Origin: a virus
IMG/VR virus record: IMGVR_UViG_3300032278_003045
Coordinates: 1 to 46,834 of that record
Length of the DNA: 46,834 bases
Strand: one strand, 5' to 3'
In this document: positions 1 to 46,834 of the stretch, one piece after another
How positions within the stretch are numbered: the stretch's first letter is position 1
Layout: every line of letters begins with the position of its first letter
The notes under the pieces: model-generated
The model's input: the letters and a program-made list of their open reading frames with translations, nothing else
What the model was told of the DNA's origin: nothing
Database searches by the model: none
Program-made: the position numbers and the translations under genes

Positions 1-334
1 TAAATCCTTTATGAAGACGAATACCTGTACGTGTATCACTTACTAATCTTACATCAACATCCGATAGTACATTTGCATCATTAGCCGTACCTCTAATAAT
101 AATTATTGATATTCCGTCTTCTTGTTTTACTTCAAAAGCAACTTCATCTTTTTGATTTCCACCACTATCGTAAATTGCTTTACAATATTCTGCGTGTTCA
201 ATGAGGGAGGAAATAGTAACTGGTAAATCTTTTTTACTGCCACTACCTAAATCATTATGTTTTTTGTCATCTTTGTTGTGCTTTGCACATCCACTAAGAC
301 TTAGAGCCAATATTATTATGAGCATCCACTTCAT
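1..334 (-). CDS. Class 3 lipase-like lipoprotein (N-terminal part, runs off the window)
   Basis: The reading frame opens with ATG at 334 and is still open at base 1, so only about 111 residues are visible. The N terminus is a lipoprotein signal: a short basic start, a hydrophobic run and lipobox LSLSGC with Cys16. A polar linker follows, then a helix around HAEYCKAIYD and a strand-turn IIIIRGTAND with VDVRLVSDT and RLHKGF. The RGT...D...H-GF order matches the first part of class 3 lipases (alpha/beta hydrolases acting on acylglycerols or phospholipids); the catalytic GxSxG lies beyond the window edge. It overlaps the upstream holin-like gene by 41 bases. Its placement after a holin suggests an envelope or lysis-related role, which is inference. 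A lipid-anchored protein of another alpha/beta-hydrolase family is the main alternative. Confidence 0.6.
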   Translation of the reverse strand, partial: MKWMLIIILALSLSGCAKHNKDDKKHNDLGSGSKKDLPVTISSLIEHAEYCKAIYDSGGNQKDEVAFEVKQEDGISIIIIRGTANDANVLSDVDVRLVSDTRTGIRLHKGF

Positions 335-581
335 CTTTTTTTCTCCATGCAGTTGCACTTAGTATAGCTCCGAATGATAAGTGAAACATTGCTCCTGCTT
401 GTAACGTAAGAGGTGCCCATCTACTCACACCTTCTGATGCACAATCTCTTAATGCACAATGTTCTGCCATTATCAAATTCCATATCAAAGGAGCAACAAA
501 AAAATCAATCAGGCAAAGAAACAAATAAACTAGTGCCGCCCAATCTCTCCAATGTCTATTAATTGTCTTATTGACACTCAT
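294..581 (-). CDS. Small holin-like membrane protein (95 aa)
   Basis: The protein has two clear hydrophobic segments, near residues 13-38 (WAALVYLFLCLIDFFVAPLI) and 56-78 (PLTLQAGAMFHLSFGAILSA), and a charged C-terminal tail. The pattern NRHWRDW at the start and W-x-PLTLQ-x-G-x-x-FH-x-x-x-GAI-x-x-x-x-AW near the end recalls small holins of marine podoviruses and myoviruses, which permeabilise the inner membrane at lysis. Two cysteines (CALRDC) lie in the loop between the segments. The ATG overlaps the stop of the 88 aa gene upstream by four bases (ATGA), indicating translational coupling. The downstream lipase-like lipoprotein starts within its 3' end. The holin role is a family-resemblance call; other holin-like proteins exist in the window. 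Confidence 0.55.
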   Translation of the reverse strand: MSVNKTINRHWRDWAALVYLFLCLIDFFVAPLIWNLIMAEHCALRDCASEGVSRWAPLTLQAGAMFHLSFGAILSATAWRKKDEVDAHNNIGSKS

Positions 582-844
582 TTCTCTTCCAGTTGATAAT
601 TATACGCCACCATGTCTCCTTTTTTCATTCCTTTAGGAATACCACGAAGAGGTCTAATAAAAACATGTATCATCATATTTCCCGTTGGTGAAGGAAATTT
701 GAATGCTGGTTTATTAGGTGCCATTCTCATTGGGATGTCATCAGTTGCATTGATTACATGTTTTGCAATCTTTCTTTTTCTGATTTCATCAGCCACATAT
801 TTATCAAGTTTATCATCTAGATTAAATTCTTTAATAGTTTTCAT
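578..844 (-). CDS. Hypothetical protein, 88 aa
   Basis: I do not recognise this family. The protein is soluble and basic, with a helical N terminus (MKTIKEFNLDDKLDKYVADE) and a likely beta-rich second half ending in GDMVAYNYQLEEK. The first seven residues (MKTIKEF) resemble the T4 capsid-targeting peptide (MKTYQEFIAE) but no L/I-x-E cleavage site follows, so the resemblance may be chance. It is coupled through ATGA to the holin-like gene and begins 4 bases after the stop of the acidic 108 aa gene. It probably belongs to the same late operon. Confidence 0.6.
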   Translation of the reverse strand: MKTIKEFNLDDKLDKYVADEIRKRKIAKHVINATDDIPMRMAPNKPAFKFPSPTGNMMIHVFIRPLRGIPKGMKKGDMVAYNYQLEEK

Positions 845-847
845 ATT

Positions 848-1174
848 CTACTTTTCTTTATAAAAGGCTTTACGATCTATTTCTTGTTTATCTTTAGGTA
901 AATGCCCTTTGGGTATATTCAAAGTCGGTTTCTTCTTGATGGGTGCTTTTTTGTGCATTTGAGGATTTGCTTTTTTGTGATCTGCATAAGCCTCATCTCC
1001 TTTATACCAGGCAGCCCGAACATCATCTTGATAATCTTCTGCCTTTACATCAGCATCTTCTTTGTTTGCTTCAGTATCTTTATCTTCTTTTTCATTTGTT
1101 TCTACTTCTTCTTCAGTAGTTTCTTCTCCACTAGATGGTTCAATATCTTTCATGAAGTCTCTAAAATGTTTCAT
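848..1174 (-). CDS. Acidic/basic two-part hypothetical protein, 108 aa
   Basis: No family recognised. Residues 10-47 are extremely acidic and disordered-looking (EETTEEEVETNEKEDKD), and residues 55-108 are basic (KKAPIKKKPTLNIPKGHLPK). The start MKHFRDFMKDIE resembles the N-terminal targeting peptide of T4 internal head proteins, as do several other proteins in this window. This composition would suit a prohead core or DNA-associated protein, but nothing in the sequence proves it. ATG at 1174 is preceded by AAAGG about ten bases upstream. It lies 18 bases downstream of the PycTM-like gene. Confidence 0.6.
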   Translation of the reverse strand: MKHFRDFMKDIEPSSGEETTEEEVETNEKEDKDTEANKEDADVKAEDYQDDVRAAWYKGDEAYADHKKANPQMHKKAPIKKKPTLNIPKGHLPKDKQEIDRKAFYKEK

Positions 1175-1192
1175 ATCATTAACCTTTGTTAG

Positions 1193-1795
1193 TTATATTA
1201 CTTGTTGTGTTATAAACACTAAAATTGCACTAGACATACCCCAAAGAAAACTGGTATAAGACCATTTAAGGTATTTATATTTCGTAAGTGCAAGAACTTT
1301 TCCTTGACCGTAAATATCTCCAGCCATCGAATCATATACGTTGTCATCTGTACTTAAAATTTCTGCATAATCTTCTTTATATTCATCTATATCTAAATGA
1401 GCAAAATGTCCAAAAAAGAGAGGATTAAAAAGAGGAGATTCTCTATCAATCTCTTTTGATCCTTTCACTTGTGGATAATCTGTATTTGGTATAATCGCAA
1501 AAATTGCAAATAATAATGCGAAAAAACTACCAACAGCAAATGTTAGTAATGGATATTTCATCACTTCATTATCTAAATTTGCTACTGTAACTGAAAATAC
1601 AATAGATGCAACTGTAATCATAATATTAGCTTTCTGATCGGCCATTAACCCCAATCTCATTTGATTACCATGATTAACTCTTAATATATTATCTACTGAA
1701 GTACGATTTTCTGGTACTTTATCAAAATGGTTTTCTTTTGACTCTCCGTTGACAAGAATTTCTTCCGACTTTGAGTAGCGTGTAACATGTCCCAA
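1193..1795 (-). CDS. Pycsar-effector-like (PycTM, DUF5706-type) membrane protein, 200 aa
   Basis: The protein has the layout of the PycTM/DUF5706 family: a soluble N terminus, then NHGNQMRLGLMADQKANIMI leading straight into two adjacent membrane segments (about residues 57-77 and 81-106), a soluble loop with NPLFFGHFAHLDIDEY, then DIYGQGKVLALTKYKYLKWS before a third C-terminal membrane segment (about 181-199). In bacterial Pycsar defence the TM effector disrupts the membrane after a uridylate cyclase makes cUMP or cCMP. No cyclase or other defence gene lies nearby, so it is not a complete Pycsar system. It could act as a decoy or interfering effector, a superinfection-exclusion protein, or a lysis factor. 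The start codon appears to be TTG at 1795 with AAGGAA upstream; no ATG is available before Met46. Family call is from pattern memory only. Confidence 0.6.
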   Translation of the reverse strand: MGHVTRYSKSEEILVNGESKENHFDKVPENRTSVDNILRVNHGNQMRLGLMADQKANIMITVASIVFSVTVANLDNEVMKYPLLTFAVGSFFALLFAIFAIIPNTDYPQVKGSKEIDRESPLFNPLFFGHFAHLDIDEYKEDYAEILSTDDNVYDSMAGDIYGQGKVLALTKYKYLKWSYTSFLWGMSSAILVFITQQVI

Positions 1796-1803
1796 ATACT
1801 TCC

Positions 1804-2892
1804 TTATTTAAGAGGTGGTGCATATAATAATCCTCCATGAATGTATAATCGGTTCAATCCTCGTTTCAATCCAAGTGGGGTGTTTATGCCCACGTTCCGT
1901 TCATATATTTCTTTATAATTCCCTACTTGTTTAATTATATTATAAGACCAAGTTGCACTCAGTCCAAGTTTATCTCCAAGATGGGGATAGTCTTTTCCAT
2001 TTTTCTCTCCCATAAATCTTTGGATATATGGGTCTATGTTGTCTTTAAAGTTATCTATGTTTTTAGAATCAATTCCCATTTCTTCTGCAATAAAAAGAAC
2101 ATATACTGTCCATCGAACAACATCTGACCATTTCTGATCTCCATACTTAACAACTGGTCCTAGTGGTTCTTTTGAGATAATCTCTGGAAGTATCATGTGC
2201 CGTTCTGGATCCGCAAAACTCAATCGATTTGATGCAAGACCAGACCTGTCTGTTCCATACATATCACATTCACCACTTTTATATACGTTCTTTGTTTTTT
2301 CTGTGGGTTTTACTGCTATAGGAATATAACTTATTCCATGCAATTCAAAGAAGTCTGCAATGTTCTTTGCGGCTGTTCCAGTTGAACTAAAACATATCTT
2401 TGCGCCCTCTAGTTGTTTTGCGGATGATACTCCAAGAGTCTTCCTTACAATAAATCCTTGTCCATCATAAAATGTAGTGGGTAAAAATTCTAGTTTTTTT
2501 GTAACATTCCTCGTATAAGTAAATGTGGTTGTTGCAGAAAGAACATCTATAGAACCATCTACCAAAAAATCAAATCGTGTCTTTCCATTGACTATAGTAA
2601 ATTCAATATTATTCGCATTTCCGAACATTGCGGCCGCAATAGCACGACAAATATCAACATCAAATCCTTCCCACTTAGAGCCCTCTTCGCTTCCCCATGT
2701 TTCTTGAGAGAAACCAGGAAACTCATCATTAGTTCCACATATAACATATCCTCTTTGTTTTACTCGATCAAACGTTGAACTATATGTGGGATTATACTCT
2801 GTAACATTGTCTAAACCATGAGCAACAGAACCAGAAGCAAATAACCAGAATGACCATATTAAAGCTACTAATACTTTTCCCACCATTATCAT
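1804..2892 (-). CDS. aapJ: General L-amino acid ABC transporter substrate-binding protein (AapJ/BztA type)
   Basis: This 362-residue protein matches the AapJ/BztA family along its whole length. An N-terminal signal peptide (VGKVLVALIWSFWLFASGSVA) is followed by the typical RGYVICGTNDEFPGFS start of lobe 1, then GFDVDICRAIAAAMFG, ARTDFL-like KTRFDFLVDGSIDVLSATTT, YYDGQGF-type FYDGQGFIVRK, CDMYGTDRSGLAS, ILPEIISKEPLGPVVKYGD, and the C-terminal NYKEIYERNVG and GLLYAPP. In Rhizobium and relatives AapJ delivers many L-amino acids to AapQMP. No permease or ATPase genes are present here, so the phage product would have to work with the host transporter. The ATG overlaps the TGA of the cytochrome gene, so both are translated together. 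Confidence 0.92.
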   Translation of the reverse strand: MIMVGKVLVALIWSFWLFASGSVAHGLDNVTEYNPTYSSTFDRVKQRGYVICGTNDEFPGFSQETWGSEEGSKWEGFDVDICRAIAAAMFGNANNIEFTIVNGKTRFDFLVDGSIDVLSATTTFTYTRNVTKKLEFLPTTFYDGQGFIVRKTLGVSSAKQLEGAKICFSSTGTAAKNIADFFELHGISYIPIAVKPTEKTKNVYKSGECDMYGTDRSGLASNRLSFADPERHMILPEIISKEPLGPVVKYGDQKWSDVVRWTVYVLFIAEEMGIDSKNIDNFKDNIDPYIQRFMGEKNGKDYPHLGDKLGLSATWSYNIIKQVGNYKEIYERNVGINTPLGLKRGLNRLYIHGGLLYAPPLK

Positions 2893-3341
2893 TGTAATGC
2901 CCGATATATAGCTAATAGTTCTGGATCTGCTAACGGAGTAGACATAGTATAATATCGTTGATGTCCAACCGACATAAAGGACTTGATATCAGAAAAACTA
3001 GGATATTTTGACAAGAGATTATGAAGAAGATAATCTGGACTTAAATGACAAGATGCACATTGATTATCTTTTGCAAATACTCTAGTTGATTTTTTAAATC
3101 TTTCTGATTGTATTAATACAGAAGTAAGATCCTTTTCCATCCATTCGACTTTTTTATTGATGTCTGGAATTAGAAAAAAGATTGTATAGACTAATAGTGC
3201 AATTATAGTGTATATCCATATTTTACTTGATGCAACTAAATTTTTTGTTTCTATTTCAATTTGTTTTACTGGTTCCAATTCCATTACATCGACATGTTCA
3301 TCAGCTTCTTTTTTTGTAGCACGTTGTTGTTGCTCTGCCAT
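2889..3341 (-). CDS. Membrane-anchored monohaem cytochrome c-like protein, 150 aa
   Basis: Residues 1-40 are charged and probably cytoplasmic. Residues 41-59 form a single membrane helix (IWIYTIIALLVYTIFFLIP). The outer domain carries one haem c site, C95-A-S-C98-H99, followed by a helical region and YYTMSTPLADPELLAIYRAL, where Met133 is a plausible sixth haem ligand and the last helix resembles the end of class I cytochromes c. Such a protein would sit on the periplasmic face and exchange electrons with respiratory complexes. It depends on host cytochrome c maturation. It starts with ATG 8 bases downstream of a small membrane protein and is coupled to aapJ. Neither the partner nor the direction of electron flow can be read from the sequence. 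Confidence 0.75.
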   Translation of the reverse strand: MAEQQQRATKKEADEHVDVMELEPVKQIEIETKNLVASSKIWIYTIIALLVYTIFFLIPDINKKVEWMEKDLTSVLIQSERFKKSTRVFAKDNQCASCHLSPDYLLHNLLSKYPSFSDIKSFMSVGHQRYYTMSTPLADPELLAIYRALQ

Positions 3342-3349
3342 AATCTACC

Positions 3350-3688
3350 TCACTTCCCAATCTTTAATTTTGTGGTGATTTGTTGTTGAAACCATTTCAA
3401 GACTATTGGAATACTTACATTTGAAGTAAGTCCAAACAAATATCCTACTGGATATCTGTATTCTTTATAGTCTGAAAGTTGTGGAATATCTACAAATACA
3501 ATAGATATCAACAAATAACCAGTCACAGACATGCCCATATTAATGCATAAGTCTAGAAGAATTAGCCCCCATTTCCCTGCGTATTTGTCTTTATTATCTT
3601 GTCGATAGTTAAATAGGAAGATCCAAAATGATGAAAATATCACAAGTCCCATCATTACAAGTTCATCCGTCTGAAATATATGTTCCAT
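3350..3688 (-). CDS. Small membrane protein with three hydrophobic segments, 112 aa
   Basis: Three hydrophobic stretches are visible: residues 11-27 (VMMGLVIFSSFWIFLFN), 41-68 (GLILLDLCINMGMSVTGYLL and following) and 80-98 (YPVGYLFGLTSNVSIPIVLK). The tail is short and basic. The layout, including a last helix followed by Q/K-rich residues, resembles LydA-like (superfamily III) holins, but I would not assign it on this alone. A good Shine-Dalgarno sequence (AAGGAG) lies 4 bases before the ATG at 3688. It is the first gene of the run cytochrome-aapJ-PycTM-like, so it could equally support the cytochrome in the membrane. Confidence 0.6.
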   Translation of the reverse strand: MEHIFQTDELVMMGLVIFSSFWIFLFNYRQDNKDKYAGKWGLILLDLCINMGMSVTGYLLISIVFVDIPQLSDYKEYRYPVGYLFGLTSNVSIPIVLKWFQQQITTKLKIGK

Positions 3689-3695
3689 TATCTCC

Positions 3696-4289
3696 TTAAT
3701 ACTTTATTGAGTCCATATTTGATATTTTTATGACTTTTTTTCCTTGTCTATTCCCTTGAAATTTTCCTGTCATATCATATGTTGGAGGCCATGCATCCCA
3801 TCCTTTGGATCCTTTTTCTATTTGTTTTTTCTGTAAACTAATATCGCCATATTTTTCAAGATATGCAGTTGCATCTTTAACATCATATGTTACAAGTCTT
3901 GCTGGACCTGTCCAACCACTAATCACTTGACCAACTGCATTTACTCTTTCATGACTAACATAATAAGCTCCCTTGGGATATAAGAATTTTCCCGTTCTGT
4001 CTGGACCTATGATAGTCATATACAATGCAGTAGGTTTTTGTTCATCATCATGAATTCTATTATCAGTTCCTTTTATATTTCCAGCCTGTACTCCCGATTT
4101 AGAATCATCCATATAAAGAAATTTAGCCAAAACAATAAAATCACTTGACTTGCGTTGTTTGTTCTTATTTAAATCATTAACAGTATATTTGGTGATGTCT
4201 TTAGATGCCGAAGGCATCTCTTCATCCTTCCAATTCTTTTCTTCTTTATATGCTTGACCAAATTCAGTAAAAGATTTAAATGTTTTCAT
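3696..4289 (-). CDS. Hypothetical protein, 197 aa, possible internal head protein
   Basis: I do not recognise the family. The N terminus MKTFKSFTEFGQAYKEE resembles the T4 capsid-targeting peptide but lacks the L/I-x-E site. The body looks like a mixed alpha/beta domain with VLAKFLYMDDSKSG, YMTIIGPDRTGKFLYPKGAY and GWDAWPPTYDMTGKFQGNR; no catalytic motif stands out. The protein follows the metalloprotease-like gene (8-base gap), which has a similar and better targeting-like N terminus, so the two may be co-packaged. A 7-bp perfect hairpin (AGATGCC, 3-base loop) lies within the coding sequence at 4203-4219; it is probably just codons. Confidence 0.55.
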   Translation of the reverse strand: MKTFKSFTEFGQAYKEEKNWKDEEMPSASKDITKYTVNDLNKNKQRKSSDFIVLAKFLYMDDSKSGVQAGNIKGTDNRIHDDEQKPTALYMTIIGPDRTGKFLYPKGAYYVSHERVNAVGQVISGWTGPARLVTYDVKDATAYLEKYGDISLQKKQIEKGSKGWDAWPPTYDMTGKFQGNRQGKKVIKISNMDSIKY

Positions 4290-4297
4290 ATAATTAT

Positions 4298-5074
4298 TTA
4301 GTTTATTCTTTTGTTATCTAGAGCTTTTTGTACGCCCACAACAAACTTTTTGCTTGCTATTTTATATTTTTTAGGTGCATGTTTTTTCAATATTTTAAAG
4401 AATCTAGATAGATCCATATGTTTTTGTAATGATGTATTATATCTTCTGGCGGCTAAAAATTCACCTATTTCAGACCTTATTGTGGGATCAAACTCTTTTT
4501 GTGAAGTAAAATATTCTATATCATCCTCGTTACTGCCTGCTTGTACTTGTTTTTCAGATTTATTTGAAAGAAAAACATCTTGAACATAATGCATTAATTC
4601 ATGTTTTAAATCTGCTTGCATTCTTGTAAGGCTTTGATCAATTATTAATAATGCTTCATCTTTTTTATCTGCATCTCTGATTTCTTTTACATAATTGGAC
4701 ACATAAAACGTAATCGCAGGGTTGCCCGTTTTTTCATGTTCACTATCGTAATAAGAATTATAATTAGCGTATTTTATATCATAGATCATGAATAATGTAA
4801 TATTTTTGCTTGAATCTACATCTGGATCTGGATAGGGCATATCTTGATGGGGGTTTTTATATGATGAAGTTGATTTGGTAATAGAGGATCTAATAAAACG
4901 CCTTATCCCATACTTTTTCGCAACCTTTTTAACTTCCTTAGCGAAATCTAATTCTGTCTCTGCTATCATGTGTGAGAAAGCAAATGTGAATAGGGCGTTT
5001 TCGAATTGTTTATATATCTTGGAGGGTATTTGAATTAATCCTTCGTTCAACGCAAACTTCTGAAAAGTCTTCAT
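4298..5074 (-). CDS. HExxH zinc metalloprotease-like protein with capsid-targeting-like N terminus, 258 aa
   Basis: Residues 156-168 read LKHELMHYVQDVF, with H158-E159-x-x-H162 as the zinc-binding and catalytic motif in a helix. Glu202 or Glu205 (in SEIGEFLAAR) could be the third zinc ligand of a gluzincin-like fold. The upstream part has strands such as ITLFMIYDIKYANY and AITFYVSNYVKEI and a basic helical start. The N terminus MKTFQKFALNE matches the T4 internal-protein targeting peptide MKTYQEFIAE, with L-N-E at residues 9-11 fitting the prohead protease consensus. This suggests a protein loaded into the head and injected with DNA, to act on a host protein. The start at 5074 overlaps the preceding gene by 65 bases but is supported by the peptide. 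No substrate can be inferred. Confidence 0.6.
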   Translation of the reverse strand: MKTFQKFALNEGLIQIPSKIYKQFENALFTFAFSHMIAETELDFAKEVKKVAKKYGIRRFIRSSITKSTSSYKNPHQDMPYPDPDVDSSKNITLFMIYDIKYANYNSYYDSEHEKTGNPAITFYVSNYVKEIRDADKKDEALLIIDQSLTRMQADLKHELMHYVQDVFLSNKSEKQVQAGSNEDDIEYFTSQKEFDPTIRSEIGEFLAARRYNTSLQKHMDLSRFFKILKKHAPKKYKIASKKFVVGVQKALDNKRIN

Positions 5075-5294
5075 TTTCTTCTTCCGACCATTGGTTTATA
5101 AAATGTTCAGCAACATCAGCTTCGCAGTCATCAAAAAGATAAATAATATCTTCTCTACAAATTTTAACGCTATCACTATCTTCATAAAAATAATCCGGCA
5201 AAAACTCCAAATCGTTAAAACATTCAATATTTTGCACAGCATCTTCAATAGCTATAATATTAATTTTCTTTTTTTTCTTATGAGGTCTTCTCAT
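5010..5294 (-). CDS. Acidic hypothetical protein, 94 aa
   Basis: No family recognised. The protein begins with a very basic stretch (MRRPHKKKKKIN) and continues as an acidic domain with EDAVQNIECFNDLEFLPDYF and NQWSEEENEDFSEVCVE. I chose the ATG at 5294 over an upstream TTG because AGGAGG lies nine bases before it; this leaves a 17-base overlap with the previous gene. Its 3' end overlaps the metalloprotease-like gene by 65 bases, unusually long even for this genome. Confidence 0.55.
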   Translation of the reverse strand: MRRPHKKKKKINIIAIEDAVQNIECFNDLEFLPDYFYEDSDSVKICREDIIYLFDDCEADVAEHFINQWSEEENEDFSEVCVERRINSNTLQDI

Positions 5295-5511
5295 CTTCGT
5301 TTTCCTCCTGAGAAATATCTTTAGCTTTATCAAAGACAACTTCGGAATGGGGAATTTCTGATGAGGGCAATAAACTTCGGGCTATTTCAACTTTTTTAGC
5401 ACCAAGTTCGGACAATACTCTATCATTCATCAATGCGGAAAAAACATCCTTTGCTTGGGTATGATCTCCGTCTGAAATCTTATTTAAAAGATCACTTGAG
5501 CTATAATCCAT
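5278..5511 (-). CDS. Small conserved-looking protein, 77 aa, possible prohead core-type component
   Basis: The protein is helical with the pattern DLLNKISDGDHTQAKDVFSA followed by LMNDRVLSELGAKKVEIARS and an acidic disordered tail (SQEENEDEKTS). Small proteins with the same build (G/D-x-x-x-A-x-x-x-F-x-x-x-M-x-x-(K/R)...K-x-E-(I/V)-A) are frequent beside capsid genes of marine T4-like phages and some are annotated as prohead core-like. I regard that as a resemblance, not an assignment. It is the first gene downstream of a TATAAATA late-promoter match at 5557-5564, which fits late expression of this gene and the two after it. Confidence 0.55.
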   Translation of the reverse strand: MDYSSSDLLNKISDGDHTQAKDVFSALMNDRVLSELGAKKVEIARSLLPSSEIPHSEVVFDKAKDISQEENEDEKTS

Positions 5512-5552
5512 TAAGTCTCCTATAGTGGGGTTGTGTGATATATTTATTATTA

Positions 5553-6152
5553 TTAATATTTATACTCTGTAAATTCAACGATATTGTGATTTTTAAATTT
5601 ATTTGAGCCATTCAAACTTAAAAAATCAGTAATTTCGAAATTAAAATTATCTTTATTTAATGCAAATAAGAAGTAATCCATATTCTTGTATTTCCAATCA
5701 TTCTCCCGTATATGTTGTAAATGTGCTTTTCTTCCTTCGTCTGAATCATATGTTTTACACTCTATAATTGAAAGAGTTGGGACATGAAATATGTCATAAT
5801 ACATGTATTCCCATTCTGTAACATTTTTTTCTTCATGATATGTTTCCCATGCACCATTATTTTTTCTCATCATTTCTTTTGATATTTTTCTATCTTTAGT
5901 TTTCAATAAGAATTGACCCGGTCGATAGCCCACAAAATACTTCTTGCAATTTATCATATTGATAGGTTTAAAGTCGGGAAGTTGTTTACAAATAGATCGT
6001 TCAATCAATTCACCATCATAAATTTGTTGAGCATGTTGTAAAATTGTATGTATGTGAGGATTTCTGGGTTTTGGATACATGTATTGCGCTTTTGCTAAAG
6101 CATCTTCAAATGCATATCCATTTGGATCATTATTATCTTTCAATATAAACAT
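5553..6152 (-). CDS. PD-(D/E)XK nuclease-like protein, 199 aa
   Basis: No close family recognised, but residues 117-136 contain MYYDIFHVPTLSIIECKTYD: an acidic residue (D120), a hydrophobic strand, then E131-x-K133. This is the core of PD-(D/E)XK nucleases, with the Glu and Lys on adjacent positions of a beta strand. A second charged cluster (RKAHLQHIRENDW) follows, as in many such folds. Earlier residues include YRPGQFLLKTKDRKISKEMM, which could contact DNA. T4-like phages use such enzymes for host DNA degradation, recombination or protection. The gene lies between the Na/Pi transporter and the late promoter. A non-nuclease role is possible, since the motif is short. Confidence 0.5.
   Translation of the reverse strand: MFILKDNNDPNGYAFEDALAKAQYMYPKPRNPHIHTILQHAQQIYDGELIERSICKQLPDFKPINMINCKKYFVGYRPGQFLLKTKDRKISKEMMRKNNGAWETYHEEKNVTEWEYMYYDIFHVPTLSIIECKTYDSDEGRKAHLQHIRENDWKYKNMDYFLFALNKDNFNFEITDFLSLNGSNKFKNHNIVEFTEYKY
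5557..5564 (-). promoter_or_regulatory. T4-type late promoter TATAAATA
   Basis: The minus strand carries an exact copy of the T4 late promoter -10 element, TATAAATA, 46 bases upstream of the ATG at 5511 and overlapping the last codons of the nuclease-like gene. T4 late promoters need only this element plus gp55/gp33 and the sliding clamp. Position before a block of internal-protein candidates fits late transcription. The flanking sequence is AT-rich, so chance occurrence is possible. Confidence 0.5.
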
Positions 6153-6161
6153 AATTAAGTT

Positions 6162-6656
6162 TTAGAATCGTGATACAAACCTTGCAATAGGTTGAACAAA
6201 AGGAAGCAAAGCAATTGCCATAAGAGCATTAACTCCCGTATGAACAATAGCTATTTGTTTTGTAATTCCTTGAGGCATTCCATCAGAAACCATTATTCCC
6301 GCTAACCAGATAGTACCAGTGGTTCCAATATTGGCTCCCAATACTGCCGCAATCGCAGATGGTAGAGGTAATGCACCTGAAGCTACAAGTCCTATTATTG
6401 CAGTTGTAGAAAGTGATGAAGATTGCCAGAGAAGAGTACACGCAATTGCTCCAAAAAACATAAAATAAGGATTGTGTATGAAATATTCAAGATGTTCTAA
6501 TTTACCCATTGATTTCATGCCACCAGAAAACATTTTTAAACCAATGTAAAAAATCACTAACCCTAAAAGGGTCTGCATAATGGGATTATTAAATTCCATA
6601 AGATTTCCTTTTTTATATTTCCATCTATCGTAAAGTGTTCTATGTTTCTTTTTCAT
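6162..6656 (-). CDS. Single-repeat Na/Pi cotransporter-like membrane protein (NptA/PF02690 type), 164 aa
   Basis: The protein shows one Na/Pi-cotransporter repeat: a helix at 29-47, then TLLWQSSSLSTTAIIGLVAS with the Q78-S-S-S81 signature, followed by GALPLPSAIAAVLGANIGTT (GANIGTT is the second hallmark) and a final helix ALMAIALLPFVQP. Bacterial members usually have two inverted repeats with two QSSS motifs plus a PhoU-like domain and are over 500 residues; this one is only half. It may work as a homodimer, or pair with a host half. Phosphate uptake would serve phage DNA synthesis. ATG at 6656 overlaps the guaC stop by one base (TAATG). Met20 is an alternative start. Confidence 0.8.
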   Translation of the reverse strand: MKKKHRTLYDRWKYKKGNLMEFNNPIMQTLLGLVIFYIGLKMFSGGMKSMGKLEHLEYFIHNPYFMFFGAIACTLLWQSSSLSTTAIIGLVASGALPLPSAIAAVLGANIGTTGTIWLAGIMVSDGMPQGITKQIAIVHTGVNALMAIALLPFVQPIARFVSRF

Positions 6657-7651
6657 TAATTAAAAACCGTATTTAATTGTCGATTAACCTTGACAAATGT
6701 AGTACATTTGGGTAAATCTTTAATTGATTTTGCACCAGCATATGTACAAGCACTTCGTAATCCTCCTAAGATTTCTTGTACTGTATCTGCTACATTACCT
6801 CTGTATGGAACTTGAACAGTCTTTCCCTCTGATGCACGATAAGATTGTTTTTCTCCGTAATGTTTAATTTGTGCATCTTCGGAAGACATACCATAAAATG
6901 TCATTGTTTTATTTTCATCATCCCATCCGTCACATTCTTTATGTCCAGCCAGCATACCACCAAGCATTACAAAATCTGCGCCAGCTCCAAAACTTTTTGC
7001 AATATCTCCTACAACTGTACATCCTCCGTCTGTGATGATATGTCCACTAAGACCATGAGCCGCATCTGCACATTCCAATGTAGCACTTAGTTGTGGATAT
7101 CCAACGCCTGTCATTTTACGAGTTGTGCATACTGATCCAGGACCTATTCCTATTTTTACAACATCTGCTCCCGCTAAAAGTATTTGTTCAGTCGCTTCTG
7201 GTGTACATACATTTCCTGCTATGATTATTTTGTCTTTAGTTGCTTCATGACTTCTCATCAATGCAACATAATCATTAAAACGTTCTGTATATCCATTTGC
7301 TACATCAAGACATATCCACGGTGCATTAGGAGAATCATAAGGCAATTCATCTAAATTTTGATCTAATCCGATTGTTCTTATTATATTATTATTCCACCCC
7401 CATTCTGTAGACTCAACAAACTTACATAATGCTGTAAGCATAGGAAACTCCATAAGAGCATGAGCCATGGCAATAGTTCCCGTATGATCCATATTGGATG
7501 CAATTATAGGAATACCAGTCCATTGATGCTTCGAATGCTTAAACTTAAATTTTCTTTCGAGATTTGCTTTTTTGCGTGAAACTAGGGTGGATCTTTTGGG
7601 CTTGATTAGAACATCATCAAAATCAAGTTTTATATCATCTTGTATTCTCAT
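6656..7651 (-). CDS. guaC: GMP reductase
   Basis: The 331-residue protein matches bacterial GuaC over its full length. It opens with DIKLDFDDVLIKPKRSTL and continues with PIIASNMDHTGT, ICLDVANGYTERF, IIAGNVCTPEATEQI, then the catalytic loop KIGIGPGSVCTTR with Cys175, ITDGGCTVVGDIAKSFGAGA, FVMLGGMLAGH and FYGMSSEDA, ending RGNVADTVQEILGGLRSACT. The enzyme reduces GMP to IMP with NADPH, releasing ammonia, so it interconverts salvaged guanine nucleotides with the adenine branch. The E. coli enzyme is 347 aa. I used the ATG at 7651, which aligns with the usual N terminus, rather than a TTG four codons earlier. It is coupled to the phosphate transporter gene and belongs functionally to the purine cassette at 9-16 kb. 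Confidence 0.95.
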   Translation of the reverse strand: MRIQDDIKLDFDDVLIKPKRSTLVSRKKANLERKFKFKHSKHQWTGIPIIASNMDHTGTIAMAHALMEFPMLTALCKFVESTEWGWNNNIIRTIGLDQNLDELPYDSPNAPWICLDVANGYTERFNDYVALMRSHEATKDKIIIAGNVCTPEATEQILLAGADVVKIGIGPGSVCTTRKMTGVGYPQLSATLECADAAHGLSGHIITDGGCTVVGDIAKSFGAGADFVMLGGMLAGHKECDGWDDENKTMTFYGMSSEDAQIKHYGEKQSYRASEGKTVQVPYRGNVADTVQEILGGLRSACTYAGAKSIKDLPKCTTFVKVNRQLNTVFN

Positions 7652-7655
7652 TTTT

Positions 7656-8147
7656 TTATTCAAATAGCACGGTTCCGGGATAGTTTTTATTTTTTAAGAC
7701 TAGTATATATTGTAACATATTTACTAACTCTTGGCAAGGCTTTTCTTGGCTAATTTTACAAACAATAGTCATATTTTTTAGTTGTAATAATTGTTTTAAG
7801 TCTGTATACAATTTATTTACATTTGATGGAGCATTCAAATCGATGCGTAAGGGGAAAATATCAAATTGAACCTTATTAAAGCTCTTAAACTCTTCCAAAA
7901 CAACTAAATCTGTCGGATCTTTAAAATTTAATGACACCCAACTTTTTAATTTAATAAGATCAAAGAATTCATTTATTTTTTTTAATGCCTCATATCGCCA
8001 GAATATTTTCTGCATTGTCAACGTAGAACCCGTTGGTCCAGGAAAATTGTAAATATCAATTGAAGATGGATTGATTGCATGAAGTGTCGTGGACTGTTCA
8101 TTCCATTGTTCATTTATTTCTTTATCAAAATCTATCACAAAATTCAT
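7656..8147 (-). CDS. Hypothetical protein, 163 aa
   Basis: I do not recognise this protein. It looks like a small alpha/beta domain: IFWRYEALKKINEFFDLIKL is helical, VQFDIFPLRIDLNAP and MTIVCKISQEKPCQELVNML look like strand-helix units, and the C terminus is NKNYPGTVLFE. No catalytic motif or membrane segment is visible. It ends four bases before the guaC start and begins 9 bases after a 32-codon ORF. Confidence 0.55.
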   Translation of the reverse strand: MNFVIDFDKEINEQWNEQSTTLHAINPSSIDIYNFPGPTGSTLTMQKIFWRYEALKKINEFFDLIKLKSWVSLNFKDPTDLVVLEEFKSFNKVQFDIFPLRIDLNAPSNVNKLYTDLKQLLQLKNMTIVCKISQEKPCQELVNMLQYILVLKNKNYPGTVLFE

Positions 8148-8156
8148 ACATCTTTT

Positions 8157-8255
8157 TTAGTCAAAATACAACCAATAAATGACTATTAAAGCTACTATGA
8201 ATATTAACGTTGCATAATCTAGTGGACTCAACCAGTTCTTAAACCATTCAAACAT
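8157..8255 (-). CDS. Single-span membrane microprotein, 32 aa
   Basis: A 32-codon ORF fills the space between two longer genes. Its product has an amphipathic start (MFEWFKNWLSPLDY) and one membrane helix (ATLIFIVALIVIYWLYFD). The ATG overlaps the stop of the preceding gene by one base (TAATG), the same coupling seen at guaC and elsewhere in this genome, which is the main evidence that it is translated. Function unknown; lysis regulation or membrane remodelling are possible but unsupported. Confidence 0.55.
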   Translation of the reverse strand: MFEWFKNWLSPLDYATLIFIVALIVIYWLYFD

Positions 8256-8461
8256 TATCTTCTTTCTGCTTCATCAACTTTTGGAAAATGATATGCCATC
8301 TTTTCATTAGTGGGATTGATTAGGGGATTATCTGTCTTGCGCCGATTTCTACTGTGTATCTCATCTATGTCTTTTATGGCATCATAACCTAGCGGATCTA
8401 GAACCATTTTTAGTTCTTCTTCAGATAATCCCTTGGGAATGGATAATTTATGATCTAACAT
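8255..8461 (-). CDS. Hypothetical protein, 68 aa
   Basis: No family recognised. The product begins MLDHKLSIPKGLSEEELK, has a predicted helix with MVLDPLGYDAIKDIDEIHSR and a basic, proline-containing tail. The ATG at 8461 is preferred over a TTG four codons upstream; it overlaps the 137 aa gene by 14 bases. It is followed by the membrane microprotein through a TAATG junction. Confidence 0.5.
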   Translation of the reverse strand: MLDHKLSIPKGLSEEELKMVLDPLGYDAIKDIDEIHSRNRRKTDNPLINPTNEKMAYHFPKVDEAERR

Positions 8462-8861
8462 CAGCAATAACAATCTCTTTATTTTTTTCTACTATACCAA
8501 TCTCTATTTTCACAGTTTTTTTCAATAACTCAAAACAAGGTATTACTAATGAATTTTTAATATAATATAAAGTTAAAGAATCTACTATAGGTCTTATAGT
8601 CATTAAAGGAAGAGTTGGAGGAATTAAACTTGTTTCATGCCTGGCCTGTTTTGGAGAATAAAGCAACCAAGAATCTTCATGTAATTCTATCAATGTATTT
8701 GTATACACTTCATCTTGAATTTTAACTATATCCGTATAAAAAAAATCAAGTAATGAAGGGTTAATTATAATACATTCAATAGGAATTATAGTACATTTTT
8801 CTGAAATAGCTACAGGAATTCCCGCCTCTTTTAAATAATGCAGTATATTAGAATCCGTCAT
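8448..8861 (-). CDS. Hypothetical protein, 137 aa
   Basis: I do not recognise the family. The protein seems beta-rich with repeated hydrophobic alternation (TIIPIECIIINPSLLDFFYT, VYTNTLIELHEDSWLLYSPK) and ends in a strand-like VKIEIGIVEKNKEIVIADV. No signal peptide, membrane helix or catalytic motif is evident. It starts 3 bases downstream of the Ala-rich protein gene and so is probably part of the long purine-cassette transcript. Confidence 0.5.
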   Translation of the reverse strand: MTDSNILHYLKEAGIPVAISEKCTIIPIECIIINPSLLDFFYTDIVKIQDEVYTNTLIELHEDSWLLYSPKQARHETSLIPPTLPLMTIRPIVDSLTLYYIKNSLVIPCFELLKKTVKIEIGIVEKNKEIVIADVRS

Positions 8862-8864
8862 TCT

Positions 8865-9989
8865 TTATTTTTTGTGATGTTTTTTCTTTTTCGTACTGAA
8901 AGCCTTAGTCACAGATTTTTTTGCTTTATTAGTTGTTTTAGATACAGATTTCTTTGTATTTTTTGCGGCATCTTCTGCGGCTTTTTGAGCTTGTTCTGCT
9001 TTCTTTTGAGCCGCTTTTTCTGCGGCCTTCTTTGCTTGCACCGCTTTGTCTGCCGCCTGTTGAGCTTTTTCTTCTGCTTGTTGTTTTGCTTTTCTAGCCG
9101 CATCTTCAGCCGCCGCTTTATCTCTTGCTATTTGTTCTTTAGCGGCTTGTGCTACTTCTTTAGCATGTGCTTCTGCTAGTCTTTCTGCTTCAGCGGCTTG
9201 TTTAGCTTGTACTTCAGCCGCGGCTTTTGCTTCATCTGCAAGTTTTTGTGATGCTTGAGCCGCATCTTTTGCTTCTTGCAATGCTTCTTTAGTATCAATG
9301 TCTACTTCTAAATCAACATCTACACCAGCAAGTAATGCAATATCTACATCAGCTCCTAAACTAATCGTTCCATCATCAAAAGTTGCACCACCACCAACTT
9401 CAGCTCCTGCTTGTAATCCAACACTAACTCCAGCAGTTCCCGTTGCTGAGGCCGCTCCTGCTTCTACAGTAGAAGAAGATTCAACTCCAACACTTGTTCC
9501 AGCTTCTGCACCAGCATGTCCTTCTGCTCCATGAAGTCCAATCGAGCCTTCTGCTTCCGCTCCTACATGTGCTTCTGCATAAGCACCTGCTTCAGTAGAT
9601 GCACCTACATCAATACCGGTATCGCCTATTGTGGTATCTGATCCTGCACTTACACCGACATCTGCCCTAACTTCTGCACCAACTGATGCTCCTGCGCTTA
9701 CATCTGTATCCGTAACTTCTGCATGACCTTCTGCACCCGCAGTTGCTTCCACCGATGCATCTGCTTCTAAATCAACTCCGCCTACTGTAGTACCCGCATG
9801 TGCTTCTGCACCTGCACCAACTTCTGCTTCTGCAGTAACACTTGAATCAGTTACTTCTGCGCTTGCTTCTGCGTGAACTTCTGCGCTTGCTCCCACATCT
9901 TCATTTCCTACACTTGCTTCTTTTGATACTTCGACTTCAACCTTTTCGTCTGGAACATCTACAACTCCTGCTATATTTCCACTTTTCAT
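8865..9989 (-). CDS. Alanine-rich repeat protein with basic coiled-coil tail, 374 aa
   Basis: The start at 9989 is set by AAGGAG seven bases upstream; a start further upstream would overlap aceA. Residues 1 to about 235 are a low-complexity Ala/Gly/Val/Glu region in which short units such as AEAHVGAEAEG and ASVGAEVRADVGVSAG recur, often alternating hydrophobic and acidic residues, suggestive of a repetitive beta structure. Residues about 236-345 are a long Ala/Lys/Glu helix (AAEVQAKQAAEAERLAEAHA type heptads), and the last 30 residues are strongly basic (KKSVTKAFSTKKKKHHKK). Acidic front and histone H1-like tail suggest a DNA- or membrane-associated condensing protein, or an LEA-like protectant. 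It is the last long gene of the purine operon. No family assignment is claimed. Confidence 0.7.
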   Translation of the reverse strand: MKSGNIAGVVDVPDEKVEVEVSKEASVGNEDVGASAEVHAEASAEVTDSSVTAEAEVGAGAEAHAGTTVGGVDLEADASVEATAGAEGHAEVTDTDVSAGASVGAEVRADVGVSAGSDTTIGDTGIDVGASTEAGAYAEAHVGAEAEGSIGLHGAEGHAGAEAGTSVGVESSSTVEAGAASATGTAGVSVGLQAGAEVGGGATFDDGTISLGADVDIALLAGVDVDLEVDIDTKEALQEAKDAAQASQKLADEAKAAAEVQAKQAAEAERLAEAHAKEVAQAAKEQIARDKAAAEDAARKAKQQAEEKAQQAADKAVQAKKAAEKAAQKKAEQAQKAAEDAAKNTKKSVSKTTNKAKKSVTKAFSTKKKKHHKK

Positions 9990-10002
9990 TTTACTTCTCC
10001 TT

Positions 10003-11247
10003 TTAAAATTGTTCTTCTTCAGTTGAACCTTTAACTGCACTTAAAGTGTCACTATTTGTACAAATTTGTCCAACTGCATCAAAATAACTTGCACCAACTT
10101 CACGTTGATGTTTTATTGCTGTAAATCCACGATCCTGAGCTTCAAATTCTTTTTCTTGAAAATTTACAAATGCAGTCATTCCTGTTTTTCCATATTTCCA
10201 AGCTAAATCAAACATACTAAAATTCAATGAATGAAATCCTGCAAGAGTTATAAATTGATACTTGACACCCAAATCACCCAAGTCATCTTTAAAACTACGT
10301 ATTTGTTCATCAGTTAGATTTTCTTTCCAATTAAATGACGGAGAACAATTATATGCAAATAATTTTTCTGGATGCTCTTTGCGAATTTCTTGTATAAATT
10401 CTTTACATTCACCTATATCAGGCACAGATGTCTCCATCCAAAGTAAATCACAGTAAGGCGCATATGCAAGTCCTCTTGAGACTGCTTGTTCCATTCCCGC
10501 CTTTACTCTAAAAAATCCCTCTTCAGTACGTTCTCCAGTTATAAATTCGTGATCATATTCATCAGCATCAGAAGACAATAATGCTCCCGCTAATGAATCT
10601 GTTCTTGCAATTATTATAGTGTCAACATCTAATATATCTGCGGCAAATCTTGTTGCAATAAGTTTGGAAACCATTTCTTGAGTGGGAACTATAACTTTTC
10701 CGCCCATATGTCCACATTTTTTAGCAGAAGATAACTGATCTTCTAAATGCACACCTGCGACACCCGCTTCAATCATGTCCTTCATTAGTTCATGTGTATT
10801 AAGAACACCACCAAATCCCGATTCCATATCTGCAACAATAGGAATAAAATAATCTACATCTCCTTTTTGCTCCATTGTTTGAATTTGATCTGCACGAATA
10901 AATGTATTATTAATTGCTTTGACCACTCTTGGTACACTATTAACTGCATATAATGACTGATCTGGATACATTTCTAAACTATCATTCGCATCACCAGCCA
11001 CCTGCCATCCAGAAAGATAAACAGAATCTAATCCAGCTTTTGCTTGTTGCATTGCTTGATTACCCGTTAATGCTCCCAATGCACTTACGTAAGGTGTAAC
11101 TGTTGAATGAAGTTTTCTCCATAATTTTTCTGCACCATTTTTTGCTAAAGTATATTCTATTTTAAGTGAACCACCTAAACGATCTACATCATCTTGTGTA
11201 TATGGACGTGTAATATTGTCCCATCGATTATTAAATTTACTACTCAT
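10003..11247 (-). CDS. aceA: Isocitrate lyase
   Basis: This is a full-length isocitrate lyase of 414 residues (E. coli AceA has 434). It starts RWDNITRPYTQDDVDRLGGS and includes ALGALTGNQAMQQAKAGLDS, VYLSGWQVAGDAND, MYPDQSLYAVNSVP, the active-site block AKKCGHMGGKV with catalytic Cys178 in the KKCGH signature, IIARTDSLAGALL, FITGERTEEGFF, NCSPSFNWKENL and FITLAGFHSLNFSMFDLA, ending GSTEEEQF. It splits isocitrate into succinate and glyoxylate. No malate synthase is in the window, so the glyoxylate may go to glycine or to host malate synthase. The start overlaps the APRT-like gene by 8 bases, placing it inside the purine operon. I see no sign of truncation or decay. Confidence 0.97.
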   Translation of the reverse strand: MSSKFNNRWDNITRPYTQDDVDRLGGSLKIEYTLAKNGAEKLWRKLHSTVTPYVSALGALTGNQAMQQAKAGLDSVYLSGWQVAGDANDSLEMYPDQSLYAVNSVPRVVKAINNTFIRADQIQTMEQKGDVDYFIPIVADMESGFGGVLNTHELMKDMIEAGVAGVHLEDQLSSAKKCGHMGGKVIVPTQEMVSKLIATRFAADILDVDTIIIARTDSLAGALLSSDADEYDHEFITGERTEEGFFRVKAGMEQAVSRGLAYAPYCDLLWMETSVPDIGECKEFIQEIRKEHPEKLFAYNCSPSFNWKENLTDEQIRSFKDDLGDLGVKYQFITLAGFHSLNFSMFDLAWKYGKTGMTAFVNFQEKEFEAQDRGFTAIKHQREVGASYFDAVGQICTNSDTLSAVKGSTEEEQF

Positions 11248-11827
11248 CTTGATTTCCTAATCGAAAAATTGGTAATTTTGCAAGATATATTAAATCATCT
11301 TTATCATATCCTGCTTCCTCTAATAATACTGTCGCTTTACAAACAACAGTACAGTTAATTTTCTCTAGTATTTTTTGTAATCCTACAATAGATCCACCTG
11401 TAGAAACTACATCATCAACAATACAAACATTCTTTCCTTCTAACTTATCAACATCACATTTATCCAAAACAAGTGTTTGCGCTCCTATGGTTGTGATAGA
11501 TTGAACTTTCTCTATCATAGGATCCGTCATATATCCCTTAACACCTTTTCTTGCTACAACATAATCAACTGACATATGATTTGAAATACAATGTGCTAAA
11601 GCAATTCCTTTTGCTTCTGGAACAACTATTATATCTATATCAAGTTTACGAGTATCCAATTGATAAAATAATGCATCGGCACACTTTTCTATTAAGTCAG
11701 TATCTCCAAGCATGACAAAGCTCGCAATGGCGAGCTTGTCATTTATTTTAACTTTAGGAAGTTTTCTAGTAAGTCCTGCGACTTTTAATTCATAAAACTC
11801 ATCTTTAAAACTATTTCCCCAAGCCAT
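11240..11827 (-). CDS. Adenine phosphoribosyltransferase-like purine PRTase, 195 aa
   Basis: A type I phosphoribosyltransferase. The PRPP-binding loop is VCIVDDVVSTGGSIVGL, with the paired acidic residues and S-T-G-G. An upstream IDIIVVPEAKGIALAHCISN corresponds to the first PRPP loop, and YVVARKGVKGYMTDP to the flexible loop of APRT/XPRT-like enzymes. It would join a free purine base to PRPP, giving the nucleotide. The subgroup with GYMTDP and VQSITT is often found beside NCS2 permeases in bacteria and is not identical to classical Apt, so adenine specificity is uncertain; hypoxanthine or xanthine is possible. It is one base downstream of the permease gene. A strong intragenic hairpin is described separately. 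Confidence 0.88.
   Translation of the reverse strand: MAWGNSFKDEFYELKVAGLTRKLPKVKINDKLAIASFVMLGDTDLIEKCADALFYQLDTRKLDIDIIVVPEAKGIALAHCISNHMSVDYVVARKGVKGYMTDPMIEKVQSITTIGAQTLVLDKCDVDKLEGKNVCIVDDVVSTGGSIVGLQKILEKINCTVVCKATVLLEEAGYDKDDLIYLAKLPIFRLGNQDE
11714..11740 (-). other. Strong intragenic hairpin in the APRT-like gene
   Basis: GACAAAGCTCGC and GCGAGCTTGTC flank a 4-base loop, giving an 11-bp stem with one bulged A. It lies in codons 30-38 of the APRT-like gene. There is no U-run after it, so it is not an intrinsic terminator. It might pause ribosomes or be an RNase processing site, or may only reflect the codons. Confidence 0.4.
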
Positions 11828-11828
11828 A

Positions 11829-12962
11829 TTATGCTCCCATAAAAATTAATTGAGTAACAAATCCTGCAACCAATCCATAGAATGGATTCCATTTCATAGT
11901 CACAAATGCAGTTGCACCAATCACCATTCCTGCTGGTCCAAATCCATATGGTCCTGCAAATTCTCCGCCTTGAGCAATTGCACCATTTATATTAGTCATA
12001 AATGTTACGAAAACGCCCAATACAAAAAGAAATCCTGCAATGGATGCTCTATGTACATATTGTCCTATGACAGGAAGCAATTTAGTTAAAAGAATAACCG
12101 CCATAATACCCATCATAATACAAGATGCTACAACTGGCATGGGTGCAGTAGCAGTTCCAGAAATAATTGCTTCAACTGGTCCACCACCAAAGAATGCTGA
12201 ACCCATATCAGCAAGACTAGAATATATTGCAAGATGATCAATATTAGTTTCTGCACCAGCAATAGATCCTGTGATCTTACCGAATGATATATTTGCTCCA
12301 ATGTTTAAACATGCAAGAGATAATGCACCGAGGACGATATTCCTATTTGTCCAGAATTTCCACTCAATGTTTCCTGTAGTGAATTTTTCTCTCTCCTTAT
12401 CAACTGTAATTTCTTCAAGTTCAACACCTAATGTTGTTCTCAATTCTGAATTGAATTTAAGTAAAACATAAAATGCAGTTGAAATCATTACAGATGCTAT
12501 GATAGTCCATGCTAAATCTTTTGTCCAAAACCAGACAATCAATGCACTAGCCATAGATACTATACCTGTCCATTTTTCTGAATTGAACAAATCTATTGCT
12601 ACATTTGCAAGCATCAATCCAACTCCACACATCATAGATGTGACAACAATTGGGCCGATAAACTGTACAAGTGCTTCGTTCATTCCTAAGAGTGAAGGAA
12701 TTAACAATAATGCGGCACCCCAAAATATGAGAGATAATCTCTCTTTCATATTATTACCTAAAGTACCAGCAAGAGTAATCGTTTCTGCTTGAAACGATAT
12801 GGTTGCTACTGATGCAAATGCTATTGATCCTATAATACCAATAACAAATGCAATTGCAGTAGGAAAAGCGGCAAACCCAAAAGACAATGCTAAAATCCCT
12901 TGAGGAATACCGTTAATAACAACCGCTATTGCGGTCAGAATGCTTTCAAATAAGCCTTCCAT
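11829..12962 (-). CDS. NCS2-family purine permease, 377 aa
   Basis: A polytopic membrane protein with about 10-12 hydrophobic segments. The start MEGLFESILTAIAVVINGIP followed by PQGILALSFGFAAFPTAIAF and ISFQAETITLAGTLGNNM with KERLSLIFWG is typical of a compact (about 380 aa) branch of the NCS2 (xanthine/uracil/AzgA-related) transporters. The later stretch SAFFGGGPVEAIISGTATAP resembles the second half-helix substrate region. NCS2 proteins import nucleobases by proton or sodium symport. A cytoplasmic loop at about residues 174-200 is rich in charges. Neighbouring deaminase and phosphoribosyltransferases make a purine base the likely cargo. ATG at 12962 follows GGAT/AAGG-like bases; the gap to the 2OG oxygenase gene is 21 bases. 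Confidence 0.88.
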   Translation of the reverse strand: MEGLFESILTAIAVVINGIPQGILALSFGFAAFPTAIAFVIGIIGSIAFASVATISFQAETITLAGTLGNNMKERLSLIFWGAALLLIPSLLGMNEALVQFIGPIVVTSMMCGVGLMLANVAIDLFNSEKWTGIVSMASALIVWFWTKDLAWTIIASVMISTAFYVLLKFNSELRTTLGVELEEITVDKEREKFTTGNIEWKFWTNRNIVLGALSLACLNIGANISFGKITGSIAGAETNIDHLAIYSSLADMGSAFFGGGPVEAIISGTATAPMPVVASCIMMGIMAVILLTKLLPVIGQYVHRASIAGFLFVLGVFVTFMTNINGAIAQGGEFAGPYGFGPAGMVIGATAFVTMKWNPFYGLVAGFVTQLIFMGA

Positions 12963-12983
12963 ATTATCCTTTCATATACTATA

Positions 12984-13934
12984 TTATTGATTTTCTGGAA
13001 GATACTGTTGACCTTCTATACTCATCTCATTATTCTCTATATAAGAATTATCCACATAAGACTGTGATAATCTCCATTTAAGATATTCATATGCAGAAAT
13101 TGGGTCAAATTGGTCAGGTTGATCTGTGAAATTTTCTATTATCACATCACGACCAGGATCAACAAAATATGGCATCGAATATCTCGATTTTGACATATCA
13201 GTATTCACCACTCTATGATTAGTAGATTTGAGAATTCCGTTTGACCATCTTGAAAGCATATCAGCTACATTTAATACTATACTATTTTCTACACAAGGAA
13301 CATCTTCCCATTCACCTGTTTCCTTATTCTCTACTTGTAACCCTCCTGTATCATCAAATCTCCACAAAAGAGTTATACTACCATAATCAGTATGTCTACC
13401 CCCTCTCAACTGTCCTTCTTTAATTTCTTCTTCCCATTTTGGATAGTGTATCATTCTCATTGTTGCGCTTCCATCTACGTGTTTTTCTACAAGAAACCCT
13501 CTTGGAAGAGAAAACATTTCTTCAAATTTGTATACAAATTCATATGAAAGCAATCGTGCGATGCGTTCTATTTTCTGTGCCATTGGTTTGAATTTTGGTA
13601 TCCCTAATTCTCTTGGCCAATATTTTTTTTGCATTCTATCAGGTGATACCCAGTTGTAACTTTCTTTGATATCACCTGGAGATGTTGGCGTGAGTCGTTC
13701 TTCCTCCAACCAATTATAACCAAGATTTTCTTTTACGCCACTATATGCACATCGTTTTTTCACAGTCAAGGGTAGTTGGAAGAACTCTTCCATAAGTAGC
13801 TTCCATTGGGAAAATTCCGATAACCATTCATCATAAACATTAATGAATACTGCGAAACCTACTGTAGTATAGGCATCGTACATTTCTTGTAAACAAGTTT
13901 TACTTTTGAAATCTATTATCGGAACCGAATTCAT
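12984..13934 (-). CDS. IPNS-like 2-oxoglutarate/Fe(II) dioxygenase, 316 aa
   Basis: The protein has the isopenicillin-N-synthase-like fold signature. The N-terminal DIOX_N part runs from VPIIDF with the helix CLQEMYDAYTTVGFAVFINV. The catalytic part has MRMIHYPKW, then GRHTDYGSITLLW with iron ligands H181 and D183, STNHRVVN with H240, and SRYSMPYFV with R251-x-S for 2-oxoglutarate. It would couple 2OG decarboxylation to succinate with hydroxylation of a small molecule. The substrate is unknown. IPNS-like members include thymine 7-hydroxylase, and the flanking purine genes make a nucleobase or related compound attractive. ATG at 13934 overlaps the deaminase stop by one base. No residue essential for the chemistry is missing. 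Confidence 0.9.
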   Translation of the reverse strand: MNSVPIIDFKSKTCLQEMYDAYTTVGFAVFINVYDEWLSEFSQWKLLMEEFFQLPLTVKKRCAYSGVKENLGYNWLEEERLTPTSPGDIKESYNWVSPDRMQKKYWPRELGIPKFKPMAQKIERIARLLSYEFVYKFEEMFSLPRGFLVEKHVDGSATMRMIHYPKWEEEIKEGQLRGGRHTDYGSITLLWRFDDTGGLQVENKETGEWEDVPCVENSIVLNVADMLSRWSNGILKSTNHRVVNTDMSKSRYSMPYFVDPGRDVIIENFTDQPDQFDPISAYEYLKWRLSQSYVDNSYIENNEMSIEGQQYLPENQ

Positions 13935-14929
13935 TAAAAATCCTTTATGAAGTTATCAATATTTTTAATATGATTCTCTTTTTCTTCTTCTGGTAAAAAA
14001 CTAAACTTAAAACTGTTCTTCGCCAAATCAGCAATCATCCAATAATCCATATTAAATGCTTGTTGAACTTCATAATAATTCTCATTAATATATCCTCTAA
14101 AATATGCAGGATCATCAGAATTGATTGTTATTGGAATTCCTCTATCCATTAATCGTTTAAGATTGTGATTCTCCATTTTATCAAATATTTTCAGTTTAAC
14201 ATTTGAAAAAGGACAAACTGTTAATGATATTTGTTCATCAACTAATCTTTGCATCAATTTCTCATCATCTTCACATTGTACACCATGATCTATTCTTTCA
14301 ACGTTAAGAAAATCTAACGTATCTGTAATATGCTTTGGGGATTCTTCTCCAGTATGACATACTCTATGAAATCCAAGTTGTTCTGCTTTTTTAAATACTT
14401 CTGTAAATAATTCTGGCGGATAACCTTCTTCAATACCATCTAATCCAACACCAACTATTCTATGTTGATATTGATATTTGTTTGCTTCTTCTAATATATC
14501 AAAAGCTGATTCTATACTAAAAGTACGATTAAAATCTAAAATTAAATATGAAGAAATATTTGATTCACACAATGCCCGATCAATTCCATTGAATACTGTT
14601 TCGAAAGAAACTCCACGTTTAATATGATTTTGTGGATTGAATAAAATTTCTGTATGTCTTACATTGTCTAAATGAATTCGATCCATATAGGCTTTAGTAA
14701 GATCGTAAAAATCTTGTTCAGTACATAAAACTTCCAGACCACCATAATATAATTTCAAAAATGAACTTAAATTTTGAAAATCATAAGCTGAATATACAGA
14801 ATCTATTCCATCATAGGGCACATTAATATTATTTCGTGTCGCCATTTCAAGCAACATTTTTGGTTCTAATGTGCCCTCAAGATGAACATGTAACTCCGCT
14901 TTGGGAATTCCCTCAATTAAAGTCTGCAT
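13934..14929 (-). CDS. Adenine/adenosine deaminase (Add superfamily, adenine-deaminase-like)
   Basis: A 331-residue amidohydrolase with the metal ligands H14 and H16 (AELHVHLEG), H192 with catalytic E195 (VCHTGEES), H215 (ERIDHGV), and D272 (INSDDPAYF). The segment GTLEPKMLLEMATRN, the FQNLSSFLKLYYGGLEVL block and LTVCPFSNVKLKIFDKM resemble the adenine deaminase (EC 3.5.4.2) subgroup more than true adenosine deaminases. It would turn adenine into hypoxanthine and ammonia; adenosine remains an alternative substrate. The gene lies 6 bases downstream of the BMP binding-protein gene and is coupled to the oxygenase, inside the purine operon. The product hypoxanthine is the natural substrate for the phosphoribosyltransferases nearby. 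Confidence 0.92.
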   Translation of the reverse strand: MQTLIEGIPKAELHVHLEGTLEPKMLLEMATRNNINVPYDGIDSVYSAYDFQNLSSFLKLYYGGLEVLCTEQDFYDLTKAYMDRIHLDNVRHTEILFNPQNHIKRGVSFETVFNGIDRALCESNISSYLILDFNRTFSIESAFDILEEANKYQYQHRIVGVGLDGIEEGYPPELFTEVFKKAEQLGFHRVCHTGEESPKHITDTLDFLNVERIDHGVQCEDDEKLMQRLVDEQISLTVCPFSNVKLKIFDKMENHNLKRLMDRGIPITINSDDPAYFRGYINENYYEVQQAFNMDYWMIADLAKNSFKFSFLPEEEKENHIKNIDNFIKDF

Positions 14930-14935
14930 TACAAT

Positions 14936-16024
14936 TTAAGATCCTGGAAATTTATTTACAATACCTTCTACAAAAAAGTCCATTGTTTCCAATGCGTGTC
15001 TTTTAATAGTATTAGCAGGAATTTTCGTTCCATCCTTTTTAGTAACACCTTGTGAAAAAGGAAAATATATGTCCATCTCATCATTAATCCAGTTCATCTT
15101 AATAGTTTCAACGTGATTAACAACTGCGCCAGGAACATTTACACCCCATGGCGATAGACCAACACAATTTTCTTTCAAACCCCAACTATATCTTTGGCCC
15201 ATTTTAAGTTTACCAGCCGCAAGTTGATCAACAATATGTTTGTATAAAACATTCCAGTTGAACATCATACCTGTGATGTATCGATCTGGTCCATTACTTC
15301 CCATAGGCGCATCATTACCCATACTCCAAACTTCTCTACCATCAGCTTTCCATGCACTTTGTGCAAGAGTCACTACACTTGGTGAGTCAGTTGTAGTAAA
15401 TAAAACATCATTCCCGTCATCGAGAAGAGCTTTGGCCGCATCCATATCTTTAGGTGGATCAAACCATGAATTAATCCATACGATATTAACTTCTGCTTTT
15501 GGATTAATTGTTCTTGCACCAATTATAACTGCATTAATATTACGAATGATTTCAGGAATTGGATGAGAACCAACTATACCAATTTTACCAGTTTTTGTCA
15601 GCATTCCTGCCGCAACTCCTGCAAGATATCGTGCTTGATAACTCATACAACTATAGTTGTCCATATTTTTATCATTACCCTTATAGCCTGTGGCGTGCAT
15701 AAAAATCGTATTGGGATCTTTAGCGGCGGCCTTAACCATTGGGTCCATATAACCAAATGAGGTAGCAAAAACGATATCATGTTTTCGCCCAAGTTTACGA
15801 AATACTTTTTGTGACTCGGCTTCCGGAACCATTTCCACCATACTAACTTCATAACCGTGCTTTGTTAATGATTGGAATCCTTGATGATGTCTCATTGACC
15901 ATCCACCATCGGTGTGTGGTCCCACTAGAACATACCCAACTGAAGGTAATTTCTTACCAACGATAACAGTACTTATGACTGCAAACATTGCGGTCACCGC
16001 CACTAGGGCTATTAATTTTTTCAT
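14936..16024 (-). CDS. BMP-family (PnrA-like) ABC transporter substrate-binding protein
   Basis: The 362-residue protein has an N-terminal signal anchor (KKLIALVAVTAMFAVISTVI) and then the BMP/PnrA fold: VGYVLVGPHTDGGWSMRHHQ, DIVFATSFGYMDPM, IFMHATGYKGND, YLAGVAAGMLTKTGKIGIVG, INSWFDPPKDMDAAKALLDD, DVLFTTTDSPSVVTLAQ and WSMGNDAPMG. Family members bind purine nucleosides or related molecules for ABC import. No lipobox Cys is visible. No permease or ATPase genes follow, so the host transporter would be needed. A good AAGGAAG Shine-Dalgarno lies five bases upstream of the ATG. It is the first gene of the operon and follows a terminator hairpin. Confidence 0.92.
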   Translation of the reverse strand: MKKLIALVAVTAMFAVISTVIVGKKLPSVGYVLVGPHTDGGWSMRHHQGFQSLTKHGYEVSMVEMVPEAESQKVFRKLGRKHDIVFATSFGYMDPMVKAAAKDPNTIFMHATGYKGNDKNMDNYSCMSYQARYLAGVAAGMLTKTGKIGIVGSHPIPEIIRNINAVIIGARTINPKAEVNIVWINSWFDPPKDMDAAKALLDDGNDVLFTTTDSPSVVTLAQSAWKADGREVWSMGNDAPMGSNGPDRYITGMMFNWNVLYKHIVDQLAAGKLKMGQRYSWGLKENCVGLSPWGVNVPGAVVNHVETIKMNWINDEMDIYFPFSQGVTKKDGTKIPANTIKRHALETMDFFVEGIVNKFPGS

Positions 16025-16046
16025 GTTAACTTCCTTCCAAAAGTTA

Positions 16047-16073
16047 ATTGTTAATGATTAAGTAATGTGTCAA
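16047..16073 (-). promoter_or_regulatory. Weak sigma70-like promoter before the purine operon
   Basis: A perfect -35 hexamer TTGACA lies at 16073-16068 on the minus strand. The best -10 is AACAAT after 15 bases, which is short and only 4 of 6 matches, so the call is tentative. The TTGACA begins inside the U-run of the terminator hairpin, so one short segment would end the upstream unit and start the purine operon. Confidence 0.3.
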
Positions 16074-16099
16074 AAAGCGGAAGTCTTCCACCTCCGCTT
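16072..16099 (-). terminator. Rho-independent terminator upstream of the purine operon
   Basis: On the minus strand AAGCGGA pairs with TCCGCTT (7 bp, loop of 11 bases that can partly fold further), followed directly by a T-run (TTTTTG). It lies 15 bases after the stop of the 73 aa membrane protein gene and upstream of the BMP gene. This is the best intrinsic terminator in the window. Confidence 0.7.
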
Positions 16100-16113
16100 A
16101 TAAAATCATATAA

Positions 16114-16335
16114 TTACTTTTTGGAGTAAATTGCCCATAGTACCCAAATTGATACTAATCCAACTAGCCCCTCGCTTCCGAATTGCTTCACAAGCGCAAC
16201 TACGGATCCAACCACATCTATTCCTAAGAATGGGACTGCGGATCCAAAAATAATTTGAAGCACTACTCCTAGTGCAATAAGTGCAAGACCTATTTCTGTA
16301 ACTGAACGAATCCAGCCAAGAACTTTTTCTACCAT
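16114..16335 (-). CDS. Small membrane protein, 73 aa, strong ribosome binding site
   Basis: The protein has two hydrophobic segments: GLALIALGVVLQIIFGSAVP (about residues 16-35) and GLVGLVSIWVLWAIY (about 56-70), with a short basic end. A canonical AAGGAG lies six bases upstream of the ATG at 16335, so it is probably well expressed. Similar roughly 70-residue proteins occur in marine T4-like phages without known function. A longer ORF in another frame over the same bases (16106-16369) is a shadow. The gene is closed by the terminator at 16072-16099. Confidence 0.7.
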   Translation of the reverse strand: MVEKVLGWIRSVTEIGLALIALGVVLQIIFGSAVPFLGIDVVGSVVALVKQFGSEGLVGLVSIWVLWAIYSKK

Positions 16336-16386
16336 TTATTCTCCTTAAGGTATTAAATTTATATGTCAAAGTAAAAATTATTCAAA

Positions 16387-16842
16387 TTAAACAGGTGCGT
16401 TCCACCATTGTTCCCAAGGGAAATGCACCCAAGTATTTGTCGAATCTTTTGCTATTTCTCTGACATAATATTTTGGTTCAAAATCACATTCATTATTCCA
16501 CCAAAGAGTAGCAAATCGAACATCTACTCCATTGGCTTTCTTGATAATATGATTTGCCATTTTGTGAAAAGTTTCACCAGAATCGCAAATATCATCAACT
16601 ATTAAAACTCTCTTATCGGTGGGTCTTGGTAAATATTCTTCCCACTCAGGAAAGTCTCTCAAAGCTGATGCCACAGATTTGAATGGTTTTTTGAACCAAT
16701 GTGACAACATCACGCCAGGAGTTAATCCTCCTCGTGATAATCCAACAATCACAACTGGGTCAAAATTATCAAGAACAATGTCTCTTGCAAGTACATTAAC
16801 ATCTCTACGCATTTCTTCCCAAGAATACCATAATTTGTTCAT
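16387..16842 (-). CDS. Xanthine/guanine/hypoxanthine phosphoribosyltransferase-like enzyme, 151 aa
   Basis: A compact type I phosphoribosyltransferase. VVIVGLSRGGLTPGVMLSHW is the first loop, and VLIVDDICDSGETFHKMANH is the PRPP-binding motif with the acidic pair and D-S-G-E-T. The C-terminal FATLWWNNECDFEPKYYV and WVHFPWEQWW are typical of Gpt-like (XGPRT) enzymes and of their archaeal relatives, where the tryptophan-rich end contacts the base. It would make GMP, XMP or IMP from a free base and PRPP. It is separated from the main purine operon by a small membrane gene and a terminator, so it may be expressed at another time. It begins 2 bases after the stop of the 80 aa gene. Confidence 0.88.
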   Translation of the reverse strand: MNKLWYSWEEMRRDVNVLARDIVLDNFDPVVIVGLSRGGLTPGVMLSHWFKKPFKSVASALRDFPEWEEYLPRPTDKRVLIVDDICDSGETFHKMANHIIKKANGVDVRFATLWWNNECDFEPKYYVREIAKDSTNTWVHFPWEQWWNAPV

Positions 16843-16844
16843 AA

Positions 16845-17087
16845 TTATTCTTTTAAATCAATTAATGATTCTTTCCAATTTCCTAATTGTGAATTAATTT
16901 CTCGTTCTGATACGGAAATTGGATTAGTAATTTGTAAAACTTCTCCCTCTTTAACATCCCATGTATCACAAACAATATCAGTTGCAAGTTCTGGCTTGTT
17001 TTCGAAAGCAAAAAGTTTGCCATCTAAATCCCTAGCAAGGAATTTAAAATGTGTCGGTACTAGAGTTTCAACAATTACTTTTTTCAT
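16845..17087 (-). CDS. Hypothetical protein, 80 aa
   Basis: No family recognised. A small mixed domain with MKKVIVETLVPTHFKFLARD, LFAFENKPELATDIVCDTWD and VLQITNPISVSEREINSQL. The ATG at 17087 is preferred to a TTG four codons upstream. It lies 25 bases downstream of a TATAAATA late-promoter match and directly upstream of the XGPRT-like gene, so the two are probably expressed together late. Confidence 0.55.
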   Translation of the reverse strand: MKKVIVETLVPTHFKFLARDLDGKLFAFENKPELATDIVCDTWDVKEGEVLQITNPISVSEREINSQLGNWKESLIDLKE

Positions 17088-17111
17088 TTCGTTTTTCAAA
17101 TATTAAATAAG

Positions 17112-17119
17112 TATTTATA
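17112..17119 (-). promoter_or_regulatory. T4-type late promoter TATAAATA
   Basis: An exact TATAAATA on the minus strand lies between the bS21-like gene (ends 17122) and the 80 aa gene (starts 17087). The spacing of 25 bases to the start codon suits a T4 late promoter with a short leader. It is one of only two exact matches found in intergenic or near-intergenic positions. Confidence 0.55.
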
Positions 17120-17121
17120 AT

Positions 17122-17367
17122 TTAGGAAAACAGATCATTTTGTTTTTTTAAGGCATTTTTAATATCTTTATTTAAATCTTTCGTTCTTTGTTTTTCTGCA
17201 TTTTCAGATTTTAATCTCTTAGCCCTAGAAGGTTTTACAAAATATTCTTTCTTTTTCAAATCTTGTAAAATTCCCTCATCATTAACTTTATTCTTAAAAG
17301 CCTGTAAAGTTCTAAAATTATTATTATTTCTATTTTTTATAGTAATATGTGGTGTACTTTTAGACAT
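17122..17367 (-). CDS. rpsU: Ribosomal protein bS21-like protein, 81 aa
   Basis: Residues 18-75 follow the bS21 pattern: a helix FRTLQAFKNKVNDEGIL, then DLKKKEYFVKPSRAKRLKSE with the conserved K/R-x-E-(F/Y)-(F/Y)-x-KPS, and a Lys/Asn-rich C-terminal helix. The first 17 residues are an Asn/Lys-rich extension not typical of host S21. bS21 sits beside the anti-Shine-Dalgarno on the 30S subunit and affects initiation. bS21 homologues are known in marine phages, including SAR11 phages. A phage copy may bias ribosomes towards phage mRNA. It is followed at once by a late promoter. Confidence 0.8.
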   Translation of the reverse strand: MSKSTPHITIKNRNNNNFRTLQAFKNKVNDEGILQDLKKKEYFVKPSRAKRLKSENAEKQRTKDLNKDIKNALKKQNDLFS

Positions 17368-17369
17368 AA

Positions 17370-17546
17370 TTAACCATTTAATTGTTGTTGTTTTTTATTA
17401 ACAATTGCTTTATCAATAAGCAATATTTTATTATTCAAATTGCCTCTATCAGTAGATAATTCTTCTGTATTTCTAGAATCTAGAAAATATTCTTTTAACT
17501 TTTCTAAATCTTCTAGAGCCATTTCGTGAAAATTCATTTCATCCAT
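17370..17546 (-). CDS. Small helical protein, 58 aa
   Basis: An ORF from ATG 17546 to TAA 17370 encodes an acidic, helical product (MDEMNFHEMALEDLEKLKEY... ending KKQQQLNG) and fills the gap between the holin-like gene and bS21 almost exactly (2-base gap to the bS21 start, 8 bases from the upstream stop). Codon use and AT bias fit the neighbours. No family recognised. Confidence 0.5.
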   Translation of the reverse strand: MDEMNFHEMALEDLEKLKEYFLDSRNTEELSTDRGNLNNKILLIDKAIVNKKQQQLNG

Positions 17547-17554
17547 ATATCAAA

Positions 17555-18043
17555 TTATTTCGTATTAGGTGTTGGTGCTGAAGCCACAGATTGTTTTACT
17601 GCTGGCATTGCACGGGAACCAAACCAAAAACTAATAATAGCGGCAAATAATCCTTCTGTTTGCTCATCCCATACTACATCAAGAGTTGCATTCAAATCAC
17701 TACCATTTTTAATTGCTTGATACACTAACACTATTTTAACACCAATAAACGTGCAAAAGAAAACATAAGTTATAAAAGGTCTTACAAATGCTCGTAATGA
17801 ATTTATAAATCCTTTTTGATTTCCTAAAGCAGTATCGTGAGCCAAAAGCATTTTTTGCTCTTCAAAATCTTTCTTTGCATCGAACAATTTGATATCTAAA
17901 TCAACACCTTGTTTCTTTGCTTCTATTTGAAGTTTGTATTCTTCTGTTTTTTGTTTCTTTTCTGCTTTATCTTTGAATAAATCTACTATGCTAGGAATAG
18001 TTGAAGTTGCAAATCCTAACAGACTACCTAATATTGTAAGCAT
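17555..18043 (-). CDS. 3TM-type holin-like membrane protein, 162 aa
   Basis: The N terminus has a hydrophobic segment (LTILGSLLGFATSTIPSIVD). A long charged helix of about 60 residues follows (KDKAEKKQKTEEYKLQIEAK...). Then SLRAFVRPFITYVFFCTFIG forms a second membrane helix and GLFAAIISFWFGSRAMPAVK a third. The R-x-x-x-RP entry to the second helix and the FWFGSRA end are features of 3TM holins related to those of gene transfer agents (PF11351-like). It would form the inner membrane lesion at lysis. Two other holin-like proteins are in the window, so which one is the true holin is open. Confidence 0.6.
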   Translation of the reverse strand: MLTILGSLLGFATSTIPSIVDLFKDKAEKKQKTEEYKLQIEAKKQGVDLDIKLFDAKKDFEEQKMLLAHDTALGNQKGFINSLRAFVRPFITYVFFCTFIGVKIVLVYQAIKNGSDLNATLDVVWDEQTEGLFAAIISFWFGSRAMPAVKQSVASAPTPNTK

Positions 18044-18052
18044 AATATTCCT

Positions 18053-18361
18053 TTATACATCAGTTGAATCATTTTTAAAACTGTCAGTTAAATTTTTTAA
18101 TTTATTATATGATTGCTTGATTTGATTTTCATTTTCACTAATACCCTCTATAAAAGCGGAAGGGTCTATTTCGAATTTCATTCTATTTTGTGCGAAGGGA
18201 ATATCTGGATTATTTTGTCTTTCATATTCATTAATATAAACCCAAACATTTGCTAGATACATATTATCTGTTAAGGGTATAACATCATGAACTTTATAAT
18301 AAGCCCTGTCTATAATTCCAAGATTTGGTTGAGTGGGAAAAAAGGACTTTTCAATTGCCAT
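18053..18361 (-). CDS. Hypothetical protein, 102 aa
   Basis: No family recognised. It starts MAIEKSFFPTQPNLGIIDRA and contains VIPLTDNMYLANVWVYINEY and an acidic, helical C terminus. I chose the ATG at 18361 because the one at 18397 would lie 47 bases inside the previous gene; the chosen start still overlaps by 11 bases. No membrane segment is seen. Confidence 0.55.
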   Translation of the reverse strand: MAIEKSFFPTQPNLGIIDRAYYKVHDVIPLTDNMYLANVWVYINEYERQNNPDIPFAQNRMKFEIDPSAFIEGISENENQIKQSYNKLKNLTDSFKNDSTDV

Positions 18362-18638
18362 TCTGTAATTTCTCTGCTTCCTTATGTTCTGGATCATCTT
18401 TCTCTTTGAACCAGTAATCGGTGCTTTTTGCTAAAACTGCTACATAGGCTCCAACCAAAATGTTTATTAGTTGCATGTGATTGTCTGTAGTACCAGTTGT
18501 AAAAAATAACAAATATATTAAGATTAAAAATGTTCCAACAATGGCCCAAGATAGAGTAATTCTTGCCCACCAATTTTTCACTTTTCTTTTTTCTATAGCC
18601 GATAATTCATCACCGGATTGTTTTGTAGTTATTGCCAT
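18351..18638 (-). CDS. Small two-span membrane protein, 95 aa
   Basis: Residues 24-48 (WARITLSWAIVGTFLILIYL) and 56-74 (MQLINILVGAYVAVLAKST) are membrane helices, followed by DYWFKEKDDPEHKEAEKLQN, a charged tail. The ATG at 18638 has GAGGAA eight bases upstream. The arrangement of two helices and a charged tail is holin- or antiholin-like but no family call is made. It sits next to the 3TM holin-like gene. Confidence 0.6.
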   Translation of the reverse strand: MAITTKQSGDELSAIEKRKVKNWWARITLSWAIVGTFLILIYLLFFTTGTTDNHMQLINILVGAYVAVLAKSTDYWFKEKDDPEHKEAEKLQNGN

Positions 18639-18673
18639 TATATTTCCTCATAATGTTTCAATTTAGAATATTA

Positions 18674-19066
18674 TTATCCTTCTGTAGGGAGACCCTTACC
18701 AATCGCAGTAACGGTTTCTCCGCCTGCTTCTGCATCTTTAATTCTTATAGCACTACTCATCGCTTGATCTAAAATATCAGCATTCATATACTTGACATTA
18801 GTAGGATCATATCCAAATTTAACTAAAAAGTCTTGTTTTTCTGAAACTGTAAGATCGGGATCTTCTGCTTCAGGTTCTTTTACTTCAGGTTCTTGAGATT
18901 CAGCTTCTTCATTCTGTTGAAGCGGATCTATTATTGCTATATTAGCATAAGTGTCTTCTTTAGGACTTTGCTCTTTAACATCATCCGTATGATGAAGAAG
19001 AAGTTTTCTAAGTTCTTCTTTTTCTTGATCACTTAAATTTTCAAATAATTCTTTTACATTTAACAT
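18674..19066 (-). CDS. Acidic hypothetical protein, 130 aa
   Basis: No family recognised. An N-terminal helical part (MLNVKELFENLSDQEKEELR) is followed by a disordered Glu/Pro-rich region (EAESQEPEVKEPEAEDPDLT), then VSEKQDFLVKFGYDPTNVKY and a C-terminal GGETVTAIGKGLPTEG. The start has AAAGGG five to ten bases upstream. It is the gene after the metallothionein-like ORF with a 10-base gap. Confidence 0.6.
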   Translation of the reverse strand: MLNVKELFENLSDQEKEELRKLLLHHTDDVKEQSPKEDTYANIAIIDPLQQNEEAESQEPEVKEPEAEDPDLTVSEKQDFLVKFGYDPTNVKYMNADILDQAMSSAIRIKDAEAGGETVTAIGKGLPTEG

Positions 19067-19076
19067 TTTTTCCCTT

Positions 19077-19190
19077 TTAAACTGGTGCTACTTGTTCATC
19101 ATCAAATTCACATCCGCAAGGATTTTCAGACGAACATTCACATGGATCACAGGTGCAATTTGAACATTTGCATTCTGGATTATTACACAT
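19077..19190 (-). CDS. Metallothionein-like Cys-rich microprotein, 37 aa
   Basis: The 37-residue product has nine cysteines, at positions 2, 7, 9, 12, 14, 17, 19, 25 and 27, in C-x-C and C-x-x-C spacing (MCNNPECKCSNCTCDPCECS, then ENPCGCEFDDE). This is the density and spacing of metallothioneins, which bind Zn, Cd or Cu through thiolate clusters; Fe-S or Zn storage is an alternative. Two strong Shine-Dalgarno sequences (AAGGGAG and AAAGGAG) precede the ATG at 19190. It lies 51 bases downstream of iscU, so metal supply or protection of the Fe-S scaffold is a reasonable inference. It has no aromatic residue except Phe29. Confidence 0.7.
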   Translation of the reverse strand: MCNNPECKCSNCTCDPCECSSENPCGCEFDDEQVAPV

Positions 19191-19212
19191 TTTAACTCCT
19201 TTAACTCCCTTA

Positions 19213-19220
19213 TATTTATG
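19213..19220 (-). promoter_or_regulatory. Near-consensus late promoter CATAAATA
   Basis: CATAAATA (one mismatch to the T4 late element TATAAATA) lies 22 bases upstream of the metallothionein-like ATG. A second partial copy TATAAACA overlaps just upstream. Spacing is like that of the late promoter at 17112-17119. One mismatch in a short AT-rich element makes this weak. Confidence 0.3.
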
Positions 19221-19241
19221 TTTATACGGGATTCTGTTTCT

Positions 19242-19631
19242 TTAAGTATTTATTTCTTGTTTACTTTTATAATCTGCTATTGCCCCCTTAATTGCATCTT
19301 CTGCAAGAACTGAACAATGAATTTTTACTGGGGGCAATGATAATTCTTTCACGATAACTGTATTATCTAACGCAAATGCTTCATCCAACGATCTGCCCTT
19401 AACCCATTCAGTTGCCAATGAAGAACTTGCAATTGCAGAACCACATCCAAATGTTTTAAATTTTGCATCAACAATTTTATCATTATCATCCACCTTTATT
19501 TGTAATTTCATTACATCACCGCATTCTGGAGCACCTACAAGTCCTGTTCCAATGGTTGGATCGTTTTTATCAAAACTTCCAATATTTTTAGGGTTTTCAA
19601 AATGCGCCACTACTTTATCTGAATATGCCAT
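19242..19631 (-). CDS. iscU: IscU-type Fe-S cluster scaffold
   Basis: The 129 residues align with E. coli IscU without gaps around the active site. C37-G-D39 (GAPECGDVM), C63 (FKTFGCGSAIASSSLATEW) and C106 (KIHCSVLAEDAI) are the cluster ligands in the same numbering, and L99-PPVK103 is the HscA chaperone recognition motif. It would assemble [2Fe-2S] clusters with a host cysteine desulfurase (IscS/SufS), since none is encoded here. The retained LPPVK suggests it uses host HscA/HscB. It is 1 base downstream of an A-type carrier gene, forming a three-gene Fe-S module. Complete and apparently functional. Confidence 0.97.
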   Translation of the reverse strand: MAYSDKVVAHFENPKNIGSFDKNDPTIGTGLVGAPECGDVMKLQIKVDDNDKIVDAKFKTFGCGSAIASSSLATEWVKGRSLDEAFALDNTVIVKELSLPPVKIHCSVLAEDAIKGAIADYKSKQEINT

Positions 19632-19632
19632 T

Positions 19633-20037
19633 TTATTTCCATCCTAAGTGTTGTTTTCCGTCTGCAGGAATATCTTTTACTGGTGTAAAACTCTCTCCAC
19701 ATCCACAGACATGCTCAAATTTGAGCCGTTTAAATATAAAACCCTGTTCTACTAAATTGCCTACTTTATAATCTACTTCTACATCACCAATTATATCATT
19801 AAGCATGTATTCGTCTACTACTAATTTAACACCATTTTCTGTAAAAATTAAATCTTCTGGTTTAACACTATCTTCAACATCTAAACTATATTTCCACCCA
19901 GAACAACCACCAGAATCTGCTCCTACTCGTAAATAGGAATCCTCAAGGTCTTTTTTTTCATCTTCAATCATTTCTTTAAAAACACTCGCGGCTTTTTCAG
20001 AAATTTTAAGTTCACATCCAGGTTGGTTTTGTATCAT
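19633..20037 (-). CDS. A-type Fe-S carrier protein (IscA/ErpA/HesB family), copy 1
   Basis: The 134-residue protein has the HesB-like layout: ISEKAASVFKEMIEDE, LRVGADSGGCSGWKYSLDVE with Cys45, and the C-terminal VCGCGESF with Cys111 and Cys113. These three cysteines bind a [2Fe-2S] or [4Fe-4S] cluster for delivery to apoproteins. The sequence GCGESF is shared with ErpA/SufA types. Start at ATG 20037 is chosen over a GTG 16 codons upstream, since the usual N terminus begins with this helix. It overlaps the preceding carrier gene by 26 bases. A C-terminal extension of about 15 residues (DIPADGKQHLGWK) is unusual. Confidence 0.93.
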   Translation of the reverse strand: MIQNQPGCELKISEKAASVFKEMIEDEKKDLEDSYLRVGADSGGCSGWKYSLDVEDSVKPEDLIFTENGVKLVVDEYMLNDIIGDVEVDYKVGNLVEQGFIFKRLKFEHVCGCGESFTPVKDIPADGKQHLGWK

Positions 20038-20383
20038 TTTCCGTCTCTTCTGTGTGTTCGTACATGAATGAAGTCCTACAGCCACACGAACCTTTTGCTG
20101 AAGGATTATTAAATTTTAATCCACGATCATTTAAATTATCTGACCAATCAATTTCTGTATTTTTAATGTATAAATGACTTTTTTTATCACATAAAATATT
20201 TAGACCGAAAGATTCAAATTCTAAATCAAATTTGCCTTTTCTACTATCAAAATCCACTGTATAGGTAAATCCGGAACATCCTCCACCCTTAACACCAACA
20301 CGTACTACTGTGTCATCAGATACTTTTTGTTCTTGCATTATTCTCAATACTTTATTAGCGGCTTTTTCTGTAAATGATATCAT
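20012..20383 (-). CDS. A-type Fe-S carrier protein (IscA/HesB family), copy 2
   Basis: The 123-residue protein begins MISFTEKAANKVLRIMQEQK and shows RVGVKGGGCSGFTYTVDFD (Cys36) and KGSCGCRTSF (Cys100, Cys102), the three ligands of A-type carriers. It differs clearly from copy 1 (for example FNNPSAKGSCGCRTSF instead of the FEHVCGCGESF), so the pair is not a recent duplication but two classes, like IscA and ErpA/SufA. ATG 20383 has AGGA six to nine bases upstream. A HesB-like gene is common in cyanophages and related phages; two plus IscU is unusual. The tail is acidic. Confidence 0.93.
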   Translation of the reverse strand: MISFTEKAANKVLRIMQEQKVSDDTVVRVGVKGGGCSGFTYTVDFDSRKGKFDLEFESFGLNILCDKKSHLYIKNTEIDWSDNLNDRGLKFNNPSAKGSCGCRTSFMYEHTEETENDTKPTWM

Positions 20384-20400
20384 TTTTCCTGTATGTAAGA

Positions 20401-20424
20401 ACCCCATCTGCTTGCAGATGGGGT
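20401..20424 (-). terminator. Perfect 11-bp hairpin between the 75 aa gene and the Fe-S genes
   Basis: ACCCCATCTGC and GCAGATGGGGT are perfectly complementary around a 2-base loop. On the minus strand the hairpin is followed by TTCTTACAT, a poor U-run, so it may be a weak terminator, an mRNA-stabilising hairpin or a processing site. It lies 10 bases after the stop of the 75 aa gene and 18 bases before the A-type carrier start. Confidence 0.5.
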
Positions 20425-20434
20425 GCCGCAATAA

Positions 20435-20662
20435 TTATTTGTTCTCTACAAATTCATAGAGTTCAGTTGCCTTCTTCTTAATATCCTCAATGGAATAAGA
20501 TTCTGGCTGGAGTTCTTTTCGTAACCCCGTACTTGCATTACCTTGGTCTTGTGCAAAATTCCATGCATCCAACGCAACGTTTTCTTTTCTACAGTATTCA
20601 TCTTGGAGATAACTTTGTGCCATCTCTAAGAGTCTAAATCTCAATTCATATGGATTAGACAT
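20435..20662 (-). CDS. Conserved small protein of marine T4-like phages, 75 aa
   Basis: The product starts MSNPYELRFRLLEMAQSYLQ and ends KKKATELYEFVENK. Small proteins with this MSNPYELRF... start and ...A-x-x-LYEFV end are common in cyanophages and related myoviruses, with no known function. ATG at 20662 has AAAGG nine bases upstream; a longer ORF starting at 20719 would run into the tmRNA and is rejected. Mostly helical, with one Cys. It lies directly downstream of the tmRNA coding piece. Confidence 0.7.
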   Translation of the reverse strand: MSNPYELRFRLLEMAQSYLQDEYCRKENVALDAWNFAQDQGNASTGLRKELQPESYSIEDIKKKATELYEFVENK

Positions 20663-20737
20663 ATTATACCTTTCTGTGTGTATGTGTGTGTATCTGATTG
20701 TTTCTGTTCCAAGGCACAATCATAAGCCCGTCAGCAA

Positions 20738-20785
20738 TTAAGCGGCCAAAGCCACTTGTGCTGAATAATAATCGTCATTATTTGC
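20738..20785 (-). other. tmRNA tag peptide reading frame (ANNDDYYSAQVALAA)
   Basis: The resume codon GCA at 20785 opens a 15-codon frame, ANNDDYYSAQVALAA, closed by TAA at 20740-20738. Tags normally begin with Ala-Asn and end with a hydrophobic -ALAA or -AVAA degron recognised by ClpXP, as this one does. The stretch before it (TTAATC-GCA) resembles the conserved bases upstream of the resume codon. The DDYYSAQ middle would be available for adaptor (SspB) binding. Confidence 0.9.
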
Positions 20786-20867
20786 GATTAAGTTAAATGA
20801 CATTTTACATCTGTCAAGATGGTCTCCTCTGCATAATCACATTCAATCGAAATCTATTTCAGCCCCA

Positions 20868-20960
20868 TCAACGAAAGTCATATCCAATAAAAAGTGTGGC
20901 ATAAGTTATTCCCAATGCAAGTATTATAATTATTGCAAGCCACATTAATTTTTGTTCCAT
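20868..20960 (-). CDS. Membrane microprotein ORF inside the tmRNA intervening segment, 30 aa
   Basis: Between the CCA of the acceptor piece (ends 20970) and the GGGGCTG of the coding piece (starts 20866) lies an ORF of 30 codons. It encodes one membrane helix: MEQKLMWLAIIIILALGITY, then ATLFIGYDFR. AAGGA lies five bases before the ATG, immediately after the CCA, and the TGA stop ends 1 base before the tmRNA 5' end. The segment is normally cut out during maturation of two-piece tmRNA, so the precursor could double as mRNA. Translation is inferred from the fit and the ribosome binding site only. Confidence 0.6.
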   Translation of the reverse strand: MEQKLMWLAIIIILALGITYATLFIGYDFR

Positions 20961-21033
20961 GACATTCCTTGGTGGAGCTGATCGGAATCGCACCGATGTC
21001 TTAAATGCTACTCTACAGTATCATCAACTAAAA

Positions 21034-21399
21034 CTATTTAGACAAATCTTGTGTCACATCTTTAATTTTTTCTATTTGTTTCATAATAATTGATTCACGT
21101 TTTGGCCAGTATATGTAGTCTTTTTCTGGATTTTTCATAAGATTATATAAAATGGGTAAAATTAATTCTTCAACCTTGCCCATATCTTCTACATATTTTT
21201 CTTCTAAATAATCTTTTTTATAACCAATTTCTTTTATAGCAGAATCTATTTTCTTTTCCAATGCTGAAAAATCTTTTGATTTTGCTTCAACCTCAACTAT
21301 TTTCTTTTCTACTTCTGTGGTTTTTGCTTTATATTCTTCATCATCTACTGCGGAAAAACCGAAGTCAAAATTAGCATATTCTTCAGGTATTGTTGCCAT
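21034..21399 (-). CDS. Conserved coiled-coil hypothetical protein, 121 aa
   Basis: The start MATIPEEYANFDFGFSAVDD is of a kind seen in other marine T4-like phages. The middle is a long charged coiled coil (TTEVEKKIVEVEAKSKDFSA and following) and the C terminus has LILPILYNLMKNPEKDYIYW, then KRESIIMKQIEKIKDVTQDL. No function known. ATG 21399 is used; it overlaps the RuvC-like gene by 17 bases, whereas a start at 21435 would overlap by 53. Its stop lies right at the start of the tmRNA acceptor piece. Confidence 0.65.
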   Translation of the reverse strand: MATIPEEYANFDFGFSAVDDEEYKAKTTEVEKKIVEVEAKSKDFSALEKKIDSAIKEIGYKKDYLEEKYVEDMGKVEELILPILYNLMKNPEKDYIYWPKRESIIMKQIEKIKDVTQDLSK

Positions 21400-21964
21400 T
21401 GTTGTATCCGTATTTGCAAATCCAATAAGAGTCAACTATATCTGAAATGGGATTTTTATCGCATTTTGTCTGAAATTCTTTTGTAAGTTCTCTCTGTGTG
21501 TCAGCCACAAAAGAATCATACATTAATTCTTTATTTGCGTTTCCCTTATTGGATGCGTATTTTTTAATTACTGTAGGAGGTATCATTTCATACCTCAAAT
21601 TACAGTTGTATAAAGTATTTTTTAAAATTGCCATATTTTCCGCAATTTGTAAAACTCTTTGACCATTTGCGGAATATGCATAATTTTCAATAAAAACTGT
21701 TTTGGGTCTTATATCATATTTTACAATACATTTTTCAACCCAAGAAGATAATCCTAGATATCTTTCCATCTCTGTCTTATATTTAGGATATTCTGCTATT
21801 TCAATATTATGTAAAGGGCCCCATCTTTCAAGTTGTCTATTATTTTTTGCTAAACAATAATGTGTAATGTTTTCATATTTCCACTCACCACGACATTCTG
21901 TTATTGCTGGGCTCGTTAATGAATAATCAATTCCCACATGCAAATCATGTATCCCAGTTATCAT
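21383..21964 (-). CDS. RuvC-like Holliday junction resolvase, 193 aa
   Basis: The protein has the RNase H-fold layout of RuvC-like endonucleases. D13 lies in HVGIDYSLTSPAI on the first strand, E93 in KTVFIENYAYSANGQ, and D175/D178 in NPISDIVDSYWICKY on the last helix, giving the four acidic metal ligands. PPTVIKKYASNKGNANKELM matches the substrate region of RuvC-like phage enzymes. It would resolve branched recombination intermediates before packaging, replacing T4 gp49. It overlaps the zinc-ribbon gene by 20 bases. The sequence is divergent from cellular RuvC, so specificity is not assigned. Confidence 0.8.
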   Translation of the reverse strand: MITGIHDLHVGIDYSLTSPAITECRGEWKYENITHYCLAKNNRQLERWGPLHNIEIAEYPKYKTEMERYLGLSSWVEKCIVKYDIRPKTVFIENYAYSANGQRVLQIAENMAILKNTLYNCNLRYEMIPPTVIKKYASNKGNANKELMYDSFVADTQRELTKEFQTKCDKNPISDIVDSYWICKYGYNNGNNT

Positions 21965-22109
21965 CTTCTTCGTCTTCTTCTGGCAATTCTAACGGTTCTC
22001 CACAATAAGAACAATACTGTACCCTTTCATTTTCAGATTCTTCTTCACTAATATTTACTTCATATACTTTAGAACAAATTGGACATGTAACTTTCTCTGA
22101 TAACTCCAT
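21945..22109 (-). CDS. Zinc-ribbon microprotein, 54 aa
   Basis: An ORF from ATG 22109 to TGA 21947-21945 encodes MELSEKVTCPICSKVYEVNI, then an acidic loop, QYCSYCGEPLELP and a very acidic tail (EEDEEDDNWDT). C9-P-x-C12 and C33-x-x-C36-G form a zinc ribbon. Small zinc ribbons often bind nucleic acid or RNA polymerase. It fills the gap between glutaredoxin and the RuvC-like gene and overlaps the latter by 20 bases. Confidence 0.65.
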   Translation of the reverse strand: MELSEKVTCPICSKVYEVNISEEESENERVQYCSYCGEPLELPEEDEEDDNWDT

Positions 22110-22131
22110 ATTAGGTTATTATTCCTTCTCC

Positions 22132-22386
22132 TCATTTTTTTAATGATTCTTCTAGTTTTTCTACAGTCAGAAAGGATTTACCATCCATAAAAATCTGAGG
22201 AACTTTTGTACTTCCTGTAACTGATAATATCTTTCCAAACAATTTCTTATCTGCTTGAATGAACATATATTGTATCTTATGTTCGGCGAATAAAGATTTT
22301 GCTTTTTCACACATTGCACATTCTCGAAAAGTAAAATGCCCAATAATATAATTTCCTTTATTGAAATCTATTTCATATTTTAACAT
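22132..22386 (-). CDS. Glutaredoxin, 84 aa
   Basis: The thioredoxin-fold core is IIGHFTFRECAMCEKAKSLF with active-site C23-A-M-C26, and the cis-proline loop is STKVPQIFMDGKSF. A usual dithiol glutaredoxin reduces ribonucleotide reductase or other disulfides with glutathione. It starts on the last base of the nrdJ stop (22386), so it is probably the reductant of that enzyme, whose C-terminal CxxxxxC pair needs re-reduction. Size is normal for phage glutaredoxins. Confidence 0.92.
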   Translation of the reverse strand: MLKYEIDFNKGNYIIGHFTFRECAMCEKAKSLFAEHKIQYMFIQADKKLFGKILSVTGSTKVPQIFMDGKSFLTVEKLEESLKK

Positions 22387-24317
22387 TATAAATCCACTAC
22401 TTCACAGCCATCATCTGCGGCACAAGCCAATTCTTGTGATCCCACAGTAAAATCTTTTTCTTCATATGTAGATAATAATGACCAATTAACATTTTTAGGC
22501 ATTGTTTTTACTGCTTTCGTATATTCATCTCTTGTACAATCTTGATACGGTGCTTGTCTGTATGTATGTTCAGAAAAAGGCAGAAAAGATATCCCACTAA
22601 TATCATCAAAATTATTCCAAACCCAATTTCCCATTTCCATCCATTCATGTTCTTTGACAGAAATAGTAACAGAGGGTTTGTGTTCACACCAATGTTTTTG
22701 ATATATAGACCAAAGACTTAATTGTTCAATAGCATTTATATCAGTTCTACATATTGCATTTTTTGGACTCTTCACAGGAAACGAAAATACAGTTGTGTGT
22801 TTCGGTTTCATTACATCTGGTTCATTTGGAAATTTTGCTTCTTTCATGAATTTACAGAGTGGGTCCTTATTGTCCGCTCGCACCGTTCTAAAATAATAAG
22901 GGTTGTGGCGAGCATGTATACCACTAGCAGAGTCAACAAGCTGGCTAACCGTACCAGAAGGCTTGACACAAGTGATTGCGGCGGCTTGTGAGATTCCAAG
23001 TTTTTCTGAAAATTCTTTGTTTGTTTTAATTGCGACATTTTTTAAATTCTCCAATAAATCTTCTAAATTACCCTTTTTACCATTTGTCAAAGAATTATCC
23101 ATTATTCCTGTGAGGGAAACGCCCAAAAGCCGCTCCTCCTCACAATTCTTCTTCCAGTCTCTTGAGAGATACTTGAAACTGGTGAGGGTTGATTGAAATG
23201 TTCCAAGGATAGTTGCAGTTCGAACTTTCTTTTCCAAAGATTCGGAATCGTCCCATCCTCTGACCACGACTTCAGAAAGGTTGCAGAATTCTCTGCTTCT
23301 AAGAATAATCTCGCTACATGGATTGGTACCAAAATCATCTCTCGGCTCTCGTCTGATTTGTTCTTCATTATTCAATCTTTCTACTTGTCGTTTAGCCGAC
23401 AAACTGTTATAAATTCCTCGTTCCCCAGATTTAGAATCATAAAGAGATAACCATTCTCGCATAAAAGTACCAACATCTGGTTTTTCTTTATAATTAACTG
23501 AATTATTAGCGAGGGCTCTTTGTGGATTTGTTTCACTCCATCGTCCTGATTTAGCATGGCGCATTGCTTCATCATTAAGATTAGATAAACTAATGAGAGC
23601 AGACCTACGAACACCACCTACGACAACAATTTCTGCGATTTTACAAACAATATCATGAGCTTCCACTGGTTTTAATTTTCGTCCAGCCGCATCCCGAAAT
23701 GTATTTATAGTAAATACAAAAAGGTCTTCCAAAGGTTCAGGTCCCGATGCTCTTCCTCCAAATGTTTTAAGAGCGGCACCAGCGGCCCTCACATTAGACA
23801 AATCCCATTTTGGAATTTGTCCTTGCCAAACTAATGAAAGTAATTCTTTATATGATTTTGCCCATCCCAGTTTTGAATCTGCTACAACAATTGTAGTATC
23901 TGTTTCATAAAATTCTTCTGCTATTGTTGGAAGCTGATTAACATATTCTTCTTCTACTGAAAAACCCACACCTGTCCCATTCATCAAGACATATAAAATT
24001 TCATCAAATGACCGTGGAGTATCTATTTTGGCATAAGAACAATTATAACCCGCTACATTTTCTTTTTTAAGTGCTTCTCCCGCTGTCATCAAACATCTCA
24101 TTGATGGCATTACATCAAGATTGCTAATAGCTTTACGTAAATCTGCCTCTAATCCATTATCAAGATCAAAATTGTGTTTAACTTCTAAATGTTCTTTAAA
24201 AAAATTCAAATATCTATCAACCGTTTCTTCCCAGGTTTCTCGTCTTTTAAGATCATAATCCCATCTTGCATATCTTGATAGGTGAATAAATGATTGATAT
24301 TCAGTAGGTAGAGGCAT
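22386..24317 (-). CDS. nrdJ: Adenosylcobalamin-dependent (class II) ribonucleotide reductase
   Basis: The 643-residue protein is a single-chain class II RNR close to the Lactobacillus triphosphate reductase type (739 aa) but about 100 residues shorter. C93 (NCSYAKI) and C345 (EFCNLSEVV) form the redox pair, C334 in GTNPCSEIILR is the thiyl cysteine, and the C-terminal C632 and C638 (ACAADDGCEVV) shuttle electrons. Other blocks are MNGTGVGFSVE, GVRRSALISLS, LLGVSLTGIMD and CVKPSGTVSQLVDSASGIHA. It makes deoxyribonucleotides without oxygen or iron but needs B12 from the host. It is flanked by thyX and glutaredoxin, all in one operon with primase. Confidence 0.95.
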   Translation of the reverse strand: MPLPTEYQSFIHLSRYARWDYDLKRRETWEETVDRYLNFFKEHLEVKHNFDLDNGLEADLRKAISNLDVMPSMRCLMTAGEALKKENVAGYNCSYAKIDTPRSFDEILYVLMNGTGVGFSVEEEYVNQLPTIAEEFYETDTTIVVADSKLGWAKSYKELLSLVWQGQIPKWDLSNVRAAGAALKTFGGRASGPEPLEDLFVFTINTFRDAAGRKLKPVEAHDIVCKIAEIVVVGGVRRSALISLSNLNDEAMRHAKSGRWSETNPQRALANNSVNYKEKPDVGTFMREWLSLYDSKSGERGIYNSLSAKRQVERLNNEEQIRREPRDDFGTNPCSEIILRSREFCNLSEVVVRGWDDSESLEKKVRTATILGTFQSTLTSFKYLSRDWKKNCEEERLLGVSLTGIMDNSLTNGKKGNLEDLLENLKNVAIKTNKEFSEKLGISQAAAITCVKPSGTVSQLVDSASGIHARHNPYYFRTVRADNKDPLCKFMKEAKFPNEPDVMKPKHTTVFSFPVKSPKNAICRTDINAIEQLSLWSIYQKHWCEHKPSVTISVKEHEWMEMGNWVWNNFDDISGISFLPFSEHTYRQAPYQDCTRDEYTKAVKTMPKNVNWSLLSTYEEKDFTVGSQELACAADDGCEVVDL

Positions 24318-24318
24318 T

Positions 24319-25152
24319 TTAAGTTCCTTTCAGTTTTTCTAAAAATTCTTTTGATTCTCTTTTAGACAATCCATACTTAGACATAACCCAACTACCGTTT
24401 AAATTGTCTTTTATAATTTTCATTTCTTTTTGGGAAAAAGTTACAGAATTAAAAACATAATCTTCAAATGCTTCACAACATATAGGAAACATTGGTTTTA
24501 CTAATTCATACATTGCTTCTGCATAATCTCTTGTTTCTTGTTGTGTATGAGAATCCATTCTCAAATTACAAAACTTAAAGAAATTATTTAAATCTATTTT
24601 CCAGATACATTCTGTATAATTCGAAACTGGTAAAACTACTCTTGCTAATTCCCTAGCAATCCCCTTAAATCCTTCGTAAAACCCATCTAATTCATTGGGT
24701 TCTACAATTTGTCTGTAACAACCTTTTGCATGTTCATTAACATCATACATTCGTCCAAGGACAAGCTGTTTGTTGTCTTCATCTAATTCTGTTCCTCGAC
24801 CTTGATTATTTTGTTCTGATTGTTCGTGTACATCTTTTTCCGCAGGCAAATAAAATTCGTCACTCATAATAGAATAACGACCTGAATACTCATTTATATT
24901 GGCAGTTCTATGTCTAACAATTTGTCTCATCACAAATATGGGTAGCTTCAGGTGAAACTTCACTTCACACATCTCAAATGGTGATGTGTGTTTGTGGCGC
25001 ATTAAATAACGAATTAGATTGCTTGTTTGACTTGTTTTTCGTGTACCAGTTCCGTAACTAATTCTAGCGGCATTTTCGACTTCTTCATCATTGCCCATCA
25101 CTTCTAATAATTTCACAAAACCATACTTATGCACTTGTTGTTCACTTATCAT
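24319..25152 (-). CDS. thyX: Flavin-dependent thymidylate synthase
   Basis: The 277-residue protein contains the ThyX signature RHR-x7-S as R80-H-R82 ... S90 in RQIVRHRTANINEYSGRYS. Upstream are ISYGTGTRKTSQTSNLIRYL and HKHTSPFEMCEVKFHLKLPI, and downstream NNFFKFCNLRMDSHTQQETR, all characteristic. It methylates dUMP to dTMP using methylenetetrahydrofolate and FAD. ThyX is common in marine phages and alphaproteobacteria. ATG at 25152 overlaps the primase stop by four bases (ATGA), and nrdJ starts 1 base after its stop. Confidence 0.95.
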   Translation of the reverse strand: MISEQQVHKYGFVKLLEVMGNDEEVENAARISYGTGTRKTSQTSNLIRYLMRHKHTSPFEMCEVKFHLKLPIFVMRQIVRHRTANINEYSGRYSIMSDEFYLPAEKDVHEQSEQNNQGRGTELDEDNKQLVLGRMYDVNEHAKGCYRQIVEPNELDGFYEGFKGIARELARVVLPVSNYTECIWKIDLNNFFKFCNLRMDSHTQQETRDYAEAMYELVKPMFPICCEAFEDYVFNSVTFSQKEMKIIKDNLNGSWVMSKYGLSKRESKEFLEKLKGT

Positions 25153-26150
25153 AATTTAAATTCTAATAATTTTGTTTTTGCAGTTAAACCCTGATAAGTA
25201 TTTTGTTCAATAATATTCATAACATCTATATTATTTAAAATCATATCATTAATATCTTTTTCTGTCACATGTTTAGGCCAGATAACTATCTTATAGTTAT
25301 CTGCAATAATCCTATCCATTTTTTTAATAATTTCTTTATTTCTTTTTTCATTATCATAAATGAATACTACATCAGTATTCTCAAACATTTTCCTATATGC
25401 AGATAAATCAGCACCGGCCATAGCAATAGAATTTTCTACAAATAAAGAATCAATCGGACCTTCGACTATATATGTTGTCTTATTTTCATCCCATGTATTC
25501 AAACCAAAAATTTTTGGCGCATTTTCTTTGACTTTAATTGTCACATATCTTAATTTAGATCCTCCTCTCAAGGATCTTCCTTGAGCGGCAATCAAATTAT
25601 AATCTTTATCTAAAAAAGGTATGACTAATCTAGGATCATCTTCAATTAATTCATAATTTGTATCAAGATTTAGACTTTCAACCCACTTTTTAAAATCTTG
25701 AGCAAAATAAAGATACTTGTATTTATTGAGTTCAATATTTCTAGATTTAACATACTGCTTACAAAAATGTTCATCATCTAAATCTTGTACACACGGAATT
25801 TCTAAAGCAATTTTTTTAAATTTTGGAGTTTCAAATTTGAATTCTGGTTCTTTATAATTACTAAATTTGTTCTCACCAGTCTTATATCTCTCCATAATAT
25901 ATTCAGAATGTAACCTCATGTCCAACTCTTTCAAAAAATTTGAAAAAGTTTTACCCACCCCGCAATTATGACATTTATAAAAAAGATCATTTTCTTTTCT
26001 ATGAATATATCCTCTTGCTTTTGTTGATTTCTTTTGTGAATCACCACAGATTGGACATCGAAAATTCCAAAGATATTCTCTTTTTTGTTTATAGAGAAGA
26101 AGACGATTAGATAAAAGATTCAAATATTTTACATCAATATAAATGGACAT
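25149..26150 (-). CDS. 61: T4 gp61-like DNA primase
   Basis: The 333-residue protein has an N-terminal zinc ribbon C32-P-I-C35 ... C60-H-N-C63 (RCPICGDSQ, YKCHNCGVG), a middle region with LVIPFLDKDYNLIAAQGRSL, and a Toprim domain with E230 (YIVEGPIDSLF) and D266 (VVFIYDNEKRNKE). T4 gp61 has 342 residues. It makes RNA primers with the gp41 helicase, which is encoded at 41.8 kb. It is the first gene of a replication and dNTP operon and is preceded by a near-perfect sigma70 promoter. Confidence 0.93.
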   Translation of the reverse strand: MSIYIDVKYLNLLSNRLLLYKQKREYLWNFRCPICGDSQKKSTKARGYIHRKENDLFYKCHNCGVGKTFSNFLKELDMRLHSEYIMERYKTGENKFSNYKEPEFKFETPKFKKIALEIPCVQDLDDEHFCKQYVKSRNIELNKYKYLYFAQDFKKWVESLNLDTNYELIEDDPRLVIPFLDKDYNLIAAQGRSLRGGSKLRYVTIKVKENAPKIFGLNTWDENKTTYIVEGPIDSLFVENSIAMAGADLSAYRKMFENTDVVFIYDNEKRNKEIIKKMDRIIADNYKIVIWPKHVTEKDINDMILNNIDVMNIIEQNTYQGLTAKTKLLEFKL

Positions 26151-26180
26151 AATACCCGAAGGAATTAAAGTTTTATTAGA

Positions 26181-26209
26181 ATTATATCAGATTTAATTAG
26201 GAAAGTCAA
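26181..26209 (-). promoter_or_regulatory. Sigma70-type early promoter before primase
   Basis: On the minus strand TTGACT (26209-26204), a spacer of exactly 17 bases, then TATAAT (26186-26181). The predicted start is about 25 bases before the primase ATG at 26150. It begins right after the stop codon of a 52-codon ORF. This is the best match to a host housekeeping promoter in the window. Confidence 0.75.
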
Positions 26210-26368
26210 TCACCAAGAGGCTAATAATAAAATTTTTTGGATTGATTCATCAGTTACATTTAAACTGTAAGCATAGTTATAGATAAGATTTACATCATTA
26301 ACTTTGTTTTTATTTTTTATAGATACAGCTAATTTATAAACTTTTTGTTCATTTTCATTCAGAGTCAT
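26210..26368 (-). CDS. Small hypothetical protein, 52 aa
   Basis: ATG at 26368 to TGA at 26212-26210. The product (MTLNENEQKVYKLAVSIKNK, then VNDVNLIYNYAYSLN and ESIQKILLLASW) looks like a small all-helical domain. The start overlaps the previous gene by 14 bases, and the stop abuts the -35 box of the primase promoter. No family recognised; the compact helical pattern hints at a small DNA- or protein-binding fold, without proof. Confidence 0.5.
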   Translation of the reverse strand: MTLNENEQKVYKLAVSIKNKNKVNDVNLIYNYAYSLNVTDESIQKILLLASW

Positions 26369-26642
26369 TTTCCCAATTTCTTTCGAATTTAGCAGGTTTC
26401 ATTACATTATTTAATGTTGCTAGGAAAGGGTGTCCGGGAGATAAACCAGCTATTCTATCAGATATAACATCAACTTGTTTTGTTATATGTTTTATATCAG
26501 TTTTTACTGTAGCTACATCTTCTTTTAATTCTATAATATTAACAAGACTCCACCCTACTATAGCAACAGTAATAGTAATCATTGGGGCCAATACAAATCT
26601 TTCAAAGGTATTGAAAAGTCTAAATTGTATTGAATCTTTCAT
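26355..26642 (-). CDS. Single-span membrane coiled-coil protein, 95 aa
   Basis: The product starts MKDSIQFRLFNTFERFVLAP, crosses the membrane once (MITITVAIVGWSLVNIIELK), and continues as a coiled coil (EDVATVKTDIKHITKQVDVI) with a Pro/Lys tail. The ATG at 26642 is preferred to a TTG seven codons upstream, which would overlap the fibre-like gene. One helix plus outward coiled coil is a build seen in spanins and holin partners, but no assignment is made. It is the last gene before the early operon. Confidence 0.55.
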   Translation of the reverse strand: MKDSIQFRLFNTFERFVLAPMITITVAIVGWSLVNIIELKEDVATVKTDIKHITKQVDVISDRIAGLSPGHPFLATLNNVMKPAKFERNWENDSE

Positions 26643-26649
26643 TTGTTCT

Positions 26650-27282
26650 TTACGTGTTAACAATTGTGCCTGAGGTGTCTCTAATGGTTATTAAGCCGGA
26701 TGCGCCATCAGAATTATAACATTTTGCAGAAAAAGTTGCATCACCATTGGAATGGTAGGTTTGAACGGTGTTCACCCCTGAATTATTATTTGTTTTTACG
26801 ACCAATTCCCCTTTATCATCAGCAGAGGTTCCTTCATGATCAACAACTATTTCTCCTAATTTGTGCATGGCCGTTGTTGTTACGATTGTAGTTATATCCC
26901 AGTATTCATTTAATGTATGACCAGTTGTTGCGGCAAATGTAATTGTTATACCATTATTTAATTCTTGAGCAGATCCTATAATTGCAACACCCGTAGCTTC
27001 CCATGTGGAGGCCCCATCATCTGACCAAGTAAATGTATCAGTAGCGGCGGCCAAATCAATTTTCACTCGATAAGTTCTAACATCAGCCGCATTATAATTT
27101 CCACCATATGTAAGGTCATTTAATCCAGATCCAGTAAATGTAGTTGTACCGTATCCTAAAAAATAATCATTAGCAGAATCTTCACCATCAGACCACCCCT
27201 GAAATGCAATATTAGTCAGTCTAGCGGCGGTTCCATCGCCTTCTGTATGGTTTTGTATTGTAAGTGTATCTCTTGCTATCAT
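26650..27282 (-). CDS. Putative virion appendage (tail fibre-associated) protein, 210 aa
   Basis: The protein is rich in Thr, Asn, Gly and Asp with beta-strand alternation (FLGYGTTTFTGSGLNDLTYG, TYRVKIDLAAATDTFTWSDD, NNGITITFAATTGHTLNEYW) and ends VQTYHSNGDATFSAKCYNSD and GLITIRDTSGT. This composition is typical of phage tail fibre or head-decoration proteins. No signal peptide. The next three genes upstream are conserved phage genes near the main fibre, supporting a structural role. Specific function is not known. Confidence 0.6.
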   Translation of the reverse strand: MIARDTLTIQNHTEGDGTAARLTNIAFQGWSDGEDSANDYFLGYGTTTFTGSGLNDLTYGGNYNAADVRTYRVKIDLAAATDTFTWSDDGASTWEATGVAIIGSAQELNNGITITFAATTGHTLNEYWDITTIVTTTAMHKLGEIVVDHEGTSADDKGELVVKTNNNSGVNTVQTYHSNGDATFSAKCYNSDGASGLITIRDTSGTIVNT

Positions 27283-27602
27283 ATTTGCTTTGCTCCCACT
27301 TTAAATATTGACTTAAAATTTTCGTCAACATTCTGTTTTTTCATCTTATCTTTTTTAAATTCGTTTAAAAGATGTTGCAAATTTCCTTGTTTTTCTTCTA
27401 TACGTAATTGCTTTTTACTCTTGGGTTCTTCTCTTAACTTAAACATTCTAACAATAGAAGAAACAGTTTCAGCATCACTCTTATTTATATTTTTCTCCAC
27501 CAGTACATTTATTACATTTTTTGCAACATTATAATCGATATCATGTTTTTCTGCAAAAGTTGCAATTTCTTCTTGTTCTCTAAAAGCTGTGAAATCCAGC
27601 AT
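27279..27602 (-). CDS. Hypothetical protein, 107 aa
   Basis: No family recognised. It starts MLDFTAFREQEEIATFAEKH, has a helical middle NVAKNVINVLVEKNINKSDA and a basic coiled-coil-like C-terminal half (KKQLRIEEKQGNLQHLLNEF and following). The first seven residues recall the targeting-like N termini of other genes here (MLDFKDFLLE), but the cleavage site is missing. It overlaps its upstream neighbour by 23 bases and the fibre-like gene by 4. Confidence 0.55.
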   Translation of the reverse strand: MLDFTAFREQEEIATFAEKHDIDYNVAKNVINVLVEKNINKSDAETVSSIVRMFKLREEPKSKKQLRIEEKQGNLQHLLNEFKKDKMKKQNVDENFKSIFKVGAKQI

Positions 27603-28353
27603 ATTTACGTCCGTATTTAAGATAAATCATAGAACCTGTTAGTTCATCTTGTAAAACAATCGGTTTGCCTGGATTTGCTCTTCCATATTGTCTAATGGCT
27701 TCCCCCGTTTCATCATTACCTACATAATTTTCATATCTAGCATAACGGCGTTTACCGTATCTTGCTCTCATAAAAGTTTCTGGTTTAACCATAAAAACTT
27801 CTGAACCAGCGAATTTACTTCCTTTTTTTATTTTCTTCTTTCTAATTCCCGGTTCTGCTTGTCCTGGCTTAGTAGGATGTTCTACACCAATTCCTGCAAT
27901 ATTACCACCGCCAGCGGCTAATCCATCTTCGTTTAATTCTTCATACATCTCAAGTTCAACTTCTTCTATTAGTTGACTTACTTCTTTTTTGTTATACTTA
28001 CATTCTTGCAAAAATGCCGTATATTCTTTTTCTAAAAATGTTTGATCGTAATATAATTTTGCGTTTTTATTTTCTTCTTTCATTAAAAATAATGCCGCCG
28101 CAAAATTAGCAAATTTTGAAGATCCACCAGGAACTTTTGCTAAAATTTTTTTTAAGTTAAAAACTAATGTATCTGATAGTGTATATGATTCTTTTTCTTC
28201 TTTAGTTTTTAACTTGCTTCTTTTTTTAAGAACTTTTCCATTTTCATCAATTATACCCAATTCAAAGGCTTTTGTACTCTTAAAAGGAGTTGCAAGTCTT
28301 TTAATGAATGAATAAACAAAATATATATTACCTGCGGCTGATGCTAATCCCAT
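27580..28353 (-). CDS. Conserved marine T4-like phage protein, 257 aa
   Basis: The start MGLASAAGNIYFVYSFIKRL with ATPFKSTKAFELGIIDENGK followed by VLKKRSKLKTKEEKESYT and FNLKKILAKVPGGSSKFANF is a pattern I associate with a conserved protein of cyanophages and related myoviruses. The C-terminal third is basic with YGKRRYARYENYVGND and LTGSMIYLKYGRKYAG. A Gly-rich linker (GLAAGGGNIAGIG) lies around residues 144-156. Function is unknown; a virion role is likely from its position among fibre genes. Confidence 0.65.
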   Translation of the reverse strand: MGLASAAGNIYFVYSFIKRLATPFKSTKAFELGIIDENGKVLKKRSKLKTKEEKESYTLSDTLVFNLKKILAKVPGGSSKFANFAAALFLMKEENKNAKLYYDQTFLEKEYTAFLQECKYNKKEVSQLIEEVELEMYEELNEDGLAAGGGNIAGIGVEHPTKPGQAEPGIRKKKIKKGSKFAGSEVFMVKPETFMRARYGKRRYARYENYVGNDETGEAIRQYGRANPGKPIVLQDELTGSMIYLKYGRKYAGFHSF

Positions 28354-28747
28354 CTGGTGTTATCTCTCTTAATCTATTTGCTATTTCTAAATTTACTCTT
28401 ATATCACTACTAATAATTTTTTCGCCATTTATGCTTGATATTTGTTCTGGCATATATTCTAAATATATCAAAAAAGTTTTTAAATAAGTCCAATATTTTT
28501 GAGATATTTTCAAAAATAATATTCTAGATAAAACCTCAACTGGAAAAACATTTCCTAATGTTATTAAATGATTTAAAATTAATCTTTCCTTTAACTCTCC
28601 ACCCAAATGATATCTATTCAACAATCTTTTCAAATACTTTATAATTTTTAAATCATCATGAAAATCTTGTTCACTTAAACATTGAGGATTTTCATAAAAT
28701 TTCATTGCATATAAGATAAAATTATCTTTATTCAAATCATCAAACAC
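28328..28747 (-). CDS. Conserved marine T4-like phage protein, 139 aa
   Basis: The sequence FILYAMKFYENPQCLSEQDF, then DLKIIKYLKRLLNRYHLGGE, LKERLILNHLITLGNVFPVE and SQKYWTYLKTFLIYLEYMPE is an all-helical pattern shared with a conserved cyanophage protein of unknown function. The start codon is GTG at 28747, with a GAAAGAG-like ribosome binding site 6-12 bases upstream; no ATG fits better. It overlaps the next gene by 26 bases. Confidence 0.65.
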   Translation of the reverse strand: MFDDLNKDNFILYAMKFYENPQCLSEQDFHDDLKIIKYLKRLLNRYHLGGELKERLILNHLITLGNVFPVEVLSRILFLKISQKYWTYLKTFLIYLEYMPEQISSINGEKIISSDIRVNLEIANRLREITPDGISISRR

Positions 28748-28761
28748 TAGTTCTCTTTCAA

Positions 28762-29067
28762 TTAGCTTTTTACTGCTACTTCATTGTCTATGTCTATTTC
28801 TTCTTTTCCAGTTAAAAAATAAGTACAGGTTTGAATAGCTCCATCAATCATAGTAAGATGAGTTCTTAAATTTGCTAACTCTGCTTCAAACTGATTTACT
28901 TTTTGTATTGTCATTGCTCTATCATTATTTAATTTTTCAAGTTCATTTTCTATTTTTTCAAGCATAATATTATCACTCCTTTTTTTACTTTCGTCATAAA
29001 ATAATGTATAATCTTTTTCTAAAACTGTTTGTTTTTCAACTGACTTATTTTTTCTAGTTTTTTTCAT
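28762..29067 (-). CDS. Coiled-coil protein next to the long fibre gene, 101 aa
   Basis: A basic N terminus (MKKTRKNKSVEKQ) leads to a long coiled coil (NIMLEKIENELEKLNNDRAM, then TIQKVNQFEAELANLRTHLT) and an end with a hydrophobic helix (MIDGAIQTCTYFLTG) and acidic tail. A similarly built 95 aa coiled-coil protein follows the second fibre gene at 32285-32572. Pairing of each fibre gene with a small coiled-coil gene suggests fibre assembly partners, comparable to gp38/gp57A-like helpers, but homology is not shown. Confidence 0.55.
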   Translation of the reverse strand: MKKTRKNKSVEKQTVLEKDYTLFYDESKKRSDNIMLEKIENELEKLNNDRAMTIQKVNQFEAELANLRTHLTMIDGAIQTCTYFLTGKEEIDIDNEVAVKS

Positions 29068-29074
29068 AATATTA

Positions 29075-31399
29075 TCAATTTTCTTCTATAAAAGTATCTC
29101 CTGTAAATTCTTCTAATTTTCGAATCATACGCTCCATATTTACACGTATAACTTTTCCTGTTCTAACGTTTCTAGAATAAAACTCCCATTCATCATGTTC
29201 ATTGTGGGGACCAAGTTTTGTTTCATTTCCCCCCTCATCCATTGTATATATGTGTGATTCAGCGGAATCATCTTTTGCATACAAATATGCTTGATCTGCT
29301 CCTTGAACAGTCGGTGCAGTTCCATTTTTTACTGCAAAAACACCTACTGCATCTCCAACTGTAGCAGAAGTAAGAGTTGCACCATAAAGTGAAAAACATT
29401 TCTCAGCAGTTAAATGATCATTAAAAACAAATCCAGCAGATGAATTGTGAGTTAATTTTGCTTCTTCAAGAGTTTCTAAATCAACTCTTCCACCCTCAGT
29501 TCCACTTCCTGCGGCTGTTCCATCTTCTTGTAGAAGAAATCCAGTTGTACTTGCAGTATCCATAATTTTAAACTGACTACCGAATACAATAGAACAATCA
29601 TTTGATACACCAACACTACCATCAGTTCGAATTTTTTCACTACTCTCAATTTGTGTATTTGAGACAAATTGATCTGTAAGTGCTTTTAATCTAAGTTTAT
29701 TACCAGCGGTACCAGAATACAATGTGAAATTTTTTCCTGAACCATCTACACCAAGCGTTGTAATTCCTGTCATATCAACATTAGATTTAACATTCATTAA
29801 TGTTCCATCTAAAGTTGCTCCAGCGCCAGTAAGATTTACATTTGCACTGGCAATAAGTGTATTTGCGGCAGTTATATTTACGTTTGAAGTAATAACTGTA
29901 TCTGTACCTGCTATAGTAGAATTTGATGCAACATTAAAAACTGCTGAATCTATTTCCACATTTGCAGTAGCAGTAAGAGTAATAAGATCATCAGAAGCAA
30001 GTTCTAACTCTCCATTTACAGGAGAATTGATCTCTAAAGTCGCATCTCTAAATGTTAATGATTTATCTGTTCCAATTGAAACATTGTCTGAAAATGAACC
30101 AAAAGCGGCACTTACATTTCCTGTTGCCGCTACTGCACCAGCAATATCAACATTTCCTGTTACTACAATGTCATCAATATAAGCATTTGCAAATCGATGT
30201 GTAGTATTTCCTAAATCATAAGTCGAATCTATATTTGGTTTAACATGAGAACCAACATCAGCATTAAATACTACTGTATCTGTATCAGCATCACCAAAAG
30301 TAAGAGTTCCGCCTTCAGCAGTAATATTTCCATCCGCATGTATATTTCCATGAACCATTAAATTTTCACCAATTGTTGCACTTTTGAGAATACCCACGCC
30401 TCCTGCTACTGTCAAAGCACCAGTTACATTACTTGAAGAATCTATTACTGAAGTTAATGATACATTTGCAGTTGCAGAAACATTGGATGTAATAGTAGTT
30501 AATTCACCTTCTAATGTTGCATTTGCTGATGAATATAAATTCTCACTTGTAATATGAGTATTTGTACCAGACATAGTAATATTTGATGAAATGGATACAT
30601 CTTTTCCTATAAATGTACTATTGCTTGTGAAATAAGCATTGTCTGCGAGAATTGAAACATTAGCACCAGTAAAAGTTGCATTTGATGAAATTACAGTATT
30701 TTCGCCTGCAATTAAAGTATTACTTGTAATGTGAGTATTACCAGAGTTGATAACTGTATTTGTAGAATCTGAATGAATTATTAAATTTGCTTTAAATGTA
30801 GTATTAGAATCTATAGTAAAGTCAGTTCCATTTATATGAACATTTGCACCTGATGTTGTAATATTAGCACTAAATGTAGAATTTGATGTAATTGTAGTAT
30901 CTTGGCCCGCAATTATTGAATTGCTTTTGATATGAACATTTGCACCTGTAAATATTATATTTGCGGAGGCGTTTGTATTTGCTGTAATCAATAAATTATC
31001 ATCAGTATCACCCTTAATTATACCAACATATGCATTTCCCCAACCTATGGTCGTATTTCCTAAATCATATGTAGCATTTGTGGTGCCAGTTAAAGCAGAA
31101 GATATTGAATTAATTGTTGCAATATTTAAAATAGCAGTTACATTTACTGTTAAATCAGTATCAACCTTCATACTATCTTGTACTGCAACCCCGCCCTTAA
31201 AAATAACAGCGGCATTGGTAGAACTGGCCAACGTTTTAGTGTTGGCAAACACTATTTCAGGTTCAACATTTGAAAAAAATTGAGTTAATGATACTTTTTT
31301 ATTTGAGGGAGTACCTGCTGGATCATCAACGACTAATAATAAATCTTCTCTAGCCGCTGATGATATTGCAGGCAGACCCGAAATGCGTTTGTCTGCCAT
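29075..31399 (-). CDS. Long tail fibre protein, 774 aa
   Basis: The N-terminal module (MADKRISGLPAISSAAREDL, LLVVDDPAGTPSNKKVSLTQ) is nearly repeated in the next fibre gene and probably attaches to the virion. Residues 60 to about 560 are beta-repeat shaft with many short units containing NSTF, N-ANV-I, GANVHI and ITSN (for example FSANITTSGANVHINGT). The C-terminal part has a mixed knob (SSEKIRTDGSVGVSNDCSIV) and ends with a charged coiled coil (RVNMERMIRKLEEFTGD) that may trimerise. This is the architecture of a trimeric receptor-binding fibre. The DNA of the shaft is repetitive, so recombination within it is expected. Confidence 0.82.
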   Translation of the reverse strand: MADKRISGLPAISSAAREDLLLVVDDPAGTPSNKKVSLTQFFSNVEPEIVFANTKTLASSTNAAVIFKGGVAVQDSMKVDTDLTVNVTAILNIATINSISSALTGTTNATYDLGNTTIGWGNAYVGIIKGDTDDNLLITANTNASANIIFTGANVHIKSNSIIAGQDTTITSNSTFSANITTSGANVHINGTDFTIDSNTTFKANLIIHSDSTNTVINSGNTHITSNTLIAGENTVISSNATFTGANVSILADNAYFTSNSTFIGKDVSISSNITMSGTNTHITSENLYSSANATLEGELTTITSNVSATANVSLTSVIDSSSNVTGALTVAGGVGILKSATIGENLMVHGNIHADGNITAEGGTLTFGDADTDTVVFNADVGSHVKPNIDSTYDLGNTTHRFANAYIDDIVVTGNVDIAGAVAATGNVSAAFGSFSDNVSIGTDKSLTFRDATLEINSPVNGELELASDDLITLTATANVEIDSAVFNVASNSTIAGTDTVITSNVNITAANTLIASANVNLTGAGATLDGTLMNVKSNVDMTGITTLGVDGSGKNFTLYSGTAGNKLRLKALTDQFVSNTQIESSEKIRTDGSVGVSNDCSIVFGSQFKIMDTASTTGFLLQEDGTAAGSGTEGGRVDLETLEEAKLTHNSSAGFVFNDHLTAEKCFSLYGATLTSATVGDAVGVFAVKNGTAPTVQGADQAYLYAKDDSAESHIYTMDEGGNETKLGPHNEHDEWEFYSRNVRTGKVIRVNMERMIRKLEEFTGDTFIEEN

Positions 31400-31405
31400 T
31401 TAAAT

Positions 31406-32233
31406 TTAGTCTCCGATCATTACCGAATTACTTGTTGCTAACAACCAATATTCAACATCGTTAACTTTAATTCTTAATCTTGCATCGGCCATTTCAGCAG
31501 TAGTCTGCTCGGCGGTATTTGAAGTAACCGCTGTACTAAACATTACAAGATTTGATGCATGAGCAGTCGTATTAGCGCCAGCTACGGAAGAAACATATCC
31601 ATCTGTATTACTCGCTCCTCCGATTGAAGCACCAAGTTCAGCAAAATAATGAACTGCTTGGTTTCCAGGTTTATTTATGGCATAAGGAGCAAGCATTCCT
31701 CCTTGATCTCTTAGACTAAGAAAGGCATCTGGTTTTGTGGCTCTTGCAGACGATCCTTTATTCGTATCGTTTATATCGATCATTAAACCATATGCTCTTG
31801 CAGTACCACCAGTATATGCAGTATTTACATTTGCTGAAACCACATCATTAGTCATATTCAATGTAATTTTTGCGCCTGCGGCGGTTGTAGTAACTACTGT
31901 ATTAGAACCAGAAATATTTGCATCTATTTTTGCACCAAAAATATTAACCACTGAATTAGCATTACCTGTTCTGTGATCGTGCGTTGTTTGTGCATTGAGT
32001 GCCGCAACATCTCCCGATGTCGAACCGACAGCAGTTGAAATAGATGTAGACACAAATGATCTTCCAGTAAGATCCCCCGAATTTGTTGAATGATTCAAGT
32101 TTCCAAAAAGATTAAATACACTAACCTTTTTATTTACGGGACTTCCCTCTGGATCATCTACTACATGGACAACATCATCAGATGCAATCGCAGTGGACAG
32201 ATCAGTTAGATCCGTCATTTTTTTGTCAGCCAT
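31406..32233 (-). CDS. Short fibre/appendage protein sharing the fibre N-terminal module, 275 aa
   Basis: The first 45 residues ([40 protein letters not shown]) repeat the start of the 774 aa fibre, with VVDDP-x-G-x-P-x-NKKVS conserved. The rest is beta-rich with Thr/Ser/Ala ([30 protein letters not shown]-like [13 protein letters not shown]) and ends in a compact [26 protein letters not shown] lies about nine bases before the ATG. It may be an alternative or hub-proximal fibre, using the same baseplate site. Confidence 0.75.
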
Positions 32234-32284
32234 TGTTTTAACTCCTTAAAAATGGATGAAGTTGCTGGGACTCAGCCAAGACTC

Positions 32285-32572
32285 TTATTGACCATCTTTT
32301 GCTTCTTCAATTAATTGTTGTATAACTACTTTAGCACCATGTAACCCGCTTAATTCGAATTTCACGGCTTCTTCGCTATTATTTAGTTCTCGCTTTTTGT
32401 TTGCGTATTCATTTAATAATTCTTCCTGTTCTTCATACATTTCATCAATTTCTATCATTTTCTTTTCAAGAATAGAAATAAGAGACTCCTTTGTTGAAGA
32501 AGCCTCTTCTTCTATATCATCATCAGTCACAAGATCAGGAACCTTGTTATTGGTCTTTTCATTTTTATACAT
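32285..32572 (-). CDS. Coiled-coil protein between fibre genes, 95 aa
   Basis: After an acidic N terminus the protein is a continuous coiled coil (SLISILEKKMIEIDEMYEEQ, EELLNEYANKKRELNNSEEA) and ends GLHGAKVVIQQLIEEAKDG. The build parallels the 101 aa protein beside the long fibre gene: coiled coil, then a short hydrophobic helix with G-A and I-Q. Likely a fibre assembly or structural partner; no catalytic feature is visible. Confidence 0.55.
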   Translation of the reverse strand: MYKNEKTNNKVPDLVTDDDIEEEASSTKESLISILEKKMIEIDEMYEEQEELLNEYANKKRELNNSEEAVKFELSGLHGAKVVIQQLIEEAKDGQ

Positions 32573-32600
32573 AACAACCTTATTTCAATTATCAATTATA

Positions 32601-33212
32601 TTATGCAATTGTTATTACAGAAACGCCTATTGCAGTTTTAACTGCAGAAGTTAACTTCCCTGAAGCTAATTGTAATGCAGTTCCAGATATTGTATCAGAT
32701 AAATCTGTTCGATTTCCAAATGCAACATCATCTGTGAGAGTAAAAGTTCCCGCGGCACCACTTGTTGCAGTAAATCTCAATCTATTTCCTGCTGAACCAT
32801 CTGCTAGTGCTACTCCATCAATATGCGTAACTGATGCAGTTACATCTCCTCCTGCTGATGCAGTCAGAAGCAGAGTTGCCGCTGTACCAGCAGTATAAGT
32901 TACAGATTCATCATAGATGAGTTCAAATACAATATTATTTGAAGCACTATGATCGGCCGAAGTAATTACTCTAAAATTGGTCAGAGTTGGATGTTTCAAT
33001 CCAAGTGCGGCTGTAGCTCCAGCAAGACCACGAATTGCTACAAGAACTTCTGGATCGGCACTTGTATTTCCGTTACCAGTTGCGGCTCCTTCTACTACCC
33101 AACCAGATTCAGTTGCATAAACCTTAGTTTTATCATAAGGACTATTTGCATCATCAGGTAAAAATTTGGGCTTGTTAGTTGCGACATCTGCGGATGTTCC
33201 CCATAAAGGCAT
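32601..33212 (-). CDS. Virion structural protein, 203 aa
   Basis: The start MPLWGTSADVATNKPKFLPD is of the kind seen in structural proteins of marine T4-like phages (MPLWG/MALWG followed by a KPKF stretch). The body is beta-rich, Ala/Thr/Gly-dominated (LLLTASAGGDVTASVTHIDG, NRLRFTATSGAAGTFTLTDD) and ends LTSAVKTAIGVSVITIA. It heads the fibre block after the 1209 aa gene and has AGGAGA seven bases before its ATG. Confidence 0.65.
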   Translation of the reverse strand: MPLWGTSADVATNKPKFLPDDANSPYDKTKVYATESGWVVEGAATGNGNTSADPEVLVAIRGLAGATAALGLKHPTLTNFRVITSADHSASNNIVFELIYDESVTYTAGTAATLLLTASAGGDVTASVTHIDGVALADGSAGNRLRFTATSGAAGTFTLTDDVAFGNRTDLSDTISGTALQLASGKLTSAVKTAIGVSVITIA

Positions 33213-33252
33213 ATTATTCTCCTATTTAAAATTGTTTATTCTCTTTATTTAG

Positions 33253-36200
33253 TTAGTTAACAACAAAACCTTTTTTTTGCCGTTCCTCATTTGATTGAAT
33301 AAATTTTGAATATATATCTATATTTTCAAAAGTTTTAGGTGGATCAGTAGTATAAATACCTTGACCCGTTTTATCTTTTCCTATAGCAGGAACACCTTCG
33401 TCTCCTATAATACTATTTCCTTTTTCTGTCAATTCTTTGACACCAAAACCCTCCATCATTTCAATAAATTCATTCATATCCATATCTTGATCATCATAAA
33501 AAGATTGAACATCGGCCAAAGTAATTGTTGCTAATGCTCCTTCTTTATTTTCTAATCTCAAATTGTGAGGGGTTTCGTCAATTCTATAAAAAGTGTAATC
33601 TTCTATATTTTTAATAGAAGTGCCCATTAAATAATGTACCATATGTTCAAAAACCCTATAAGGATCTCTGTCATTAACAATGATATTTCCTTCTTTTACA
33701 GTATCTTGACCAGGAGTGGCTTCCTTGTAATTGTCAGACAACTTATCGGTCCCCTCTTCTCCTGCTCTCTCTTTAGGTTCTACAAACTTTTTTCTATTTC
33801 CCAGAACCTTTTCGAGTTTTAGTCTTGTTTTAGTAGCCATATCTCCCTTTTCTTGTGGTATAAAAGATTCATACATACCCTGATTGTCGCCAAATTCTTC
33901 ATAATCTCGTCTGTTGAATCCCATTTTTTTAGCTAAATCTTCCCATGCAGAAATTTTATGTTCTTTATCGGGACCAGCTCTTTCTTTACCAATAGCCTTT
34001 GCTTGATTCATTAAGTAAAGTTTATTTACTAATGGACTATTAGAAATTCTTGATTTGATATCTTCTTCGTTTTGAACTTCCTCAATATACATGTTCAATT
34101 CGTATCTCTTGTTGTCAAGATTTGCAACTTGTATATGAACTTTTTGTCTTTTATCTGTTCCTAAGATGTAACGATTTGTCTTGTTGTTTGATGGTTTCTT
34201 TGGACCAGTTGCAACTTTACTATCGATTTCACTTGGATCTACAGTAACACCTTTTCTCTTTGCATGATCATATGCATGTTGCATTGCATCTGAAAAAGTT
34301 TTGTGATATAAATCATATCCGGAAGATCCTACTGTTCTTCCCTCTTCTATCTCAGTTTCTTCAAATTGTCCTTGAATAGAACGTGATTTCAAAAGTTTAT
34401 CTCTTTGTCTTGATAAATCACGCATTTGATCACGCTCTTTTCCTTTAAGATGCTTCATGTGTTTTGTTCTTCCATGAAGTTTATCAATTTCTTTTTCAAG
34501 TGACCTTAACCTATTATTTCCCGTATTCACTTCTTCTGTTTCAACTTCTTCTTTTGCTTTCACCATTCCTTTAACAAATTTTACAGCTTGAGCCCTTCGT
34601 TTCCGTCTAATATTAGGATCTCTTCTACCAAAACCCGTGTCTGAGCCTGTACGTTCAGGTTCTCTTCCTTGTACTTCTGCTTTTGATGCGGCCCTGTAAA
34701 GTAATTTTTTAGACATTTCATCAATCTCATCTTCTTCAACTTCTTCTTGGCGAGGTAATGATTTTCCTTTAAAAAAACTTTTGAATTTCTTGCCAGGCTT
34801 TAATTTTTTAACTTTTCCGCCACCAGCTTTAAACTTTTTAATTTCATCTTCATAATCTGATGGAGCTTCATCAACCGCAGAACTATCATTATACAAATAA
34901 GAACGTTCTGCACTAGACATACCTGCATGTTTAGCCGCCTTCTGTACTCCACTTTCTTTCTTCTTGATATTTTTAGTACCGGGTTTGACAATACCTAATT
35001 TAACTCTTTGATTATGAATATTAAGTGAAGTTTTTTGTATTGCACTCATTTCATCCACTTCAGCATCTTCTTTTTTATATTTTTTCATTTCATCTTTTGA
35101 CTTTTGCATTTTTTTATTGTATTTTTTAACTTTGTCAGAAAATGAAAATCCGAGAGATTTGATTTTTCCTTTTGAATCAAACTCTACTCCTTCTTTTTTT
35201 TCTTGTTTTTTTCGTTGGGCTTTATAGCGTTTATCTCGTTCTTGATGTATTTTTTCATACTTGTCTTCCATCTCTTTATCACTACGTTTTGATTTTGCCC
35301 ACTCAGTTTCTTCTTTCTTAGCTTTTTTATCAAAAATAGCCCTGTAAAATTTAGACCTTTGATCAGTTCTTTTAAGAACTTCTTTACCAGCAGAAAGATC
35401 GCCTTTAACTCTTCTAGCTTGAGCAGACAATGCTTTTTCTCCCGCTTTCGTATAGGCTCTTACTTTTAATTCTTTAGAAATTTCATCAAGTTCAACTTCT
35501 TCTACCCGTGTGACAGTTAGTTTTTTGTGATCATCTGTTTGCATAAGTTTATGTTGTTCTCGTTCTGCTTTAGAACCAGAACTGTGAATACTAATTATTT
35601 TTCCTTTATCATCTGTAATTTTATGCTTACCTTTTTTCCATCCTTCATCAACTTCTACTTCTTCATCATTGGGTCTCGTTCCTCTTCTATATCCACCCTT
35701 ACCCCAGCGTTTATCATCCGATTTTCCTCCAAAAGCAAAATGTCTCTTTTTATTACTTTTTGCCTCTTTTTCTCTATCTCTGTAAGTACTTGCTTCTTTT
35801 ACTTCTTCAGTAAATTCAACTGGAACTAAAACTGTTCCCGACTTGGGATCATAGGTTATCATCATTTCTTTACCCTTAGTGGGGTTTTTGAAATCTCTAT
35901 GAACTTTACTAAAATTCTTTTTGGAAATGTGAATTTTCTTTCCATCATATTTATAATCTCTATTTACAAGTACGGCTTCAGGTAAAATATTGTAGTCTGG
36001 TTGGAATTCTTCACCACGTGGAACTCCCAGTTCCACTTCTTCACCATGTCGAGCATAAAAAAGTCCGCCTTTATTTCTCTTTTTCTCAAGTGATTTATCT
36101 TGTGGCATTGGATCTTTTCTTAGAGCATGATCAAGAGCAGGAGAAACTCCTTTATAATTTTTCATTATTCCCATAGGAAAAGATTTAGCCATCATGTCTA

Positions 36201-36882
36201 AAACAAAATCTCGTGGTTCTGTATCAGTATCAATATCTTTAGCAGAAGGCATTTTTCCTGCCGCGGCTATTTGTGCAATCTTTTCAAAATATTGTTTATC
36301 AACACTACTTCTATGTTTTTTTGCATAAGCGGCTAATTCTTGAGAAAGATCACGCAATTTTCCTCTTACTGCCGCCTCATCTAGTTCAGCTTCTTCATCA
36401 ACTTTGCCTTTATGAAGTTCAACTTTTTCTTTTTCGCCTGATAATTTTATAGGTTTTTCATTTTTTGTTTTTTTCTGTGCTTTAATTGATTTACCAATTG
36501 CTTTTCTTTTTTTCGCTAGATACTTATCAGATTTGTCTTGATCTCCATCATTATCAATATCCCCATCTTCTTTTCCAACAGGATCTAATTTCTTCTTTTC
36601 TTCACCATTACCATTTGGTTTTGCTTTTGCTTCACCTTCACCATTTGGTTTTGCTTCTCCTGCATCACTTGCCTTTGCTTCACCTTCTTTTGCTTTTGCT
36701 TTGGCGTCTTTTTCTCGTTTCTTTTTATCATCAGGATTATCACCTTTAGCATAATGATGATGATGAATATCACCTTGCTCTTTTATTTTCAAAAATTCCT
36801 GATATCCTACCTCATTCTCTGGCTCTGTAAATGGTCCTGGATGAAGAGTTTTCCAGTCTTCGTGAAGTGTTTTAGAATTCAT
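33253..36882 (-). CDS. Giant modular, polyprotein-like protein, 1209 aa, with repeated prohead-protease-type sites
   Basis: No enzyme family recognised. Residues 40-140 are disordered and Lys/Glu/Gly-rich. Short basic modules are then separated by acidic tracts ending in an L/I/V-x-E site: ELDE169, ILPE302, EVDE413, ELDE467, EVDE611, AVDE672, EIDE722, EIEE847 and YIEE935. The T4 gp21 prohead protease cuts after L/I-x-E, so six of these fit exactly and the VDE ones nearly. Modules after 467 (ISKELKVRAYTKAGEKAL ... VLKRTDQRSKF) and 722 (MSKKLLYRAASKA ... RAQAVKF) are related to one in the 788 aa protein. This looks like a precursor cut into basic, DNA-binding internal head peptides. It lies 2 bases after the 788 aa gene. 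A His run (HHHH, 40-43) is natural. Confidence 0.7.
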   Translation of the reverse strand: MNSKTLHEDWKTLHPGPFTEPENEVGYQEFLKIKEQGDIHHHHYAKGDNPDDKKKREKDAKAKAKEGEAKASDAGEAKPNGEGEAKAKPNGNGEEKKKLDPVGKEDGDIDNDGDQDKSDKYLAKKRKAIGKSIKAQKKTKNEKPIKLSGEKEKVELHKGKVDEEAELDEAAVRGKLRDLSQELAAYAKKHRSSVDKQYFEKIAQIAAAGKMPSAKDIDTDTEPRDFVLDMMAKSFPMGIMKNYKGVSPALDHALRKDPMPQDKSLEKKRNKGGLFYARHGEEVELGVPRGEEFQPDYNILPEAVLVNRDYKYDGKKIHISKKNFSKVHRDFKNPTKGKEMMITYDPKSGTVLVPVEFTEEVKEASTYRDREKEAKSNKKRHFAFGGKSDDKRWGKGGYRRGTRPNDEEVEVDEGWKKGKHKITDDKGKIISIHSSGSKAEREQHKLMQTDDHKKLTVTRVEEVELDEISKELKVRAYTKAGEKALSAQARRVKGDLSAGKEVLKRTDQRSKFYRAIFDKKAKKEETEWAKSKRSDKEMEDKYEKIHQERDKRYKAQRKKQEKKEGVEFDSKGKIKSLGFSFSDKVKKYNKKMQKSKDEMKKYKKEDAEVDEMSAIQKTSLNIHNQRVKLGIVKPGTKNIKKKESGVQKAAKHAGMSSAERSYLYNDSSAVDEAPSDYEDEIKKFKAGGGKVKKLKPGKKFKSFFKGKSLPRQEEVEEDEIDEMSKKLLYRAASKAEVQGREPERTGSDTGFGRRDPNIRRKRRAQAVKFVKGMVKAKEEVETEEVNTGNNRLRSLEKEIDKLHGRTKHMKHLKGKERDQMRDLSRQRDKLLKSRSIQGQFEETEIEEGRTVGSSGYDLYHKTFSDAMQHAYDHAKRKGVTVDPSEIDSKVATGPKKPSNNKTNRYILGTDKRQKVHIQVANLDNKRYELNMYIEEVQNEEDIKSRISNSPLVNKLYLMNQAKAIGKERAGPDKEHKISAWEDLAKKMGFNRRDYEEFGDNQGMYESFIPQEKGDMATKTRLKLEKVLGNRKKFVEPKERAGEEGTDKLSDNYKEATPGQDTVKEGNIIVNDRDPYRVFEHMVHYLMGTSIKNIEDYTFYRIDETPHNLRLENKEGALATITLADVQSFYDDQDMDMNEFIEMMEGFGVKELTEKGNSIIGDEGVPAIGKDKTGQGIYTTDPPKTFENIDIYSKFIQSNEERQKKGFVVN

Positions 36883-36884
36883 GT

Positions 36885-39251
36885 TTATCCCTCATCTTTT
36901 CGCTGAAGATATTTTCTTTCTATTGGTGTAGCAATTCTACTGGTTATTGCTTTTTTGTCTTTATGATCTCTAAACGATCTTCTTGCTTTAATTTTTGCAG
37001 AAGCCACAGATCCTTTTTTTACATATCTACCTTGAGGAGTATCTACAACTACATCTCCTTCTTCAAGGTCTGCTTCTTCATTTTTTCCCGTCATTTTAAG
37101 TCTTTTTGCGTTCATAGCGGCTTTCTTCTCAGCACCTTTGAAAAATTTAGAACTCTGTGCCCTTCTTTTAAGAACATCTTTGCCTGCCTCTGTATCGTAT
37201 TTGTCTGCGTGGTGTTGTCTGAGTGCTTGGCCCCCTGCCCGACTTGCTCCCTTCCATGCTCTTGTCATTAATTCTGGAGAAAGCTCATTTATTTCATCTT
37301 CTTTTTCAGTAAGAGCTAACCATTTTTTGAATGCATGATCTGTATCCATTTCTTCCTTTACCCTATGTTTAGAACCAACTTGATTCCATAAATCTACATC
37401 TGCAATTAATCTAGTTTTTCCGCCAGTTAAAAACGAATTAACTCTTGAATCTGCCCATTGTTGAGAAGTAGTTCCTGGTTTATGGCCTGTTTCCCACGCA
37501 CTAATTCCACGATTATATACTTTTTCTAAAATTTTAAACGAAATTCCTGATTGTTCTGCTTTCTTTTTTAAATTTTCTTCTATAGCGAACTGTGCATTAA
37601 CCTCACTTATATTTACAATATGTCCCATTTCATCAATTATAATTTCTTCATTATATCCTGGATGACTGGTCTTCAGCATGTTCTTTTTCTTTTGTTGTGC
37701 TTTTTTTGACCACATTTTATGAATCATTGCTCTAGACGGCGCCCTTTTTAAATTAGCATAAGGATTTTCCACTCCTTCAGATTTATTCAAAGGAACCCCA
37801 TGATCTTTATTTAAAATTAGTCTTGCATTCATAGAAATAAAAGGAATATCTGCTTTAACAAGTTGTGACAATGCATCTTTATCTTTTGCAAGTTGTCTTA
37901 CTATTTTCTCTAATTCTACATTTTGTCCTAAACTAAGTCTTTTTCCTCTCAATGATTCATATTTACTTTTCAAGGCGTCTATCATTTTATTCGAAAATTT
38001 TCCCTCATCAATTATATCTTCTCCCACAACATCAGGTGTTTTTCCTTTATAATAAACATTTCCTTTTAATGCTTTGTGTGCTTTTTTTACGTGTTTTTTA
38101 TGAACACTAACCTTTCCATCTTTGAATTTTCCTTCTACACCTGCATCACCTAAAGCCATTTTTACTTGTAATCTAGTACCTTCTTCTAAAGTTTCTTCGG
38201 GCAATCCATGCTTATTGTGTTGCGCCCAAGCAAATGCATATGCTTTCTTTGTACCAACTTTCTTTTTTAATGATTTTACTTGATGCTCTCTTCCAGGAGG
38301 GGCTTCTTCTTTAGAAAACATCCAATCGGGAGTTCTGTCTATTATTTTATAACCTGTTTTTATTTCTCTTTTCGCTTGTGTATCTTTTACTTTTTTCATT
38401 AATTTAGCTAAGTGTGCTTTCTTTGCCGTAGGAGTTGCAGGATATTCTGCGCCTTCTTTAATTTTATGTGCGGGCACTTTTTCAGATCGGAGTTCGCCTA
38501 TATCTACAACATAGAATGGACTTCCTGGACCTTGATTATCATATCGAACAATCTTTCCTGTTACCATTCCTTTACCCTTTGCTGGATGAGCAACTTTTAC
38601 TTTTGTACCAGGACGAAGTGCTTCTTTCAAATTAGCTTGTTCCGTTTTTATGGTTTCAATTTTCATAGCCTTCCTAATTTCGTTATACATAGACTTTGTA
38701 TCTTTAGCAGATAATTTCGTTCCTTTACTAAAACTATCAAAATTTCCAGAAACTGCAAACTCTCTTAGTTTTGATGCAGACATTCCAGCGGCACCTTCAG
38801 CATCGGGATCACGATCTCCTGAACTTACAAAATCAATGTCTGTAAAATCATAAAACCCATGTGCTTTTCCCTCTACTCCATTATATTGTGATATCCATTT
38901 TGAAAATTTACTTAATCTATCACTACCAACAACAAATACAAGTTTTTTAAATCCTTTAGAATACAAATCAGATAGTGCTTCAAAAAGAGAAACTTTAATA
39001 TCGATATGAATATGTGGACCTATCGTTTTTTCAACATAATAAAGTTTTCTTTCTGGATCTAAAGGATCCTTTTTAGCATTCTGAGTAGGAGACAAACAAA
39101 TATAAGGTTCTGCCTTATGTCTTCTTGCCTCTGATAAAATCTTTTTTGCAAGTTTGACATGACCTATAGTAGGAGGATTCATTCTACCATAAGTTGCGAT
39201 TGCTGTCTTTTCTTGCTTTGTTTCTACTAAAAAATTTTTATAAATCTTCAT
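36885..39251 (-). CDS. Nucleotidyltransferase-headed modular protein, 788 aa, with capsid-targeting-like N terminus
   Basis: The N terminus MKIYKNFLVE fits the T4 internal-protein targeting peptide MKTYQEFIAE, with L-V-E10 as a cleavage site. Residues 15-195 are a HIGH-superfamily nucleotidyltransferase: GRMNPPTIGHVKLAKK with T28-x-G-H31, VVGSDRLSKF, and MSASKLREF (157-165) for the second motif. It might transfer a nucleotide as in NMNAT- or cytidylyltransferase-like enzymes; the substrate is unknown. The rest is modular with candidate sites LKE210, IKE266, LEE357, IDE416, IDE541, IEE559, INE656 and LEE731. One module (VYNRGISAWETGHKPGTTSQ with QWADSRVNSF) resembles a phage domain of unknown function; another (INELSPELMTRAW ... 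VLKRRAQSSKF) recurs in the 1209 aa protein. Confidence 0.78.
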   Translation of the reverse strand: MKIYKNFLVETKQEKTAIATYGRMNPPTIGHVKLAKKILSEARRHKAEPYICLSPTQNAKKDPLDPERKLYYVEKTIGPHIHIDIKVSLFEALSDLYSKGFKKLVFVVGSDRLSKFSKWISQYNGVEGKAHGFYDFTDIDFVSSGDRDPDAEGAAGMSASKLREFAVSGNFDSFSKGTKLSAKDTKSMYNEIRKAMKIETIKTEQANLKEALRPGTKVKVAHPAKGKGMVTGKIVRYDNQGPGSPFYVVDIGELRSEKVPAHKIKEGAEYPATPTAKKAHLAKLMKKVKDTQAKREIKTGYKIIDRTPDWMFSKEEAPPGREHQVKSLKKKVGTKKAYAFAWAQHNKHGLPEETLEEGTRLQVKMALGDAGVEGKFKDGKVSVHKKHVKKAHKALKGNVYYKGKTPDVVGEDIIDEGKFSNKMIDALKSKYESLRGKRLSLGQNVELEKIVRQLAKDKDALSQLVKADIPFISMNARLILNKDHGVPLNKSEGVENPYANLKRAPSRAMIHKMWSKKAQQKKKNMLKTSHPGYNEEIIIDEMGHIVNISEVNAQFAIEENLKKKAEQSGISFKILEKVYNRGISAWETGHKPGTTSQQWADSRVNSFLTGGKTRLIADVDLWNQVGSKHRVKEEMDTDHAFKKWLALTEKEDEINELSPELMTRAWKGASRAGGQALRQHHADKYDTEAGKDVLKRRAQSSKFFKGAEKKAAMNAKRLKMTGKNEEADLEEGDVVVDTPQGRYVKKGSVASAKIKARRSFRDHKDKKAITSRIATPIERKYLQRKDEG

Positions 39252-39259
39252 AGAATTAT

Positions 39260-39673
39260 TTATTCAAATGAAGATGGCACTTCTATTATTTGTTTTTCAG
39301 CAGTTACATAATATTCTATACCCTCATGAACAAATACTGTATGCGTTGCTCTAAATGCTTCTTCTTTCACTTTGGATTTATCTTTTTTGCCTTTTTTAAC
39401 AGTCTGTAATATCTTTTGATATACAACCTTATCTCCCATAATGAGAGCAAGCAATTTGTCAAAAATCCTTATAATCATGATTCTTTGTTTTGGAGTTGGT
39501 TTTTTCTCGTCTTCCAAATCTTTCATTGTTTTAAGAAACAATGCATATTCTTCTTTTTTAATTAAACCTTCTCTTGCTAATCTTTTCAATCGGGCATCAA
39601 CATCCTCTGTCAATGCTATTTTTAAATAAGATTCGCCTAATTTGTCTAAAAGACCTTGTTCTGCTACTTCCAT
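39260..39673 (-). CDS. Hypothetical protein, 137 aa
   Basis: Mostly helical and charged: MEVAEQGLLDKLGESYLKIA, LKRLAREGLIKKEEYALFLK and RIMIIRIFDKLLALIMGDKV, then a basic loop and a strand-like end (THTVFVHEGIEYYVTAEKQI). I associate similar proteins with the neighbourhood of the ligase-like gene in cyanophages, without function. The ATG overlaps the preceding stop by one base (TAATG), so it is translated with the 411 aa protein. Confidence 0.6.
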   Translation of the reverse strand: MEVAEQGLLDKLGESYLKIALTEDVDARLKRLAREGLIKKEEYALFLKTMKDLEDEKKPTPKQRIMIIRIFDKLLALIMGDKVVYQKILQTVKKGKKDKSKVKEEAFRATHTVFVHEGIEYYVTAEKQIIEVPSSFE

Positions 39674-40908
39674 TATGCTCTACTCCCAAATGTTTTTGGT
39701 GCTAAGAAATTTTGTCTAGAAAACTCTAGTCTATCTACTAATTTTACTGCTCCATCATTTAATGTGACTGCAACAAATCCTTCTGGATTTGTAATCTCAA
39801 AACCCCTATCAGTTTGTATAAATGTTTTTGTCATGGGCTGAATATCTTGTAATTTTTTAATTATTATCATCTTAGCGGCTATAAGAACATTTTGCATTTG
39901 AAACATATTTTTCAAAGCAGTCTTGTTCTCAGTAAAAAATTTTAAAATGACTTCATTTTTTTTGCGCCTATTTTCTTTACCTTTTACCGACTTTAATTTA
40001 TCAACCTCTTTATCTAATTTATTTTGTAAATATCTAATCAAACCAATAACATGACTATTAACATTTCCAATGGGCATACCCTGTCTTATTTTAAAATTAG
40101 CAAATGCTTTAATCTGTGTATTTAAGTATTTATCATCTTTTATACTGTCTAGCAGTTTCTTATTAAGATTTCTAAATAATCTGCCCGCCATCGAAAGCAC
40201 ATTAAAATATTTTTCAGTTTCTTCTTGAGTAAAAGATGCTATTCCATCCATTTTTTCATATTCAGCATCTTTAAACCATACATCTGATGTTTGTATAAAA
40301 TTATCAACATTTACATCAAATGTAGCATCCATTTGATTTACTTTTTCGCCCTCATATTTTGTATGCCAAACAATGCCCAATTTTGAAGCATTTATCTTTT
40401 TTCCCAATTCACTTCTTAATTTAATCGCATATGTTATAGTATTTGGTGTAAAAACGATATGCGATTCGCCATCTATATTCTGTAACGTTCTAGGTTTTTG
40501 TGGACTGTATAATAAATCTCCTTGATAAACACCATCTATTCCAATATCTTTAAGGTATTTCAAAGAATCTTTTAATACATCTTGTAAGCCACCTTCGTGA
40601 TTATTTTCAATATCTTCATCTGAAAAATTTAATTTAGGTTCTTTAGCAAATGCTCCGTGCTTAGTTGCTACAAAAAATTTATCAGTTTCGGGGTCTGTTC
40701 CTGCTACAATTGCTGGAGCTCCATCCCATTTGGTTGTTATTTTAATTTTTTTAGAAGAAGCGCCTTTTAAAGTTGATCCCAATGAACTTAAATATGTGAT
40801 CGCTTTTTTCACACCATCAAAGCCACCATTTAAAACTTCATCTTCTATATGCTCAAGGTGCTTGTTAGCACCCTGAGACTCTAGTAAAAAATCTTTAAAA
40901 TCGAGCAT
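39673..40908 (-). CDS. Ligase/nucleotidyltransferase-fold-like protein with capsid-targeting-like N terminus (DUF6267-like), 411 aa
   Basis: The N terminus MLDFKDFLLE ends in L-L-E10, matching both the capsid-targeting peptide and its cleavage site. The core contains KITTKWDGAPAIVAGTDPE, with K60-W-D-G63 resembling motif I (K-x-D-G) of DNA/RNA ligases and capping enzymes, then FFVATKHGAF, DGVYQGDLLYS, GESHIVFTPNTITYAI and SKLGIVWHTKYEGE, which could be motifs III, IIIa, IV. I recall this as a phage family of unknown function (DUF6267) with the same KWDGAPA. A true ligase role would need motif V lysines, which I cannot place firmly. The C-terminal half is helical. First gene of the internal-protein block. 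Confidence 0.7.
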   Translation of the reverse strand: MLDFKDFLLESQGANKHLEHIEDEVLNGGFDGVKKAITYLSSLGSTLKGASSKKIKITTKWDGAPAIVAGTDPETDKFFVATKHGAFAKEPKLNFSDEDIENNHEGGLQDVLKDSLKYLKDIGIDGVYQGDLLYSPQKPRTLQNIDGESHIVFTPNTITYAIKLRSELGKKINASKLGIVWHTKYEGEKVNQMDATFDVNVDNFIQTSDVWFKDAEYEKMDGIASFTQEETEKYFNVLSMAGRLFRNLNKKLLDSIKDDKYLNTQIKAFANFKIRQGMPIGNVNSHVIGLIRYLQNKLDKEVDKLKSVKGKENRRKKNEVILKFFTENKTALKNMFQMQNVLIAAKMIIIKKLQDIQPMTKTFIQTDRGFEITNPEGFVAVTLNDGAVKLVDRLEFSRQNFLAPKTFGSRA

Positions 40909-40934
40909 TTTCCTCTAAGTACTTTAATATAAAC

Positions 40935-40957
40935 ATAAATAGTCACTAACTATTTAT
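40935..40957. repeat. 9-bp inverted repeat upstream of the 411 aa gene
   Basis: ATAAATAGT and ACTATTTAT flank CACTA, a perfect palindrome 27 bases before the ATG at 40908. The minus strand also holds AATAAATA (one mismatch to the late promoter) in its upstream arm. It could be an operator or a late promoter region for the internal-protein block. There is no U-run, so it is not a terminator. Confidence 0.4.
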
Positions 40958-40980
40958 TATATTATCTAACTGAGGATTGC

Positions 40981-41685
40981 TTAAAGGGAGCTAATTATTT
41001 CGGGGCGGGTCCACGGAGTAAGCATTTGGCGGCTATCACTAGGAAAGACTTTATTGTTACAAGTATTTAAAAGATTTGGGGTAGTATAAATAATTCTTGT
41101 TAACAATGTTTTAAATTCTATAGTACCCATCTTATGTGCCACTACACATATCCAAGCAGGTTTTCCATAAAATTGTTCAAAATGCCCTCTCCACTGATGA
41201 TAAGGATTCAGGGTCAACAATGTAGTTAAAACCAAATCATGATCAGGACCTGTAGTACTAATTACATTAACATTTGTCGAATCAATGATTGTTTCTGTCA
41301 TTTCAATTTTTACTTTTTGTTCAGAACACCCTTCAAGACATTCGCCTGTTTTAACATCCTGAGGACAACCCATAGGATTAAGACACTCTTGAACATTTTT
41401 TACACCCTCTGTAACTACTTTTTTACTCTCCCATTCTGGTTTTGGGCCTTCGGGTATAGATTCTACTGTTTTCACAACTACAGGTGTTTTCACAACCGCA
41501 GACTTGTAAGGTTTTAATCTTACTTTTTCATTTTCTTGGCTGACTACAATCATTTTTTTACCGCCAAGAGTTATGACAGTACCAAACGGTAATCCAGAAG
41601 TTTTCGCCACAACTGGATAGGGGGCGCAAGAACTTGAGAATAGTATCACTACGAGCGACAATATTATCAGCATAAATTTATACAT
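40981..41685 (-). CDS. Lipoprotein of unknown function, 234 aa
   Basis: A lipoprotein signal (MYKFMLIILSLVVILFSSSC, lipobox with Cys20) is followed by APYPVVAKTSGLPFGTVITL and GGKKMIVVSQENEKVRLKPY, a small beta domain. Next comes a Cys cluster (ECLNPMGCPQDVKTGECLEG with another Cys) and a C-terminal domain with HQWRGHFEQFYGKPAWICVV. The family is not recognised. Phage lipoproteins often block superinfection or act as outer spanins; the large size and Cys-rich middle argue against a simple spanin. It has its own sigma70-like promoter, suggesting early expression. Confidence 0.65.
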   Translation of the reverse strand: MYKFMLIILSLVVILFSSSCAPYPVVAKTSGLPFGTVITLGGKKMIVVSQENEKVRLKPYKSAVVKTPVVVKTVESIPEGPKPEWESKKVVTEGVKNVQECLNPMGCPQDVKTGECLEGCSEQKVKIEMTETIIDSTNVNVISTTGPDHDLVLTTLLTLNPYHQWRGHFEQFYGKPAWICVVAHKMGTIEFKTLLTRIIYTTPNLLNTCNNKVFPSDSRQMLTPWTRPEIISSL

Positions 41686-41709
41686 ATCACCTCATTTATT
41701 TGAGATTAA

Positions 41710-41729
41710 CAAAAAGAGCATATAGCTCT
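41710..41729 (-). terminator. U-run hairpin upstream of the lipoprotein gene
   Basis: On the minus strand AGAGC pairs with GCTCT around TATAT and is followed by TTTTTG. This is a short terminator-like hairpin after the helicase/UvsX/polymerase group. It lies only about 8 bases downstream of the predicted start of the promoter at 41744-41772, so it may also act as an attenuator on that promoter. An outer imperfect pair TTTGAGAT/ATCTCAAA encloses it. Confidence 0.5.
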
Positions 41730-41743
41730 ACCATTACACTTAT

Positions 41744-41772
41744 ATTATCTCAAATATGAGCCATAGTGTCAA
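41744..41772 (-). promoter_or_regulatory. Sigma70-type promoter upstream of the lipoprotein gene
   Basis: TTGACA (41772-41767), spacer of exactly 17 bases, then GATAAT (41749-41744), 11 of 12 consensus matches. The -35 is 6 bases downstream of the gp41 stop. The predicted start is near 41737, about 52 bases before the lipoprotein ATG, with a U-run hairpin in between. Confidence 0.65.
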
Positions 41773-41777
41773 GCTAA

Positions 41778-43217
41778 TTAATAGGAAAATTCCGAAAAAT
41801 CTTTCTTTTTTTTCTTCTTTCTATTGTTTATTTCAACATCAAATACTGGAGGATCATCATCTTTTTTATTCCAAGATCCCTTCTTTTTCTTTTTTGTTGA
41901 TCTTGTAACAAGATCACTTTGAGCAGATTCTTCGAGATCATATAATTTCATTTTTGCTCTATCAATTCCAATTACAAACCTCTTATTTTTACCAGGATCA
42001 CTATAACGATTCTTCAATTGTTTTATTAAAATCTGATCAAGTTCTTCCAATTCTTCTGTACTAATCAAAGCAAACATAAAATCTGCAGTTGCTGGTAATC
42101 CGAATGATTCAGAAGTATCTTCAAGACCAAAATCTGTATCTGTAAATCCTGATCTAGTTGTTTGTGTAGCAGAACAGATAGGAAGATTATTTTCAACTGC
42201 AAGACCACGAACTTCTTCTGCGATTGATTTAACATAATTATACGAATTTACAGTATTACCATATTTCAATCTAGATGAAGACATAATATTTAAATAATCT
42301 ACAAATATAATATCAGGAATAAATTTTCTTTTTAATTTTAATTCATTCAATAAATTTCTAAAATGATTTACGTTTGCAGAAGCAGGTGGATATTCCTTAA
42401 CAATCAATCTTCCCGATGTCGCTTTTTTAACTTTTTTTATTTTTTTATCAAACAGGTCTTTAGGTATATCGTGTAAATCATCTATCGTAATATTCATTAA
42501 ATTCGCATCAATTCTTTCTGCAATTTTTTCTTCAGCCATTTCAAGAGTAATATATAAAACATTTAAACCTTGAGAAATTGAAGCGGCCGCATGATGACAC
42601 ATGAATAACGATTTTCCCACACCTACACCAGCAAGTGTAATATTCAAAGTTTTTTTAGATAAACCCCCCTTAGTAATTTTATTGAAATAATCTAAATCAA
42701 AAGCTACTTTTTCTTCAACCCTATGATAACTATCAAATCGTTCATCTGAGTCTTCAATATAGTCATGGCCAATATTAGGATCAAAACAAACCGCAAGAGC
42801 ATCAGATAAAATTTCTGGTATAGCTCCTTTGTCTTTTTCTGTTTCTTTTTGATTATCGATAATACCAATTGATTCAAGTACTGCATTATAGATTGCTTTG
42901 TCTTGACAAAATTTTTCAGTAGTTTCAAGTAACCAGTCGGTTTCTGTATCTTCTTTACTGGTAAAATATTCTGTAACTTTTTTAGAAACACCATCGAACT
43001 GATCTTCAGAAAGTTTTGCATTATTTCCGACTTCTATAATTAATGCTTCTTTGGTGGGAAGAACATTAAACTTATTTACATAATTTTCTATCTCTTCAAA
43101 AAGAAACTGATCATTATGATCTGAAAAATATTCTGTTTTTAGATATGGTAAAGATTTCCTGGTATATTCATCATTGAATATCAGGTTCTTCAATATTGTG
43201 TCCTCGATCCTCATCAT
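41778..43217 (-). CDS. 41: T4 gp41-like replicative DNA helicase
   Basis: A 479-residue DnaB-family helicase. The N-terminal part is helical ([20 protein letters not shown]). The RecA-like motor has Walker A LAGVGVGKSLFM (197-203), LNVLYITLEMAEEKIAERID (motif H1a), Walker B DIIFVDYLNIMSS, LPICSATQTTRSGFTDTDFG (motif H3) and LIKQLKNRYSDPGKNKRFVI (H4 with arginine finger region). It unwinds DNA ahead of gp43 and recruits gp61 primase, both present here. The tail is Lys-rich (KKKKKGSWNKK, NRKKKKKKDFSEFSY), as in relatives. It overlaps the 121 aa gene by 47 bases. Confidence 0.95.
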   Translation of the reverse strand: MMRIEDTILKNLIFNDEYTRKSLPYLKTEYFSDHNDQFLFEEIENYVNKFNVLPTKEALIIEVGNNAKLSEDQFDGVSKKVTEYFTSKEDTETDWLLETTEKFCQDKAIYNAVLESIGIIDNQKETEKDKGAIPEILSDALAVCFDPNIGHDYIEDSDERFDSYHRVEEKVAFDLDYFNKITKGGLSKKTLNITLAGVGVGKSLFMCHHAAASISQGLNVLYITLEMAEEKIAERIDANLMNITIDDLHDIPKDLFDKKIKKVKKATSGRLIVKEYPPASANVNHFRNLLNELKLKRKFIPDIIFVDYLNIMSSSRLKYGNTVNSYNYVKSIAEEVRGLAVENNLPICSATQTTRSGFTDTDFGLEDTSESFGLPATADFMFALISTEELEELDQILIKQLKNRYSDPGKNKRFVIGIDRAKMKLYDLEESAQSDLVTRSTKKKKKGSWNKKDDDPPVFDVEINNRKKKKKKDFSEFSY

Positions 43218-43536
43218 TTTCGTGTGTATTTAAATCTATATTTTCCTGAATTACTTCTATTAAAATATCGCCTATTAATTTTTCAAATTCTATACCTTCA
43301 GTATCAGCATATTTTTTTCCTCTAATATCTTCAGGTATTTCTAGTATATCATATTCAAATCGATATTTCAACTCTTCGGCATCTTTTTCTGGTTCTATTA
43401 ATCCGAATCGATTATACTTATAAATTACATCTGTAAATTTTCCTTCAATAATACAAAAAGCAAATTGTTCATCCTCTTCATTCTGAGGATTCTTCACCAT
43501 TTTGTACCACTGCTTCATTGTCTTTTGTTGTTCCAT
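43171..43536 (-). CDS. Conserved small protein between uvsX and gp41, 121 aa
   Basis: A small acidic protein with [40 protein letters not shown] and [20 protein letters not shown]. Marine T4-like phages often carry a small gene in this position between uvsX and the helicase; no function is known. The first ATG (43536) overlaps uvsX by 59 bases; Met13 (43500) would give an overlap of 23 bases and 109 aa and is a good alternative start. Likely linked to recombination or replication. Confidence 0.7.
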
Positions 43537-44533
43537 ATAGAAATTTCTCCTGACAATATTTGTCGATTTTTAACATTATTTCTTCAGTAAAATATTTTTC
43601 AGGATCTTGCATGATCGCCTTACCAAATAATTTTGTACCATCTGGAAGCTCAAATCTCGTTGACACTTTTGAAAAAATACCAGCTTCTTCAGCAAGTTCT
43701 AACATACCATGCCAACGATCTAATCCTTTATTATAAGTTACTAATGCATCAACCATTTTATTTTCTACTGTCAATCTAGACTTATGATTTTTGCAATGAA
43801 TAACATTACCTATTACTTCTGTTCCTTCTTTTTCTTTTCTTTTCGAAAGAAATACAATATTGCTTGAAGCATAATAAAGACCTGTCCCCCCGCCCATAAT
43901 TTGTTGTGGAAACATCACACCAATTTGGCTATATGTATGATTTGTAATCAATACAGGAACTTTTGCTTTGCTTGCTTTAAGTGTTAATACTCTAAATGTT
44001 CCCTTTACAAGTGCGGCTCTTGTCATATCTTTTGTCTCTTTACCGTCAGCAATATCTCCCACTTCTTTTGAAGTAGATAACATACCAAGACTATCAAGAC
44101 ATATCATCAAGGGCTTTCTATCTTCACTAGCAAGGTGTTTATCAAGAACCTTTGTAACTTGATATGCAAACTCTTGAATTGTAGCAACTGGTAACATAAC
44201 CATACGAGTAGTATCTATTTCTCGTTGCTCAATCATTTGTTTTGTTATAGCGGATTCAGACTCAAAATAAAGAACGCCACCAGTAGGATTGTCCTCCAAA
44301 AATTGTTTGACAATACCGAGAACAAAGAATGTCTTCCCAGTTGCACTTTCTCCAGCGAATGCTGTAATTTTGTTTGAGGCCAAACCTCCATATATTGACC
44401 CACTAAGTAAAGCATTAAAAGCATAACTGCCAGTATCAATGAAAGATTCGACATCCCCTGCTTCAACACCATCAGAAACCAATCCAGCATATTCATTGCC
44501 TACCTCCTTAATTATTTCTTTTAAAAAATCCAT
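43478..44533 (-). CDS. uvsX: UvsX RecA-like recombinase
   Basis: The 351-residue protein (T4 UvsX 391) has Walker A G61-ESATGKT68 in [20 protein letters not shown], a [10 protein letters not shown] strand, [20 protein letters not shown] (Walker B) and [20 protein letters not shown] with [20 protein letters not shown] (loop L2 region). It forms filaments on single-stranded DNA and drives strand exchange and recombination-dependent replication. AAGGAG lies just before the ATG at 44533. It lies 9 bases after the polymerase gene and shares a transcript with gp41. Confidence 0.95.
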
Positions 44534-44542
44534 TATATCTCC

Positions 44543-46834
44543 TTAAATAAAAAAATCTTCAAGTGTACTTCTTTTTTCATGTTCCCAGCCAACACATTTT
44601 AATATAGTTTTTAGCGGCTCCAAAAAAGATTTTTCAAATTGCATATTATAATTTATATATTCATGTAATCCAAACTCTGAAGGCAATACTGTTCCCATAC
44701 TAATTACAGTATCTCCTACAGGATTCGGTTCTTTGAGATAAGAAAATTTAATCTTTTCTCCCTCCTGAATGATTTGATATTTCTTTGTAAGTTTATGTTC
44801 TTTTAATAACTTATTGTGTATAATCGTACCCTTTACATGTATAGGAGTACCTTTTTTATATAATAGCACACTATCACTATATTTGTCAATTCCCTTAACT
44901 GATCTTGGGAATGCAATATCTTCTGGAGGAAGTGTTTGGAATGATTCTTTAAATTCTTCAATAAATTTCTGCATTTGATCTTCAGAACCATTCATAAGAA
45001 TATCAAAAGATTGTTTTAATTTATCTCTACAAACCGCTGGGGTTGAAGATTTAACTGATTCTAATCCCATTACTTTTAATCTGGGTTTAGCATATTGCAC
45101 TCCCTCACTATTATGAACATTCATAATATAATGCTTCTTACCTGTCCAAACCGCTTTATCCGCAAGAACTTCTCTAGACATATTCATTTTTTGTTCAAAT
45201 GCGTTCATATATACATGCAATTTATTAAATGAATTGTTTATGCAGTTTTGTATTTTTGTTTCACATACCTTATCTAAAAATTTAATAATTTTTTCTTTAT
45301 CACTTGTATCAGTAAAAACAGATTTAACTAAATTATCTAAACAGATATAAATCGAATCAGTATCAGCGGCTACAATATAGTCTTTATCTTCCGTCTTTAG
45401 AATTTTGTTCAAATAACTATTAACATCATTTTGAACCCACCTAATTGAAAGTTGTCCGCCAGTTGTGATAGCCGTTGCTTGTCTTTCATCATAAAATCTA
45501 AAATATTGATTGCCCAAAGCACCATAAGCAGAATTGAGTTGAATCTTTCTCGCCATCTGCATATTATTCAATCTTGAAACTTCTTTTATTAAATGAAACT
45601 TTTCTTTTTCGTCTTTTTCATTTTCAAGTAATTGTCTTGTTTTGAGCATATCATTTTTAAATTTCTTTCTTTCAGCATACATTCTCTCCATCATTTCTGG
45701 TAAAAATCCTTGATGCTCATTTGTAAAATGAAATCCATTAGCTCCTAAACATATATCTTCAGTTTTAGCATAATCAGTACTAATTTCTTGATTTAAAAGT
45801 TTATCAATTGATAATGATTTTTGAGGAAATTTTGTAAGTAATGTTTCTGGAGAAATATTATATTGCATGATTAAATGTGGATATAGACTATCTAAATCAA
45901 AACTAGCAACCCATTCATACATTCCAGGAGTGGGCTCTTTTACATAAGCGCCTATATAGGGTCTATCTTTTATTGAATCTTTTTTAGGAGGAAGTTGTAC
46001 ACCTTTATTTCTTAATTCATTATATATCAAAGTATCCCACATTCTAACTTGTGTATAAACATCCGTATAATTCACTTTAGCATCATATGCTAATACAATA
46101 GCCATGTCGATTAGTTTCATTTTATCTTCTAATCGATTCACGAGTTCTACATCTTTTACATTATATTCTATAAATTTTTGATAGTCTTCTTTCCAAAGAT
46201 TATGTAATGATCCATATTCAGAATAATCTAATTTTCGTTCATTTAATTCAACATGAGCAATATGATCTAATCTATATGACTCTTGATTTTTATAAGTAAA
46301 TTTTCGAAATAAATCTAAATAATCAAGAGTACCAACACCCATAATTTCATATGCTTGTTGTTGTTTTGCGCCTCCAAATCCCATTACAGTTCTCTCACTT
46401 ACAAACTGCCAAGGCGATAAATCATAATAAAATGGCTCATCAAATAATAAATTCATTCTATTCACAAGATATGGTATATCAAAAAACTTAATATTCCAAC
46501 CAGTAACAATGTCTATATCTTGCTTAGACCAAAACGACATAAATTCTTGAAGCAAATGTAATTCATTTTCACAATCAAAATATTTAACATCATTTCTATG
46601 AACTTTATATTCTCCGCACCCAAAAACATAATATGTTCCTTTAAAAGAAACAGTAATTGCAGTAACAGGTTCAGGAGCAGTTTCGGGGTTAGGAAACCCA
46701 TTTTCTGAACCAGTTTCTATATCAATATTCGCAACTGTTATTTTACTTAAATCATATACTATTTGATCAGGAAAATTATCTGTAATAAAAGTATAATGAT
46801 AATTGGTATTTCCATAAATTTGAAAATTATCTAT
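44543..46834 (-). CDS. 43: T4 gp43-like family B DNA polymerase (N terminus beyond the window)
   Basis: The frame is open from 44543 to the window edge, giving 763 residues of an expected 850-900; the start lies outside. Proofreading motifs are visible: NIDIETGSENGF (Exo I, D-I-E), VTGWNIKFFDIPYL (Exo II) and FIEYNVKDVELVNRL (Exo III). Polymerase motifs follow: FDLDSLYPHLIMQYNIS (A), ARKIQLNSAYGALGNQYFRF (B) and IVAADTDSIYICLD (C, D-T-D). The end VGWEHEKRSTLEDFFI resembles the C-terminal clamp-binding tail of gp43. It replicates the phage genome with gp41 and gp61. A start at 46555 would be an internal TTG and is not real. Confidence 0.97.
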   Translation of the reverse strand: MDNFQIYGNTNYHYTFITDNFPDQIVYDLSKITVANIDIETGSENGFPNPETAPEPVTAITVSFKGTYYVFGCGEYKVHRNDVKYFDCENELHLLQEFMSFWSKQDIDIVTGWNIKFFDIPYLVNRMNLLFDEPFYYDLSPWQFVSERTVMGFGGAKQQQAYEIMGVGTLDYLDLFRKFTYKNQESYRLDHIAHVELNERKLDYSEYGSLHNLWKEDYQKFIEYNVKDVELVNRLEDKMKLIDMAIVLAYDAKVNYTDVYTQVRMWDTLIYNELRNKGVQLPPKKDSIKDRPYIGAYVKEPTPGMYEWVASFDLDSLYPHLIMQYNISPETLLTKFPQKSLSIDKLLNQEISTDYAKTEDICLGANGFHFTNEHQGFLPEMMERMYAERKKFKNDMLKTRQLLENEKDEKEKFHLIKEVSRLNNMQMARKIQLNSAYGALGNQYFRFYDERQATAITTGGQLSIRWVQNDVNSYLNKILKTEDKDYIVAADTDSIYICLDNLVKSVFTDTSDKEKIIKFLDKVCETKIQNCINNSFNKLHVYMNAFEQKMNMSREVLADKAVWTGKKHYIMNVHNSEGVQYAKPRLKVMGLESVKSSTPAVCRDKLKQSFDILMNGSEDQMQKFIEEFKESFQTLPPEDIAFPRSVKGIDKYSDSVLLYKKGTPIHVKGTIIHNKLLKEHKLTKKYQIIQEGEKIKFSYLKEPNPVGDTVISMGTVLPSEFGLHEYINYNMQFEKSFLEPLKTILKCVGWEHEKRSTLEDFFI

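Follow-up and report, generated by a model that had tools for sequence, protein, structure and literature searches.

The window analysed here, a stretch of 46,834 nucleotides (positions 1 to 46,834 of the IMG/VR virus record IMGVR_UViG_3300032278_003045), encodes what looks like a working phage two-piece tmRNA gene on its minus strand (Table 1). In an Rfam scan at gathering thresholds, RF04321 (tmRNA_permuted) was the only model to pass. It matched positions 21028–20738 over its full length (model positions 1–213 of 213), with 95.9 bits against a gathering score of 47 and an E-value of 1.7e-17. ARAGORN likewise called a permuted tmRNA, with the resume codon GCA at 20785 and the tag ANNDDYYSAQVALAA, which is short and has a C-terminal degron-like ALAA followed by the stop codon. 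The acceptor piece, with its T-arm and the encoded CCA of ..CAGCTCC-ACCA, precedes the piece that begins with GGGGCTG and holds the tag frame. Together, GGGGCTG and CAGCTCC form an acceptor stem of 7 bp with the G3-U70 pair of alanine identity. An initial annotation, made from the letters of the window without database searches, had described a phage-encoded permuted tmRNA with this order of pieces, this acceptor stem and ends near 20970 and 20866, and the scans and a reading of the sequence bear it out on each of these points. Sigma-70 and terminator signals around the gene were close to shuffle expectation.

Table 1. Features of the permuted tmRNA locus, in window coordinates.
Feature	Position	Strand	Basis
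Acceptor piece: T-arm, CAGCTCC 3' strand, ACCA	20970..21028	-	RF04321, ARAGORN 3' tRNA domain, sequence
Terminal helix of the intervening sequence, 5' arm (approximate); extends the acceptor stem, contains the Shine-Dalgarno-like motif	20961..20972	-	Arm-permutation test
Shine-Dalgarno-like AAGGA, 5 nt ahead of the ATG; its first A doubles as the final base of the CCA	20966..20970	-	Sequence
Intervening sequence (IVS), 103 nt, predicted to be excised from the mature tmRNA	20867..20969	-	Lies between CCA and GGGGCTG
Putative IVS micro-gene, 30-aa single-TM peptide MEQKLMWLAIIIILALGITYATLFIGYDFR	20868..20960	-	Family A frame conservation, simulations, hydropathy
Terminal helix of the IVS, 3' arm (approximate); shares positions with the final codons and stop codon of the ORF	20867..20880	-	Arm-permutation test
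mRNA-like piece, mature 5' end GGGGCTG at 20866, 3' end at about 20690	20690..20866	-	RF04321, ARAGORN, beta_tmRNA
H-type pseudoknot upstream of the resume codon	20798..20821	-	Sequence
Tag frame ANNDDYYSAQVALAA and stop	20738..20785	-	ARAGORN

The H-type pseudoknot (CATCT/AGATG and TGAC/GTCA) that the initial annotation had placed 13 nt before the GCA is present and ends 12 nt ahead of it. In near relatives it is kept and invariant, and hence without covariation. Over diverse loci it was found in 15 of 85 regions against 9.2 expected in shuffles, which is not clearly above chance.

The same annotation had named an alphaproteobacterial host as the donor of the gene and had pointed to the Rfam tmRNA and alpha_tmRNA models as a check. 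RF04321 did exceed its gathering score, whereas alpha_tmRNA (RF01849) was not found among the matches listed in a permissive scan of the window. The best clade-specific model listed there was beta_tmRNA, with 40.2 bits, under its gathering score of 84; this sub-threshold match ends at 20689. The sequence pattern of the phage-type mature 5' end had two matches in 385 alphaproteobacterial genomes, neither of them a tmRNA gene. On these comparisons, descent from an alphaproteobacterial donor is not supported.

The RecA/UvsX protein of the window is most similar to those of phages Melnitz (69% identity) and HTVC008M (63%). DNA polymerase, helicase, ThyX and ribonucleotide reductase, named from their sequences, are also encoded. 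BLASTN and tblastn searches with the locus, the protein encoded upstream of it and the spacer peptide described below (family A) found nothing in 50,697 phage records, and a second spacer protein (family B) had a single weak match (E = 7) in the same records. Adjoining the tmRNA gene (19242–20401, minus strand) are genes for a NifU-like scaffold (PF01592) and two IscA-like paralogues (PF01521), that is, Fe-S assembly genes in a phage. The window further holds an apparent purine uptake and salvage cluster (11240–16024, minus strand) with a Bmp/PnrA-type binding protein, an adenosine deaminase and, named from sequence only, permease-like and phosphoribosyltransferase-like proteins, as well as a GMP reductase-like protein (6656–7663). 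An isocitrate lyase (PF00463) is encoded at 10003–11247 (minus strand), and its best match in the bacterial collection (81%) lies on a contig of a 'Chloroflexi' MAG. Contig PAAV01000031.1 (28465 bp; L241/L292/L345), binned in Chloroflexi MAG NAT137, carries the permuted tmRNA type of this phage with the IVS ORF MSSADMAIVVVLIVIGIIMAGTYFYFGG, together with the same tmRNA-upstream gene and an isocitrate lyase, and is probably a misbinned phage contig. We therefore dropped a host assignment from the isocitrate lyase: its best-matching MAG contig carries this tmRNA type and is probably phage itself, so the match gives no host.

The spacer that separates the two tmRNA pieces is filled by an open frame, which the initial annotation overlooked. 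From the CCA onwards, the IVS of the window reads AAGGA, 5 nt, ATG, 30 codons, TGA (20870–20868) and one base before the mature 5' end. The ORF thus starts 9 nt past the CCA and stops 1 nt short of the second piece, and its product MEQKLMWLAIIIILALGITYATLFIGYDFR consists of one hydrophobic segment with a charged N-terminus. We collected phage spacers by pattern scans of IMG/VR and by a scan with the upstream protein, which yielded 107 distinct IVS. An ORF of at least 20 codons, with its ATG within 24 nt of the CCA and its end before the mature 5' end, is present in 67 of the 107, a fraction that is not a prevalence because the loci were gathered with patterns biased to this tmRNA type. The stop codon lies 1–16 nt ahead of the mature 5' end in most loci. 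Many ORF-less spacers are shorter; cyano-type spacers are mostly 20–110 nt long and have paired ends. Anti-Shine-Dalgarno pairing of -4 kcal/mol or better was found for 60% of the 67 IVS ORFs, compared with 63% of the genes in the window and 16% of all ATGs.

The IVS ORFs encode either unrelated-looking peptides of 22–32 aa with a single transmembrane (TM) segment, or a basic protein of ~55 aa (family B). The peptide of the window belongs to family A, which comprises 39 distinct 30-codon sequences. Not one in-frame stop occurs in these 39 sequences, against 156 and 41 stops in the other two frames, and pN/pS is 0.45 in frame versus 0.80 and 1.34 in the others. A column-shuffle control on pN/pS, run on a 14-sequence subsample, was only suggestive (25 of 200 shuffles were as low), so we turned to a tree-based neutral simulation (FastTree topology, HKY, with kappa of 2.5 and four rate classes chosen by us). 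A mean of 20 of the 39 frames stayed intact in this simulation, and all 39 remained open in 0 of 200 runs. Two family A spacers are 104 nt long, and since their additional base precedes the main ATG, within the leader, the frame is kept there as well. At the level of substitution and stop patterns, this shows that the family A frame is under purifying selection.

Hydropathy exceeded that of dinucleotide shuffles for the family A peptide of the window (p = 0.002) and, at p ≤ 0.03, for representatives of families A, C, E, F, I and J and for one of two from family H; families D and G and the other H member were not significantly above shuffles. Families C to J are further TM peptides that appear from alignment to be unrelated or distantly related. 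The spacer proteins matched no Pfam or PHROG family at a meaningful E-value.

Family A was located in spacers only. A degenerate DNA pattern for it had 56 matches, of which 52 lie right after CCACCA and the other four are a 7-aa frame, so that 52 of 52 real matches are in an IVS. Family B (about 50–59 aa, basic, with a C-terminal HFxKDWDKDLWD) has a pN/pS of 0.30 in a close group, and its length changes preserve the frame. It is also encoded outside tmRNA genes (L433 and L439–L446), which speaks for B as an independent protein. At L439, L445 and L446, free-standing B directly follows the gene of a 29-aa TM peptide (MDYTGKWFIFLSAIAAGLILGQVLAVYTL or close to it), and at L440 and L444 a very similar frame lies upstream of B, from another start. 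The last of these is on a 134-kb contig (3300006841_000093) that also has a tmRNA (L355) with a spacer of about 32 nt, as judged by pattern positions. Two spacers, those of L177 and L357, contain B with a second TM ORF behind it, read from the sequence as MGVDFxALFIWNYGLY..., a pattern found in these two contigs only. Such arrangements hint that B and a TM peptide may form a two-protein module in some phages. No family-B-like protein was found by motif elsewhere in the window. At another locus (L044, 2649–2834, minus strand), a family B ORF with its own AAGGAG is followed by the second tmRNA piece, with a ..CCCCCTCCACCA stretch downstream of the tag and no T-arm or acceptor piece upstream; this is either a recombinant or an assembly chimera.

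We next aligned the mature tmRNAs, using 62 nt on the upstream side of the IVS and as much as 165 nt on its downstream side. The mature tmRNA of a family A locus with a 103-nt IVS (L156) is 100% identical to that of an ORF-less locus with a 25-nt IVS (L356). Family A loci share 98.2% identity with loci of family G, 97.4% with C, 96.9% with B, 96.0% with D and 95.2% with F. Near-identical mature tmRNAs with differing spacers show that the spacer is a site of exchangeable cassettes, replaced or lost on an otherwise unchanged tmRNA. Two loci (L009 and L052) have a 42-nt IVS that resembles an internal deletion of family A, retaining ATGGAAAAGAAAGT.. and ..TTCGTTGAT. Both helix arms are still present there, most of the ORF is lost and the tmRNA is kept, which makes the peptide dispensable for the tmRNA.

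The two arms of the helix base-pair and prolong the acceptor stem. When the 12 nt at the start and the 14 nt at the end of every IVS at least 60 nt long were compared (54 distinct arm pairs), native pairing had a mean of -8.5 kcal/mol, against -3.65 ± 0.30 kcal/mol for permuted arms, and 0 of 5000 permutations were as low; the spacer ends thus covary. Since cyano-type spacers without an ORF have the terminal helix too, we read it primarily as a processing feature. Where a spacer does bear an ORF, the Shine-Dalgarno motif and the end of the ORF lie within the helix. Translation could therefore be blocked by the helix, which counts against reading the frame as a micro-gene.

We consider it probable that the spacer of this phage tmRNA is a docking site for phage micro-genes, as judged from sequence comparisons. 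By its sequence and its conserved, selected frame, the spacer of the window is a full expression unit, with a Shine-Dalgarno motif, an ATG, a 30-codon ORF and a stop just ahead of the second piece; in related phages the same position is taken by family A, by another TM peptide of 22–32 aa or by the ~55 aa protein of family B. Swapping would likely proceed by homologous recombination in the conserved tmRNA halves. The precursor would serve first as the mRNA of the peptide; tRNA-processing nucleases would later cleave it to give the two-piece tmRNA. With the Shine-Dalgarno motif enclosed in a helix that prolongs the acceptor stem, translation would probably take place mainly on the nascent transcript and stop when the helix closes. 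The peptides may act in the membrane.

A more far-reaching version, which we put forward tentatively and regard as possible rather than probable, is that the tmRNA precursor is a timed dual-function transcript: as a nascent RNA it would be the messenger of a membrane micro-protein, and once the 3' arm of the spacer has been transcribed, the helix would bury the Shine-Dalgarno motif, end translation and present the processing sites, with the spacer as a general docking site for micro-gene exchange. If so, peptide synthesis and tmRNA maturation would be mutually exclusive.

The spacer ORF could instead be a selfish or addiction-type gene for a membrane-active peptide, possibly with B as its partner, to which the tmRNA gene offers a safe and recombination-prone home. 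The adjacency of TM peptide and B in free-standing copies and in two IVS would fit this, as would the gain, loss and replacement of spacer ORFs while the surrounding tmRNA stays nearly identical. We think it unlikely, as the spacer lacks genes for a recombinase or a homing endonuclease, most IVS have either the TM peptide or B but not both, and Pfam and PHROG link neither to a known family. It seems rather improbable that the ORF is a cis-acting leader, with the transit of ribosomes opening or delaying the terminal helix and so timing precursor processing, and with no need for the peptide itself. A leader would explain why the ORF fills the IVS almost exactly, with its Shine-Dalgarno motif and last codons inside the conserved helix and its stop, in most loci, only 1–16 nt short of the second piece. 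However, the peptide is conserved beyond mere openness of the frame (pN/pS of 0.45), membrane hydropathy recurs across families, family B stands free of any tmRNA, and a 25-nt ORF-less spacer occurs on an identical tmRNA. Least of all do we expect the IVS to be non-coding, with open frames as by-products of AT-rich sequence and pairing ends: frames of 22–30 codons do stay open in dinucleotide shuffles with a probability of 0.05–0.26, so that a single open frame is unsurprising, but about ten different spacer sequences have an ORF at the same position, the neutral simulation kept all family A frames open in 0 of 200 runs, pN/pS and stop counts are specific to the frame, the Shine-Dalgarno strength equals that of real genes, and family B has homologues that are ordinary free-standing ORFs.

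What is new here is a conserved putative micro-gene inside the predicted excised spacer of a tmRNA, at a position where related phages swap different small ORFs. A full-text literature search, with subscription papers mostly outside its coverage and priority thus uncertain, found no paper that describes a protein gene within the spacer of a permuted tmRNA. Our results suggest that, where a stable RNA is split, the segment removed between its pieces can be home to a protein gene under selection and can be exchanged with the RNA left undisturbed. They point to phage protein families of 22–59 aa whose ORFs gene callers can miss because an RNA gene surrounds them, and also to a possible coupling between translation and maturation of the precursor.

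The tmRNA itself is not new in such phages: two-piece tmRNAs have been described in the marine phages Melnitz and Pelagibacter phage Mosig, and 53 were counted in phage genomes, of which 50 came from marine or aquatic sources (Buchholz et al. 2022, PMC9004378). The window shares a phage-encoded permuted ssrA with these marine phages, and its RecA/UvsX is related to that of Melnitz. In Melnitz, ssrA is near a late-transcription coactivator (MZ577097.1 annotation), and among the matches listed in our Rfam scans of the window there was no glutamine riboswitch like that of Melnitz. Its spacer is treated as part of ssrA in the MZ577097.1 annotation and in the accessible part of PMC9004378, with no gene reported there. 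This 142-nt spacer has an unannotated ORF after GGAG, which overruns the mature 5' end by 42 nt; the 49-nt spacer of HTVC008M is without such an ORF. Melnitz excepted, the ORF-bearing relatives are metagenome contigs.

With the permuted tmRNAs of Alphaproteobacteria (RF01849, merged RF04321), the locus shares gene order, acceptor features, T-arm, CCA and the ALAA tag end, but unlike them it has no alpha_tmRNA match above cut-off. RF04321 was found in 178 of 190 alphaproteobacterial genomes. We sampled 50 bacterial loci, five of which ARAGORN did not read; the readable spacers are mostly 5–67 nt long, with outliers of 152 and 232 nt, and are not a random sample because the loci were partly picked for length and small genomes. 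No inner ORF of more than 20 codons was listed for them when the longest frame of each was tested, and in the 152- and 232-nt spacers the initial 24 nt are free of ATG. One alphaproteobacterial tmRNA with a 152-nt IVS (G002:C17:41304-41692) has an unusually long tag, ANDNVALVAANDNNFVADRAAA, which repeats its ANDN start.

A 2025 tmRNA survey describes single IVS that contain a tRNA-Ala or a repeat, and we found no mention of protein genes in IVS there (PMC11915505). Similar to the phage locus are tmRNA genes with group I introns that carry homing endonuclease ORFs (PMC11915505), which also place a protein gene within a removed segment of a tmRNA. Unlike in those genes, the segment in the phage is a permutation spacer rather than a self-splicing intron, and its predicted products are small TM or basic proteins rather than homing endonucleases.
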